DNA from: an uncultured Prevotellaceae bacterium
GTDB lineage: Bacteria; Bacteroidota; Bacteroidia; Bacteroidales; Muribaculaceae
Assembly (NCBI GenBank): GCA_900320245.1
Contig: ONRP01000010.1
Coordinates: 1 to 48,224 of the forward strand
Length of the DNA stretch: 48,224 bases
Reading direction: 5' to 3'
Shown: one piece after another, positions 1-48,224 of the stretch
Layout: each line of letters starts with the position of its first letter
Position numbering within the stretch: the stretch's first letter is position 1
Position numbers and translations under genes: made by a program
The notes under the pieces: generated by a model
What the model saw: the letters and a program-made list of their open reading frames with translations, nothing else
What the model was told of the DNA's origin: nothing
Database searches by the model: none

Positions 1-1
1 C

Positions 2-1051
2 AAGATCACCATCGAGGCTGCTGAGGCTTGCAAGAAGTATGGTGTCGGCGTGAAGTGCGCTACCATCACCCCCAACCTGAAACGTATGGACGAGTACAAA
101 CTGCACGAGATGTGGAAGAGCCCCAACGGCACCATCCGTTCGATCCTCGACGGTACCGTGTTCCGCGCTCCCATCACCATCCCGAGCATCCACCCCGTTG
201 TGAAGAACTGGGAGAAGCCCATCACCATCGCTCGTCACGCCTATGGCGACGTTTACAAGAGCGTTGAGTTGCGTGCTGACGAACCCGGTGTTGCCAAACT
301 CGTCTTCGACGGTGTTAGCGGCAAGCACGAGGAAGTGGTAATCCATGAGTTCAAGGGCGAGGGCGTCCTCCAAGGTATGCACAACCTGGACAAGTCCATC
401 CGTTCGTTTGCCCACAGTTGCTTCAAGTATGCTATCGATACCAAGCAGGATCTGTGGTTCTCGACCAAGGACACCATCAGCAAGAAGTACGACGCTCAGT
501 TCCGCATCATCTTTGAGGAGGTTTACGAGCAGAACTACAAGGCTGAGTTCGAGAAGTTGGGTCTGGAGTACTTCTACACCCTGATCGACGACGCCGTTGC
601 TCGCGTAATCCGCAGCAAGGGTGGTTACATCTGGGCTTGCAAGAACTACGACGGCGACGTGATGAGCGACATGGTCAGCACCGCCTTCGGTTCACTGGCT
701 ATGATGACCAGCGTGCTCGTTAGCCCCGACGGCAACTACGAGTATGAGGCTGCCCACGGTACCGTAACCCGCCACTACTACAAGTACCTCGAGGGCGAGG
801 AGACTTCCACCAACCCCATGGCTACCATCTTTGCATGGAGCGGCGCCCTGCGCAAGCGCGGTGAGAAGGACGGCATCCAGGAACTCATCAACTTTGGTGA
901 CCAACTCGAGGGCGCTTGCTTCGATACCCTCAACGCCGGTATCGTTACCAAGGACCTCGTGAACCTGATGGAAGGTGTTGAGGCCAAGGCCGTTAACAGC
1001 GCCGAGTTCATCAAGGCCATCCGCACCAACCTCGAGAAGCGCCTCGGCTAA
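2..1051 (+). CDS. icd: NADP-dependent isocitrate dehydrogenase, 5' truncated by window edge
   Basis: The reading frame is open from base 2 to the TAA at 1049-1051, giving 349 residues. The N-terminal 55 or so residues lie outside the window. The enzyme oxidatively decarboxylates isocitrate to 2-oxoglutarate with NADP+ in the cytoplasmic TCA cycle. It belongs to the eukaryotic-like homodimeric type: near the start it reads VGVKCATITP, then MWKSPNGTIR with the substrate-binding Ser/Asn, later GRHAYGD-like text (ARHAYGDVYKS), YDGDVMSDMV with the metal-binding aspartates, and the NADP-binding EAAHGTVTRHY segment. The C-terminus is intact. It is followed by a good hairpin terminator and looks monocistronic at this end. 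Identification is firm; only the start is missing. Confidence 0.95.
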   Translation, partial: KITIEAAEACKKYGVGVKCATITPNLKRMDEYKLHEMWKSPNGTIRSILDGTVFRAPITIPSIHPVVKNWEKPITIARHAYGDVYKSVELRADEPGVAKLVFDGVSGKHEEVVIHEFKGEGVLQGMHNLDKSIRSFAHSCFKYAIDTKQDLWFSTKDTISKKYDAQFRIIFEEVYEQNYKAEFEKLGLEYFYTLIDDAVARVIRSKGGYIWACKNYDGDVMSDMVSTAFGSLAMMTSVLVSPDGNYEYEAAHGTVTRHYYKYLEGEETSTNPMATIFAWSGALRKRGEKDGIQELINFGDQLEGACFDTLNAGIVTKDLVNLMEGVEAKAVNSAEFIKAIRTNLEKRLG

Positions 1052-1086
1052 TCCGCCCAGACGACGTTTCCCCGAGAAACCCACAG

Positions 1087-1121
1087 AGGGCTGCAGCACC
1101 AGTTGCTGCAGCCCTTTGTTT
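1087..1121 (+). terminator. Intrinsic terminator after icd
   Basis: A 12-bp perfect stem (1087-1098 with 1104-1115) has a 5-nt loop and is followed by TTGTTT. It begins 36 nt after the icd stop. Confidence 0.8.
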
Positions 1122-1140
1122 CCTCACGGACGCCACCACA

Positions 1141-1167
1141 GTATTACGGGCTGGCAGCCCGTAATAC
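1141..1167. repeat. REP-like palindrome 1
   Basis: Perfect 13-bp arms around a single central base: GTATTACGGGCTG, G, then the reverse complement. It shares its outer GTATTACG with the second hairpin at 1201-1228 and lies directly upstream of the REP-associated transposase. This matches the REP/BIME arrangement that such transposases recognise. Confidence 0.75.
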
Positions 1168-1200
1168 CACGACAACCCCTTCCCATGGGTGCTGTCTTGG

Positions 1201-1228
1201 GTATTACGAGTTGAAAACTCGTAAATAC
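1201..1228. repeat. REP-like palindrome 2
   Basis: Arms GTATTACGAGTT and AACTCGTAAATAC pair apart from one bulged A. The start GTATTACG is shared with the palindrome 60 bp upstream. Together with that hairpin it forms a pair in front of the transposase promoter. Confidence 0.7.
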
Positions 1229-1261
1229 AATCAACTTATTGCAGGAACAAAGTTTTGTCTT

Positions 1262-1269
1262 TACCTTTG
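1262..1269 (+). promoter_or_regulatory. Promoter -7 box of the REP-associated transposase
   Basis: TACCTTTG matches the Bacteroidota -7 consensus TAnnTTTG. It ends only 5 nt before the ATG at 1275, so the message would have almost no leader. It also rules out the upstream in-frame ATG at 1239. Confidence 0.65.
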
Positions 1270-1274
1270 TCTTT

Positions 1275-2252
1275 ATGGATAATAGCAATGAGAAAAGGAA
1301 ACGCTGGATAGAGGCACATCCCGAACTAACCGTCAAGCCCTCGATGAAGCGTCGCAAAACAGGGCACGACTATTGCGGGGTCACCATCTATATGGTAACC
1401 CTCTGCATCGAGGGGCGCCGTCCAATCTTGGGCACATTGCTGGGTCCTGACGAGAAACACAAAAAGCCATGGGTACATCCCTCAGCCATCGGGGCCGCTG
1501 TCAAGCGGGCTTGGAATGAAATACCCCAATACCATCCTCAAGTCAAACTGCTGGGCTTCCAGTTGATGCCCGATCATGTACACGGCATCATCTATGTGAA
1601 GACACCCATGCCACGACATTTGGGATATCTGATTCAAGGTTTCAAGAAAGGCTGCCGTTATGCCATCAAATCCATTGAGCCCAATCATGAAACCTTATGG
1701 GAGAAAGGTTACAACGACCGTATCCTTCAAGGCGGAGGGCAATTGGACAGGTGGATTAAATACTTGGTTGACAATCCCTACCGCTTGTGGGTAAAACGCC
1801 AGAACTCCGACTTGTTCGTTCAACGCTCAGGTATAGTCATCGGCACGACCCCTGTGACAGTAATGGGCAACCGCTTTCTCCTCGATTACCCTGATAAAAC
1901 GGCCGTTCAGTGCTCCCGACGACTGACAACTGAAGAAATCACTAATGAATGTATTCGCTTTCTCACCTTAGCCAGTCAAGGAACGGTACTTGTCTCACCT
2001 TGCATCAGTCCCGGCGAAAAAGAAATTATGGGGGCAGCGTTCGAGGCTGGTTATCCCATCATCCTTATTCTCGAGAATGGTTTCGCGCCCTACCAGAAGC
2101 CTTACGGGCGCCAATTCGAGGCCTGCTCCCAGGGCCGCTTGCTGCTCATTGCCCCTTGGCCGCACCACAATGATTTCCGCAAGATTACCAGAACACAATG
2201 CAACGCCCTCAATGCACTCGCCCGCTGGATTGCAAACAATAGCCCCGAGTGA
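1275..2252 (+). CDS. REP-associated tyrosine (Y1/HUH) transposase with C-terminal Rossmann-like domain
   Basis: The protein has 325 residues from the ATG at 1275, chosen because the promoter box lies at 1262-1269. The N-terminal half (about 25-185) is an IS200/RAYT-type Y1 domain: a KRRKTGHDYCGVTIYMVTL strand, the metal-binding HUH motif in MPDHVHGIIYV (His101 and His103), a basic helix LIQGFKKGCRYAI, then GYNDRIL and RWIKYLVDNPYRLW, which correspond to the usual conserved end of RAYTs. Residues 210-325 form a second domain with LVSPCISPGEKEIM, an ILENGF turn, FEACSQGRLLLIAPWP and a final TRTQCNALNALA helix. It resembles DprA/LOG-like Rossmann folds. Two REP-like hairpins lie just upstream. 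RAYTs are single-copy, domesticated-looking nucleases that process REP DNA. Which tyrosine is catalytic I cannot settle by eye. The role of the C-terminal domain is unknown. Confidence 0.82.
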   Translation: MDNSNEKRKRWIEAHPELTVKPSMKRRKTGHDYCGVTIYMVTLCIEGRRPILGTLLGPDEKHKKPWVHPSAIGAAVKRAWNEIPQYHPQVKLLGFQLMPDHVHGIIYVKTPMPRHLGYLIQGFKKGCRYAIKSIEPNHETLWEKGYNDRILQGGGQLDRWIKYLVDNPYRLWVKRQNSDLFVQRSGIVIGTTPVTVMGNRFLLDYPDKTAVQCSRRLTTEEITNECIRFLTLASQGTVLVSPCISPGEKEIMGAAFEAGYPIILILENGFAPYQKPYGRQFEACSQGRLLLIAPWPHHNDFRKITRTQCNALNALARWIANNSPE

Positions 2253-2327
2253 TGTTAGACTATTACACTCTGGCGGGTGGAAATATTACTTTTTTCTCTT
2301 AAAAGGGATACTTTTAGGAAAATACAT

Positions 2328-2335
2328 TACCTTTG
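2328..2335 (+). promoter_or_regulatory. Promoter -7 box of corA
   Basis: TACCTTTG lies 27 nt before the corA start. No clear TTG is visible at the expected -33 distance. A purine-rich ribosome site (GAGGAGGGACGAGG) sits between the box and the ATG. Confidence 0.65.
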
Positions 2336-2362
2336 CATGATTAAACGAGGAGGGACGAGGCT

Positions 2363-3295
2363 ATGATTAGTTATTTGAAAAGCCGAGATGGATTTAGCGA
2401 GATCAATCAGTGGAAGTCGGGATGCTGGATTAGAGTCACCGATCCGACAGCGGAAGAATTGGCACTGCTGAAAGAACGTTTTGCCGTTCCTCTGGACTTC
2501 ATCCATGACGCTGAAGACGTTGAGGAGCGCCCTCGTGTTGACCACGAGGACAACTGGATGCTTGTGTTCCTGCGCGTGCCCACCAAGTCGACCGACGAGG
2601 ACGGCGAAACCGTATTCTCGACAGCGCCGCTTGCCATCCTCATCCGTGACGATGTGTTCATCACTGTGGCCTACTTCAACAACGAGGTGCTTGACGATTT
2701 TATCCAGTGGAGCAAACGCCGCCGGATGAATGCGGTCAAGTCCTATGACCTGTTGCTGTCACTGATGCTGTCCACTTCGGTATGGTATCTGAAGTACCTC
2801 AAGCAGATGAACACCATGATGAATGCCGCCGAAGACCGGCTTGACAAGAAGATGGACAATGACGAGTTGATGCGTATGATGGGCCTTGGCAAATTCTTGA
2901 TTTACTTCATCACCTCGCTCAAGGGCAATGCGACAGTGCTGGCGCGTGTGAAGATGCGCCTGCGCTCCCTGCCCCATAACGAAGACTTGCTCGAGGATGT
3001 AGAAATCGAGACGCAGCAGGCCCTTGACACCGCTGTCATCTACAGCAACATTCTTGACCGCCAGCAGGAAGCCTATTCGTCGGTCATCGGCAACAACCTG
3101 AACCGCATAATGAAAACGCTCACCGTGGTGACTATCCTGCTGATGATTCCTACGGTCATTGCCGGCTACTATGGCATGAACGTGCCCAACGGCATGGAAA
3201 CCAAGTGGATGGGATTCCCGTTTGCTGTTGCCATCTCGGTGGTCTTGATGGCTATCGTGTATTTCTTTATCCGTAACAGCAAGTTCTTCAAATAA
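2363..3295 (+). CDS. corA: CorA family divalent cation (Mg2+/Co2+) transporter
   Basis: The 310-residue protein has the usual CorA length and layout: a soluble acidic N-terminal domain of alpha/beta type (1-140), a long helical stalk (about 140-245), transmembrane segment 1 (251-270) ending in YGMN at 270-273, and transmembrane segment 2 (284-303) with a short basic C-terminal tail. The GMN motif after the first membrane helix is the selectivity signature of the family. The protein forms inner-membrane pentamers that take up Mg2+. The start has a strong purine-rich ribosome site and its own promoter. A new promoter for the next gene follows 20 nt downstream of its stop, so it is probably monocistronic. 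Confidence 0.93.
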   Translation: MISYLKSRDGFSEINQWKSGCWIRVTDPTAEELALLKERFAVPLDFIHDAEDVEERPRVDHEDNWMLVFLRVPTKSTDEDGETVFSTAPLAILIRDDVFITVAYFNNEVLDDFIQWSKRRRMNAVKSYDLLLSLMLSTSVWYLKYLKQMNTMMNAAEDRLDKKMDNDELMRMMGLGKFLIYFITSLKGNATVLARVKMRLRSLPHNEDLLEDVEIETQQALDTAVIYSNILDRQQEAYSSVIGNNLNRIMKTLTVVTILLMIPTVIAGYYGMNVPNGMETKWMGFPFAVAISVVLMAIVYFFIRNSKFFK

Positions 3296-3317
3296 AGATT
3301 AAAAGGCGACTACACGC

Positions 3318-3348
3318 TTGTTTTTACCAACGAATTTTCTTACCTTTG
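3318..3348 (+). promoter_or_regulatory. Promoter of the Cys-repeat/radical SAM operon
   Basis: TTG at 3318-3320 and TACCTTTG at 3341-3348 are 20 nt apart, a full match to the Bacteroidota housekeeping promoter. The first gene starts 31 nt after the -7 box. Confidence 0.85.
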
Positions 3349-3379
3349 TCATCAAGAAACTAAAGTCAGGAAAAATATT

Positions 3380-4042
3380 ATGGATAATCAGTCACGCAGA
3401 GATTTTATCAAGAAACTGGCCGCGCTGGTAGCGGCAGGTGTCGTGTCGCCGTCGGTGTTCTTCGGTGCCAAGGCGAGCGATGCGCCTGCTGGAGACCCGT
3501 CGGGTAAGGGCAACTGCTCGTCATCCTATGAGTGTGCCGGCGGCAACGGCAAGTGCGGCTCGGCCTACAATTGCAGCGGTCAGGGCACCAACGGCCAGGG
3601 CAAATGCGGCTCCTCCTATGAGTGTGCCGGTGGCGGCGGCAAGTGCGGCTCGGCCTACACTTGCTCAGGACAGGGTGCCGAAGGACAGGGCAAGTGCGGC
3701 TCCTCCTATGAGTGCTCGGGCGGTAACGGCAAGTGCGGCTCGGCCTACAACTGCACAGGACAGGGTGCCGAGGGTAAGGGCAAGTGCGGCTCTTCCTATG
3801 AGTGCGCCGGTGGCGGCGGCAAGTGTGGCTCGGCCTACACTTGCGCCGGACAGGGTGCCGAGGGCCAAGGCAAATGCGGGTCCTCCTACGAGTGCGCCGG
3901 TGGCGGCGGCAAGTGCGGCTCGGCCTACACTTGCGCCGGACAGGGTGCCAACGGACAAGGCAAGTGCGGCTCTTCCTACGAGTGCGCCGGCGGTGGCGGC
4001 AAGTGCGGCTCGGCTTACCAGTGTCCCGGACAGTCCCGATAA
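3380..4042 (+). CDS. Tat-exported Cys/Gly-rich repeat protein, probable substrate of the adjacent radical SAM enzyme
   Basis: The 220-residue protein begins with a twin-arginine signal: SRRDFIKK at 5-12 followed by a moderately hydrophobic stretch to about residue 30 and a cleavable AKASDAP region. Residues 44-220 are six near-identical 30-residue units, the last shortened to 27. Each unit has two CX5C modules, GKCGSSYECAGGGG and KCGSAYTCAGQG followed by a linker such as AEGQ. There are 24 cysteines, all within CGS(S/A)YxC modules (SSS in the first). Composition is almost only Gly, Ser, Cys, Ala, Tyr, Lys and Gln. The radical SAM gene starts 9 nt after the stop, so the pair is surely co-transcribed. 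I infer a multi-core modified peptide precursor whose cysteines, and perhaps tyrosines, are modified before Tat export. A metal-binding envelope protein is the main alternative. The function is not known to me. Confidence 0.85.
   Translation: MDNQSRRDFIKKLAALVAAGVVSPSVFFGAKASDAPAGDPSGKGNCSSSYECAGGNGKCGSAYNCSGQGTNGQGKCGSSYECAGGGGKCGSAYTCSGQGAEGQGKCGSSYECSGGNGKCGSAYNCTGQGAEGKGKCGSSYECAGGGGKCGSAYTCAGQGAEGQGKCGSSYECAGGGGKCGSAYTCAGQGANGQGKCGSSYECAGGGGKCGSAYQCPGQSR
3509..4039 (+). repeat. 90-bp tandem repeat, six copies (last copy 81 bp)
   Basis: In-frame units begin at 3509, 3599, 3689, 3779, 3869 and 3959. Units 4, 5 and 6 differ from one another at very few bases; unit 1 is the most diverged (GNCSSS instead of GKCGSS). 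Each unit is itself an internal duplication of a CX5C module of about 45 bp. Confidence 0.93.
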
Positions 4043-4051
4043 ACCAATTCC

Positions 4052-5332
4052 ATGGTCAAGTATCAACTGCCTGAACAGGTACAAGTGTTCCAGCGGGGCG
4101 ACAAGTATGTCTTCATCAACCCCCTGCTGCCCGCCTGGGTCGTCACCAACGAGTTAGGCCGGCTGATCATGTCGCAGTTCGATGGCGACAACACCATCGA
4201 TGACATCGTGGATGCCGCCTGCCAAATCCTGGGCGAGGACAAGCGTGACGAAGTCACGGCCTTCTGCCGGCACGTCGTCGATTCCTCCATCTTTGAAACC
4301 GCACCTCACCCGCAACGACCTCGCGACGCAGGACTGCACTGCGTGCATCTGTCACTGTCAAGCGGCTGCAACCTGCGCTGCAAGTACTGCTATGCCGCCG
4401 AGCGCATCGAGAGCCGATATGCTCCGCTCACGCTCGACGAGTATAAACAGGTAATAGATGGGCTGTGTGACCTGTCCAGCCACCTGAGCGTCACCATCAC
4501 GGGCGGCGAGCCGTTGCTTAACCCGTTGTGGCAGCCCGTGTCGGCCTATTGCAAGGCCAAGGGCTGCACCGTGCTGCTGTTGACCAACGGCACGCTCATC
4601 GACGAGGACAATATCGGGTTTATCCAGGAAACCTTCAATCTGGTCACCCTGAGCATCGATGGTCCCACACGCGAGACGCACCGCCTGACACGCGGCGACA
4701 ACTTCGACCAGGTGATGCGCGCCGTGGACCTGCTGGAACGCCACGGCATTGATTACACGCTGTCGATGACCGTCACCCGCCTGAACATCGACCAGGTGGA
4801 AGCGATGGCCCGCCGGTTTGGCGGCCGGCTGAATTATGCCCCGCTGTTCCCCGTGTCGGACCTCGCCGAGGACCAACTGTCCATCACCGGCCGTCAATAC
4901 TACGACGCGCTAGCAAGTGCCTTCGGGGTGAACCCGCTGGGATACTGCGAGAGTTCACTTGACGTGTCGAAGTGTATCCAGACCCGCAAGTGCGCCATCG
5001 GCGACAACGAAATCAGCATCTCGCCCACGGGCGACGTTTACCCCTGCCAATTGCTGCACATCGACCAGTTCCTGGCAGGCAACGTGCACGAGCGGAGCAT
5101 CCAGGAAATCTACCGCGACTCCCCTGCCCTGCAGCATTGTGCCGACCTGGATGTGGACCATATCGAGAAATGCAGCGACTGCGCCATCCGCTACATCTGC
5201 GGCGGTGCCTGCCGCGCCCGCGGCTACTACGAGACGGGACGCATCGACGGGACGGGCGACTTCTGCGACTACGAACTCAACGCCTTTCTCGACGGCATCG
5301 TCAAAATCTATTCAGCCAATCTGCTGCAATAA
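4052..5332 (+). CDS. Radical SAM/SPASM peptide maturase with N-terminal PqqD-like recognition domain
   Basis: The 426-residue protein starts 9 nt after the repeat-protein stop. Residues 1-85 are PqqD-like, with NPLLPAWVVTNELGRLIMSQ then DGDNTIDDIV; this is the RiPP recognition element that binds leader peptides. The radical SAM core follows, with CNLRCKYC giving Cys106, Cys110 and Cys113 for the SAM-binding 4Fe-4S cluster, TGGEPLLNP at 150-158 and SIDGPTRETH at 201-210. The C-terminal SPASM region supplies further cluster ligands: Cys308, Cys314, Cys332, then Cys374, Cys377, Cys383, Cys387 and Cys405 in CSDCAIRYICGGACR and FCDYE. SPASM maturases with auxiliary clusters install thioether or carbon-carbon links in peptides. 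The neighbour with 24 cysteines is the obvious substrate. It acts in the cytoplasm, before Tat export. An anaerobic sulfatase-maturing role is less likely because no sulfatase is near and a PqqD domain is present. Confidence 0.9.
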   Translation: MVKYQLPEQVQVFQRGDKYVFINPLLPAWVVTNELGRLIMSQFDGDNTIDDIVDAACQILGEDKRDEVTAFCRHVVDSSIFETAPHPQRPRDAGLHCVHLSLSSGCNLRCKYCYAAERIESRYAPLTLDEYKQVIDGLCDLSSHLSVTITGGEPLLNPLWQPVSAYCKAKGCTVLLLTNGTLIDEDNIGFIQETFNLVTLSIDGPTRETHRLTRGDNFDQVMRAVDLLERHGIDYTLSMTVTRLNIDQVEAMARRFGGRLNYAPLFPVSDLAEDQLSITGRQYYDALASAFGVNPLGYCESSLDVSKCIQTRKCAIGDNEISISPTGDVYPCQLLHIDQFLAGNVHERSIQEIYRDSPALQHCADLDVDHIEKCSDCAIRYICGGACRARGYYETGRIDGTGDFCDYELNAFLDGIVKIYSANLLQ

Positions 5333-5354
5333 CAAACTTAGGAGATACAGAAAA

Positions 5355-5393
5355 GACAGGCAAGTCCCGGAATCCGGTACTTGCCTGTCTTTA
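5355..5393. terminator. Bidirectional intrinsic terminator
   Basis: An 11-bp stem (5355-5365 with 5379-5389) is followed by TTTAT on the plus strand and by TTTT on the minus strand. It closes the radical SAM operon and also lies downstream of the minus-strand DUF3332 gene. Confidence 0.8.
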
Positions 5394-5418
5394 TCAACTG
5401 ATGGTGTTACCGACCTGT

Positions 5419-5970
5419 TCAGCGCATGGCAAAAGCATCTACACCGACGAGGTCCTGATAGGCCAGCACGCCAGCCTGTGACAATTCCACGGTAGTGTAA
5501 CTGCCGTCACGCAGCAAGACGTTGACATGGGTGTCGTCAACAAACGAGAACAACTTCACTTCCTTGCCGTTATTCTCGATGGACCATGAGTTGTCCTCGG
5601 CATTGAAGTTGAAGCGTGTCACCTGCTTGGTGGTCATGTTGGTAATCTCATAGCCGGTGGCATCACGGGCAACGAGATACTGTGCGTCCTTGCCGTCAAC
5701 AATCTTGGTTTCGGCCTGGGCCAGAGCGGGATTGCTGCCCGACCAGAACTCAATGGAGTTGAGAATGAACAAATCAGCGACAAAACTCAACTCATAAACC
5801 GGCAGGATCCACATGGCCACAAACACGAGTTCGTTCACAAACTTGTCGCCCACATGGTCATTCCAATTCTTCACCTTGTTGTAGAGGGCAAAACTGCCAA
5901 TACACGATTGCATCATCATCGATGCCGAAATCGCAACAACGATAGCGATGATTAATTTTCTCTTTCTCAT
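5419..5970 (-). CDS. DUF3332 family lipoprotein
   Basis: The 183-residue protein has an N-terminal basic region and hydrophobic helix ending in a lipobox at MQSCIG (Cys23), so it should be lipid-anchored in the envelope. Next come a DUF3332-type region (ALYNKVKNWNDHVGDKFVNE), a second hydrophobic stretch (VFVAMWILPVYELSFVADL), an IEFWSGSNP turn, and a soluble beta-rich C-terminal part. DUF3332 proteins are small Bacteroidota lipoproteins of unknown function. It lies 25 nt downstream of the lytic transglycosylase gene and has no obvious promoter of its own, so it is probably the last gene of the cdsA-mltF unit. Confidence 0.8.
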   Translation of the reverse strand: MRKRKLIIAIVVAISASMMMQSCIGSFALYNKVKNWNDHVGDKFVNELVFVAMWILPVYELSFVADLFILNSIEFWSGSNPALAQAETKIVDGKDAQYLVARDATGYEITNMTTKQVTRFNFNAEDNSWSIENNGKEVKLFSFVDDTHVNVLLRDGSYTTVELSQAGVLAYQDLVGVDAFAMR

Positions 5971-5995
5971 AATGACAAATTTTTCTTGTTACTAA

Positions 5996-7375
5996 TTATT
6001 TCTTATAATTCTGCTTGTAGTTCTCGTAGCAGTTGAGGACCTTGATGACGTAGTCCACGGGTTCAGTGCCTCGGCAGTAGCCGTTGGAGCACACCGAATC
6101 GTTGTAGTACTCGGGATCCATCTTCCAGAGCATGGCCTGCTCCACGTTCTCGTCCCACACGCGCGGATCGAGTTCGTTTTTGCGAGCCAGCGCCATGGCA
6201 TCGGTGACATGGCCCGAGCCGGCATTGTAGGCTGCCAGGACAAACTTGATTTGGTCCTCCTTGTTCGTGCGGCCACGCATGATGCCATCCAGTTCCTTGA
6301 GAATCTGGGTAGCCACGCGTATGCTGACCTCGGGGTTGCCCAGGTCTTCCTCGTTGACGCCGAACTGGCGTGCCGTTCGCGGCATTACCTGCATGATGCC
6401 CCTGGCGCCCATCCACGACGTGGCATTGGGGTCAAAACCTGACTCCGAATAGGCGATGGCAGCCAGCAGACGCCAGTCCCAACCCAATTGCTGCGCATAC
6501 TGCTTGAACACGTGGTCGTAGGGCGAGATGCCGCCAGGCGGTGTCACGGCCAGTGTGTCGACCTTGACCGAGTCGGGCTTGGGGCCGCGGTTCATCTCGA
6601 AATAGTGCTTCAGAGCCTGCTTGGAGTATTCTTGCGCATTGCTGCTGGCCGCCCACATGTTGATGCTGTCGGCGAGCCACTGGTTGCGCCTCGATACGGC
6701 CCACGACGAACGCTGGGCAAAGCCCACCTTCAAGCCGATGTTGATGCTGTCATAATAGGAGAGGTTCATCTGGGCGATGTCGCTGTCCACGATGGTGAAG
6801 GGTATCTCCCGGCGCGAAACCTTGGCAATCAACTCGGTGGGTACCGCAGCCTCGCCTTCGACCGTATGGATGGAGATGCCGCCGCCCACCTCGTTGTCGA
6901 GGTTGCGCAGGCGGGACTCATACTTGGACCCCTTCTCGACATACACGTCGCGGCCGATGAGTTGCGTCACGTCATAGATGACGTCCTTGCCGCTGTGCTG
7001 GACGAGCACCTGATAGGTCTCGTTGACCGCGCCGCAGTGCAGCACGCGCGACTTGTACTCGGCAGTGACGGGAATCTCACAGGCCAACACGTCGACCTGC
7101 CCCTTGTCGAGCATCTTGAGCAGTTCGGACATGCTGCGTGCCACCTTGAACCGCAGCGCGATGCCATAAGACCGGGCAAAGTCGCACACGCGGTCATAGT
7201 CATAGCCCATCGTGTCGCCCTTGAGGATAAAGAAGCCCGTGGGGCTATAGAGTGTGCCCACATTGAGTGTGTCGGGCAGACGATGCTGCTGCTCGGCGTT
7301 TTCCTTCTTGCCCCCGCAGGCTATCATGAACGATAGGCACAGCAGCAGGACAATCGATGGGATAATGCCTCGCAT
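5996..7375 (-). CDS. mltF: MltF-like membrane-bound lytic murein transglycosylase
   Basis: The 459-residue lipoprotein has its lipobox at FMIACGG (Cys20). Residues 35-260 form a periplasmic solute-binding domain of family 3 (LNVGTLYSPTGFF, then MGYDYDRVCDFARSYG, and GQVDVLACEIPVT). Residues 290-440 form an SLT lysozyme-like domain with catalytic Glu311 in AYSESGFDPNATS, followed by GARGIMQVMPRTA and the C-terminal AAYNAGSGHV. This two-domain order is that of MltF, which cleaves peptidoglycan glycan strands to 1,6-anhydro-muropeptides at the outer-membrane face. The gene starts only 4 nt after the cdsA stop, so it is translated from the cdsA message. Length and motifs are complete. Confidence 0.92.
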   Translation of the reverse strand: MRGIIPSIVLLLCLSFMIACGGKKENAEQQHRLPDTLNVGTLYSPTGFFILKGDTMGYDYDRVCDFARSYGIALRFKVARSMSELLKMLDKGQVDVLACEIPVTAEYKSRVLHCGAVNETYQVLVQHSGKDVIYDVTQLIGRDVYVEKGSKYESRLRNLDNEVGGGISIHTVEGEAAVPTELIAKVSRREIPFTIVDSDIAQMNLSYYDSINIGLKVGFAQRSSWAVSRRNQWLADSINMWAASSNAQEYSKQALKHYFEMNRGPKPDSVKVDTLAVTPPGGISPYDHVFKQYAQQLGWDWRLLAAIAYSESGFDPNATSWMGARGIMQVMPRTARQFGVNEEDLGNPEVSIRVATQILKELDGIMRGRTNKEDQIKFVLAAYNAGSGHVTDAMALARKNELDPRVWDENVEQAMLWKMDPEYYNDSVCSNGYCRGTEPVDYVIKVLNCYENYKQNYKK

Positions 7376-7379
7376 GATT

Positions 7380-8219
7380 TCAATTCAGGAGTTTCATGAG
7401 TTGCAGATAGATGAGTACCGCCGGAACCACCAGCAGCAGGCTGTCGATGCGGTCCAGGATGCCACCGTGGCCAGGCATGATATTGCCCGAGTCCTTGACG
7501 CCGACGGTGCGCTTGATGAGCGACTCGACCAGGTCGCCGAAGGTGGCAAACACGGCCACCACGACGCTCAGTCCCACCCAGGTCATCAAGTCGGGGACCT
7601 GGAAGAACTCATCAAACCAATAGTGGGATGCAAAGGCGCCTGCAATGCTGAAAGCCACGCCACCGATAACGCCTTCCCATGACTTCTTGGGCGAGATGCG
7701 CTCGAACAGGCGATGGCGTCCCAGCAGCATGCCCACACAATAGGCACCCGTATCATAGAGCCAGATGAACATGAAGATGCCCAGCAGCAGCCGCGGCGCC
7801 GTAATGTCTATAATGCAGTTGAGCATCGACACCGGCAGGGCGACATAGCCCAATGACAGGAACGAGCGTTCAAGGCTGTGGACGGCATTCTGACGAGGCC
7901 GATACAACTGGACGATGGTTCTCACCAGCAGGTAGAAAGCGATGAGCAGTAGCCATAGCCTTGACGACTCGTCCTTGATGAAATGCAAGTAGAACGTCAA
8001 GAACAATCCGGCACCGCCCAGCATGTCGATGATGTTCACCAGCCACGACTGGGTTTCATCATCCTTGGCCAGTGTGATGAGTTCACCGATGCCCAACACA
8101 ATCAGCAGCGGAAATACCACCAGGTACATCACTGGTGAATTGTCGAGCAGCATGATAGCCGCCACAATGATAGCGATATAGATAGCGCCCGAGCAGACGC
8201 GTTTGATCAAGTTTACCAT
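7380..8219 (-). CDS. cdsA: Phosphatidate cytidylyltransferase
   Basis: The 279-residue polytopic membrane protein makes CDP-diacylglycerol from phosphatidic acid and CTP, the branch point of phospholipid synthesis. It has about eight hydrophobic segments. Its C-terminus carries the family signature with basic, acidic and His residues: SLIKRTVGVKDSG followed by IMPGHGGILDRIDS. I use the ATG at 8219 rather than the longer frame from 8366, because a TAnnTTTG promoter lies at 8243-8250, upstream of this ATG but inside the longer frame. The start MVNLIKRVCSG is also typical of the family. It heads a unit with mltF and the DUF3332 lipoprotein. Confidence 0.93.
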   Translation of the reverse strand: MVNLIKRVCSGAIYIAIIVAAIMLLDNSPVMYLVVFPLLIVLGIGELITLAKDDETQSWLVNIIDMLGGAGLFLTFYLHFIKDESSRLWLLLIAFYLLVRTIVQLYRPRQNAVHSLERSFLSLGYVALPVSMLNCIIDITAPRLLLGIFMFIWLYDTGAYCVGMLLGRHRLFERISPKKSWEGVIGGVAFSIAGAFASHYWFDEFFQVPDLMTWVGLSVVVAVFATFGDLVESLIKRTVGVKDSGNIMPGHGGILDRIDSLLLVVPAVLIYLQLMKLLN

Positions 8220-8242
8220 AACTGAATTCTCGTTATTGGGTG

Positions 8243-8273
8243 CAAATTTACAATAATATCGTGACATGGACAA
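8243..8273 (-). promoter_or_regulatory. Promoter of cdsA-mltF unit
   Basis: On the minus strand TTG (8273-8271) is followed after 20 nt by TAAATTTG (8250-8243), 23 nt before the cdsA ATG. Confidence 0.75.
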
Positions 8274-8350
8274 CACCGTCAGGGCCCCGATGATAAAAAA
8301 ATGCCGCCTCGCTGGACACGGACGGCTGAGACGCAGGGCCTGAAAACGAC

Positions 8351-8384
8351 GAAGCCTCCCGCGCACATCCGGCGGGGAGGCTTC
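8351..8384 (-). terminator. Intrinsic terminator of the small ORF
   Basis: Ten-base arms GAAGCCTCCC and GGGAGGCTTC around a 14-nt loop. The hairpin lies 30 nt downstream of the small minus-strand ORF at 8415-8573. Either strand could use it: TTTACCTTTT follows on plus, and CGTCGTTTTC on minus. Confidence 0.6.
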
Positions 8385-8414
8385 TTTACCTTTTGGGGAG
8401 AGGAAATATTCCTA

Positions 8415-8573
8415 TCAATTTAAAATCATTGACTCCAATCCTCTCGGCAACTCGACGTTGTACTGATAAGCCCTTGCAAACTGCTTGAGAAACTCCACGG
8501 TTGACCTCTTCGGGCCTTTCACAGTTTCAACAACGTCATTTTTTTTGTTAGTCGAAGTAGTCATTTTGTGCAT
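8415..8573 (-). CDS. Small basic protein of 49-52 aa, unknown function
   Basis: The minus-strand frame encodes 52 residues from the ATG at 8573, or 49 from the ATG at 8564. It starts MTTSTNKKNDVVETVKGPKR, then a helix-forming STVEFLKQFARAYQYNVEL, and ends LPRGLESMILN. An AGGA lies 9-12 nt upstream of the first ATG and a hairpin terminator follows the stop. The pattern of a charged head, an FLKQFAR helix and a C-terminal LN resembles short hypothetical proteins I associate with Bacteroidales, so I think it is real. No function can be given. It has neither a signal peptide nor Cys. Confidence 0.6.
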   Translation of the reverse strand: MHKMTTSTNKKNDVVETVKGPKRSTVEFLKQFARAYQYNVELPRGLESMILN

Positions 8574-8682
8574 AGGCAATCCTGATTTTAATTATTACAA
8601 CTTTATAACGCACTATTGTATGACAATATTATATGCCGATGCCGTTTTAAGTTTTTTTTTATTTTCAGGATGCCATAACGCA

Positions 8683-8723
8683 TAAAAACGGGCTCTGTTT
8701 CATACGGTTGAAACAGAGCCCGT
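8683..8723 (-). terminator. Intrinsic terminator after uridine phosphorylase
   Basis: A perfect 15-bp stem (8688-8702 with 8709-8723) and 6-nt loop is followed on the minus strand by TTTTTATG. It starts 18 nt after the stop of the phosphorylase gene. Confidence 0.88.
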
Positions 8724-8741
8724 GATGAGTGTCGGGTCAAC

Positions 8742-9623
8742 TCAATCGGTCAGACGGTCGAGAACGGTGCGCACCAGGTCCTCGACGGCAGTCTTGTAGT
8801 TGGGGTTGACGTCGGTGGCCACCCGGTTGGCGATAATCGAGCACACGGTCATGGCGCGATGCCCCAGCATGGCAGCCATGCCCTGCAGGGCGCTGCTCTC
8901 CATCTCGTAGTTGGTGATGTGGCCGCCATTGTACTCAAACTTCTCGATGCGGCTGTTGAGTTCGGGCTCAGCAAGTTCAAGGCGCACGCGGCGGCCCTGG
9001 GGACCATAGAATCCCACAGCCGAGATGGTGTAGCCGCGCACCATGTCGTCACGGCCGATTTTCTCGACCAGCCAGGGGTCAGCATCAACAACGTAGGGCT
9101 TGGCAAACAGTTCGTTCCATTTCACGAACTCACAGAACTTCTTCTCGAAGTCAAGGTCGGCGACCTTGTTGCGGTCGGCATAGTAGTTGATGACACCGTC
9201 AAAGCCGATAGCCTTGGAAGCGATGACAGGGGTGCCCACGGGAACATAGGGTTGCAGACCGCCCGACGTGCCGATGCGCACGATGTTGAGGGTGCGGTGC
9301 TCGGCTCGCGGGGTGCGGGTGGCAAAGTCGATATTGGCCAGACCGTCAAGTTCGGTCATCACGATGTCGATGTTGTCAGGGCCGATGCCATGAGAGAGGG
9401 CCATGATGGGCTTGCCATGGTAGGTGCCGCCAATGCCATGGAACTCACGGCTGGAGGTTTCCCAATCACGGGTGTCGAAATAGGATGCAATCATGGTCAC
9501 ACGGCCAGGATCGCCACACACGATAATGTTGTCGGTCAACTGTTCAGGCTTCACATGGATGTGAAATGCCGAGCCATCATCATTGATGATAAACTCTGAG
9601 TCGGGAATTCGGTCTGTATTCAT
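8742..9623 (-). CDS. udp: Uridine phosphorylase family nucleoside phosphorylase
   Basis: The 293-residue cytoplasmic enzyme reads as a nucleoside phosphorylase I family member. It has phosphate-binding VCGDPGRV near residue 35, REFHGIGGTYHGKPI, a SHGIGPDNIDIVM segment, IVRIGTSGGLQPYVPVG, and near the C-terminus GGHITNYEMESSALQGMAAML, where the MES Glu contacts ribose. The GTSGGL text and the long YYADRN insertion favour the uridine phosphorylase branch used in pyrimidine salvage, giving uracil and ribose-1-phosphate. Purine specificity cannot be excluded by eye. It is flanked by its own promoter and terminator, so it is monocistronic. Confidence 0.88.
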   Translation of the reverse strand: MNTDRIPDSEFIINDDGSAFHIHVKPEQLTDNIIVCGDPGRVTMIASYFDTRDWETSSREFHGIGGTYHGKPIMALSHGIGPDNIDIVMTELDGLANIDFATRTPRAEHRTLNIVRIGTSGGLQPYVPVGTPVIASKAIGFDGVINYYADRNKVADLDFEKKFCEFVKWNELFAKPYVVDADPWLVEKIGRDDMVRGYTISAVGFYGPQGRRVRLELAEPELNSRIEKFEYNGGHITNYEMESSALQGMAAMLGHRAMTVCSIIANRVATDVNPNYKTAVEDLVRTVLDRLTD

Positions 9624-9669
9624 ATCGTTATGTAATTAAAAGTTCGTGTTTTGATAAAGAATGAAAAGT

Positions 9670-9700
9670 CAAAGGTACTGCAAAATTCCGATTCGGCAAA
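9670..9700 (-). promoter_or_regulatory. Promoter of uridine phosphorylase gene
   Basis: On the minus strand TTTG (9700-9697) and TACCTTTG (9677-9670) are 19 nt apart, 46 nt before the ATG. Confidence 0.82.
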
Positions 9701-9751
9701 GCGGGTCGGCTTAATTTTTTTTAAAACGACACAAACTCAGGACCTGATGGC

Positions 9752-10867
9752 CTATATCAAGGTGTACCTGCATCCCGGAAGGGTCGAAATGACTTTCTTG
9801 CAATCGAGTTCGACCAGGACACTCATGAGTTTGTAGACGGGCGTGTGCAGCGCCTCGGCCAGGGTGTTGAGGTGAATCTCACCGCGGTCACGGATGACAT
9901 CGACCACTGCCTGCTCCTCCTTGGTGAGGTCAGGAAACAGGTCGAGTTGACGGGGCTGCGGCACAGCCGATTCCCACCGCATGGCGGTCAACAGGTCGTC
10001 GGCACCACCGATGAGGGCAGCCTTGTTGGTAGCAATCAGTTTGTTGCACCCGGCCGAGAACTCATCGCCACAACGGCCCGGAACAGCCATCACGTCACGG
10101 TTGTAACTCATAGCCAGCGAAGCGGTCACCAGCGCACCGCCAGCGCCTGCCGATTCCACGACCACGGTGCAGTCGCTCAACGCCGCCACGATGCGGTTGC
10201 GTGCCAGGAAATTGCTCTTCTGCACGGCATCCTGGCTCGTGTAGTCGGTCAGCAGCATGCCTCCATGCTTGGCGATAGCGACAGCATCGTTGCGGTGCAT
10301 GGCGGGATAGATGTGGTTCAGGCCCCGTGGCAGGACGGCCACCGTGGGCACGCCGTGCTTGAGGGCCGCGCGATGGGCCGCGATGTCGATGCCGTAGGCC
10401 AGGCCGCTGACCACGACAAGGTCGGGCAGCCGCTGCGCCAGTTCGCTGATCAGCGTGTCACAAAAGCGGACCCCGTATTGTGTGGCATGCCGGGTCCCCA
10501 CGATGCTGATGACATGGGGGCTCTCGAGGTCGCACTTGCCCAGGGTGTAGACCATCGCCGGAGCATCAGGGGCCTCGAGCAGGCGATGGGGATAGGCGGC
10601 ATCGGTGTAATAGGTGGCAATGATACCGTGCTCACCCACAAAGGCCGCCTCGCGCACCGCCTTGTCAAGGCACTCGCGCCGGTAGGCATCACTATAGATT
10701 TTGCTGCGCCCCCGCGTGAGCGCGCGCAGGTCTTTCTCGCTCATGTCGAAGAACTGGCGCTCACTGCCGACTACATCAAGCAGTTTGCGCGCCAGGTCCA
10801 CGCCCATACCCTGCAGGTTGGCAAAGGCTATACGGTAGACCAGTGTTGTGTATCCGTTGTCATCCAT
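9752..10867 (-). CDS. dprA: DNA processing protein DprA
   Basis: The 371-residue protein has an N-terminal helix-hairpin-helix-like part (residues 1-70, FANLQGMGVDLARKLLD), then the DprA/Smf Rossmann domain: ISIVGTRHATQYGVRFC, VVVSGLAYGIDIAAHRAAL, VLPRGLNHIYPAMH, FLARNRIVAALSD and VTASLAMSYNRDVMAVPG. It ends in a small winged-helix domain (about 305-371). DprA protects incoming single-stranded DNA and loads RecA in natural transformation. It is also widespread in species not known to be competent. Its start overlaps the stop of the upstream thioesterase gene by 8 nt, which suggests translational coupling. Confidence 0.95.
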   Translation of the reverse strand: MDDNGYTTLVYRIAFANLQGMGVDLARKLLDVVGSERQFFDMSEKDLRALTRGRSKIYSDAYRRECLDKAVREAAFVGEHGIIATYYTDAAYPHRLLEAPDAPAMVYTLGKCDLESPHVISIVGTRHATQYGVRFCDTLISELAQRLPDLVVVSGLAYGIDIAAHRAALKHGVPTVAVLPRGLNHIYPAMHRNDAVAIAKHGGMLLTDYTSQDAVQKSNFLARNRIVAALSDCTVVVESAGAGGALVTASLAMSYNRDVMAVPGRCGDEFSAGCNKLIATNKAALIGGADDLLTAMRWESAVPQPRQLDLFPDLTKEEQAVVDVIRDRGEIHLNTLAEALHTPVYKLMSVLVELDCKKVISTLPGCRYTLI

Positions 10868-11288
10868 TGCCGTTACCGAAGTATTTATCCAGGCGGGCCA
10901 CTAATTCGTCACCACGGTTGATGCGGCCGTCCTTCTCCATGCACACAATCGTGACCACGGCATTGACCACAGGCGCCCCGTCCTTTTTCCTGAAGATATC
11001 CTGATAGAAAATGAAGCGCGGCCCCTTGCGTTCGATCCACAACTTGCTCACCATCACGTCGCCGCTGCGCAGGGGCGTGTAATAGTCTATCTCGAGTCGC
11101 CTCACCACCGGTATCAGCCCGTCGCTCGTCAGGCTGCCAAAGGGGATGCCTTCCTGTGTGACGAAGGCATGGCGGGTGTGCTCCAGATAGTGCAGGTAGA
11201 TGGCATTGTTGACGATGCCCTCGCTGTCGAGTTCATAGTCGCGCACCGCGATCTCGAGTGTGAAGAAGTATTTGTCCTGGTCCATCAT
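10860..11288 (-). CDS. Acyl-CoA thioesterase, 4-hydroxybenzoyl-CoA thioesterase/YbgC type
   Basis: About 142 residues, a single hot-dog fold. The key segment is VRDYELDSEGIVNNAIYLHYLEHTRHAF; the Asp/Glu and the N-N-Y-L helix correspond to the family's catalytic region. Next come RRLEIDYYTPLRSGDVMV and PVVNAVVTIVCM. Such enzymes hydrolyse short or aromatic acyl-CoA thioesters. In Bacteroidota they often sit beside dprA, as here. I place the start at 11288 (MMDQDKYFF) and not at 11315, because the -7 box at 11313-11320 covers the longer start. The message then has a leader of about 20 nt. The true substrate is unknown. Confidence 0.88.
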   Translation of the reverse strand: MMDQDKYFFTLEIAVRDYELDSEGIVNNAIYLHYLEHTRHAFVTQEGIPFGSLTSDGLIPVVRRLEIDYYTPLRSGDVMVSKLWIERKGPRFIFYQDIFRKKDGAPVVNAVVTIVCMEKDGRINRGDELVARLDKYFGNGNG

Positions 11289-11312
11289 TTCTGGGATATT
11301 GGTTACATGCCA

Positions 11313-11320
11313 CAAAGGTA
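11313..11320 (-). promoter_or_regulatory. Promoter -7 box of thioesterase-dprA unit
   Basis: TACCTTTG on the minus strand, 24 nt before the ATG at 11288. It decides the thioesterase start. Confidence 0.75.
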
Positions 11321-11376
11321 ATGAAAAAAGCGTGAATCGGCAAGTGCGGAGCCTGCACCTTTTGCCGCAAGACGAA

Positions 11377-11413
11377 GCCTGCCCGCCGGCTCATGACGAG
11401 CGGGCGGGCAGGC
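11377..11413 (-). terminator. Strong GC-rich hairpin closing the rpmB operon
   Basis: A 16-bp stem with one mismatch (11377-11392 with 11398-11413), loop ATGAC, 27 nt after the DUF4295 stop. The tail TTCGTCTTG on the minus strand is only moderately T-rich. Confidence 0.65.
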
Positions 11414-11439
11414 GATATATCCTTAGGAGGCGTCAGTGA

Positions 11440-11589
11440 TTACTTCAGCCAGTCCTGTACCTTGTCGTTGGGGACCATGCGCTCCTCAAACACGTAAGCG
11501 CCAGTCTTCTCGGAGCGAACCATCTTGATGCATTTGCTCCATGAGCGTCCTTCACCAGTCTGAAGGGTTGCAACTACTTTCTTTGCCAT
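11440..11589 (-). CDS. DUF4295 small ribosome-operon protein
   Basis: The 49-residue basic protein starts MAKKVVATLQTGEGRSW and contains SKCIKMVRSEKTGAYVFEE and a final NDKVQDWLK. It is the DUF4295 protein that is almost always encoded directly after rpmB and rpmG in Bacteroidales. The start lies 29 nt after the rpmG stop. The strict linkage and basic composition suggest a ribosome-associated protein, but its role is not established. Confidence 0.88.
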   Translation of the reverse strand: MAKKVVATLQTGEGRSWSKCIKMVRSEKTGAYVFEERMVPNDKVQDWLK

Positions 11590-11618
11590 ATCTTATATAG
11601 TCGTTAAAAGGGTTGTTA

Positions 11619-11807
11619 TTACTTGATCTCCTTGTGAACGGTCATCCGCTTCAGATAAGGATTGTATTTCTTGAGCTCCAAACGCTCGGTGGTATTCTTG
11701 CGGTTCTTGGTCGTGATGTAGCGGCTGATGCCGGGAACGCCAGTACCCTTCTGCTCGGTGCACTCGAGAATGACTTGCACGCGATCACCTTTTGCTTTCT
11801 TTGCCAT
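11619..11807 (-). CDS. rpmG: 50S ribosomal protein L33
   Basis: The 62-residue protein begins [20 protein letters not shown] and contains [23 protein letters not shown] and a C-terminal HKEIK, as in bacterial L33. It has a single Cys (residue 16), so it is the zinc-independent form that lacks the two CxxC pairs. It lies 18 nt after rpmB, in the order rpmB-rpmG-DUF4295. Confidence 0.96.
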
Positions 11808-11825
11808 AATTCAGTTGCTCCTTTC

Positions 11826-12080
11826 TTAGTTAATAACCATGATTTCAGTCAGGTGTCCTTCAGCAGCAGCCTTCTTGAGGGCAGCGTCAAGACCCATCTT
11901 GTTGATATTGCGCAAGCCGGATGCCGAAACGGTCAGGCGAACCCACTTACCCTGCTCGGGCCAATAGAACTTGCGGTTGAAGACGTTAACGTTGAATTTG
12001 CGTTTCGTCCTGCGCTTGGAGTGCGACACGTTGTTACCCGTGATCGCCTTCTTACCGGTGATTTGACAAACTTTAGACAT
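11826..12080 (-). CDS. rpmB: 50S ribosomal protein L28
   Basis: The 84-residue protein begins [20 protein letters not shown], followed by [20 protein letters not shown] and [19 protein letters not shown]. These are standard L28 features, including the conserved SHS/KRRT patch that binds 23S rRNA. It is the first gene of the operon and is preceded by an unusually long leader of about 300 nt. Confidence 0.96.
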
Positions 12081-12386
12081 AGTTTCTCTTTTTGTTTAGT
12101 TATTGTTCTTGTTTTACATTCTCAATCGTTTGACTCGCGCTACATGCTTGCCTGTACACAGAAAAACACAGGCGCAGCACAATATTCCGGGTGTGGACAT
12201 CCAACGTGGAGAGGCCGCTCGACCCTACCGGTGTGAGAAGCCCACCGGCATCACAGGGTTGAACAACAGTTAGGTGTCTCGCTCGTTTTAATATCGTCCT
12301 ACGCTTGACTGCCAGGCACTTAGCATCATAGCCTTGACATCGAAGTTTCAACGATCAAGTGTCACACTCTTGACTTGACTAACGCA
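12081..12386 (-). promoter_or_regulatory. Long structured 5' leader of rpmB operon
   Basis: Between the promoter at 12392-12422 and the rpmB ATG lie about 300 nt without a convincing gene. On the minus strand it holds a GC-rich hairpin (CCGGTGGGC and its partner around 12232-12248) inside a larger arm (CAACCC with GGGT, CAACGTGG with its partner near 12200-12260), then an AU-rich purine tract before the start. This is typical of ribosomal protein leaders that bind their own product. An 83-codon frame inside it (12100-12351) has no protein-like pattern. Confidence 0.5.
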
Positions 12387-12391
12387 TGATG

Positions 12392-12422
12392 CAAAGATAG
12401 ACACATTTTTTGAACTACACAA
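12392..12422 (-). promoter_or_regulatory. Promoter of rpmB-rpmG-DUF4295 operon
   Basis: On the minus strand TTG (12422-12420) and TATCTTTG (12399-12392) are 20 nt apart. Confidence 0.75.
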
Positions 12423-12454
12423 CACATTTACAAGACTTTTTGTGATTTGAATTC

Positions 12455-12503
12455 AAAAAAAAGAAGGTGCGCCTGTGTGTTCGGCTGTGGGAAGCGCACC
12501 TTC
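12455..12503 (-). terminator. Strong terminator of an unassigned minus-strand transcript
   Basis: Ten-base arms GAAGGTGCGC and GCGCACCTTC (12463-12472 and 12494-12503) are followed on the minus strand by eight T. No recognisable gene ends into it from the right. Confidence 0.8.
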
Positions 12504-13498
12504 AAGAAAAACCACACAAGATTGAAAAAACCATTTAGCACTTAGAGAAAAGATGTTTCAAGGATTCAGTATTTCTTAGGCGGACACTCATGGTCCGCGG
12601 TATATCGCATATTTCGTATCGGTCAGTATCCTTTTCACCCTCTGGTGTTGAGACAGCACACCCGGCTCCATCATTATATATATATATCAACATCTATTAC
12701 CTATTAACCATATAACAAAACAGCAAGTACTACCAGGTGTGCCATCATCAACAAAAGGAAGGCGCGCTTGTCGCAAGGGGCTTGCGCACCCTCCTACCAC
12801 ACTTATGAAAAAATTATCTGACACTTCATTGTTTCAGGAAAAGCCATCACGGGATTGCCGGCCACGGCGGCACAACGCCGGCCGCAGCCAGGAAACAAAA
12901 CAGCAGATACCGGCGCGCACGATGCGGCCAGTGCCATCAAAACTGATTCATTGAGCAATACGTCCATGATGTCAATGTTTAGATACATTAATAATTAGGT
13001 ATATCCCGACCTGGGCCGGTAATCCAAATACTGCTACCCGAGCAGATCAATCCATGTGATGTAACGGGGACGCCTTAACTCCTCGGCGGACAACTGAAAA
13101 AAACCATCCAAAGAGAAATGCAAGACATCACTCGTCATTTACATTTCGTAATTTTAAAAGCGGTATTCCTTATATCGTCCGCAAATAAATGTGTTTTTCC
13201 TTAAAAAAGCAAATATTATTTCAACTTTTTCGCACAATCCGTTATTAAACTATTGTTTTCGGTAGTATTTCCCTGGCGATGGCACCCGCCATCGAGCGCA
13301 CTGGCCTGTTGAATGGGGCCCTTGCGACAGCAAGCCACGACATCAATTCAAGAACGAAAACCGCGCACAGGAGTGTTCGTGAGCCAAATCAACGTCGCTG
13401 CATACGGCCAACTGCAGGCGCCTGATGACGGAATCCGGTAGAGAAAACTGCCATTTACAAAAATAAATAATTTTTTTTTGAAAATTTCTGCGTTTTGC
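12504..13498. other. Gene-poor intergenic region of about 1 kb
   Basis: No confident gene. There is a short (TA)n run near 12674-12687, a GCGGAC/GTCCGC hairpin at 12580-12598, and a GC-rich patch at 12840-12950 with weak open frames on both strands. An 18-codon minus-strand ORF (12535-12591, MSVRLRNTESLKHLFSKC) ends 32 nt before the terminator at 12503. None of these frames shows domain-like sequence. A transcript on the minus strand is implied by the terminator, but I find no TAnnTTTG promoter for it. Confidence 0.45.
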
Positions 13499-13529
13499 TT
13501 TGTAAATTAAAAAAATGTGATTACCTTTG
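13499..13529 (+). promoter_or_regulatory. Promoter of small transcript
   Basis: TTTG (13499-13502) and TACCTTTG (13522-13529) are 19 nt apart, an ideal Bacteroidota promoter with an A/T-rich region upstream. Confidence 0.85.
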
Positions 13530-13546
13530 TGCACTCAAGCAAATTC

Positions 13547-13612
13547 ATGAACTATGGAATGTCAAATTGTTTATCGCAAGCTGTGAAGCCAAGCGTGACT
13601 TTAAGTGCTTAG
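13547..13612 (+). CDS. Putative 21-aa peptide within the small transcript
   Basis: An ATG-to-TAG frame starts 17 nt after the promoter box, MNYGMSNCLSQ..., and ends SVTLSA. It covers the CCAAGCGTG segment that competes with the terminator. No good ribosome site is visible, and Bacteroidota often lack one. It could be chance. Confidence 0.3.
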   Translation: MNYGMSNCLSQAVKPSVTLSA

Positions 13613-13636
13613 TAATGGTTTGTTTTACAGAACGAT

Positions 13637-13663
13637 AACCCAAGCGTACACGCTTGGGTTTTT
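13637..13663 (+). terminator. Intrinsic terminator of the small transcript
   Basis: AACCCAAGCG, loop TACA, CGCTTGGGTT, followed by further T residues. Confidence 0.9.
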
Positions 13664-13678
13664 CGCATATTATAACAA

Positions 13679-13709
13679 CGATGGCGTGGAAACGGTATCC
13701 ACGCCATCG
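13679..13709 (-). terminator. Terminator of winged-helix gene
   Basis: Perfect 12-bp arms (13679-13690 with 13698-13709) and a T-rich tail (TTGTTATAAT) on the minus strand, 54 nt after the stop of the gene at 13763. Confidence 0.75.
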
Positions 13710-13762
13710 CTGTTATATCAGGGATATTGATTTCTAATCCAGGGTCGAGGTAAATAGTTTGC

Positions 13763-13969
13763 TTAGCGGAGCGTTACAACGATGTCATCCTTGCCCTCAG
13801 CGAACTCGAGTTTGCCTTCCTTGGCGAGCCAACCCAGAGCGCAGTGCATTTCGTTAACTTTGAGTTTAGAAGCCTTGCGGAGGTCCTTCAGAGCGAGGCC
13901 CTTCTTTGCATCGTTCAGGGCGTTCCACACGAGACCAGCCCAATTACCAATGTTTTCTACGTTGATCAT
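13763..13969 (-). CDS. Winged helix-turn-helix protein, DUF2582 type
   Basis: The 68-residue protein MINVENIGNWAGLVWNALND... has LALKDLRKASKLKVNEMH, a recognition-helix pattern, then CALGWLAKEGKLEFAEGKDD, the wing. It fits the small Bacteroidota winged-helix family annotated as DUF2582. It is presumably an abundant DNA-binding or nucleoid-associated factor; its targets are unknown. It has its own promoter and terminator, so it is monocistronic. Confidence 0.85.
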   Translation of the reverse strand: MINVENIGNWAGLVWNALNDAKKGLALKDLRKASKLKVNEMHCALGWLAKEGKLEFAEGKDDIVVTLR

Positions 13970-14022
13970 AATAAATGAATTAAACCTTTAATAAAACAAT
14001 CAAATGATTTGTAAAATCGCTG

Positions 14023-14054
14023 CAAAGGTAAGAATTTCTTGAAAACCCCACCAA
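14023..14054 (-). promoter_or_regulatory. Promoter of winged-helix gene
   Basis: On the minus strand TTG (14054-14052) and TACCTTTG (14030-14023) are 21 nt apart, 53 nt before the ATG. Confidence 0.78.
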
Positions 14055-14131
14055 GAAATCATGCAAAAAGTCCTGCAAACACCCAAAAACAGTTATGCAA
14101 TCCGTTGCATAAAATATCTTCACTCTACCCT

Positions 14132-15010
14132 TTATTGGCCGAAATCGCCACCGCAAAGGCGGTACAGGTCGAGGGTGTGGGCAAAGTCGGCACGCTGCCC
14201 GTCGGTGAGCATCTTGACATGATGGATGCCCCGTTCGCTCACCAGTTTGAGTGCAACCCAGTTGCTATGGGCGAGGGCGTAGACCAGGTCCTTGTGCACC
14301 TCGAGTAGCACATCGTCGCTGGATTCCCTATAAAGGCCGCCGTCCAGCGTCTCGCGCTGCGGGTGGGCGGGATAGAAGGGATAGTCGTAACCGTCGATGG
14401 TGAACACCAACTGGTCGAAATCGAGCGGGTCGTCGGCGCAGTAGAGCACACACAGGCGCAAGGGTCCCGGCAGGCTGTCGCCCTCGTGGATGCTGAAGGC
14501 AAAATAAACCTCGTTGCTCGTCTTGTCGAGCGAGACATACTTGGAGCGGCACTCGCCGCTGTCGACCGTGAAATAGGGCATCAACTGGTCGACGGTGGCC
14601 GTGACGGGCAAGTCGTGCCACGTCATGCGGCGGTAACCGAACTCCGAGATGGAATAGTCGATCGACAGCAATGAGTCGAGAGCGGCCTGTTCGGCGGGCG
14701 TCTTGGAGGTGTGCAGGCGGCGCCCTTCGACCGCGGTACTGTCACGTTGGGTGACAGGAGGCAGGTCGACCGTCCCCCACAGGTCGTCGCTGGTGTCCCA
14801 GGGGTCATCCTTGGGCTCGGCCTTGCGCGACATCTGTTGCTGCAGGCGCTTCATGGCCTTGACGCGCTCACGCTCGGGATGCAGACGACGTATTCCCGGG
14901 CGTATGCTCGGGTCCTGGTCGTCATCGTCACCAACGGGCATCGCTGCCAGGGCTGGCAGCGCCAGCAAGGCGACAAGCAGCATCAGGCAATATTTCTTCA
15001 GTCCTACCAT
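14132..15010 (-). CDS. Secreted protein of unknown function
   Basis: The 292-residue protein has a clear Sec signal (KKYCLMLLVALLALPALAA, cleavage near residue 22), then an acidic DDDDQD stretch, a charged region rich in Arg, Gln and Lys (PGIRRLHPERERVKAMKRLQ), and from about residue 110 a folded-looking domain with SEFGYRRMTWHDLPVT, DKTSNEVYFAFSIHEGDSLP and FTIDGYDYPFYP. I do not recognise a family. It starts 8 nt after the cinA stop and belongs to the lipoprotein-cinA-14132 unit. Envelope localisation is the only safe statement. Confidence 0.75.
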   Translation of the reverse strand: MVGLKKYCLMLLVALLALPALAAMPVGDDDDQDPSIRPGIRRLHPERERVKAMKRLQQQMSRKAEPKDDPWDTSDDLWGTVDLPPVTQRDSTAVEGRRLHTSKTPAEQAALDSLLSIDYSISEFGYRRMTWHDLPVTATVDQLMPYFTVDSGECRSKYVSLDKTSNEVYFAFSIHEGDSLPGPLRLCVLYCADDPLDFDQLVFTIDGYDYPFYPAHPQRETLDGGLYRESSDDVLLEVHKDLVYALAHSNWVALKLVSERGIHHVKMLTDGQRADFAHTLDLYRLCGGDFGQ

Positions 15011-15018
15011 CGCATTGT

Positions 15019-16254
15019 TTATAATAATGACAAGAGCAGCAGTTGAGCCTCGAGGGTGGCGCGGGTGATGACACGGTCGCGATCGCCGGGCAACTGCTTA
15101 ACCTGAGTGACGACGCGGTCGCCGCACTTGGCAGCCATCCACACGGTGCCCACGGGTTTCGTCGGAGTGCCGCCACCGGGGCCGGCAATGCCGCTGGTGG
15201 CAATGGCACAGTCGGTGCCGACGGCGCGGCAGGCACCCTCGGCCATCTGCCGCACTACGGGCTCGCTCACCACGCCGTGGTCGATGATATCCTGCTCACT
15301 GACGCCCAGCAGCGACATCTTCACCTCGTTGGCATAACTCACGACAGCGCCCTTGAAATAGTCGCTGCTGCCGGCTATACTTGTAATCTGGTGGGCGATG
15401 TTGCCGCCGGTGCAACTCTCGGCCGTGGCGAGCGTCAAGCCCCGCTCCCGCAACCGGTTACCCAAAATTTCGGGCAACCTCAGGTCTCCGTCGGCAATGA
15501 TGTGGCTGCCCAAGATGTCGTGCAACTGGCGCGACAGGCGTTCCATATCGTCGTTGATCTGGCGGGCGTCGGTCGAGGACCCCGTCAGCCTCAAGCGGAT
15601 GATGCCGCCCTCGGGCAGGTAAGCCAGATGGATGCCATGAGGCAGGTTGCGCTCAAACTCATCCAACTGCATGGCCAGGGCCGACTCGATGATACCCGTG
15701 ACGACAAAGGTTCGGAACTCAATGTCCTCGCCATCGTTGAAGCGCGCCAGCAACTGCGGGATGACGGCACGTTCCATCATCGCCTGCAGTTCAAAGGGTA
15801 CACCAGGCATGCTCACCAGCACCTTGCCGTCGCGCTCAAACCACATCAGCGGTGCCGTACCCACCTCGTTCTGGATGACGCGGCACGACGAGGGCACCAT
15901 CGCCTGCAGACGGGTGTACTCGTTGAGTGTGAGGTGGCGGCGCTCCATTACCTGGCGCACATTGCGCTCCACGTCCTCGTTGAGCACCATCTCGCCGCCA
16001 AAGTAGCGGCACAGCGTCGCCTTGGTGATGTCGTCCTTGGTGGGGCCGAGGCCTCCGGTCATCAGCACAACGTCGGTCTGGGCGAAGGCGCGGTCGATGG
16101 CAAGTTCTATCTGACGGGCATCGTCCGAGACGACCTGCACCGTGTTCACGTCCCAGCCGCGCGGTGTCATGTGACGGGCTATCCAGCCCGAATTGGTGTC
16201 GGTGACCTGCCCGATGAGCAACTCGTCACCGATGGCAATAATGCTGTATTTCAT
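15019..16254 (-). CDS. cinA: CinA family protein, nicotinamide-nucleotide amidohydrolase
   Basis: The 411-residue two-domain protein. The N-terminal MoCF-like domain (1-170) begins MKYSIIAIGDELLIGQVTD and has VLMTGGLGPTKDDITK. The C-terminal CinA domain (about 255-411) has LATAESCTGGNIAHQI, FKGAVVSYANEVK and ATSGIAGPGGGTPTKPVGTV, carrying the nucleophile Ser in ESCTGG. CinA proteins remove the amide from nicotinamide mononucleotide for NAD recycling, and full-length forms also have ADP-ribose pyrophosphatase activity. It is the middle gene of a three-gene unit. The older name competence/damage-inducible protein is historical. Confidence 0.95.
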   Translation of the reverse strand: MKYSIIAIGDELLIGQVTDTNSGWIARHMTPRGWDVNTVQVVSDDARQIELAIDRAFAQTDVVLMTGGLGPTKDDITKATLCRYFGGEMVLNEDVERNVRQVMERRHLTLNEYTRLQAMVPSSCRVIQNEVGTAPLMWFERDGKVLVSMPGVPFELQAMMERAVIPQLLARFNDGEDIEFRTFVVTGIIESALAMQLDEFERNLPHGIHLAYLPEGGIIRLRLTGSSTDARQINDDMERLSRQLHDILGSHIIADGDLRLPEILGNRLRERGLTLATAESCTGGNIAHQITSIAGSSDYFKGAVVSYANEVKMSLLGVSEQDIIDHGVVSEPVVRQMAEGACRAVGTDCAIATSGIAGPGGGTPTKPVGTVWMAAKCGDRVVTQVKQLPGDRDRVITRATLEAQLLLLSLL

Positions 16255-16293
16255 GCCGGTTTATCAGTTAGATTCTTGGTTTTTCAGCCCTTT

Positions 16294-16929
16294 TTACTTC
16301 TTTGCCGGATTTTCCTCGGCAGGAATAGCGACAGCGGGCCAACCGTAGTCCTTGTAGAACTTGACCGTCAGGTTGTTTTCCTTCACATAGTCGGCAATGG
16401 AACGGGCACGTTCCTTTTCGCGGGCCTCCTGGTCGCTGTTGATTTTATGGAATTCCCCATACTTGAGGCCAAAGAGGCGCCTTGCGCTGGGGTCGAAGTC
16501 TGAGCCGTCGCCCACCTGCTCAAAGCCGGTCACCATATAGCCGTTGTCGAATTTATTCAGGCGCATCAGGCCGGGATGATCACCGCCCGAAACCATCATG
16601 AGCGTGTCGGCCTCCACGTTGTAGTTGAACACCCAGAAGTCGCCCCACACCATCATGACGTCAGAGTCCTGCTCTTCGGTGCCGACGATATGCACACAGG
16701 GGATGCACACCTCGCCTGATTCATAATGCTTGCCTATCGAGTCCACCAGGAAACGGTTGATGGCCTTGAGGCGGGCCGCTTCCGCCACTTCAGCAGGAGA
16801 CAGTTCAGTTTCCTCGGCCTGTTTCCCGGCATCTGCCTTGTTGCCGTCCTGGCACGAGGTGAACATACCCATGCCGCAGCACACCATCGCTGCAGCGACA
16901 ATCCACAATTTCATTCTTTTCATAGTCAA
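16294..16929 (-). CDS. Lipoprotein of unknown function
   Basis: The 211-residue protein (209 if translation starts at the second ATG, 16923) has a lipobox at MFTSCQDG, so the mature protein is acylated at that Cys. A low-complexity Glu/Ala linker follows (AEETELSPAEVAEAARLKA), then a domain with HIVGTEEQDSDVMMVWGDFW and GYMVTGFEQVGDGSDFD, and a charged C-terminal helix (SDQEAREKERARSIADYV). No family recognised. It lies upstream of cinA (39 nt gap) and has its own promoter, so it heads that unit. Confidence 0.78.
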   Translation of the reverse strand: MTMKRMKLWIVAAAMVCCGMGMFTSCQDGNKADAGKQAEETELSPAEVAEAARLKAINRFLVDSIGKHYESGEVCIPCVHIVGTEEQDSDVMMVWGDFWVFNYNVEADTLMMVSGGDHPGLMRLNKFDNGYMVTGFEQVGDGSDFDPSARRLFGLKYGEFHKINSDQEAREKERARSIADYVKENNLTVKFYKDYGWPAVAIPAEENPAKK

Positions 16930-16958
16930 TCTTCTATATAATTATTGATGTGATGCCG

Positions 16959-16966
16959 CAAAATTA
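16959..16966 (-). promoter_or_regulatory. Promoter -7 box of lipoprotein-cinA unit
   Basis: TAATTTTG on the minus strand, 29 nt before the ATG. Confidence 0.55.
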
Positions 16967-17115
16967 CTATTTTTTTAAATAAGACAACGAATTGACCGTG
17001 ATAAGTTACACCTCAGGCTTGGTTGCCACGACAATTACCCTGAACCGAAACCATAAAATCAGACTGAATTTGCATTAAAAGGGAGGGCGACAGGCGTAGA
17101 TCAAGAAATAATCAC

Positions 17116-17123
17116 TACATTTG
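17116..17123 (+). promoter_or_regulatory. Promoter -7 box of the 17156 gene
   Basis: TACATTTG, 32 nt before the ATG of the membrane protein. Confidence 0.6.
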
Positions 17124-17155
17124 CATGCATTTAGATAAAAATACTTTTCGGACCT

Positions 17156-17920
17156 ATGAATATAAAGTTACATACTCCCACGACATTGAAGAATGGCAGT
17201 GGAATGTCATCACTCAAGCAGTTCCTGTTGTCGCTCGTCGCCACTTCCATATCGATTGTGCTCACCTTTGGTACGGCCGCCATCATCGACTACCAAAAGA
17301 AAAAAGCGTCCAAGAAGGAGATGGTGATGATGATTATCAGCGACTTTGACAAGACCATTGGTTTCATGCAGAGAGCCGACACCTTGCTGCACAATTGCAG
17401 CAGTGCGCAGCAGGACATAGCGGTGCATCCTGAACACTACGACAGCCTGAAGCAAGTGTTTTTTCCTGCTCTAGTATTGATGAACGAGGATTTTCCTGAA
17501 ACGACCGAGAACATTTTCTCTACGAGCATCGAGACCTTCAACACCATTGGCGACGTCAACTTCATCAATGAGGTTTCATCATTCTATCTGCTCCGTAACA
17601 AGTACAAAACAGAAGTGCAGAAAAGTTTCTTGGCCGAAATACAAGAGACGGGAGCCATGACATCGTTAGAAGGACTGTTCAGTCTCGACTTCCCGCAATA
17701 TGCCTATATCAATTGGTCTTCATTGGATGAAATGCAAAGTCGCCGCGACAGGTGCATGCAGATGATGGGAGTGAGCGAGGAGGACATGAAGTCGTTCACA
17801 GAGCGGCTCGTCAGGGAAAAAGTCAGCCCGGAGAGGGAAGCCCTCGGCAATAAAATGCGAGAAGAATGGGAAAATGCCGAGGCTGTCATCATGCAGGCAC
17901 AAGAAAAGTACAATAAATAA
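17156..17920 (+). CDS. Single-pass membrane protein of unknown function
   Basis: The 254-residue protein has a short polar head, a transmembrane helix at about 21-45 (FLLSLVATSISIVLTFGTAA), then a basic KKKASKKE stop-transfer patch and a largely helical soluble domain with MVMMIISDFDKTIGFMQRAD, a MTSLEGLFSLDFPQYAYINW segment and a charged C-terminal coiled stretch. I do not recognise the family; the layout (one membrane helix and a helical domain) resembles hypothetical proteins common in Bacteroidales. It precedes the M48 protease by 75 nt on the same strand and may be co-transcribed. Confidence 0.75.
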   Translation: MNIKLHTPTTLKNGSGMSSLKQFLLSLVATSISIVLTFGTAAIIDYQKKKASKKEMVMMIISDFDKTIGFMQRADTLLHNCSSAQQDIAVHPEHYDSLKQVFFPALVLMNEDFPETTENIFSTSIETFNTIGDVNFINEVSSFYLLRNKYKTEVQKSFLAEIQETGAMTSLEGLFSLDFPQYAYINWSSLDEMQSRRDRCMQMMGVSEEDMKSFTERLVREKVSPEREALGNKMREEWENAEAVIMQAQEKYNK

Positions 17921-17995
17921 ACAATCCGTCCCCCCTCGCCGCACACTCCTGCCCGGCGCGGTTGATGACCTGTTGTCCACAGATTTTCAAGGATT

Positions 17996-19273
17996 ATGAT
18001 GGCAAAGACGTTGTTATTGCTGATTGTAGCATTTGTGACGCTCGACTTTATAGTGAGCAGTGTGCTGTCGTGGCTCAACACCAAGTGGATGACACACCCC
18101 GTGCCGCCCGAGTTGGAAGGGCTGTATGACGAGGAGAAGTACCGCAAGCAGCAGGACTACATGCGTACCAACAAGCGCGTGTCGCTCATCGCGCGCTGCG
18201 TGTCGTTTGTGCTGACACTGGTCATCCTGGGCTTCGGGCTGCTGGGGTGGCTCGACAACCAATGCAAAGCGTGGACCGAGATTCCCGTCCTGCAGGTCAT
18301 CCTGTTCCTGGTCATCTACAACCTGTTCAACACCGTCATCGGCCTGCCGTTCAGTTACTACTCCACCTTTGTCATCGAGGAGCGTTTCGGGTTTAATCGC
18401 ACGACGCACAAGACCTTCTGGTTAGATGCCATCAAGTCGTTTGTCGTCTCGACCGTGCTGAGTGCCGTGCTGATGGGTGTGGTCTACTGGCTGTACCAGA
18501 CCTTCGGGCAGCAGTTCTGGATTTGGGCGACGCTGGTTTGCGCCGTGTTCATGATCTTCTTCTCGATGTTCTACAGCAACCTCATCGTGCCCCTGTTCAA
18601 CAAACAGACGCCCTTGCCCGAGGGCGAACTGCGCGATGCCATCACCGCCGCGCTCAAGAGTTTCGGCTCCCGCTTCAAGGACATCTACATCATCGACGGC
18701 AGCAAACATTCCACCAAGGCCAATGCCTACTTCACGGGCTTCGGCCCCAAGAAGCGCATCGTGCTCTACGACACCCTGCAGGACCGGATGACCAACGAAG
18801 AGATTGTTGCCGTGCTGGCCCACGAATTCGGCCACTACAAGCACCGCGACACCTTCAAGAGCCTGTTGATGTCGATTGTCATGGTGGCTGTGAACCTGTT
18901 TATCTTCTCGCTGCTGGTCAACAATCCCGACCTTCCCGCAGCCCTGGGAGGCACGGCCCCGTCGTTCATACTGGCACTTGTCGCGTTCTCGCTACTGTTC
19001 TCACCCATCGGCCTGTTGCTCGATCCGGCAACGAGCGCCATCTCGCGTCGTGCCGAATACCGTGCCGACGCCTTTGCCGCCAGCCACGGCTACGGCGAGT
19101 CGCTCATCAGCGGCCTGAAGAAACTCGCCAGCCATGCCCTGAGCAACCTCACGCCCCACCCCCTTGTCGTGTGGTTCAGTTACTCCCACCCCACACTGGC
19201 CCAACGCATCCGCGCCATCCGCTTATCAAACGCAACGACAACCGGGATAAAAGGAAAACAACAAATACAATAA
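17996..19273 (+). CDS. M48 family metalloprotease, Ste24/CAAX-prenyl-protease type
   Basis: The 425-residue multi-pass membrane protein contains the zinc motif HEFGHYKH (His276, Glu277, His280) and the third ligand Glu354 in RRAEYRADAFAASHG. Hydrophobic helices lie near 2-25, 65-85, 98-118, 148-168, 175-197, 290-310 and 322-345. IVPLFNKQTPLPEGEL and DGSKHSTKANAYFTGFG are diagnostic of the Ste24 branch rather than HtpX. In bacteria, which do not farnesylate proteins, such enzymes are thought to serve membrane-protein quality control. An alternative ATG lies one codon downstream. Confidence 0.93.
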   Translation: MMAKTLLLLIVAFVTLDFIVSSVLSWLNTKWMTHPVPPELEGLYDEEKYRKQQDYMRTNKRVSLIARCVSFVLTLVILGFGLLGWLDNQCKAWTEIPVLQVILFLVIYNLFNTVIGLPFSYYSTFVIEERFGFNRTTHKTFWLDAIKSFVVSTVLSAVLMGVVYWLYQTFGQQFWIWATLVCAVFMIFFSMFYSNLIVPLFNKQTPLPEGELRDAITAALKSFGSRFKDIYIIDGSKHSTKANAYFTGFGPKKRIVLYDTLQDRMTNEEIVAVLAHEFGHYKHRDTFKSLLMSIVMVAVNLFIFSLLVNNPDLPAALGGTAPSFILALVAFSLLFSPIGLLLDPATSAISRRAEYRADAFAASHGYGESLISGLKKLASHALSNLTPHPLVVWFSYSHPTLAQRIRAIRLSNATTTGIKGKQQIQ

Positions 19274-19299
19274 ATACTATGCTATCCAGCGCGTTGACA

Positions 19300-19461
19300 T
19301 TAAAACGACAACCTCGACAAGTACCATGTGTTTGAATAGGAATAGGAGTGAATCCTGTCAACCTGTATGATTGGGTCGTATAATCCCAAGCCATACTCAT
19401 GGTTTATTTCGGAGTTCTCTTCAATGTATGCCTCTACCCTCTTATCCCACACCCGTGACAT
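19300..19461 (-). pseudogene. Orphan C-terminal protein fragment of 53 codons
   Basis: A minus-strand frame with protein-like composition (MSRVWDKRVEAYIEENSEIN, then an aromatic end HSYSYSNTWYLSRLSF) runs from 19461 to the TAA at 19300. Upstream the frame closes at a TAA near 19500, and there is no promoter or ribosome site. It reads like the tail of a larger, deleted protein. No family recognised. The remaining bases 19462-19617 hold nothing else I can support. Confidence 0.4.
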
Positions 19462-19617
19462 GTAGAACGGGGAAAACTCACGAACTTTTATTTAATTTCT
19501 CGGGCGTTAGGCCGATTAAAAGATGAGACATTAAGTTTTGCAACAGCCCCATGTTATGGCGGCGGTGTCCATCTCTACATTATACACCTCATGTTTTTAA
19601 AGGGGACCATGCCGATT

Positions 19618-21006
19618 TTAATTACTTGAAGAATTGATAGGACCCACCTTGACAGCGTCAACACAGCCATCACTGTAGGTTGTCAGCATGATGTTGACAC
19701 CATTCCACGGCTTATCGCTGCTCATTCCCGCCAAGTTGAAGTATTTCACGTTGACAATATTTTTCTCACCCGGGTCGTTGACATGATCAAGTCCTGCGGC
19801 ATGTGGCAGATGCTTGTCAAACCACTCCATATTGGCAATTAACGAACTCTTCATTCTCTCCACTCTATCACCGATGCTTTCAGTATTGCTGCGGTTCCAC
19901 CGGATATTGTCTTGATAGAGTGCATCGCCGCAATGCAGCAGATTTTCATCAATATATTCCATCCACGGTTGCACCTGAACAGGGTAAAATTGATTCCAGG
20001 CGTCTTTAACAGCGTCACAAAAGTCACCATCCTTTATCAGTTCACCTATCCAGTGCGGAGTGAAGCCATAAGAAGTTTTCATGCGGAAGGTATAATCGGT
20101 TTTCTCTCGTTGATTGCAATTCAAGTCCCACAATGGGCCTGCCACCCAACGGGCATCATCCTCATAATCCTTGTGCAGGTAGAAACTGCCATGAAATCCG
20201 TCGCTGTTGTCAAGAACTTCTTGAATGATGAAATAACGCGCCATTGCGTCCACATCAATCAGCCGCTCCCAGGCTCCACTGGTTTTGTCGTCGTCATAGA
20301 TGGCAGTATTGAATGCCTTAAACTCATCGGTCAACCAATTCTTTTGTGCGCTGGAAAGCGAATCGGGAGAGTGATATGTGATTCTGACTCCCCATTGATT
20401 ATTCTCTGGTAAATAAATCTGATTGGCCTCGTAATAATTATCCACCTCGACAAGCCAACCGTAAGGGATTGTACTCCCATCCTTATTCCAGTTGGGCTGC
20501 TCATAGATGTTAAGGCGGTTCTTGCCGATGCGGATGGTCTCGGTGAGCAGATACAAGCCGACGTAGTCGCCGTTGAGTACCACTTCCACAGGTTTGGTCG
20601 ATGGATTCCATTCCATACCCATGATGTTGCCGAGTTGCATTCCTGCCACTGTCGGTAGATGAAAATGAAGTAATGCCCAATGCCTGTTCTTCTTCATGCC
20701 AAGCAACGAGGTTTTATTCGCCAACTTGATTTTATAGGGTTTCTTGGCATCCCTCCATGAGGAGTTTCCACGACCGCGTATCTCAAGTTGCTCTGGGCTA
20801 TCTTTACTGCCTATATTCATGTCTGGATTCAGATTGTCAACCAGGTAGTAGGTTGCTGGGACGTAAACTGTCTTGGAAGTGACAGGCTGGTGATTTCGGG
20901 TCTCGATGTACATCACTGGCAGTGTGCCCGATTGCCCAGCCACTGTCAAAACCGTTAGCCACAAGCAGAGGGTCACTGATGTTCTAAAAAGTAGACTTCC
21001 TTTCAT
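19618..21006 (-). CDS. CotH kinase family protein, secreted
   Basis: The 462-residue protein has a Sec signal at 1-25. The CotH domain shows EIRGRGNSSWRDAKKPYKIK near the start, then LLGMKKNRHWALL, VVLNGDYVGLYLLTETIRIG with the NGxYxGxYxLxE motif, YFIIQEVLDNSDGFHGSFYL, and WVAGPLWDLNCNQ, where the Asp of WDLN matches the metal-binding Asp of CotH kinases. A C-terminal 80 residues (NVKYFNLAGMSSDKPWNGVN) resemble the Bacteroidota tail domain that ends many secreted proteins. CotH is an atypical protein kinase fold that phosphorylates spore coat proteins in Bacillus; the substrate here is unknown. Confidence 0.88.
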   Translation of the reverse strand: MKGSLLFRTSVTLCLWLTVLTVAGQSGTLPVMYIETRNHQPVTSKTVYVPATYYLVDNLNPDMNIGSKDSPEQLEIRGRGNSSWRDAKKPYKIKLANKTSLLGMKKNRHWALLHFHLPTVAGMQLGNIMGMEWNPSTKPVEVVLNGDYVGLYLLTETIRIGKNRLNIYEQPNWNKDGSTIPYGWLVEVDNYYEANQIYLPENNQWGVRITYHSPDSLSSAQKNWLTDEFKAFNTAIYDDDKTSGAWERLIDVDAMARYFIIQEVLDNSDGFHGSFYLHKDYEDDARWVAGPLWDLNCNQREKTDYTFRMKTSYGFTPHWIGELIKDGDFCDAVKDAWNQFYPVQVQPWMEYIDENLLHCGDALYQDNIRWNRSNTESIGDRVERMKSSLIANMEWFDKHLPHAAGLDHVNDPGEKNIVNVKYFNLAGMSSDKPWNGVNIMLTTYSDGCVDAVKVGPINSSSN

Positions 21007-21032
21007 GATTTGTCAGAATTAAAATTGCGATG

Positions 21033-21040
21033 CAAAAGTA
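21033..21040 (-). promoter_or_regulatory. Promoter -7 box of CotH gene
   Basis: TACTTTTG on the minus strand, 26 nt before the ATG. Confidence 0.55.
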
Positions 21041-21157
21041 GAAGTCCCCCCAGTGAACCTCAAGCACACTGAATCATCACTATTCACAATGTGTTCACAA
21101 ATGTTCACAAGACGCATGAAATACCGCTGCTGCGACAGCAATGTTGCTGAAAAGCAC

Positions 21158-21165
21158 TAACTTTG
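21158..21165 (+). promoter_or_regulatory. Promoter -7 box of TPR regulator gene
   Basis: TAACTTTG ends 4 nt before the first ATG (21170), so either the message is leaderless or translation starts at the ATG at 21191. Two GTTCACAA copies lie about 60-75 nt upstream (near 21085-21105). Confidence 0.55.
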
Positions 21166-21169
21166 CAGC

Positions 21170-22762
21170 ATGGAACGATGCGTACAATTCATGATCGCGT
21201 GTTGCTGTTTGCTGACAATTGTTTCATGCGGCAGCAAACACCACTCACAACCGCTTGCACTATTGACGGCCGACAGCCTGATCACCGACCACCCCGATAG
21301 CGCATTGCTACTGCTTGCCGAAATAGCCGCCGAAGCCGAAACATGGCCCAGGGAAGACCGTATGCGGTACTATCTGCTCAGGAACAGGGCTGAGGAGAAA
21401 TGTCATGTCCTCCACGACAACGACTCGGCCATGCAAGAAGCGGTTCGTTACTTCGACAAGCACGGCTCATCTCAAGAGAAGGCGCTTGCCTGGTTTCAAT
21501 TGGGGCGCGTCTATGACGAGATGCAACTCACGGGGGATGCCCTTAACGCCTATAACCATTCACTGGCCACCGACACGCTATCGACCGACAGTGCCGTCCT
21601 TTCTATCAGGGCACGTGCTGTCAATCAGATCGGGCAAGTGAATATGTATCAGGATTTGTACCGTCAGAGCCAGCCCCACTTCAGGAAGGCCATTCAACTT
21701 GGAGAACGGGCTGGCGATACAGTGGTTCAAATATTCGCTCTCCGCAATCTGGCTCGCAGCCATGTGGCACTCGAGCAATATGAGCAAGGTGTCGCAATGT
21801 TCAATAAAGCAGCACAGATGGCTCTTGACTGCGATAATGCAGAGGCGTTCCAGACCATTCAAGTGGAACTATCGGACACATACCTTAACCTGGATGATTT
21901 GCCCCGGATGAAAGCATCGCTCGATGCCTGTCACAACCTTCAGACAACCGATAGTTGCATCCTCACCAATCAGTATGCCAACTACTATCTGGCAACTGGC
22001 AATCTTGATTCGGCTGCGATAATGTTCCGCCAGGGACTTGACGCCGACAATCCCTACGTGCAGCGGGATGCCATGCTCAACTTAGCCGACATCCTGGCCG
22101 AACGTCAACAATATCGTGAAGCATCTGAACTGCTGGGGAGAAGCATTGCCAATGATGACTCGCTGACGGCTGTGGAAAAGGGACAGCATGCCAATCTGAT
22201 TGCCACACTCAACAAGAAGTTGGACAATGAACGCCGTCAGGATGCCAAACTGCGCAGACAAGACCTGATTATTATCGCTCTGTCACTTTTCCTGCTTGGC
22301 TTGATGCTGTTTGCCTATTTTACTATCAAGCATAAAAACCTGCTCAACCGACTCCAGCGCGAGAAAGCAGACAAACTGATGCAAGAACTGCGCGAAGCGC
22401 AGCAACAACCGCGACCTAACAGAGTGCAAGGGGCGCGAGATTTTTCTGAATCAACGCTTTACGCCAATTTCCACGATCCCCGATTTGTGCCCAAGTTGGC
22501 TGACTATAATGCTCTTGAAGACGTGCTCAATGCCACTTATGACGGTTGCATCGAGAAAGTGAGGCAACTCAATGGCAAACTCAAGGACAAAGAGATTATG
22601 CTTTGTATGCTTGAGAAAGCCAAAGTTCCCAACAAACTGATCTGCGCCTTCCTGGGCATGGAGCCCAACGCCTTGAGCATGATGCGCTCAAGGCTCTATT
22701 ACAAACTGTTTAAAAGAAAAGGTACAGCCAACCTGTTCCATGAATTCATCAGTACCCTTTAA
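21170..22762 (+). CDS. TPR lipoprotein with membrane helix and cytoplasmic HTH-like tail
   Basis: The 530-residue protein. A signal with lipobox-like LTIVSCGS (Cys20) is followed by a helical TPR region (about 60-340: WFQLGRVYDEMQLTGDALNA, VNQIGQVNMYQDLYRQSQPH, NLARSHVALEQYEQGVAMFN). A transmembrane helix at 366-386 (LIIIALSLFLLGLMLFAYFT) leads into a coiled coil (387-412), and the C-terminal 445-530 segment LKDKEIMLCMLEKAKVPNKL then SMMRSRLYYKLFKRKG looks like a helix-turn-helix. This order is found in Bacteroidota membrane regulators that couple a periplasmic TPR sensor to a DNA-binding tail. Its stop lies 14 nt before the next gene, so they form a pair. Target genes are unknown. Confidence 0.82.
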   Translation: MERCVQFMIACCCLLTIVSCGSKHHSQPLALLTADSLITDHPDSALLLLAEIAAEAETWPREDRMRYYLLRNRAEEKCHVLHDNDSAMQEAVRYFDKHGSSQEKALAWFQLGRVYDEMQLTGDALNAYNHSLATDTLSTDSAVLSIRARAVNQIGQVNMYQDLYRQSQPHFRKAIQLGERAGDTVVQIFALRNLARSHVALEQYEQGVAMFNKAAQMALDCDNAEAFQTIQVELSDTYLNLDDLPRMKASLDACHNLQTTDSCILTNQYANYYLATGNLDSAAIMFRQGLDADNPYVQRDAMLNLADILAERQQYREASELLGRSIANDDSLTAVEKGQHANLIATLNKKLDNERRQDAKLRRQDLIIIALSLFLLGLMLFAYFTIKHKNLLNRLQREKADKLMQELREAQQQPRPNRVQGARDFSESTLYANFHDPRFVPKLADYNALEDVLNATYDGCIEKVRQLNGKLKDKEIMLCMLEKAKVPNKLICAFLGMEPNALSMMRSRLYYKLFKRKGTANLFHEFISTL

Positions 22763-22776
22763 TTATCAGTTGAACA

Positions 22777-23367
22777 ATGAAGAAGTTCTCAGGTTTTATC
22801 ATTCTTATCTTGATCGGAACGGTGCTTGTGGCGGCGGCCACACAGCGCCCTAACAAGAAGTACCGCCATGTGCGAACCAATAAAAAGGCATGGGCCAGAA
22901 CAGATGCCACCAGCGACACGCTCTCAATAGATGAAGCACTTGAAGTGTGGGTCTCAAGCGACTCAATTCTTATCTGTACCGAAGTCACCTACAATGATGT
23001 AGAAGTTGGCATAACCGACCAGATGCACGATAACGCCGTAATAAAACACTACTCATTTGAGCAACTCACTCCCGAGCGGGATGAGCGCATTGACATCTCG
23101 GGATGGGATGACGGAATCTACATGATCAGAATCTACATGAAATATGCCCCTGCGGTTTGCATGTATGGCTACTTTGCCAAGGGTGTTCAATACGAGGCTG
23201 AGGCTGAAACGCTGAATGATGAAATCTCGTCAGTCACGACAGTGGCAGAGGATCTCACGGGCTTGCACGACAACACTATCTATGACCTGCAAGGGCAGCG
23301 CGTTGCACCACAACACATGATTGAAGGCCATATCTATATACAAAACGGCAGGAAATTCCGCAAGTAG
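22777..23367 (+). CDS. Small secreted protein with Bacteroidota C-terminal tail domain
   Basis: The 196-residue protein MKKFSGFIILILIGTVLVAA has a Sec signal cut near residue 22. A soluble domain (about 50-140) contains LEVWVSSDSILICTEVTY and RIDISGWDDGIYMIRIYM. A final segment IYDLQGQRVAPQHMIEGHIY then IQNGRKFRK matches the usual Bacteroidota C-terminal tail pattern (YDLxGRxV ... IYIxNGRKxxK), related to T9SS-like sorting tails. It lies 14 nt after the TPR regulator stop, so the two are likely co-transcribed. Function unknown. Confidence 0.75.
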   Translation: MKKFSGFIILILIGTVLVAAATQRPNKKYRHVRTNKKAWARTDATSDTLSIDEALEVWVSSDSILICTEVTYNDVEVGITDQMHDNAVIKHYSFEQLTPERDERIDISGWDDGIYMIRIYMKYAPAVCMYGYFAKGVQYEAEAETLNDEISSVTTVAEDLTGLHDNTIYDLQGQRVAPQHMIEGHIYIQNGRKFRK

Positions 23368-23399
23368 GCATTCACCACCCGAGGAGCGTTTGAGGTTTT

Positions 23400-23493
23400 C
23401 TATATCACAACGCGCTGGAAGGGGGGCGCGGTGATGGCGCAGAATTCTCCGGTCAGGTACTTGTAGTGGCCGGCGATGGCGATCATGGCGGCA
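23400..23493 (-). pseudogene. Duplicate 3' end of tsaD (31-codon remnant)
   Basis: Reading on the minus strand gives D-AAMIAIAGHYKYL, TGEFCAIT and APPFQRVVI then TAG, against N-AAMIAIAGHYKYL, DKEFCDIT and APPFQRVII at the end of the intact tsaD. At DNA level 72 of 83 bases match (23411-23493 against 24372-24454) by my hand alignment. There is no upstream part, so it is a relic. Confidence 0.88.
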
Positions 23494-23521
23494 TCAAATC
23501 AATTAACCGTTAGTGATAAAC

Positions 23522-23545
23522 AAATCTCTCCGTACGGCGAGATTT
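23522..23545 (-). terminator. Terminator of TlpA-like gene
   Basis: AAATCTC and GAGATTT arms around a CCGTACGG core form a near-perfect 24-nt hairpin directly after the stop, with GTTTATC following on the minus strand. Confidence 0.6.
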
Positions 23546-23551
23546 AGTCAT

Positions 23552-24328
23552 TTAAATTCCTTCTGCTTCTTTTATTTTCGCGATGATTTCAGCACGTATT
23601 TCCTGGCTTGTGCCATGAACGGCATAGCGGACAATTCCCGTTTTATCGACAACCACTGTAAAGGGAAAGCCTTCGGTCCCAATCCATGACATCATATCCT
23701 TGGCTTCAACGAGGTGTGTCCAAGTGAAGTGGTGTTTTTCGGTTATCTTTTGTACAACCTCTGCATCATGATAAGTGGCAGAGAAAAACATGACATCAGG
23801 GAACTGTTCTTTCCACGTCGACAGTTCAGGCATTTCGGCACGACACGGTCCACAACCGGAATACCACAGGTTGAGCACCATCACATGACCTTTGACACTG
23901 TCGTTGGTCCATCTGCGTCCTTCTAAATCTATTTCATTAAATGGAGGGAATGGCTCTCCTGCCTTAGGTGAGTAGAAAGTGCCATCATCTTTTACGCCTG
24001 CTTGAGCCAATTCCAACATCGTTGCCATCATATTGGCACCATTCAGGAATTGATTGGCATTGCGCACCTGTTCCCGAGGTATAGCCTGGCAAATAACAGA
24101 TTCAGGTAAATCTACATCAAGTCCAATGGCAAGTATCTTGTTTCCTTCTGAATCTTTCAGTCGTGTGTAACTTGGGTTGGCATTTTCGGGGAGTTTTGGT
24201 AACTCACGAAAAAAATAGCCATTGATCAAGAACTTTGGGATAATTGTATCTGTTCTCTCCTCTTGTGCTATCGCCATGAGAGATGTTAGAGCAACAAGAG
24301 CGATTATTACAAACCTTAGTGCTTTCAT
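23552..24328 (-). CDS. TlpA-like thioredoxin-family protein, secreted
   Basis: The 258-residue protein has a Sec signal cut near AIAQ (residue 22). The thioredoxin domain covers about 120-258, with FNEIDLEGRRWTND, HVMVLNLWYSGCGPCRAEMP giving the redox pair Cys159 and Cys162 (CGPC), and the cis-Pro loop GTEGFPFTVVVDKTG. Residues 25-115 form an extra N-terminal domain with one further Cys (Cys80). TlpA/ResA proteins reduce or exchange disulfides in the periplasm. It sits 32 nt after the tsaD stop without a visible promoter, and is flanked by two copies of the tsaD 3' end. That suggests it arrived by recombination at tsaD. Confidence 0.88.
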   Translation of the reverse strand: MKALRFVIIALVALTSLMAIAQEERTDTIIPKFLINGYFFRELPKLPENANPSYTRLKDSEGNKILAIGLDVDLPESVICQAIPREQVRNANQFLNGANMMATMLELAQAGVKDDGTFYSPKAGEPFPPFNEIDLEGRRWTNDSVKGHVMVLNLWYSGCGPCRAEMPELSTWKEQFPDVMFFSATYHDAEVVQKITEKHHFTWTHLVEAKDMMSWIGTEGFPFTVVVDKTGIVRYAVHGTSQEIRAEIIAKIKEAEGI

Positions 24329-24360
24329 TTCAGCAGATTACTATTTAATTGGAGTTTTTT

Positions 24361-25377
24361 TCAGATGATGACGCGCTGGAAGGGGGGAGCGGTGATGTCG
24401 CAGAATTCCTTGTCCAGATATTTGTAGTGGCCGGCGATGGCGATCATCGCGGCGTTGTCGGTCGTGAAGACGCGCTTTGGGATGAAGGCCTTGAGGCGGT
24501 GACGGCGGGCATAGTCCTCGACGGCGGCACGCATGCCGCTGTTGGCCGAAACGCCTCCTCCGATGGCGATGGTCTTGATGCCCGTGGCCTTGATAGCCTT
24601 GCCGAATTTATCCATCAGGATTTCGATGATGGTGCGCTGCAACGAGGCGGCCAGGTCGGCTTTGTTCTCCTCGATAAAGTTGGGGTTCTCCTTGAGGGCG
24701 TCGCGCAGGGTGTAGAGGAACGACGTCTTCAATCCGCTGAAACTGTAGTTGAAGCCATCGACATGGGGCTTTGCGAACTTGAACGCCTTGCTGTCGCCCT
24801 CGGCAGCCAACTTGTCGATGACGGGACCGCCGGGATAAGGCAGGCCCATCACCTTGGCGCACTTGTCGAAGGCCTCGCCAGCGGCGTCGTCGATGGTCTG
24901 CCCCAGCACCTCCATGTCGCGCGGCGAGTTGACCTTGATGATCTGGCTGTTGCCGCCGCTGATGAGCAGGCACAGGTAGGGGAACTCAGGCACCTCGGCG
25001 TCGGGCGTTTCCTTGACGAAATGGGAGAGCACGTGGCCGTGCAGGTGGTTCACGTCGACCAACGGGATATCGAGCGCAAGAGACAGCCCCTTGGCAAACG
25101 AAGTGCCCACATGCAGCGAACCGGGCAGCCCGGGCCCGCGTGTGAAGGCGATGGCATCGATGTCGCTCTTGTCGATGCCGGCCTGACGGATGGCCTCGCT
25201 GACAACGGGCACGATGTTCTGCTGATGGGCACGCGATGCCAACTCAGGCACCACGCCACCATAGGCCTCGTGAACACGTTGGCTGGCTATGACGTTACTC
25301 AACAGCACCGTGTCACGCAAGACCGCTGCCGAGGTGTCGTCGCATGACGACTCTATACCTAATATCGTTACACTCAC
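24361..25377 (-). CDS. tsaD: tRNA N6-adenosine threonylcarbamoyltransferase
   Basis: The 338-residue ASKHA-fold enzyme transfers threonylcarbamoyl from TC-AMP to A37 of tRNAs reading ANN codons, together with TsaB and TsaE. Visible features: MSVTILGIESSCDDTSAAVL, VHEAYGGVVPELASRAH, the metal ligands His111 and His115 in NHLHGHVLSHF, CLLISGGNSQIIKV, the GGGVSANSGMRAAV nucleotide loop and TTDNAAMIA with the third ligand Asp. Its last 31 codons are duplicated at 23400-23493. The promoter box lies 31 nt upstream. Confidence 0.97.
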   Translation of the reverse strand: MSVTILGIESSCDDTSAAVLRDTVLLSNVIASQRVHEAYGGVVPELASRAHQQNIVPVVSEAIRQAGIDKSDIDAIAFTRGPGLPGSLHVGTSFAKGLSLALDIPLVDVNHLHGHVLSHFVKETPDAEVPEFPYLCLLISGGNSQIIKVNSPRDMEVLGQTIDDAAGEAFDKCAKVMGLPYPGGPVIDKLAAEGDSKAFKFAKPHVDGFNYSFSGLKTSFLYTLRDALKENPNFIEENKADLAASLQRTIIEILMDKFGKAIKATGIKTIAIGGGVSANSGMRAAVEDYARRHRLKAFIPKRVFTTDNAAMIAIAGHYKYLDKEFCDITAPPFQRVII

Positions 25378-25407
25378 GTTTCTCTCTCCTTACTTTAAAA
25401 TCGGCCA

Positions 25408-25415
25408 CAAAGGTA
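25408..25415 (-). promoter_or_regulatory. Promoter -7 box of tsaD
   Basis: TACCTTTG on the minus strand, 31 nt before the ATG. It separates tsaD from the DUF4421 gene upstream. Confidence 0.75.
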
Positions 25416-25473
25416 GTGAAAAGTTTAGAGTAAGGGAGTAGAGTTTAGAGATTTTTATACCGGCAGATAAGGT

Positions 25474-26688
25474 TTAGAAGCGGAAACCGGCAGTGAGTTC
25501 AAAGTTGCTGTAACTATTATAGAAACTGTACAGCCGGCTATTGTACCAGTGTCCCTCGTGATTGAAGTTAAAGGCATAGAAGAAATTGCCGGCGGTTCTC
25601 ACGAGGGCCATCTTGGCGGTGATATTGGTGGAGAACAGGCCTTTTTTGCCCTCAATGGAATTCGGGAAACTGTGGCGGTAACCAAAACTGGGTGCAAAGG
25701 TGATGTTGTAGAGCCAGCCATGATGGAATACCCAACTGTAACCATAACCCACGAGGAAACCGAAGTCACGGTAGCGGAAGCGGTAATCGGTATCACTGTT
25801 GGGCAGGTAACGCCTGAGTTTAGGACTCAATACGCTCATGTCCATGACGACATCCTGGTGGCTCAGGTAGATGCCTGCCAGCAGCGAGCCGGAACTGCGC
25901 TTCTGGTACTTGGAAAAACAATAGGCAGCCGCCTGGGAGTAATGGGTGTGATTGAAGATGTAGTAAGCGTCCAATCCGTAACCTTCACGTTTGAGTCCGG
26001 GAAAGATTTCGTCACCATGCCAAGCCCCCAGCCAGTGCAAGTGCACAGTACTGTTTTCATTCTTGCGGTAATAGGCCTCGATAAAGATGCGTGAGGTGGT
26101 GAATGAGAATTGCAGGCGCCGGTTGCGGATAAACTTCCCCGCCAGCAGGTCACGCGCATTGATCATATAGGTGAAACTCAAGCCCATGCCACAAATCTGG
26201 AAACCGAACAATGACGTGATGTCACTGTTCAACTGCAAATAAGTGCGTTTTGTGGTCAAATGCCCTGAGTAGAAGTCCAGCCAGTTGTTGTTCTTGATCA
26301 TGATCTTCCACTTCTTGCCGCTTGTCTTGCCCGGATTGACGACATAGGTCGTGTCATAGTAGTTGAGGGCATGGTTGAGCCACCTGTAGGTCTTGACACC
26401 GAAGTCCAGCACCATCGGGTACTTAATCGTCGTGTCGTTGATGCTCCAACCGTGGCGGAAGATTTTGCGTTTCCAGGCGTCCTTATCGTCGACATCGGTG
26501 GAATCGGCAACGAGCGGGACTTCGGCAATCTGGCTATGCATCAGCAGGGAGTCGGCAACCAGGGGCACAGTCTCAGTCATCTGGGGGGATATGGTATCAT
26601 CCATCAAGGGCTTGATATCACTGGCCAGGGCGAAAGAACTGCCCAGCCATGCCAACACCAGCAATATGACGGCCCGCCTCAACATCAT
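25474..26688 (-). CDS. DUF4421 family outer-membrane protein
   Basis: The 404-residue protein has a Sec signal (AVILLVLAWLGSSFALA), a polar linker to about 85, and a DUF4421 region: YPMVLDFGVKTYRWLNHALN, YDTTYVVNPGKTSGKKWKIM, LQLNSDITSLFGFQICGMGL and IRNRRLQFSFTTSRIFIEAY. Alternating aromatic strands and a C-terminal ELTAGFRF ending in Phe point to an outer-membrane beta barrel. Its ATG overlaps the tamB stop by 4 nt (ATGA), so it is translationally coupled to tamB and may work with it in outer-membrane assembly. DUF4421 has no settled function. Confidence 0.85.
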   Translation of the reverse strand: MMLRRAVILLVLAWLGSSFALASDIKPLMDDTISPQMTETVPLVADSLLMHSQIAEVPLVADSTDVDDKDAWKRKIFRHGWSINDTTIKYPMVLDFGVKTYRWLNHALNYYDTTYVVNPGKTSGKKWKIMIKNNNWLDFYSGHLTTKRTYLQLNSDITSLFGFQICGMGLSFTYMINARDLLAGKFIRNRRLQFSFTTSRIFIEAYYRKNENSTVHLHWLGAWHGDEIFPGLKREGYGLDAYYIFNHTHYSQAAAYCFSKYQKRSSGSLLAGIYLSHQDVVMDMSVLSPKLRRYLPNSDTDYRFRYRDFGFLVGYGYSWVFHHGWLYNITFAPSFGYRHSFPNSIEGKKGLFSTNITAKMALVRTAGNFFYAFNFNHEGHWYNSRLYSFYNSYSNFELTAGFRF

Positions 26689-29600
26689 TCCTGCTTATGG
26701 GCCGAGCGCAATGTAACCATCGGCACCGGCTGGCGCACGCTGCTGTCGCTCGGGGCGACTGGCGACGGTTCACGCCTGGGGATGGAATCCTCCTGGGCGG
26801 GCGCCAGTTGTTCGTTGGGCTTGTTGCCCTTGCGCCACGGCTTGTCGAAGTCGTGTTTCCACACGATGCCTACGCCCTGGGTGGTGAGGGCATTGCGCAG
26901 ATTGTAGTAATTCTGGTCGTTGAAGTGGTTGTAGGCCTTGAGCCTGAAGGTGCCCTTGCTGGTGAGCAGGTACTCAATGTCGAAGTCACCGATAAAGTTG
27001 GTGTTGCTCGTGTTGACGGTGTTCTCGCGGTAGCCGAAGTTACCGTTCAGCAACAAGCGGTTGTTGAGCAATTGGCTGGAGAGCGCCACATCCACCTCCA
27101 TGTCGCTGAAGTCTTTGGTCCTGAAGTTGGGGGCAATCGACAGGTTGTCCGACATCTTGCCCAAGATATTGCTCAACTGGCCGGCGATGGTCGACGAGGC
27201 CACCGAAGTGAGGAACTCGTTCTGGTTGGTCTTTGAGCCCATATACTCGGGCGTGTAGAAACGGTTCAGGGCCAGCAGATAGATAATCTGGCGGTTCATC
27301 ATCTCGTCGTTGCTGATGATGCTCCTGACCTGGTGATAGACATCGGACGAGAGCGTCGGGAACTCGAGGTCAAACGAAATCTCGGGCTGGCTGATGATAC
27401 CCTTGGCCTTGAGCAGGGCATACACGGTCACATTGGGGCGGTTCAGGTCCGCATTCTTAGCGAAGGACTCGTCCAGGTCGTTGAGGTTGGCATTGAGCGA
27501 GTAGAACGCCTCCAGGTCCAACACGGCAGCATAGGGGTCGCCCTGGAAACTGATGCTGCTGCCGTCGCGGATAGTGAACTCCTTGATAATCACGTCCTGC
27601 AACGTGAAGTTATAGGTACCCTTGTCCAGGGTATACTTGCCGTAGGTCTTGAGTTCGCCGTTGTTATTGTAGGTCATGCGCATGTGTCCGCTGCCGGTGG
27701 CCTTGATGCGGTCACCGCCCACGGGATCCATCACCACGGTGAGCGCCACGTCGGGTGTGATGTCGCCCTGCAGATCGATATTGTAGGCACTGGGCTCGGA
27801 AGCAACCTGCTGCTGCACCTGCTTCTTCAACTGGCTCATGATCATATCGAGGGTGTCCATCTGCTCCACGACTACAGGTTCCTCAGGAGCGTTGCGGTCC
27901 CTGAAGGTGATAAAGTTGTAACTGCTGGCCTGCTCGCTGTCGCTCATCACGAGGGTGAACTTGCTGTGGGGCGCCGACGTCATGTTGACGCGTATGTTCA
28001 CGATGCCCGGCCCGCCCTCGACAAAGCAGGAGCCGTTGCCGTAGATGGTGCCGTACCAGTCGGGATTGATGGTGGGATTGGTATCGTAGGACAGGAAATT
28101 GCGGGCACCGGTGATGGCGAAACTGAATTCCGGCTTGTGGAAAGCGTCATGCTTGAGCCATCCACCCAACCGGGCCTCGTGCCCCTCGCGGTCATGGATG
28201 GGCACATCGTTGATTTCAATAAGGTCGGGAACGGCCTTGATGGACACGTTGGACGCGGTGTAGTAGCAGTTCACATAGTCTACCAGGAACCTGATGGAGT
28301 CGGCCACGAGGTCGCCGGCCAGGTTGATGGTGTGGAAGTTGCCGAGCAGGGTGGCCTTACCCGACATCTCGCCCTGGATGTCGCTGGTGAAGGCCTCCAC
28401 ATAGGGCTTGAGGAAGGCGACATTGGCATGGTCGGTGTCAAACTCAATGTACAACGAGTCGTCGGCAATGAAGATGCCGCCGTCCACCTTGCTGCGACAG
28501 CCGTTGGGCTGGGCAATGTCTCCCGATACCATCACGCCGCCCGACTCGGTGTCGTAGGTCGCCTCGATGTCGAGGTCACCCATCACGGCGCTGTTGTAGG
28601 AGATGTTCTCGATGAACAGGCTGGGCGTGAACAGGCGGGGCTTGCCCGAGAAGAGATTGCTCGCATAGCACTTGCTGGTGGCCCGGCCGCCAAAGTCCAC
28701 ATTGTCGATGGCCAAGGTCTCGAACACATAGTCGAGATTCACGTCGTTGAGTTCGATGCACAATTCATCGTCCGGGTTGTCCGAAGCCTTGCCGTTGATG
28801 CGGATGAACTGCTCACCGTGATGTCCCGACAGGTTGTCCACCTCGAGCGCACCGTTGCCGATGTTGATATGGCCCTTCTCCACACTCCACACCGTGTCGT
28901 TGAACACCATTGCCGACGGGTTCACGTCGATGTCGGCCTTGATCTTGCCGTCACTGCCGCGGTCCAGCAGACCGCTCAGGTTCAGGTTGCCGTAGAAGTC
29001 CCGCTCGTTGGGCACGCGCCACGCCAGATCGGCATCCAGGCGGTTGTCCTGACCGCTGGCGTCGATGTTGATGTTGATCATGCCGTTCTTGGACGGATAA
29101 CTCGACTGCGCATTGAAGACGACGCGGTCGCTGACACTGTCGATTGACGCCAGCAGGCGGGTGTTCTCGATGAGTTTGTTGCCCTGCAGCATCAAGGGGG
29201 CGTCCACCACCAGGTCGAAGGTGTTGTCCTGCTCATCCAGTTCACCCTCGACGATGGCACGATAGGCCAAACGTACAGGCAGATGCAGCATCTGGTTCAA
29301 CTCGTCATCGGGATTGATGACGAGGTTGAAGCGCACGTCGTGCGGCAAGCCCTTGTGGGTATAGTCGGCATAGTCGCCGAAGTACTGCGGGAAGGCCCGC
29401 GAGAGCATGTGCTTGACCGTGGGAACGATGGTGTTGAAATCGTACTGGCCCGAGATGAAGCCGTCAATGTGGTCACTGTTGATGTCGACAATCTTGTCGA
29501 TACCGTCGTTGTCGGCATTGATTTCCAGGTGGTCAAAGTTCAAGCCTTTGCCGTTGGCGTCCACCATGCTGAAGTCGTGTACCGCCAGGTGGCCCGAGAT

Positions 29601-31289
29601 GTTGTCCAGCGAGTTGCCCCAGAACGAAGCGGTCGCATTGGCCGACAGACGGTGGTGGGGATACTTGCCCGTAACGCCCAACCCCGCCAGGTTCACGCCA
29701 CGGGTGGCAATGTTGAAATCAAACGACGAGTTGGCGCCATCGAGTTGGGCAGTGCCATCGAGTTGCACATGGCCATTGGGGTCGTTGAGGGCCAGTGTGC
29801 CCGTGAAGCGCTGTCCCTGCTTGTCCACATCGGCTTCGATATCTTGGTAGCGGTTTCCCTTGAAGTCGATAAAGGGGATGTGTCCCTGCAGATGACCCGA
29901 CACGTCGCCGCCGCGCATCACGGCATCGATCTGGGCGTCCATAGCCACCTGGTCGAGCAGGTCGCGCTTGTCGAGCAAGGTGCCCAGTTGCAGGCCGTCG
30001 GTCTTGACGTGGCCACTGATGTGGGTCTCGCCTTGATGACGGGCCAGCGTGCCGTTGATGTCGGCATTGCCCAGCGATGTACCCACCTTGCCATTGAAAC
30101 TCATATTGCTGCCCTTGGTGTGCATCTCGCCGTCAAGGGTCACATTGCCACAATGCGAGATGATGCTGCGCGCTTGAGGCGACAGGTTGGGCACCAGTGC
30201 CATCAGGCGAGAGATGTCGCCCGAACTGGCATTGATATCCACCATGTCAAGGTCGATGGTGCGGTAACCGCCCTCAGTCGGAAGCGTGAAACCGCCGCGG
30301 GTATTGAGGGCCAGACCTCCGTCGGGCGTGCGCACCCGCAGCATGGGCACCTCGATGCGCTGGCCATCCTTCACGACCTCGGCAGCGACCGACAAGGGGT
30401 CGTCGAACGACTTGAGTTCAGGCACAAACGCCGACAAGTCGCTGGGCGTGATGGTGCTGCCACCCGTGCGCACCCGCAAGGGCATCTGGCCGATCTCGCT
30501 GCCCAGGTTCTTGAGCGACGAGTACTCGAGGTGCAGGTCGTCGAGGGCAATGTCGCTGGACGGCAGCCTCAGTTTGATATTCTGCACGTCGAGTGCGTTG
30601 TCGGTGATATGCACATCGGTCGACAACCGCTTGAGCGAGAAACCGCTCTGCTCGTCAAACGACAACCGTTTCACCTTGATGTCAAAGTCGTTGTTCTTCA
30701 AGCGGGGCAACGACAGGTCGGCACGCAGGTTGCTCACGGCCAGGTGGTTGACATCGAAACGTCCGGGCCGGCGTGGTTGGTCGAGCACGTCGTAGGTGAG
30801 TGCCGAACTGCGCATCACCACAGTTTTGACCTGCACGTCGAACGGCTTGGGCGGCTGGTCGTCCTTGGGCTTGAACGCGTCGATGATGAACTGCATATTG
30901 GTGGGACTGTCCTTGTCTGGCCGCGTCACATGGCCCTCCAGTCCGATGATTTCGGCATAGGTGACCACGATGTGGTTGTCGGCGACCAGGTCTTTCAGGC
31001 TGATGCCGGCCCCCAACTTATCGATGGTGAGCAACGAGTCACCCTGCTGGTCATGGACGAGCACCTCCTTGAGTTCCAACTGATTGAACGGCGACACCGA
31101 CACCGAGCCGATGTTCACCTCGGTGTTGAGAAACTCGCTCAGCGCCTTCTCGCCCTCACGGCACAGGCGTTCCTGCACCGAAGGCAACAGCAGCAGCACA
31201 TAGGCCAGCGCAACAATCGACACCACCGAGACCAGCAAGGTCACGATGATTGAGCGAATCACGTTATATGTCCCCTTCGATATATTCAT
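26685..31289 (-). CDS. tamB: TamB-like translocation and assembly module / AsmA-type lipid transport protein
   Basis: The 1,534-residue protein has one N-terminal membrane helix (about 13-36, IIVTLLVSVVSIVALAYVLL), followed by long beta-helical repeats with recurring LxIxxLxxxI strands and a C-terminal TamB domain (DUF490; DITPDVALTVVMDPVGGD, LKTYGKYTLDKGTYNFTLQD, DIEYLLTSKGTFRLKAYNHF). TamB/AsmA proteins span the periplasm as lipid-conducting bridges and help insert outer-membrane proteins. I take the ATG at 31289 (MNISKGTYNVIRS), because the frame upstream to 31421 crosses the promoter box at 31356-31363 and lacks protein-like sequence. DUF4421 follows with a 4-nt overlap. Confidence 0.9.
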   Translation of the reverse strand: MNISKGTYNVIRSIIVTLLVSVVSIVALAYVLLLLPSVQERLCREGEKALSEFLNTEVNIGSVSVSPFNQLELKEVLVHDQQGDSLLTIDKLGAGISLKDLVADNHIVVTYAEIIGLEGHVTRPDKDSPTNMQFIIDAFKPKDDQPPKPFDVQVKTVVMRSSALTYDVLDQPRRPGRFDVNHLAVSNLRADLSLPRLKNNDFDIKVKRLSFDEQSGFSLKRLSTDVHITDNALDVQNIKLRLPSSDIALDDLHLEYSSLKNLGSEIGQMPLRVRTGGSTITPSDLSAFVPELKSFDDPLSVAAEVVKDGQRIEVPMLRVRTPDGGLALNTRGGFTLPTEGGYRTIDLDMVDINASSGDISRLMALVPNLSPQARSIISHCGNVTLDGEMHTKGSNMSFNGKVGTSLGNADINGTLARHQGETHISGHVKTDGLQLGTLLDKRDLLDQVAMDAQIDAVMRGGDVSGHLQGHIPFIDFKGNRYQDIEADVDKQGQRFTGTLALNDPNGHVQLDGTAQLDGANSSFDFNIATRGVNLAGLGVTGKYPHHRLSANATASFWGNSLDNISGHLAVHDFSMVDANGKGLNFDHLEINADNDGIDKIVDINSDHIDGFISGQYDFNTIVPTVKHMLSRAFPQYFGDYADYTHKGLPHDVRFNLVINPDDELNQMLHLPVRLAYRAIVEGELDEQDNTFDLVVDAPLMLQGNKLIENTRLLASIDSVSDRVVFNAQSSYPSKNGMININIDASGQDNRLDADLAWRVPNERDFYGNLNLSGLLDRGSDGKIKADIDVNPSAMVFNDTVWSVEKGHINIGNGALEVDNLSGHHGEQFIRINGKASDNPDDELCIELNDVNLDYVFETLAIDNVDFGGRATSKCYASNLFSGKPRLFTPSLFIENISYNSAVMGDLDIEATYDTESGGVMVSGDIAQPNGCRSKVDGGIFIADDSLYIEFDTDHANVAFLKPYVEAFTSDIQGEMSGKATLLGNFHTINLAGDLVADSIRFLVDYVNCYYTASNVSIKAVPDLIEINDVPIHDREGHEARLGGWLKHDAFHKPEFSFAITGARNFLSYDTNPTINPDWYGTIYGNGSCFVEGGPGIVNIRVNMTSAPHSKFTLVMSDSEQASSYNFITFRDRNAPEEPVVVEQMDTLDMIMSQLKKQVQQQVASEPSAYNIDLQGDITPDVALTVVMDPVGGDRIKATGSGHMRMTYNNNGELKTYGKYTLDKGTYNFTLQDVIIKEFTIRDGSSISFQGDPYAAVLDLEAFYSLNANLNDLDESFAKNADLNRPNVTVYALLKAKGIISQPEISFDLEFPTLSSDVYHQVRSIISNDEMMNRQIIYLLALNRFYTPEYMGSKTNQNEFLTSVASSTIAGQLSNILGKMSDNLSIAPNFRTKDFSDMEVDVALSSQLLNNRLLLNGNFGYRENTVNTSNTNFIGDFDIEYLLTSKGTFRLKAYNHFNDQNYYNLRNALTTQGVGIVWKHDFDKPWRKGNKPNEQLAPAQEDSIPRREPSPVAPSDSSVRQPVPMVTLRSAHKQE

Positions 31290-31355
31290 ATTCTGCAGTC
31301 TAACGTCCAAGTGCAATTTCGGTGCCACATTTCGCGTTACACTGGGTTTAACCTG

Positions 31356-31363
31356 CAAAATTA
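31356..31363 (-). promoter_or_regulatory. Promoter -7 box of tamB
   Basis: TAATTTTG on the minus strand, 66 nt before the ATG at 31289. It decides that start. Confidence 0.5.
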
Positions 31364-31677
31364 CGTATTTTCGGTGAATAGCACCCATTTTATGGGCTAT
31401 ATTTTTTAAGGGAATTATCAAGAATGCCCACCTGACAGGCTTTTCCGGCAGGTGAACGGTAACTTCCCGACCGCAGGACAGGGTGATGATGACTTCACAT
31501 CAATATTCAAGAAAATCGCACTTTCTATTATTTTTTTGCCCAAAACATTTGTATTTTTACATTTTTTTAATTTAATTTGCAACCGGATAGTAAGGAATAC
31601 CGCTCGTGGATGCACCAGTGATGGGACACATCCACGCATTAGATACCTAAATTATTAATTTCTAAACATTTAAGACG
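31364..31677. other. AT-rich divergent intergenic region
   Basis: About 310 nt between tamB and the first lipoprotein gene. A CACCTG/CAGGTG hairpin lies near 31430-31455, followed by long T- and A-rich runs (31525-31580). A near-consensus TTAATTTG at about 31573-31580 may drive the lipoprotein gene. No gene seen. Confidence 0.4.
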
Positions 31678-32112
31678 ATGAAACACAGATTATTAAACCT
31701 CACTATGGTCCTGCTGCTGCTAATGGCCGCACAGGTCTTGCTGAACGCGTGCACGTCCGAAGAAGATGAACCTGCCCTGGTGGGCTACTATCTGGCTCTC
31801 GACTCCACAGAGTTCATCGGCATCACAGAGAATGACGAAGCCAATGGCACCATGGCCCAGCCAGATGACCACAACATCTTCATGGCCTACCTCAAGATGA
31901 AGAAAGCGCTCAAGGCGGCGTTTCCCAAAGCCCAGCCCGAGGGTAATGACGGCCTCGCTATTGCCACATGCGACTCCTGCTTCAGGGAATCGATGTACTG
32001 CACTGCGCACGGCAATACCATCTGCACCGCGCGCCTCATCCGCACCCGCCAGTTGGGCGACCGCATCATCAACAGCAAGCAACTCAAACTCTACCGCTTC
32101 AGTTACTTCTGA
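31678..32112 (+). CDS. Small lipoprotein, paralogue 1 of three
   Basis: The 144-residue protein has the lipobox LLNACTSEEDEP (Cys25). The mature part begins ALVGYYLALDSTEF, then has IFMAYLKMKKALKAAFPKAQ, PEGNDGLAIATCDSCF, and a C-terminal TICTARLIRTRQLGDRI strand. Its pattern of YY-alpha, an M(K/R)xAL helix, a G-N/A-D turn and a final strand is shared with the proteins at 32247 and 33303, so these three are duplicates. Function unknown; it should sit in the envelope. Confidence 0.75.
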   Translation: MKHRLLNLTMVLLLLMAAQVLLNACTSEEDEPALVGYYLALDSTEFIGITENDEANGTMAQPDDHNIFMAYLKMKKALKAAFPKAQPEGNDGLAIATCDSCFRESMYCTAHGNTICTARLIRTRQLGDRIINSKQLKLYRFSYF

Positions 32113-32122
32113 TGCATAACCC

Positions 32123-32162
32123 ATCACGGGGGTAGCACAAGTTGGCGCCCTCGTGATTTTTT
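32123..32162 (+). terminator. Terminator after lipoprotein 1
   Basis: ATCACGGGGG pairs with CCCTCGTGAT (one wobble) and is followed by a T run. Confidence 0.75.
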
Positions 32163-32185
32163 ACTTCATTTTTTCGGCACGAATG

Positions 32186-32217
32186 TTTGCATAAGCCATT
32201 TTCTGTCAGTAAATTTG
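32186..32217 (+). promoter_or_regulatory. Promoter of lipoprotein 2
   Basis: TTTG (32186-32189) and TAAATTTG (32210-32217) are 20 nt apart, 29 nt before the ATG at 32247. Confidence 0.75.
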
Positions 32218-32246
32218 CGGGCAGAACCATACAAATCACAAGGAAT

Positions 32247-32714
32247 ATGGCAACCCATCACAAACATTCACTGCCACTGCTGGCTTGGCTCATTGTCGCC
32301 ATGGCGCTGATTGCCCCGTCACTCACGTCATGTGACAACGATGAGCCCGACCTGCTCATCGGCTACTACATGACCATCCAGTCAAAAGTGAGGCTCAACC
32401 TCAGCGAGATGGACGAGAGCCAGGGCACCTCATCACAGCCCGATGCCGACGTGCTGTCACAGACCATCGTCCGCATGCGTAAAGCCCTGCACGAGGTCTA
32501 CACCCATCCGTCCACCCAGGGCAACGATGCCGTGGTCATCTCGGCCCTCGACTACATCTACAACGAGTACCACGATATGTACGGCAGCATCGAGAAAAAT
32601 ACGGTGTGCGTCGTCAAGTTGTACCGTGCCCGCATCGATGACGAGGGCGTCGTCAAGAAGAGCACGCCGTTGAAGTCCTACCACTTTGGCGCACAACCTC
32701 CCTCCACCGAATGA
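32247..32714 (+). CDS. Small lipoprotein, paralogue 2 of three
   Basis: The 155-residue protein starts at 32247 (MATHHKHSLPLLAWLIVAMA), not 32187, because the promoter box is at 32210-32217. The lipobox is SLTSCDNDEP (Cys29). The mature domain reads LLIGYYMTIQSKVRLNLSEM, IVRMRKALHEVYTHPSTQGN, then DYIYNEYHDMYGSIE and TVCVVKLYRARIDDEGVVKK. It aligns throughout with the neighbours at 31678 and 33303. No Cys is shared with paralogue 1 apart from the lipobox and the TxC strand. Function unknown. A hairpin overlaps the stop codon. Confidence 0.78.
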   Translation: MATHHKHSLPLLAWLIVAMALIAPSLTSCDNDEPDLLIGYYMTIQSKVRLNLSEMDESQGTSSQPDADVLSQTIVRMRKALHEVYTHPSTQGNDAVVISALDYIYNEYHDMYGSIEKNTVCVVKLYRARIDDEGVVKKSTPLKSYHFGAQPPSTE

Positions 32715-32751
32715 TATCGCTTGGTGGAGGCCATTTCTGGGCTGATATTTC

Positions 32752-32782
32752 TTGCCGATTCAAATTTCTTTCACTACCTTTG
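32752..32782 (+). promoter_or_regulatory. Promoter of dockerin-like gene
   Basis: TTG (32752-32754) and TACCTTTG (32775-32782) are 20 nt apart, 38 nt before the ATG at 32821. Confidence 0.82.
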
Positions 32783-32820
32783 CAACAAGAAAAATATCTA
32801 ACATTAATACAAGAAGCGAT

Positions 32821-33153
32821 ATGAAGAAAATCTTTACTTTACTGTTCTGCGTCATGGCCGTTGCCGCCTATGCCGACGACGCCCGCATCGACCAGTGCAT
32901 CAACATTGTCCTGGGCAACGAGAACGCCACCATGCTGACGGCCCAGAACTTCGATGTCAATAATGACGGCATCATCGACATCAACGACGTGACCCAGATG
33001 ATCAGCGAGAATCTGGCTACCAAACGCGCTCCCGCCAAGGCCAAGCAGGCCATCGACGTCGACGCCATCATCAAGGACATCATCGACGATGTGCCCCCCA
33101 CCCCCAACTTGGGTGACGTGAACGAGGCCATCAGCAAGAATCTGGAGGAATAA
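32821..33153 (+). CDS. Secreted dockerin-like protein
   Basis: The 110-residue protein has a Sec signal (MKKIFTLLFCVMAVAAYA, cleavage near residue 18). Residues 22-66 read ARIDQCINIVLGN and NFDVNNDGIIDINDVTQMIS, an EF-hand-like calcium loop with Asp45, Asn47, Asp49, Asp53 and Asp56. This is the first half of a type I dockerin. The second half is degenerate (DVDAIIKDIIDD, then GDVNEAISKNL) and lacks a full calcium loop. An Ala/Pro/Lys linker lies between. There is no catalytic domain, so it is a stand-alone dockerin-like module. Its partner, if any, is not encoded nearby. It sits between two of the lipoprotein paralogues. Confidence 0.72.
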   Translation: MKKIFTLLFCVMAVAAYADDARIDQCINIVLGNENATMLTAQNFDVNNDGIIDINDVTQMISENLATKRAPAKAKQAIDVDAIIKDIIDDVPPTPNLGDVNEAISKNLEE

Positions 33154-33190
33154 TCCGCCAGACCGCATCACCGGGGCCACAGCCCCGCCG

Positions 33191-33230
33191 CAACCGCCCT
33201 GTCCACGGCAGTGTGTCCGGGCGGTTGTTT
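33191..33230 (+). terminator. Terminator after dockerin-like gene
   Basis: CAACCGCCC (33191-33199) and GGGCGGTTG (33219-33227) followed by TTT. Confidence 0.7.
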
Positions 33231-33302
33231 GCTACACAAAACCCGCCTGGCAGCCCCCTGCCGGCATCAACCCATCAACCACAATAACAACACATCCATT
33301 AC

Positions 33303-33740
33303 ATGAAACCGCATTCTCACATCCAGTGGCGCAGCCTTTTGCTCGCCCTGCTCTTTATCCTGCCGCTGTCGGCACTCACCTCGTGCGGCGACGATGACGA
33401 ACCCACAACCACCATCGACTACTACATCGAAGTCGAGGAGGAGTTCCTGGTCGACGGCACCATCGACCACACCGACCGCTACTACAGCCCCGTCACATTG
33501 ATGAGAGAGGCCCTGCGCAAGGCCTATCCCGAGCCCAATGCCCAGGGCGCCGACCAGGCCGTCATCACGGCCTGCGACGAGGTCTACCAGCGTTACATCA
33601 GCATGTATGACGGCAAGGCCGAGCACCTCACCTGCCTGTTCCACCTCGTGCGCGCCACCAAGAGCGGCGACATCGTCAAGCAAGGCGAACGCCTCAAGAC
33701 CTACAGCGTCGACATCAATCCCCCCGAGATTGAAAATTAA
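33303..33740 (+). CDS. Small lipoprotein, paralogue 3 of three
   Basis: The 145-residue protein has the lipobox ALTSCGDDDEP (Cys28). It shows the same order as its paralogues: TTIDYYIEVEEEF, then LMREALRKAYPEPNAQGADQ, DEVYQRYISMYDGKAEHLTC and LVRATKSGDIVKQGERLKTY. The following Sel1 gene starts only 18 nt after its stop, so it is probably translated from the same message and could anchor or serve the Sel1 proteins in the envelope. Function unknown. Confidence 0.75.
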   Translation: MKPHSHIQWRSLLLALLFILPLSALTSCGDDDEPTTTIDYYIEVEEEFLVDGTIDHTDRYYSPVTLMREALRKAYPEPNAQGADQAVITACDEVYQRYISMYDGKAEHLTCLFHLVRATKSGDIVKQGERLKTYSVDINPPEIEN

Positions 33741-33758
33741 CATAAAACAAATTGCCTT

Positions 33759-34241
33759 ATGAAACGTATTATATTTCTTTTTGTCGCCCTGACGATGCTC
33801 GCTTGCGGCAGCAGCGCTTTAGCACAGGATAACAACGAATCCATCAAACTACTCAAAGAACTAGCCCAATCAGGAGATGCCTACGCACAAGGTCTCCTAG
33901 GCTATTGCTATGAGGTGGGAGAAGACGTGCCACAAAGTTATACCGAGGCCGTCAAGTGGTACAGAAAAGCGGCTGAACAAGGAGATGATCTTGGTCAATT
34001 CTCATTGGGCGATTGCTATGCCCGAGGGCAAGGAGTGACACAAAGTTACACCGAAGCCATCAAGTGGTATCGCAAGTCCGCTGAGCAAGGAAATGAATTT
34101 GCTCAAGAGCGTATGGGCTATTGCTATGAAAACGGCTATGGGGTCAAAAAGGACAAACAGGAGGCCGTCAAGTGGTACAGAAAAGCAGCCAATCAGGGGA
34201 ATGAATCAGCCAAAAAGAGCCTGAAACGGCTGGGATATTGA
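33759..34241 (+). CDS. Short Sel1-repeat protein (three repeats)
   Basis: The 160-residue protein has a signal peptide (MKRIIFLFVALTMLACGSSA; both a LACG lipobox and an ALA-Q cleavage site are possible). A partial repeat is followed by three full 36-residue Sel1 repeats of the form AQxxxGYCYxxGxGVxxxxxEAVKWYRKAAEQG, then a capping KKSLKRLGY. Sel1 repeats are TPR-like helix pairs that mediate protein contacts. It lacks the linker and PEGA-like domain of the following genes, so it is the simplest member of the array and heads the first Sel1 transcription unit. Confidence 0.88.
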   Translation: MKRIIFLFVALTMLACGSSALAQDNNESIKLLKELAQSGDAYAQGLLGYCYEVGEDVPQSYTEAVKWYRKAAEQGDDLGQFSLGDCYARGQGVTQSYTEAIKWYRKSAEQGNEFAQERMGYCYENGYGVKKDKQEAVKWYRKAANQGNESAKKSLKRLGY

Positions 34242-34291
34242 CAATATCCACTGATTAAGACACCATTGAATAAATCACAATTAACCTTTCT

Positions 34292-35674
34292 ATGAGGCGA
34301 ATTATTTCTATCTTGTTAACATTGGCGCTGATGGTCGGCGGCACTGCTGTGGCACAGGTTCAGATACAAGGCGGGCCTATCAAGCCGCCCATCCCGCCCG
34401 CCAAACAACGACAAAAGCCGAAAAAGAAGGCCCGGCCAAAAAAGCAGGTCAAGCTCAAGAGTGGTTCACACCGGGTTAAGGTGGTTACCGATTACTACAA
34501 CGACTGCTCGACGACCATCAATGTCAGCAGCAGTAAAAAGTCCTTCGACCTGACGCTGACAGAAAAGACCGATGCCGAATCCCAGTTCCAGCTGGGCATC
34601 AACTACTATGAAGGTCGCTCAGGCTTCCCACAAGACTATACAAAAGCCGCGAAACACTTCCACAAAGCGGCAGAACAAGGAAATGCAAATGCACAATGCA
34701 ATCTTGGCTACAGCTATCATAAGGGGCTGGGAGTGACACAGAATTATACCGAAGCCGTAAAATGGTACCAAAAAGCCGCTGAACAGGGAGATAGTATTGC
34801 TCAAATCAATTTAGGATACTTGTACTTAACAGGAGAAAGCGTGCCACAAGATTTTAGCGAGGCTATCAAGTGGTACCGCAAAGCAGCTGAACAAGGTTCT
34901 GAGGAAGCTCAATTATGTTTGGGAATATGCTATACTTTAACGCAAAATTACTCCGAAGCTGAAAAATGGACCAAAATGGCTGCAGAACGAGGATATGCCA
35001 TGGCTCAGTATTGGTTGGGATCATTTTATCAAGATCGGCTCATAGACCTCTGTGAAGCCGCTACATGGTACAAGAAAGCAGCAGAGCAAGGTTTATACAT
35101 AGCACAAAAAGAATTAGGTGGTTGTTACTATCTTGGAAAAGGTGTTACTCAGGATTACACCGAAGCGGCAAAGTGGTTCCGTAAAGCAGCAGAACAAGGG
35201 GATGCCGAAGCACAAAACCGCTTGGGTGTCTGCTATTTTTTAGGCAATGGAGTAAAACAAAGTGATGTCGAAGCAGCAAAATGGTATCAAAAAGCCGCTG
35301 AACAAGGCGATGTACAAGCGCAATTTAACTTAGGATACTGCTATGAAAACGGACTTGGCGTGACAAAGAGTTACACCGATGCTGCTAAATGGTACAAGAA
35401 AGCTGCAGAACAAGGAGACGCCACAGCTCAAAACAATTTAGGCATGTGTTATTATTTAGGCAATGGGGTAACGCAAAGCTACACCGAAGCCGTCAAATGG
35501 TGTCTAAAAGCCGCAGAGCAAGGCAAAGCCTCAGCACAATTTAATATGGGTTATTTCTACGAACAAGGCTATGGGGTAACTCAAAATCGTACGGAAGCAG
35601 TCAAATGGTATCGCAAAGCCGCTGAACAAGACTTTCAAGAGGCTAAAGAGGCACTATCAAATTTGGGATATTGA
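34292..35674 (+). CDS. Sel1-repeat protein with truncated PEGA-like domain
   Basis: The 460-residue protein has a signal peptide (SILLTLALMVGGTAVAQ), a Gln/Pro/Lys-rich linker (GGPIKPPIPPAKQRQKPKKK) and only the second half of the PEGA-like domain. The text jumps from PKKQVK straight to LKSGSHRVKVVTDYYND. Compared with the gene at 39309 about 30 codons are missing, in frame. Ten Sel1 repeats follow (about 90-450) with a capping EALSNLGY; repeats 4 and 5 are shortened or irregular. It is exported to the periplasm or outer surface. The first 130 nt of its linker region are nearly identical to the gene at 37460. Partner unknown. Confidence 0.85.
   Translation: MRRIISILLTLALMVGGTAVAQVQIQGGPIKPPIPPAKQRQKPKKKARPKKQVKLKSGSHRVKVVTDYYNDCSTTINVSSSKKSFDLTLTEKTDAESQFQLGINYYEGRSGFPQDYTKAAKHFHKAAEQGNANAQCNLGYSYHKGLGVTQNYTEAVKWYQKAAEQGDSIAQINLGYLYLTGESVPQDFSEAIKWYRKAAEQGSEEAQLCLGICYTLTQNYSEAEKWTKMAAERGYAMAQYWLGSFYQDRLIDLCEAATWYKKAAEQGLYIAQKELGGCYYLGKGVTQDYTEAAKWFRKAAEQGDAEAQNRLGVCYFLGNGVKQSDVEAAKWYQKAAEQGDVQAQFNLGYCYENGLGVTKSYTDAAKWYKKAAEQGDATAQNNLGMCYYLGNGVTQSYTEAVKWCLKAAEQGKASAQFNMGYFYEQGYGVTQNRTEAVKWYRKAAEQDFQEAKEALSNLGY
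34324..34453 (+). repeat. 130-nt 5' cassette shared with 37492-37621
   Basis: Bases 34324-34453 match 37492-37621 at 129 of 130 positions by hand alignment. They encode the end of the signal peptide and the Pro/Lys linker. The match stops exactly at the deletion junction in both genes. Confidence 0.88.
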
Positions 35675-35699
35675 TGACTATTGTATTGATATGGGTTTT

Positions 35700-37421
35700 A
35701 TGAAACGATTGAATTGGATTTTGGTGGTGCTGGTGCTGATGATTGGAAGCAGTGCTGTGGCACAGATTCAGATTCCCGGCGGCCCCATCAAGCCGCCCGT
35801 ACCGCCTGTTAAAACCAGGACAAAACCTAAGGCTAAGACCAGGCCCAAAAAGACGACCACGCAGATAGTCAAATACTATGACGTGACGTTCACCAGCAAC
35901 GCCTATGATGGCGACCTGTATATCGACGGCGAATACATCGGCGATGCCAACACCACATGGACACTCAAAAGTGGTTCACACAAAGTGAAAGTAATCACCG
36001 ACTACTATAACGACTACTCGACGACGATCGACGTCAGCAACAGCAACAAGTCCTTTAATCTCAACCTGACCGAGAAAACCGATGCCGAATCACAATACCA
36101 ACTGGCCGTCAACTATTACGAAGGCCGCTGTGGTTACTCACAGGATTACAACGAGGCTGTCAAACGCTTCCGCAATGCGGCCGAAAAGGGGAACGCGTCT
36201 GCACAATTTTGGTTAGGTTTCTGCTATGACCGCGGACGTGGGGTTTCACAGAGTTACCCCGAAGCCATTAAATGGTATCAAAGAGCAGCGGAACAAGAAA
36301 ACGCATCTGCACAGAACAATTTGGGCGTTTGCTATCAAGAGGGACTTGGGGTGACCAAAGATTGCAACAAAGCCGTCAAATGGTACCGAAAAGCGGCTGA
36401 GCAAGAAAACGCCTCCGCGCAAAGCAAATTGGGCTATTGCTATTTTATTGGCCTTGGCGTGACCAAAGATTACAACGAAGCCGTCAAATGGTTTAGGAAA
36501 GCAGCAGAGCAAGGAGAAATATCCGCGCAAAACAATTTGGGCGTTTGCTATCAAGAGGGACTTGGCGTGACAAGAGATTACAACGAGGCTGTCAATTGGT
36601 ACCGAAAAGCGGCCGAGCAAGGATCTACCGCTTCGCAAAACCAATTGGGCTTTTGCTATCATCATGGGCTTGGTGTAACTCAAGATTATTCTAAGGCTGT
36701 TGAGTGGTATCGAAAAGGGGCCGATCAAGGAGATTCCTCTGCGCAAAACCAATTGGGCTTTTGTTACCATGAGGGACTTGGCGTGACAAAAGATTACAAC
36801 GAGGCGATCAAATGGTACCGAAAAGCGGCCGAGCAGGGAAACACCTCAGCGCAAAACCAACTGGGCGTTTGCTATCATTATGGGCTTGGAGTGACGAAAG
36901 ATTACAACGAAGCCGTCAAATGGTACCGAAAAGCGGCTGAGCAAGGGGATCCCTCTGCACAAAACCAATTGGGCGTTTGCTATCAAGAGGGACTTGGCGT
37001 GACCAAAGATTACAACGAAGCCGTCAAATGGTATCGAAAAGCGGCTGAGCAAGGAGTGGCCAGTGCTCAATACAACTTGGCCTCATGTTACTTTAATGGC
37101 CAAGGTGTAACGCAAAGTCATACTGAGGCTGTCAAATGGTTTAGAAAAGCGGCTGAGCAAGGCCTTGCCAATGCACAATGTGGTTTAGGTTATTGCTACC
37201 TAAATGGCCAAGGCGTGAAAAAAGACAAAAACGAAGCAGTCATATGGTTTAGAAAAGCGGCTGAGCAAGGGAATGCAACTGCACAAAACAATTTGGGGGC
37301 TTGCTATGAAGATGGTAACGGAGTGAAGAAAGACAAGCAGGAGGCCGCCAAATGGTACCGAAAGGCCGCCGAGCAAGGCCATGCTGGCGCAAAAGCAGCA
37401 TTGTCACGGCTGGGGTACTGA
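35700..37421 (+). CDS. Sel1-repeat protein with PEGA-like domain (12 repeats)
   Basis: I place the start at 35700 (MKRLNWILVVLVLMIGSSAV) by comparison with the paralogues; an ATG at 35691 adds three residues. After the signal come QIQIPGGPIKPPVPP and a basic linker, then a complete PEGA-like domain (KYYDVTFTSNAYDGDLYIDG, GSHKVKVITDYYNDYSTTID), and 12 Sel1 repeats of 36 residues with the cap ALSRLGY. Repeats 3-9 are almost identical (GVCYQEGLGVTKDYNEAVKW), also in DNA, which points to recent expansion by unequal exchange. An exported scaffold role is likely from the fold; no catalytic part is seen. Confidence 0.88.
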   Translation: MKRLNWILVVLVLMIGSSAVAQIQIPGGPIKPPVPPVKTRTKPKAKTRPKKTTTQIVKYYDVTFTSNAYDGDLYIDGEYIGDANTTWTLKSGSHKVKVITDYYNDYSTTIDVSNSNKSFNLNLTEKTDAESQYQLAVNYYEGRCGYSQDYNEAVKRFRNAAEKGNASAQFWLGFCYDRGRGVSQSYPEAIKWYQRAAEQENASAQNNLGVCYQEGLGVTKDCNKAVKWYRKAAEQENASAQSKLGYCYFIGLGVTKDYNEAVKWFRKAAEQGEISAQNNLGVCYQEGLGVTRDYNEAVNWYRKAAEQGSTASQNQLGFCYHHGLGVTQDYSKAVEWYRKGADQGDSSAQNQLGFCYHEGLGVTKDYNEAIKWYRKAAEQGNTSAQNQLGVCYHYGLGVTKDYNEAVKWYRKAAEQGDPSAQNQLGVCYQEGLGVTKDYNEAVKWYRKAAEQGVASAQYNLASCYFNGQGVTQSHTEAVKWFRKAAEQGLANAQCGLGYCYLNGQGVKKDKNEAVIWFRKAAEQGNATAQNNLGACYEDGNGVKKDKQEAAKWYRKAAEQGHAGAKAALSRLGY

Positions 37422-37459
37422 TAACTACTGCATCTATCAACAAAAACATAGTGAGTATT

Positions 37460-39024
37460 ATGAAACGATTGAATTGCATTTTGGTAGCGGTGGCGCTGAT
37501 GGTCGGCGGCACTGCTGTGGGACAGGTTCAGATACAAGGCGGGCCTATCAAGCCGCCCATCCCGCCCGCCAAACAACGACAAAAGCCGAAAAAGAAGGCC
37601 CGGCCAAAAAAGCAGGTCAAGATGCCGACCTGTATATCGACGGTGACTATGTGGGTGATGCCAATACCATCTGGACCTTGAAGGCCGGCTCGCACGCCGT
37701 CAAGGTGGTCACCGACTACTACAACGACTACTCGACCACTGTCAATGTCATCGGCAACAAGTCCTTCGATCTCAACCTCACCGAAAAGACCGATGCCGAA
37801 TCGCAATATATGCTGGGCGTCAACTACTACGAGGGTCGCTCCGGTTTCCCGCAAAATTATACTGAGGCCGTCAAGCGTTTCCTCAACGCCGCCAACAAGG
37901 GGCATGCCAAGTCGCAAAACCATTTAGCATACTGCTATTACAATGGTTTCGGCGTCTCACAAAATTATTCAGAAGCCGCCAAGTGGTATCGAGAAGCAGC
38001 AGAGCAGGGACTTGCTAATGCTCAACGCCACCTGGGTTGGTGCTATGAAAATGGCCATGGGGTGACACAAAGTTATACTGAAGCCGTTAAATGGTACAGA
38101 GCCGCTGCAATACAAGGAGATGCGTGGGGGCAACATAATTTGGGTGTTTGCTATGCCAACGGCCGCGGAGTGACAAAAGATTACACTGAAGCCGTCAAGT
38201 GGTACCGAAAAGCAGCAGAACAAGGGAATGCCTCTGCACAATGCAACTTGGGTTGGTGCTATTACAATGGCAATGGAGAGACGCAGAGTTATTCCGAAGC
38301 CGTTAAGTGGTACCGAAAAGCAGCAGAACAAGGGGATGCCACTGCACAACGCAATTTGGGTTGGTGCTTCGAAGCAGGTAACGGAGTAACACAAGATAAA
38401 ACCGAGGCAGCCAAATGGTACCGCAAAGCAGCAGAACAGGGGGATACTGAAGGTCAATGCAGTTTGGGTTACTGCTATGAAGCAAGTATAGGTGTGACAC
38501 AAAGTCACACAGAAGCAGCCAAATGGTACCGCAAAGCAGCCGAACAGGGACATGCCAGAGCGCAATACAATTTGGGTCGGTGCTATGAAGCAGGAAACGG
38601 AGTATCACAAGATAAAACCGAAGCAACTAAGTGGTACCGCAAAGCCGCAGAACAAGAATATGCTTGGGCACAAAACAAATTGGGTTGGTGTTATTTCAAC
38701 GGCAATGGAGTGACACAAAGTTATACCGAAGCCGTTAAATGGTTACGCAAAGCAGCAGAACAAGGGAATGCTCCAGCGCAATGCACCCTGGGCTACTGCT
38801 ACGAGAAAGGACTTGGTGTTACAAAAAGCGAAACAGATGCCATCAAGTGGTACCGAAAAGCAGCAGAACAAGGAGATGCCGATGCGCAACAAAATATGGG
38901 CGTATGCTATGAACTGGGCATTGGTGTGAAAAAGGACAAACAAGAGGCCGTGAAGTGGTACCGCAAAGCAGCGGAACAAGGTAATTCTTCTGCCAAAAAC
39001 AACCTAAGACGGTTGGGTTATTAA
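37460..39024 (+). pseudogene. Frameshifted Sel1-repeat gene with PEGA-like domain
   Basis: The signal and linker (MKRLNCILVAVALMVGGTAV, then GGPIKPPIPPAKQRQKPKKK) are read in one frame from 37460 and stop at 37681. The body (DADLYIDGDYVGDANTIWTL, then 11 Sel1 repeats and RRLGY) is open in another frame from 37621 to 39024. The break at 37620/37621 is a 34-nt deletion relative to the gene at 39309. The body is otherwise intact, with protein-like text and no further stops, so the lesion is recent, or it is an assembly error, or a recombination state. Without repair no signal peptide is attached to the body. Confidence 0.82.
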
Positions 39025-39096
39025 ACGCAGTCACTTGGCATCTGGAACTATGCAAGGTATCTATCGATCAAGCGCAACAGGTGCAATCATCTGAGT

Positions 39097-39141
39097 CTTG
39101 CCCGCTAACCAGATGCTGGTCGGCGGGCAAGGCTCGTTTTT
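39097..39141 (+). terminator. Terminator of the first Sel1 unit
   Basis: CTTGCCCGC (39097-39105) pairs with GCGGGCAAG (39123-39131), with an inner ACCA/TGGT pairing, and is followed by GCTCGTTTTT. Confidence 0.8.
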
Positions 39142-39230
39142 GCCTTTGGGCCCAATATCATATGGTTTGTCATCGTCGGAATTCATTTTATACATTAACT
39201 AGGGTATTTCATCCAAAAAGGCATCATTTA

Positions 39231-39263
39231 TTTGGCATAAATGTTCACGAAGTGATAACTTTG
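39231..39263 (+). promoter_or_regulatory. Promoter of the second Sel1 unit
   Basis: TTTG (39231-39234) and TAACTTTG (39256-39263) are 21 nt apart, 45 nt before the ATG at 39309. AAATGTTCACGA overlaps the spacer. Confidence 0.75.
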
Positions 39264-39308
39264 CAGCATCGAACTCAAGAAATAATAATCCATAAAACTT
39301 AATACATC

Positions 39309-40910
39309 ATGAAACGAATTACTTCTATCTTGCTAACCTTGGCGCTGATGCTTGGTGGCAGCGCTATGGCACAAATCCAGATTCCCGGCGGCGCCATCAA
39401 GCCGCCCGTGCCCCCTGTCAAACAACGACTGAAACCCAAAGCCAAGGCCAGGCCGAAAAAGCAGGTCAAATACTACGACGTGACCTTCAACTGCAACGCC
39501 CCCGATGCCGACCTGTATATCGACGGCAACTTCGTGGGCGACGCCAACATCATTTGGACGCTCAAGGCCGGCTCCCATGCCGTCAAAGTGGTTACCGACT
39601 ACTATAACGACTACTCCACCACCGTCAAGGTCAGCAGTAGCAACAAGTCCTTCGACCTCAACCTGACCGAGAAAACCGATGCTGAATCACAGTTTCAAAT
39701 TGGTATCAACTATCACGAAGGGCGCTCGGGCTTCCCGCAAGACTATGATCAAGCCCTAAACTATTTTGCTATGGCGGCAGAGAAAGGATATGTTCCGGCG
39801 ATAACCTGGATTGGTTACTGCTTTAAAACAGGCCATGGCATCACGCAGGATTTCCAAGAGGCCGTCAAATGGTTCACCTTGGCCGCCGAACAAGGGAATT
39901 CTGCTGCACAAAACAATTTAGGCCACTGCTATCAATTTGGTTTGGGTGTAGAAAAAGATTACGCTAAAGCCATAGAATGGTACCGCATGGCCGCCTATCA
40001 AGGCTATGCCAGTGCACAAAACAATCTGGGCTTCTGCTATGAAGAAGGGTGGGGAGTCGCACAAGATTACGACGAAGCCTTCAGATGGTATATGAAAGCC
40101 GCCAATCAAGGCAACACTACTGCGCAAGACAATATTGCACAATGCTATAAAAGAGGCCATGGTGTGCCCAAGAATTATACCGAGGCCGTCAAATGGCACC
40201 GTATGGCGGCAGAACAGGGAAGCGCTGTTGCACAAAACAACTTGGCTATGTGCTATGAAAATGGTGTCGGTGTGGAGAAGGACTACGACATGGCTGTTTA
40301 CTGGTACCAAAAATCAGCAGATCAAGGAGCCGTCGGTGCCATACACAACTTGGGTATGTGCTACTTTTTGGGCCATGGCGTTCCACAAAGTTACTTCGAG
40401 GCTGCTATGCGGTTCAGGGAAGCAGCAGAACAAGGCTATGCCTCCTCCCAGTATATGCTCGGCTACTGCTTTGAAGCCGGCCTCGGTGCTGAACAAAACT
40501 ACACTGCTGCTGTCAAGTGGTATCGCAAAGCAGTCGAACAGGGACACGCTAATGCACAGAACAACCTAGGTAACTGCTATTATGCCGGCAGAGGCGTTAC
40601 CCAGAGTTACACCGAGGCTGTCGAATTGTTCCGAATGTCGGCTAAACAAGGCAACCCCCCAGCACAATGCAACCTGGGCAACTGCTATTTTGAAGGCAAA
40701 GGTGTGAAAAAGGACAGGAAAGAGGCTGTCAACTGGTTCTACCAGGCCGCCGCCAAAGGTCACGCCGAAGCCCAGTATAGGTTGGCAGACTGCTATCATC
40801 ATGGATATGGTGTGAAAAAGAATAAGCAAGAAGCCATCAACTGGTACCAAAAGGCGGCCAATCAAGGTTATGCCAAAGCGGTATCATCTCTTAGAGAACT
40901 AGGAAATTGA
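39309..40910 (+). CDS. Sel1-repeat protein with complete PEGA-like domain (11 repeats)
   Basis: The 533-residue protein. Signal MKRITSILLTLALMLGGSAM, then QIQIPGGAIKPPVPPVKQR, an intact PEGA-like domain (YYDVTFNCNAPDADLYIDGN then GSHAVKVVTDYYNDYSTTVK), TEKTDAESQ and 11 Sel1 repeats ending SSLRELGN. Repeats are more diverged than in the gene at 35700. It is the first gene of the second unit, with its own promoter, and provides the best reference for the deletions in the genes at 34292 and 37460. It is exported; function inferred only as a protein-contact scaffold. Confidence 0.88.
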   Translation: MKRITSILLTLALMLGGSAMAQIQIPGGAIKPPVPPVKQRLKPKAKARPKKQVKYYDVTFNCNAPDADLYIDGNFVGDANIIWTLKAGSHAVKVVTDYYNDYSTTVKVSSSNKSFDLNLTEKTDAESQFQIGINYHEGRSGFPQDYDQALNYFAMAAEKGYVPAITWIGYCFKTGHGITQDFQEAVKWFTLAAEQGNSAAQNNLGHCYQFGLGVEKDYAKAIEWYRMAAYQGYASAQNNLGFCYEEGWGVAQDYDEAFRWYMKAANQGNTTAQDNIAQCYKRGHGVPKNYTEAVKWHRMAAEQGSAVAQNNLAMCYENGVGVEKDYDMAVYWYQKSADQGAVGAIHNLGMCYFLGHGVPQSYFEAAMRFREAAEQGYASSQYMLGYCFEAGLGAEQNYTAAVKWYRKAVEQGHANAQNNLGNCYYAGRGVTQSYTEAVELFRMSAKQGNPPAQCNLGNCYFEGKGVKKDRKEAVNWFYQAAAKGHAEAQYRLADCYHHGYGVKKNKQEAINWYQKAANQGYAKAVSSLRELGN

Positions 40911-40957
40911 TTCTCTTGTCTCTTAATTATGTCATAGATTAATTGCTATCATAACGT

Positions 40958-42769
40958 ATGATGAAACGATTGAATAACATCTTGGTTGCGTTGGCGCTAA
41001 TCGTATGCGGCAGTGCTATAGGACAGATTCAGATTCCCGGTGGGCCCATCAAGCCGCCCGTTACGCCAAGGCAGGCTAATCCGCCTAAGACGCAAAAGCC
41101 GCCTATGTCACCCAAATTCAAGTACTATGACGTGACATTCACCTGCAACGTCCCTAGTGCAGACCTGTTCATCGACGGAGAAAACATAGGTTGGATACAC
41201 AGAACACAAGAATTGAAACTGACGGCTGGTTCGCATGTGGTTGAATTGTACTCGAGTTATTATAACGACTTTTCTTCCACTATCAACGTGAGTACCAACA
41301 ACCAGTCCTTCCACTTCGACTTAATCGAGCAAACGGATCGTAATTCACAGTCTATCTTGGGCTTCTATTATTATGAGGGCAGTTATGGCTACCCTCAAGA
41401 TTATGCCAAGGCAGTCGAGCACTTCCGCAACGCCGCTGAACAAGGAGACATCTACTCACAGGTCAATTTGGGTCTATGTTATGAAAAGGGCCGTGGCGTG
41501 GCACAGGATTATGCCGAGGCGGTCAAGTGGTATCAAATGGTGGCAGATGAGTTTGATCACATTCCAAACAAGTTAGGAGAATTCTATGAGAAGGGCCTGG
41601 GTGTGACACAAAGTTACTCCGAAGCCGTCAAGTGGTACCGAAAAGCCGCAGACCGGAGAGAGGTTACCGCACATAGCAGTTTGGGCAGGTGCTACTTTAA
41701 ACTACAAGATTATACCGAGGCTATCAACTGGTATGAAAAAGCCGCCGAAAAGGGTGACGCTGATGCGCAAAACAATCTGGGTTATTGCTATTGTAATGGT
41801 TTAGGAACAGAATATAGTAATCATGATGTTATAGGCGCCAAATGGTATCTTAAAGCAGCAGAACAAGGACATCCCGGAGCACAATACAACTTAGGATACT
41901 GCTATGAGCATGGTGATGGAGTGAAAACCGATTATTCTGAAGCCCTCAATTGGTACCGAAAAGCAGCAGAGCAGGGAATAACATTGGCTTATTATCAGTT
42001 AGGTTACTTCTACACCTACGGCTTGGGTGTGGAGCAGAACTATACCGAAGCCGCCAACTGGTTCAGGAAAATCACAGAACAGGAGAAAGTTGACACCATT
42101 TACAATTTAGGCAGTAAAGACGAAAAGTTATCTGATTACATTGATGCCGCTGGATGGTTTCTAAAAGCCTTAGAACAGAATGATGCAGAAGCGCAATGTA
42201 ATTTGGGAGATTTCTTCTCACGGGGACCATATCTGCATCATCCCCATGCCAATGCCAATGAATGGTATCGAAAAGCGGCTGAACAAGGTAATGCCAGGGC
42301 TCAATGCCGATTAGGCGACAAACTCTATTGGTCTTATATGCCTAGTGAAACAGAAAAACAGGAGGCATTCGAATGGCACAAAAAATCCGCTGAACAAGGG
42401 TATGATGAGGCACAATATCAAATGGGAGAGTATTATCACAGTGGGAGCATGGTGAAGAAAAGTGATGCAGTGGCTGCCGAATGGTATCTAAAAGCGGCTG
42501 AACAAGGTTATGGTAATGCCCAATACGAAATAGCCGAACTTTATAAAGAGGGAAAAGGCGTGAAAAAGGACAAGCAAAAGGCAATCTATTGGTACCGTAA
42601 AGCCGCAGAACAAGACAAATGTATCAGGCAATCTTACGCACAATACGAATTAGGTTGCATTTATGAAAAGGGCTGGGGTGTTGAAAAGGATCTCACCGAA
42701 GCCGTAAAGTGGTACCAAAAGGCTAACAATGCCAAGGCTGAAGAAGCCTTGAAGCGGCTAGGATATTGA
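40958..42769 (+). CDS. Sel1-repeat protein with divergent PEGA-like domain (about 13 repeats)
   Basis: The 603-residue protein; translation may start at the second ATG (40961). Signal MKRLNNILVALALIVCGSAI, linker GGPIKPPVTPRQANPPKTQK, then a PEGA-like domain that differs from the others (CNVPSADLFIDGENIGWIHR, LKLTAGSHVVELYSSYYNDF). About 13 Sel1 repeats follow, several of unusual length (32 to 40 residues), with the cap EALKRLGY. It is the largest and most diverged member. It lies between two other Sel1 genes with gaps of 47 and 28 nt (to 42798), hence the same operon. Confidence 0.86.
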   Translation: MMKRLNNILVALALIVCGSAIGQIQIPGGPIKPPVTPRQANPPKTQKPPMSPKFKYYDVTFTCNVPSADLFIDGENIGWIHRTQELKLTAGSHVVELYSSYYNDFSSTINVSTNNQSFHFDLIEQTDRNSQSILGFYYYEGSYGYPQDYAKAVEHFRNAAEQGDIYSQVNLGLCYEKGRGVAQDYAEAVKWYQMVADEFDHIPNKLGEFYEKGLGVTQSYSEAVKWYRKAADRREVTAHSSLGRCYFKLQDYTEAINWYEKAAEKGDADAQNNLGYCYCNGLGTEYSNHDVIGAKWYLKAAEQGHPGAQYNLGYCYEHGDGVKTDYSEALNWYRKAAEQGITLAYYQLGYFYTYGLGVEQNYTEAANWFRKITEQEKVDTIYNLGSKDEKLSDYIDAAGWFLKALEQNDAEAQCNLGDFFSRGPYLHHPHANANEWYRKAAEQGNARAQCRLGDKLYWSYMPSETEKQEAFEWHKKSAEQGYDEAQYQMGEYYHSGSMVKKSDAVAAEWYLKAAEQGYGNAQYEIAELYKEGKGVKKDKQKAIYWYRKAAEQDKCIRQSYAQYELGCIYEKGWGVEKDLTEAVKWYQKANNAKAEEALKRLGY

Positions 42770-42797
42770 ATACCAATCTTTAAACAAGATGAAGAAT

Positions 42798-43892
42798 ATG
42801 AAACGATTGAATTGCATCTTGATTGCGCTGGCGCTGATAATTGGCAGCAGTGCTGTGGGACAGATCCAGATTCCCGGAGGGCCCATCAAGCCGCCCGTGC
42901 CGCCTGCAAAACAGCGACAAAAGCCGAAAAAGCAGGCCAGGCCCAAAAAGGCGGCCCAGGCAACAGTCAAGTACTATGATGTAACCTTCACCTGCAATGC
43001 CCCCGATGCCGACCTGTATATCGACGACGACTATGTGGGCGATGCCAACACCATCCAGGCGCTCAAGGCAGGCTTGCATACAGTGAGAGTTTTCACCGAC
43101 TACTACAACGACTACTCGACCACCATCAATGTCAGCAGCAACAACTCTGTCGACCTGCCGCTGACCGAGAAGACCGATGCCGAATCACAATATCAACTGG
43201 GTATCAACTACTACGAGGGCCGCTCTGGTTTCCCGCAAGACTATACCCAAGCCGCCAAACGATTCCTCAACGCCGCCAACAAGGGCGATGCTGAGGCACA
43301 AAATTGGACAGGCTACTGCTATCATCATGGCCGCGGAATGGAGCAGAGTGACGAGCAAGCCGCTAAATGGTATCAAAAAGCGGCTAACCAAGGCCTTGCC
43401 GCTGCCCAAAACAACATTGGCTACTGCTACATGAAAGGCCTTGGCGTGAAACATGACAACGCCGAAGGGCTGAAATGGTACCTGAAAGCAGCCGAACAAG
43501 GGTATGCCGAAGCCCAAAACAATTTGGGTGACTATTACCTCACCCAAAATGATAGGGAACTCGCCTTCAAGTGGTTTTCCAGGGCAGCGAGCCAAGGTGA
43601 CGCTATGGGACAGTTTAACCTGGGCTTCTGCTATGAGCGAGGTATTGGAGTCGATGCTGACTTTAGAGAAGCGTTTAAACTGTTCAAGCAAGCGGCCGAG
43701 CAGGGCAATGCCGATGCACAACACTGGTTAGGCTACTGCTACGAAGAAGGTTACGGCACCTCCCGCAGTGACGATGAGGCCGCCAAGTGGTACCAAAAGG
43801 CTGTCGATCAAGGTGTGGTCGAGGCTCAAAAGGGATTGGATCGAATTGAGAAAAGGAAGAACGCGACAGTGCGCATCACCAGGAAATTCTAA
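42798..43892 (+). CDS. Sel1-repeat protein with PEGA-like domain (six repeats)
   Basis: I use the ATG at 42798 (MKRLNCILIALALIIGSSAV) by analogy; an ATG at 42789 adds three residues. After QIQIPGGPIKPPVPPAKQRQ and a basic linker comes an intact PEGA-like domain (CNAPDADLYIDDDYVGDANT), TEKTDAESQYQ and six Sel1 repeats. It ends differently from all others: instead of the usual xLxRLGY cap it has GLDRIEKRKNATVRITRKF, a basic tail. It is the last gene of the second unit. Function unknown beyond export and protein contacts. Confidence 0.87.
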   Translation: MKRLNCILIALALIIGSSAVGQIQIPGGPIKPPVPPAKQRQKPKKQARPKKAAQATVKYYDVTFTCNAPDADLYIDDDYVGDANTIQALKAGLHTVRVFTDYYNDYSTTINVSSNNSVDLPLTEKTDAESQYQLGINYYEGRSGFPQDYTQAAKRFLNAANKGDAEAQNWTGYCYHHGRGMEQSDEQAAKWYQKAANQGLAAAQNNIGYCYMKGLGVKHDNAEGLKWYLKAAEQGYAEAQNNLGDYYLTQNDRELAFKWFSRAASQGDAMGQFNLGFCYERGIGVDADFREAFKLFKQAAEQGNADAQHWLGYCYEEGYGTSRSDDEAAKWYQKAVDQGVVEAQKGLDRIEKRKNATVRITRKF

Positions 43893-43951
43893 GAATGACA
43901 ACTCGAGAGCGATGATGCTGCCGGGCTATTGTCTTGGAGGATGCTATGAAT

Positions 43952-44977
43952 TCACAGTTTTTCCAGGAGGCGTTCTATTAGGCGCGGGAGAGCGTAGTAA
44001 TCAATGTCTTGCTCGTTGACCCAGATGTAGTCGGCGGGCAAGACTGGTTTTTCGGTGGGCTCGGCGAGGTAGAAGTCGGCCAGCAGGATGCGGTGGGTGA
44101 GCACGTGCTTGACGCCGCTGGCAAGCAAAGTGAGCGGACAGCCCAGGTCGGGCAAGGGGGCATTCTCGACAAACAAGGGTTCCCACAGGCCTTGCCAGAT
44201 ATCCCCTGCGGGGCGTCGGTGCAGGGCTGTCTGACCCTCGTGGCGGATATAGATATAGGTGAATCGCCGCTCTTGGATTTTGAGTTTTTTCTCCTTGACG
44301 GGAAGCAGGTTGACGCGTCCTGTGCGCAGGGCATCGCACGTGTCGGCCACGGGGCAGTCGATGCATCGCGGCGACCGCGGCGTGCACCATGTGGCCCCGA
44401 AGTCCATCATCGCCTGGTTGAAGGCCGACGCGTTATCGTGCGGCAACAGTTCCTGGGCCAACGCCTCGAAGGTGCGCTTGCCGCGCGTGGTGTTGATGGG
44501 AACGTCGATGCCGTAATGGCGCGCCAGCACCCGATAGACGTTGCCGTCGACAGCGGCAGCAGGCAGCCCGAAGGCCATCGAACCCACAGCGGCGGCGGTA
44601 TAGTCCCCCACCCCTTTCAGGGCGCGCAGGCCCTCGATGGTGTGCGGGAATCCGCCCTGCTCGACCACTTGCCGTGCGGCGGCATGCATGTTGCGGGCGC
44701 GGCTGTAGTAGCCCAATCCCTGCCACAGGCGCAGCACCTCGTCCTCGCTGGCTTCGGCCAACGCTTCGACTGTAGGAAATGCCGCCATAAAACGCAGCCA
44801 GTAGTCGCGGCCCTGCTCGATGCGCGTCTGCTGCAAGATGACCTCGCTCACCCAGATGCCGTAGGGGTCGCCGATGCCGCGCCAGGGCAGTTCACGGCCA
44901 TAGGCCGCAAACCACTCCAGCAATGCCGTCGTAAAGCCCGTTTGACCCAAATTATCTGACAACGGTGATTGCATCAA
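43952..44977 (-). CDS. mutY: A/G-specific adenine glycosylase
   Basis: The 341-residue protein removes adenine mispaired with 8-oxoguanine. The catalytic Glu45 lies in SEVILQQT; the helix-hairpin-helix is LKGVGDYTAAAV at 120-131, with catalytic Asp144 in VDGNV. The 4Fe-4S cluster is bound by C198-X6-C205-X2-C208-X5-C214 (CTPRSPRCIDCPVADTC). Residues 225-341 are the NUDIX-like domain that reads 8-oxoG. The first 26 nt overlap the end of the LRR gene upstream, so the two are in one operon with coupled translation. The next internal Met is too late for a complete protein. Confidence 0.96.
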   Translation of the reverse strand: MMQSPLSDNLGQTGFTTALLEWFAAYGRELPWRGIGDPYGIWVSEVILQQTRIEQGRDYWLRFMAAFPTVEALAEASEDEVLRLWQGLGYYSRARNMHAAARQVVEQGGFPHTIEGLRALKGVGDYTAAAVGSMAFGLPAAAVDGNVYRVLARHYGIDVPINTTRGKRTFEALAQELLPHDNASAFNQAMMDFGATWCTPRSPRCIDCPVADTCDALRTGRVNLLPVKEKKLKIQERRFTYIYIRHEGQTALHRRPAGDIWQGLWEPLFVENAPLPDLGCPLTLLASGVKHVLTHRILLADFYLAEPTEKPVLPADYIWVNEQDIDYYALPRLIERLLEKL

Positions 44978-46739
44978 TGTTCTTGAAGTTCTTCCAGTTC
45001 TTGGCGCTCTTGTAGGCCTGAACAGATGTGTCGGGGACTTGCAGTTCCACCTTGTTGTTGCTCACGCCCTCGAGTTTGGGCGGTTGCACCGCGTGGCACT
45101 GAATAAGGTTCAGGTTCTTGCATTTATCGGCCACCTTCTTGCCCACCAGGGTAACAGTCTCGGGCAGCACAAGGGTGGTGATGGCCGTCTCGCGCAAGGC
45201 ATTGTCACCGATGGTGGTCACACCCTTGCCCAGGTCAATCGTCGCCAGCGATATGCACTCACGGAAGGCCTCCTTAGCCAGCATGGTGCATCCGTCGGGA
45301 ATGACGACAGCCGTCAAACTCCTGCAGTTCTTGAACGCCCTCTCGCCCACCATTGTCAAGGTCTGTGGCAAGTCGACGGCCCTGAGCGCGCAACCCTCAA
45401 AGGCCTCCTTGCCGATGCCCGTCAATGCAGGGGGCAACGACACGGCCGACAGGTTCTTGCAGTGCTTGAACACCCTGGGCAGCAGCACATTCACGCCCTC
45501 GGGCAACTCGGCATCGCGCAGGCTGGAACAATTCTCAAAAGCCGATTCACCGATCATCGTCAATCCATCGGGAAACGCCACACTCGTCAGTCGTGAGCAA
45601 CTGGAAAAAGCGCCGGTAGGGATAGTGCCCAGCCCCTCGGGCAACGCCACGTCGGTCAACTGTGATTCAGCAAAAGCATAGTCACCCATGCTCATCAACG
45701 AGGCCGGCAAATCAACGCGCTCAAGCGCACTACCGGCAAAAGCACGCTTGGCAAGCGTCTCCACGCCATCGGGTACCACAAACGCGCCCCTGCGGGCCAT
45801 CGGACAAAGCAGCAGCACACGTCCCGTGTTGTCATAGAGCACGCCATCCTCGCAAGAGTAGTAACGGCTGCCGCCACCGACGGTGATTTCCTCGAGTTTC
45901 TTCATCGTACCCAGGTCATCGTTGGCAATGCGCGTCTCGCCGGGGATGTCGAGCACCGTAATCGGCGTGTCCTCAAAGGCTTTGGAGCCCAAAGCGGCCA
46001 GCCCCGTCGGCAAGAAGACCCGCTTCAGGCCAGAGCCCTTGAAGGCATTGTCGCCAATCTCGGTCACTGAGCGCGGAATGCTGATCTCAGTCAAGCGGGA
46101 ACAGCCATAGAAACAGTCGTCGCCGATGCTCTGCAAACCGTCAGGCAGCGTAATATACTCCAACCTGGAGCAGCCGCTGAAGGCGCTGTTGTCCAACGAG
46201 CGCACCCCATTGGGCATGATGACCTCCTCGAGATTGCTGCAGCCGTGGAAAGCACCATAGCCGATACGCTTCAACCGCTCGGGCAACAACACCGAGCGCA
46301 GATGGGTGGCATAGGACAGGCAGTCGTCCATCACGTCACGGTCGCCGTGGCCGCCCAGCAGGCCGCCATTGCCCGAACTCATGATGCGTGCCCGCTCCAG
46401 TTCCAGGTCCAGGTAGTTATCCACCTTTTTATCCCTGCTGTCGACACAGCGCGAACGTTCACACAGTTTCTTGATGAACTTGAAGTCCTTGTAGTCCATC
46501 GGGCCCTCGATGTGCAGCAGGCGCACGCGTTCCCTCATCTCGGGGGGCACTTTGTCCTCAAGGGTTCCCGGATTGGTTAACGAGACCTCCAGCACGTCGC
46601 CATAGGAATTGGTGCGGCCATAACGCTCACGCACGGCGCGGCTGCCCTGCCTGCCATATTGTGCGGCAGCAGGCATCGTGGTGGCAGCCACGAGCAGCAC
46701 CGCTGCCATCCATCGCACGAGAAATCTGATACTTATCAT
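44952..46739 (-). CDS. BspA-type leucine-rich repeat (LRR_5) secreted protein
   Basis: The 595-residue protein has a Sec signal cut near AAAQ (residue 27). Residues 150-560 form about 17 LRR_5 units with recurring AFxxCxxLxxxxLPxxLxxIG (for example AFSGCSRLEYITLPDGLQSI, AFENCSSLRDAELPEGVNVL and AFKNCRSLTAVVIPDG). A short C-terminal VPDTSVQAYKSAKNWKNFKN is the typical LRR_5 end. BspA-like proteins are surface adhesins or contact proteins in Bacteroidota. No sorting tail is seen beyond the LRR end. It heads a unit with mutY and has its own promoter; the pairing with a DNA repair gene looks accidental. Confidence 0.88.
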   Translation of the reverse strand: MISIRFLVRWMAAVLLVAATTMPAAAQYGRQGSRAVRERYGRTNSYGDVLEVSLTNPGTLEDKVPPEMRERVRLLHIEGPMDYKDFKFIKKLCERSRCVDSRDKKVDNYLDLELERARIMSSGNGGLLGGHGDRDVMDDCLSYATHLRSVLLPERLKRIGYGAFHGCSNLEEVIMPNGVRSLDNSAFSGCSRLEYITLPDGLQSIGDDCFYGCSRLTEISIPRSVTEIGDNAFKGSGLKRVFLPTGLAALGSKAFEDTPITVLDIPGETRIANDDLGTMKKLEEITVGGGSRYYSCEDGVLYDNTGRVLLLCPMARRGAFVVPDGVETLAKRAFAGSALERVDLPASLMSMGDYAFAESQLTDVALPEGLGTIPTGAFSSCSRLTSVAFPDGLTMIGESAFENCSSLRDAELPEGVNVLLPRVFKHCKNLSAVSLPPALTGIGKEAFEGCALRAVDLPQTLTMVGERAFKNCRSLTAVVIPDGCTMLAKEAFRECISLATIDLGKGVTTIGDNALRETAITTLVLPETVTLVGKKVADKCKNLNLIQCHAVQPPKLEGVSNNKVELQVPDTSVQAYKSAKNWKNFKNIDAITVVR

Positions 46740-46769
46740 TGCTCAGTCAATTTTTAGGGTTCAGGACTA

Positions 46770-46777
46770 CAAAGTTA
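46770..46777 (-). promoter_or_regulatory. Promoter -7 box of LRR-mutY unit
   Basis: TAACTTTG on the minus strand, 30 nt before the ATG. Confidence 0.6.
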
Positions 46778-46916
46778 ACCATTTTTTCACAAGACGCGTG
46801 AGTTGATTACATTTATTTGCCACAGCAGGTAAAACCGTGTTGTGCGAATGTTAATCTTTTAACAATATATTTGTTAAATTAACGAGATTTACACGCGCGG
46901 GTAATAGGTAAAGATG

Positions 46917-46924
46917 TATTTTTG
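46917..46924 (+). promoter_or_regulatory. Promoter -7 box of MoxR gene
   Basis: TATTTTTG, 52 nt before the ATG. No clear -33 TTG at the usual distance. Confidence 0.45.
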
Positions 46925-46976
46925 CACGTTGTAAAAAAGCAAACAGAGACTATTACAGACAAAAAACAATATTGTT

Positions 46977-47972
46977 ATGGCAGAAACAGTCAATATCAGG
47001 GAGTTGAATGACCTGATTGCAAGTAAGAGTAATTTCGTGAACATGATTCGCCAGGGCATGGACCAGACCATCGTGGGCCAGAAGCACCTCGTGGACTCGC
47101 TGCTCATCGCGCTGCTGGCCAACGGCCACGTGCTGCTCGAGGGCGTTCCCGGTCTGGCCAAGACCAAAGCCATCAGCACGCTGGCATCACTGATTGATGC
47201 CCGCTTCTCGCGCATCCAGTTCACGCCCGACCTGCTCCCCGCCGACGTAGTGGGAACGATGATTTACAGCATCAAGCAGGAACAGTTCGAAGTCAAGAAA
47301 GGCCCGGTATTTGCCAACTTTGTCCTGGCCGACGAAATCAACCGTGCCCCTGCCAAGGTGCAGAGCGCCCTGCTCGAAGCCATGCAGGAGCGCCAAGTGA
47401 CCATCGGCGAGCAGACGTTCAAACTCGACGACCCGTTCCTGGTGCTGGCCACCCAGAACCCCATCGAGCAGGAGGGCACCTATCCCCTGCCCGAGGCCCA
47501 GGTGGACCGTTTCCTGATGAAGGTGCTCATCGGCTATCCGAGCAAGGCCGAGGAGAGCGAAATCATCAAGATGAACATCGCCGCCGAACCCGTACAGGTG
47601 CGTCCGATGGTCACTCCCGCCGACATTGTCGACACCCGCAAGGTGGTGCAGCAAATCTACATCGACGAGAAAATCCAGAAATATATTGTTGATATCGTGT
47701 TCGCCACCCGCTTCCCCAGCGACTATGGCCTGAACGACCTCAGGAGCATGATTTCGTTTGGTGCATCACCCCGCGCGTCAATCAACATGGCATTGGCATC
47801 AAGGGCCTATGCCTTCCTGCGCGGCCGCGGCTATGTGATTCCCGAGGACGTGCGCGCCGTGTGCCACGACGTGATGCGCCACCGCTTGGGCCTGAGTTAT
47901 GAGGCCGAGGCCAACAACATCAGTGCCGACGCCATCATCAGCAACATCCTCGACAAGATTGCAGTACCTTGA
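46977..47972 (+). CDS. MoxR family AAA+ ATPase
   Basis: The 331-residue cytoplasmic ATPase. Walker A is GVPGLAKTK (56-64), Walker B FVLADEINRAPAKVQSALLE, sensor 1 ATQNPIEQEGTYPLPEAQVD, and there is a C-terminal lid domain. The order MoxR then DUF58 (next gene) is that of the Bacteroidales bat or aerotolerance-type operon, where MoxR acts as a chaperone for von Willebrand-type partner proteins. The DUF58 gene starts 114 nt downstream, after a repeat-rich gap. Confidence 0.95.
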   Translation: MAETVNIRELNDLIASKSNFVNMIRQGMDQTIVGQKHLVDSLLIALLANGHVLLEGVPGLAKTKAISTLASLIDARFSRIQFTPDLLPADVVGTMIYSIKQEQFEVKKGPVFANFVLADEINRAPAKVQSALLEAMQERQVTIGEQTFKLDDPFLVLATQNPIEQEGTYPLPEAQVDRFLMKVLIGYPSKAEESEIIKMNIAAEPVQVRPMVTPADIVDTRKVVQQIYIDEKIQKYIVDIVFATRFPSDYGLNDLRSMISFGASPRASINMALASRAYAFLRGRGYVIPEDVRAVCHDVMRHRLGLSYEAEANNISADAIISNILDKIAVP

Positions 47973-47974
47973 TG

Positions 47975-48078
47975 CAGTTAACAGATAACAGTTAACAGAT
48001 AATAGTTAACAGTTGTCTGCTGACGGTGACACACTCCGGAGGAAAACAAATCAACTGTTCACTGTTAACTGTTCAATT
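47975..48078. repeat. AACAGTTAACAGAT-type direct and inverted repeat
   Basis: Copies of CAGTTAACAGAT in tandem (47975-48014) face CAACTGTTCACTGTTAACTG (48052-48071), so the gap between the MoxR and DUF58 genes can fold into a hairpin. No terminator T run is seen. Function unknown. Confidence 0.6.
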
Positions 48079-48086
48079 GAGAAGAA

Positions 48087-48224
48087 ATGGATACCAACGA
48101 ACTGCTGCGCAAGGTCCGCAAGATTGAAATCAAGACCAAGGGCCTGTCGCAGAACATATTTGCCGGCGAGTACCACTCGGCCTTCAAGGGCAGGGGTATG
48201 ACCTTCAGCGAGGTGCGCGAGTAC
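48087..48224 (+). CDS. DUF58 domain protein, 3' end outside window
   Basis: The first 46 residues, MDTNELLRKVRKIEIKTKGL then FAGEYHSAFKGRGMTFSEVR, match the N-terminus of the DUF58 family (von Willebrand type A-like) that follows moxR genes. The GRGMTFSEVREY motif is characteristic. The start has a GAAGAA purine tract upstream. The rest is cut off by the window edge. Confidence 0.9.
   Translation, partial: MDTNELLRKVRKIEIKTKGLSQNIFAGEYHSAFKGRGMTFSEVREY

Follow-up and report, generated by a model that had tools for sequence, protein, structure and literature searches.

Radical SAM maturases of the sactipeptide and ranthipeptide type, such as StsB, CteB and PapB, combine an RRE-like N-terminus, a radical SAM core and a SPASM domain, and a Cys-containing substrate is encoded beside the enzyme. 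The QHNDH gamma subunit has single loops within a dehydrogenase subunit and no repeat array. Cys-Asp and Cys-Glu thioethers are introduced into this protein by the radical SAM enzyme QhpD, according to the accessible text of PMC8326336. In TvgA/TvgB, one radical SAM-SPASM enzyme modifies a repeated TVGG motif in its partner by forming cyclopropylglycine on Val; the available portion of that report mentions neither Cys loops nor a Tat leader (PMC9062424). Bufferins and the Buf_EGKCG/oxazolin families are Cys-rich precursors, some of them long, in which a signal peptide replaces the typical leader, and one oxazolin family has a repeated EGKCG; as the accessible sections describe them, they use Sec, an MNIO with a partner protein and a variable number of repeats (PMC12452194).

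Here we analyze a gene pair in a 48,224-nt stretch of DNA (hereafter the window) from an uncultured Prevotellaceae bacterium (GCA_900320245.1, contig ONRP01000010.1). The pair resembles the StsB, CteB and PapB systems in its radical SAM core, its SPASM domain, a putative RRE-like N-terminus and the adjacent Cys-containing partner, and CteB is the closest solved fold. Unlike in those systems, the putative substrate has 220 aa, carries a Tat signal and contains 12 loops that share one geometry, and the enzyme scores below the cut-offs of all three families. As in TvgA/TvgB, a single radical SAM enzyme appears to serve a partner with a repeated motif, and as with QhpD, thioethers would be placed in a protein rather than an antibiotic. 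In contrast to the bufferins and oxazolins, Tat and a radical SAM/SPASM enzyme stand here in place of Sec and the MNIO. The preliminary description of this DNA had left room for an already described system with identical repeats; we recognized neither such a system nor the pair itself in the literature searched, mostly outside subscription journals, and found no Tat leader described on a natural radical SAM precursor among the titles and opening parts of abstracts covered.

Results

Gene arrangement and neighborhood

The two genes adjoin on the same strand with a gap of 9 nt, as first described, and the locus comprises the following features.

3318..3348, plus strand: putative Bacteroidota-type promoter, TTG-N20-TACCTTTG, with the spacing adjusted to this site
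3380..4042, plus strand: repeat protein (putative substrate), 220 aa, with a Tat signal leader and 12 CX5C modules
3380..3511, plus strand: leader with the Tat motif SRRDFIKKL, a hydrophobic stretch and FFG-x-K, up to the core
3515..4024, plus strand: core of six module pairs CX5C-X6-CX5C, 90-nt tandem unit
4052..5332, plus strand: putative radical SAM/SPASM maturase, 426 aa
4052..4291, plus strand: putative RRE-like domain of PqqD type at the N-terminus, approximately residues 1-80 (AF2 model, CteB alignment)
5353..5391, plus strand: terminator hairpin (-30.6 kcal/mol for a 61-nt stretch, z -7.0)

The pair had also been placed under one promoter and one terminator, an arrangement that the motif and the hairpin make plausible in the window but that does not extend to all relatives. 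We take the Bacteroidota-type promoter consensus to be TTG-N20-TAnnTTTG, the 20-nt spacing being fitted to the site at 3318-3348; the pattern occurs nine times in the window versus 0.36 expected by chance. It also lies upstream of the pair in G009, G010 and G109, with the -7 part alone in G081, and is absent from the 130 nt upstream in G016, G024, G093, G076 and L047; 36 nt are readable upstream in L046. A sigma70 scan returned no plus-strand promoter and also missed the terminator. Strong downstream hairpins are likewise present in G016, G024, G093 and G117 (100-nt folds, without a shuffle control). In G016, G024 and G093 the pair begins 10-11 nt past the corA stop with no promoter motif, and thus the single-operon layout of the window is not general.

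The window pair is flanked by CorA on one side and by DUF3332/transglycosylase on the other. By eye, corA precedes the pair in G016, G024 and G093 too, and the DUF3332 side is common to G016, G024, G117 and G109. G009, G010 and G081 have an esterase-like gene instead, and L046, L047, G603 and G559 have other neighbors; flanking genes differ between groups of pair carriers. No MNIO lies beside the precursor: the Pfam neighbors among 10 window proteins are CorA, DUF3332, SLT/SBP, CTP_transf_1 and PNP, and the flanks of the relatives were checked by eye.

Distribution of the gene pair

The enzyme (E <= 1e-60) is found in 12 of 101 genomes of the genus and the repeat protein (E <= 1e-6) in 11. Both genes are complete in nine (G000, G009, G010, G016, G024, G076, G081, G093 and G109); contig ends cut the pair in G117 and G063, where the 3' end of the repeat gene is present upstream of the enzyme. 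In two relics little of either gene survives: in G122 a leader stub runs into a 3' piece of the enzyme, and in G029 the leader is followed by decay, with no enzyme match. Outside the genus, L046 and L047 carry the intact pair, as do G603 and G559, which belong to a different class of the same phylum; enzyme and repeat protein occur there in the same 2 of 98 genomes. Neither gene was found in 294 sampled other genomes of the order, nor the enzyme in 394 sampled other genomes of the class. Enzyme matches in a further phylum sample (3 of 394) came from G603, G559 and G651. The G651 enzyme (L211) barely passes E <= 1e-60, with 207.8 bits versus 428-429 for G559 and G603, and its 4.3-kb locus has no repeat gene; we take it as a probable member of a different family and left it out of the family count. 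The patchy distribution of the pair suggests transfer and loss.

Among named bacterial contigs, the best 80 of 271 loci were kept, and six of these (L044-L049) are at least 48% identical. Repeats are present in L044-L047; contig starts truncate L048 and L049. L044 and L045 appear to be identical to genomes G016 and G010 and were counted once. The L049 contig starts 131 nt before the match, with a stop in frame there. The remaining 74 of these best 80 loci do not exceed 38% identity, and no ORF in them meets the Cys-repeat filter; closer inspection of L050, L056, L059, L064 and L081 gave no CX5C array. Phage and plasmid origins were rejected. The best 80 of 88 viral-contig loci are 22-26% identical over matches longer than 200 residues, come to at most 48% in short matches of about 50 residues and contain no ORF that passes the Cys-repeat filter; the 229 matching plasmid records are all below 60% identity, the top-ranked among the matches listed having 29%.

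Wherever the preceding sequence can be read, the intact family enzymes, 15 in total (from 11 genus genomes, L046, L047, G603 and G559), all have the repeat gene directly upstream; with G651 included, the proportion is 15 of 16. Conversely, no intact repeat protein without the enzyme occurs in the 101 genus genomes or the 98 genomes of the other class, and the protein is absent from the 294 others. These counts bear out the expectation of the preliminary description that repeat and enzyme travel together and that the repeat protein is not commonly found without a radical SAM gene. Judged from this co-occurrence, the two genes very probably form an enzyme-substrate pair.

The pairing also bears on a reading in which the Cys protein binds metal or is redox-active in the periplasm and owes its stability to metal or disulfides; the enzyme would then introduce a change that forms no link (epimerization or oxidation) or act elsewhere. 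The Gly-rich sequence with its 24 Cys would suit such a role, and its repeated GKCG recalls the EGKCG of copper-binding oxazolins, which are Sec-exported and served by another enzyme class in the available text of PMC12452194. That the repeat gene is strictly paired with an RRE-like SPASM enzyme, and decays together with it, argues against this reading, which we consider very unlikely.

A radical SAM/SPASM enzyme

The enzyme has the CxxxCxxC radical SAM motif reported earlier (C106/C110/C113) and exceeds the Pfam cut-offs for Radical_SAM (96.2 bits, cut-off 29.5; matched by 11/11 members at E <= 0.1) and for SPASM (PF13186; 39 bits, cut-off 21.5). The SPASM motif reads CX9-15GX4C ... CX2CX5CX3C ... 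C. In an alignment of 11 family members the matching Cys are invariant: C314-X12-G327-X4-C332, C374-X2-C377-X5-C383-X3-C387 and C405. The count of eight SPASM-region Cys given previously has to be corrected to 10 from residue 299 onward, seven of them invariant.

PqqD scores 17 bits in the window enzyme, below the cut-off of 23.4, and matches 4 of 11 members at E <= 0.1. The N-terminal block of the AF2 model has the order EEE-HHH at a pLDDT of 88-94. CteB (5why) aligns over 378 residues within model positions 7-421, and hence over at least 44 of residues 7-87; the model aligns to TigE from residue 1 and to CteB from residue 7, the rows of the fold tool bearing mainly on 88-409 and barely testing the parts outside it. 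We describe this block as a putative RRE-like domain on the basis of predicted structure.

CteB is the closest solved protein both by sequence (109 bits) and by fold, and anSME is next. Of the NCBIfam matches listed, StsB (NF045574) ranks first at 173.6 bits, below its cut-off of 625, and matches 11/11 members, as does the heme b synthase model. SCIFF/CteB (TIGR03974; 96.4 bits, cut-off 425) and PapB (99.9 bits, cut-off 340) are below cut-off as well, and so are all 25 NCBIfam families compared among the 99 that were listed for the enzyme. None of the NCBIfam or Pfam families covered names the pair. Taken together, these comparisons support a resemblance of the putative enzyme to peptide maturases.

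The second place of anSME among solved proteins raises the question of whether the enzyme converts Cys or Ser to formylglycine, as sulfatase maturases do. The usual target motif of such enzymes is C/S-x-P/A-x-R. The loops lack this motif. The anaerobic sulfatase maturase model (TIGR03942) gives 105.7 bits versus a cut-off of 349.45, so that the enzyme is not a sulfatase maturase orthologue, a possibility that the preliminary description had singled out. The probability of formylglycine formation is close to negligible.

The leader

The leader exceeds the cut-off of NCBIfam TIGR01409 (26.6 bits versus 16.7), which matches 11 of 13 precursors at E <= 0.1, and falls below that of the shorter Pfam model TAT_signal (15.1 bits versus 22.7). 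S5, R6, R7, F9 and K31 are invariant and SRRxF is present in 13/13 precursors; FFG-x-K occurs in all 11 main-group precursors and is absent from L209 and L210. TatC is encoded in the genome of the window (G000; E 4e-61), in 48/48 good genomes of the genus and in 93/101 genus genomes overall; it was not found in the pair carriers G016, G076 and G117, whose genomes are 75-83% complete. The earlier assignment of a Tat leader is thus supported, and export of the repeat protein by Tat is highly probable from these signals.

The repeat core

All 24 Cys of the window repeat protein are in 12 CX5C modules, and at the DNA level a 90-nt unit is repeated 5.5 times in tandem (TRF score 675), with no inverted repeat in 3300-4100. 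The module count of the preliminary description was correct, but its statement that each module reads CGS(S/A)YxC applies to 11 of the 12, the first being CSSSYEC. We counted modules in 13 complete precursors, comprising 11 of the main group (nine genus genomes, L046 and L047), G603 and G559; L030, L027, L048 and L049 were left out because contig ends lie there, and the G076 row of one alignment lacks the first residues. CX5C spacing is kept in 142/142 modules, and the step from first to second module within a pair is 13 residues in 71/71. Steps between pairs are 17 (43 cases), 19 (9), 22 (3) or 13 (3) residues. The G122 relic (L032) was left out of one alignment and of the trees. The precursor tree was mostly unresolved, and module pairs at the same position are only slightly more identical than those at other positions. 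AF2 gave no reliable model for the repeat protein (pLDDT 50), and the sequence profile of this protein matched no solved chain at E <= 0.01.

Inside the loops, position 2 is Gly in 131/142 modules and otherwise Ser, 10 of the 11 Ser cases being first modules. None of the non-Cys positions is invariant. The most conserved is position 5, aromatic in 138/142 modules (124 Tyr, 6 Trp, 8 Phe); the six Trp are in alternate modules of L046, which thereby alternates Y and W modules, and six of the eight Phe are in G559. The four exceptions are all in G603, whose modules read CGIGAGC, with Ala at position 5 and nothing except Gly, Ile and Ala between the Cys.

This conservation, including the alternation in L046, is what favors a reaction in which the enzyme joins the aromatic residue (Y/W/F) either to the Cys two places on, giving a cyclophane of three residues, or to the first Cys. 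The G603 loops, free of Tyr, Trp and Phe, speak against it, their enzyme being about 40% identical to that of the window, and they remove Tyr as a general cross-link site, one of the two residues proposed at first. We regard an aromatic link as unlikely overall; in the other 12 precursors the strongly conserved aromatic residue keeps a Tyr/Trp/Phe reaction as a rival.

Exactly 12 modules are present in 11/11 complete main-group precursors while the linkers vary, including three precursors whose enzymes are only 46-58% identical to the window enzyme; the precursors of G603 and G559 have 4 and 6. Slippage is expected in near-identical repeats, and the retention of 12 despite linker change therefore suggests selection for one intact, defined protein. 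Both genes are under purifying selection. In six genome pairs, of which two approach saturation of synonymous sites, dN/dS ranges over 0.058-0.123 in the enzyme and 0.035-0.154 in the repeat protein (0.035 for the window protein versus G016).

The preliminary description had interpreted the array as a multi-core RiPP. In such a system, proteases would cut the chain into numerous small loops that might act, for instance, as a signal or bacteriocin. Near-identical tandem modules, Gly-rich linkers and the counts of 4 and 6 in the other class would fit such a precursor. Against this stand the constant 12 of the main group, which points to a single intact protein, the purifying selection on both genes and the lack, by eye, of a constant protease, immunity or ABC export neighbor in about 1.5 kb of flanking sequence (5 kb in L047). 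We consider release of small loops quite unlikely.

Discussion

Gene pairing, the Tat-type leader, the presence of TatC in the genome, the fold class of the enzyme, the conserved repeat geometry and purifying selection together lead us to read the locus as an enzyme and its substrate. We propose, with somewhat better than even confidence, that cytoplasmic stapling of the CX5C loops by an RRE-type maturase is followed by export of the whole protein through Tat. The N-terminal RRE-like domain would bind the leader, which would also be the Tat signal. The radical SAM/SPASM core would move along the chain and abstract hydrogen atoms from loop residues; with the help of auxiliary clusters, Cys sulfur would add, and the CX5C loops would close one after another. 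Tat accepts pre-folded cargo. Once the leader is released, the stapled protein could be exported in one piece, and it would function at the surface or within the periplasm with a set number of closed loops. What we infer here is that the enzyme binds the leader, how the loops are closed, that modification precedes export and that the protein stays intact.

The links would be Cys-centered, most likely thioethers from Cys to a neighboring residue, a tentative assignment that we favor slightly. As the G603 loops have only Gly, Ile and Ala, a thioether acceptor there would be a backbone (alpha) or aliphatic carbon, and such a carbon fits, as weak support, with StsB of the sactipeptide maturase family as the top listed model. 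However, the StsB score is 173.6 against 625 bits and the heme b synthase model matches all 11 members too. With no invariant non-Cys position in the loops, no acceptor can be named for the family. Disulfides formed after export would also account for the CX5C pattern. The mass loss of 2 Da per link put forward earlier as support would by itself prove no cross-link, as disulfide formation lowers the mass by just as much.

Our analysis suggests that the pair represents a hitherto undescribed family of exported proteins with chemical staples. Radical SAM RiPP systems are already known as a kind; what is new is the combination of a predicted Tat leader, a fixed loop count and a putative radical SAM/SPASM maturase. 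As a tentative and less than even proposal, a Tat signal would be recognized as a RiPP leader by a radical SAM enzyme, which would staple a fixed CX5C array of whole proteins before Tat export, making the system a radical SAM counterpart of periplasmic bufferins, possibly in metal or redox buffering. If this is true, one stretch of peptide would be both the leader recognized by the enzyme and the Tat signal, and modification would be coupled to export, as Tat could bind only once the RRE lets go. Twelve loops of the same geometry would mean many turnovers per substrate, whose chemistry and direction could easily be followed by mass. Radical SAM stapling would then yield not an antibiotic but a conserved protein whose repeat number is fixed.

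Variation, decay and neighborhood of the pair

The modules of the repeat protein alternate regularly between two types at locus L046 (34-687), wherein a Tyr module (CGSSYxC) takes turns with a Trp module (CGSAWxC or CGSSWEC). Related genomes carry two decayed copies of the pair (L032 and L043); one is a leader stub merging into a 3' piece of the enzyme gene, and the other retains the leader, after which the sequence decays.

The enzyme of genome G651 (L211 1351-2874) scored 207.8 bits against the profile of the pair-enzyme family. Examination of this locus revealed no CX5C repeat gene beside it; the genes that flank it instead, labeled by eye, code for an ABC transporter and for a protein of 285 aa.

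Sel1-repeat proteins are encoded in a run at window 33759-43892, with internal repeats of 108 bp and similar N-termini in several members. Pfam confirmed the Sel1 assignment in both proteins scanned from this run (n = 2). At L209 and L210, pair loci of the other class, Sel1-like genes (judged by eye) directly adjoin the pair upstream.

Elsewhere in the window, the ORF at 1275-2249 weakly matched an IS200-like transposase, scoring 20 bits where the cut-off is 23, and its product is possibly a REP-associated transposase. Close to the window end, the 7-bp unit CAGTTAA is repeated in tandem (5.7 copies, 47975-48014).

Promoter-like motif and linkage to corA

A pattern count of TTG-N20-TAnnTTTG, whose spacing was fitted at 3318-3348, gave 9 occurrences in the window versus 0.36 expected by chance. 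Example sites are:

1239-1269, promoter-like motif
11313-11343, promoter-like motif
32752-32782, promoter-like motif

This excess probably marks the promoter class used by the genome. At L010, L011 and L025, loci of three relatives, corA lies 10-11 nt upstream of the pair, and the 130 nt searched upstream contain no motif of the pair's own. Given this short gap and the missing motif, the pair at these three loci may be transcribed by read-through from corA.
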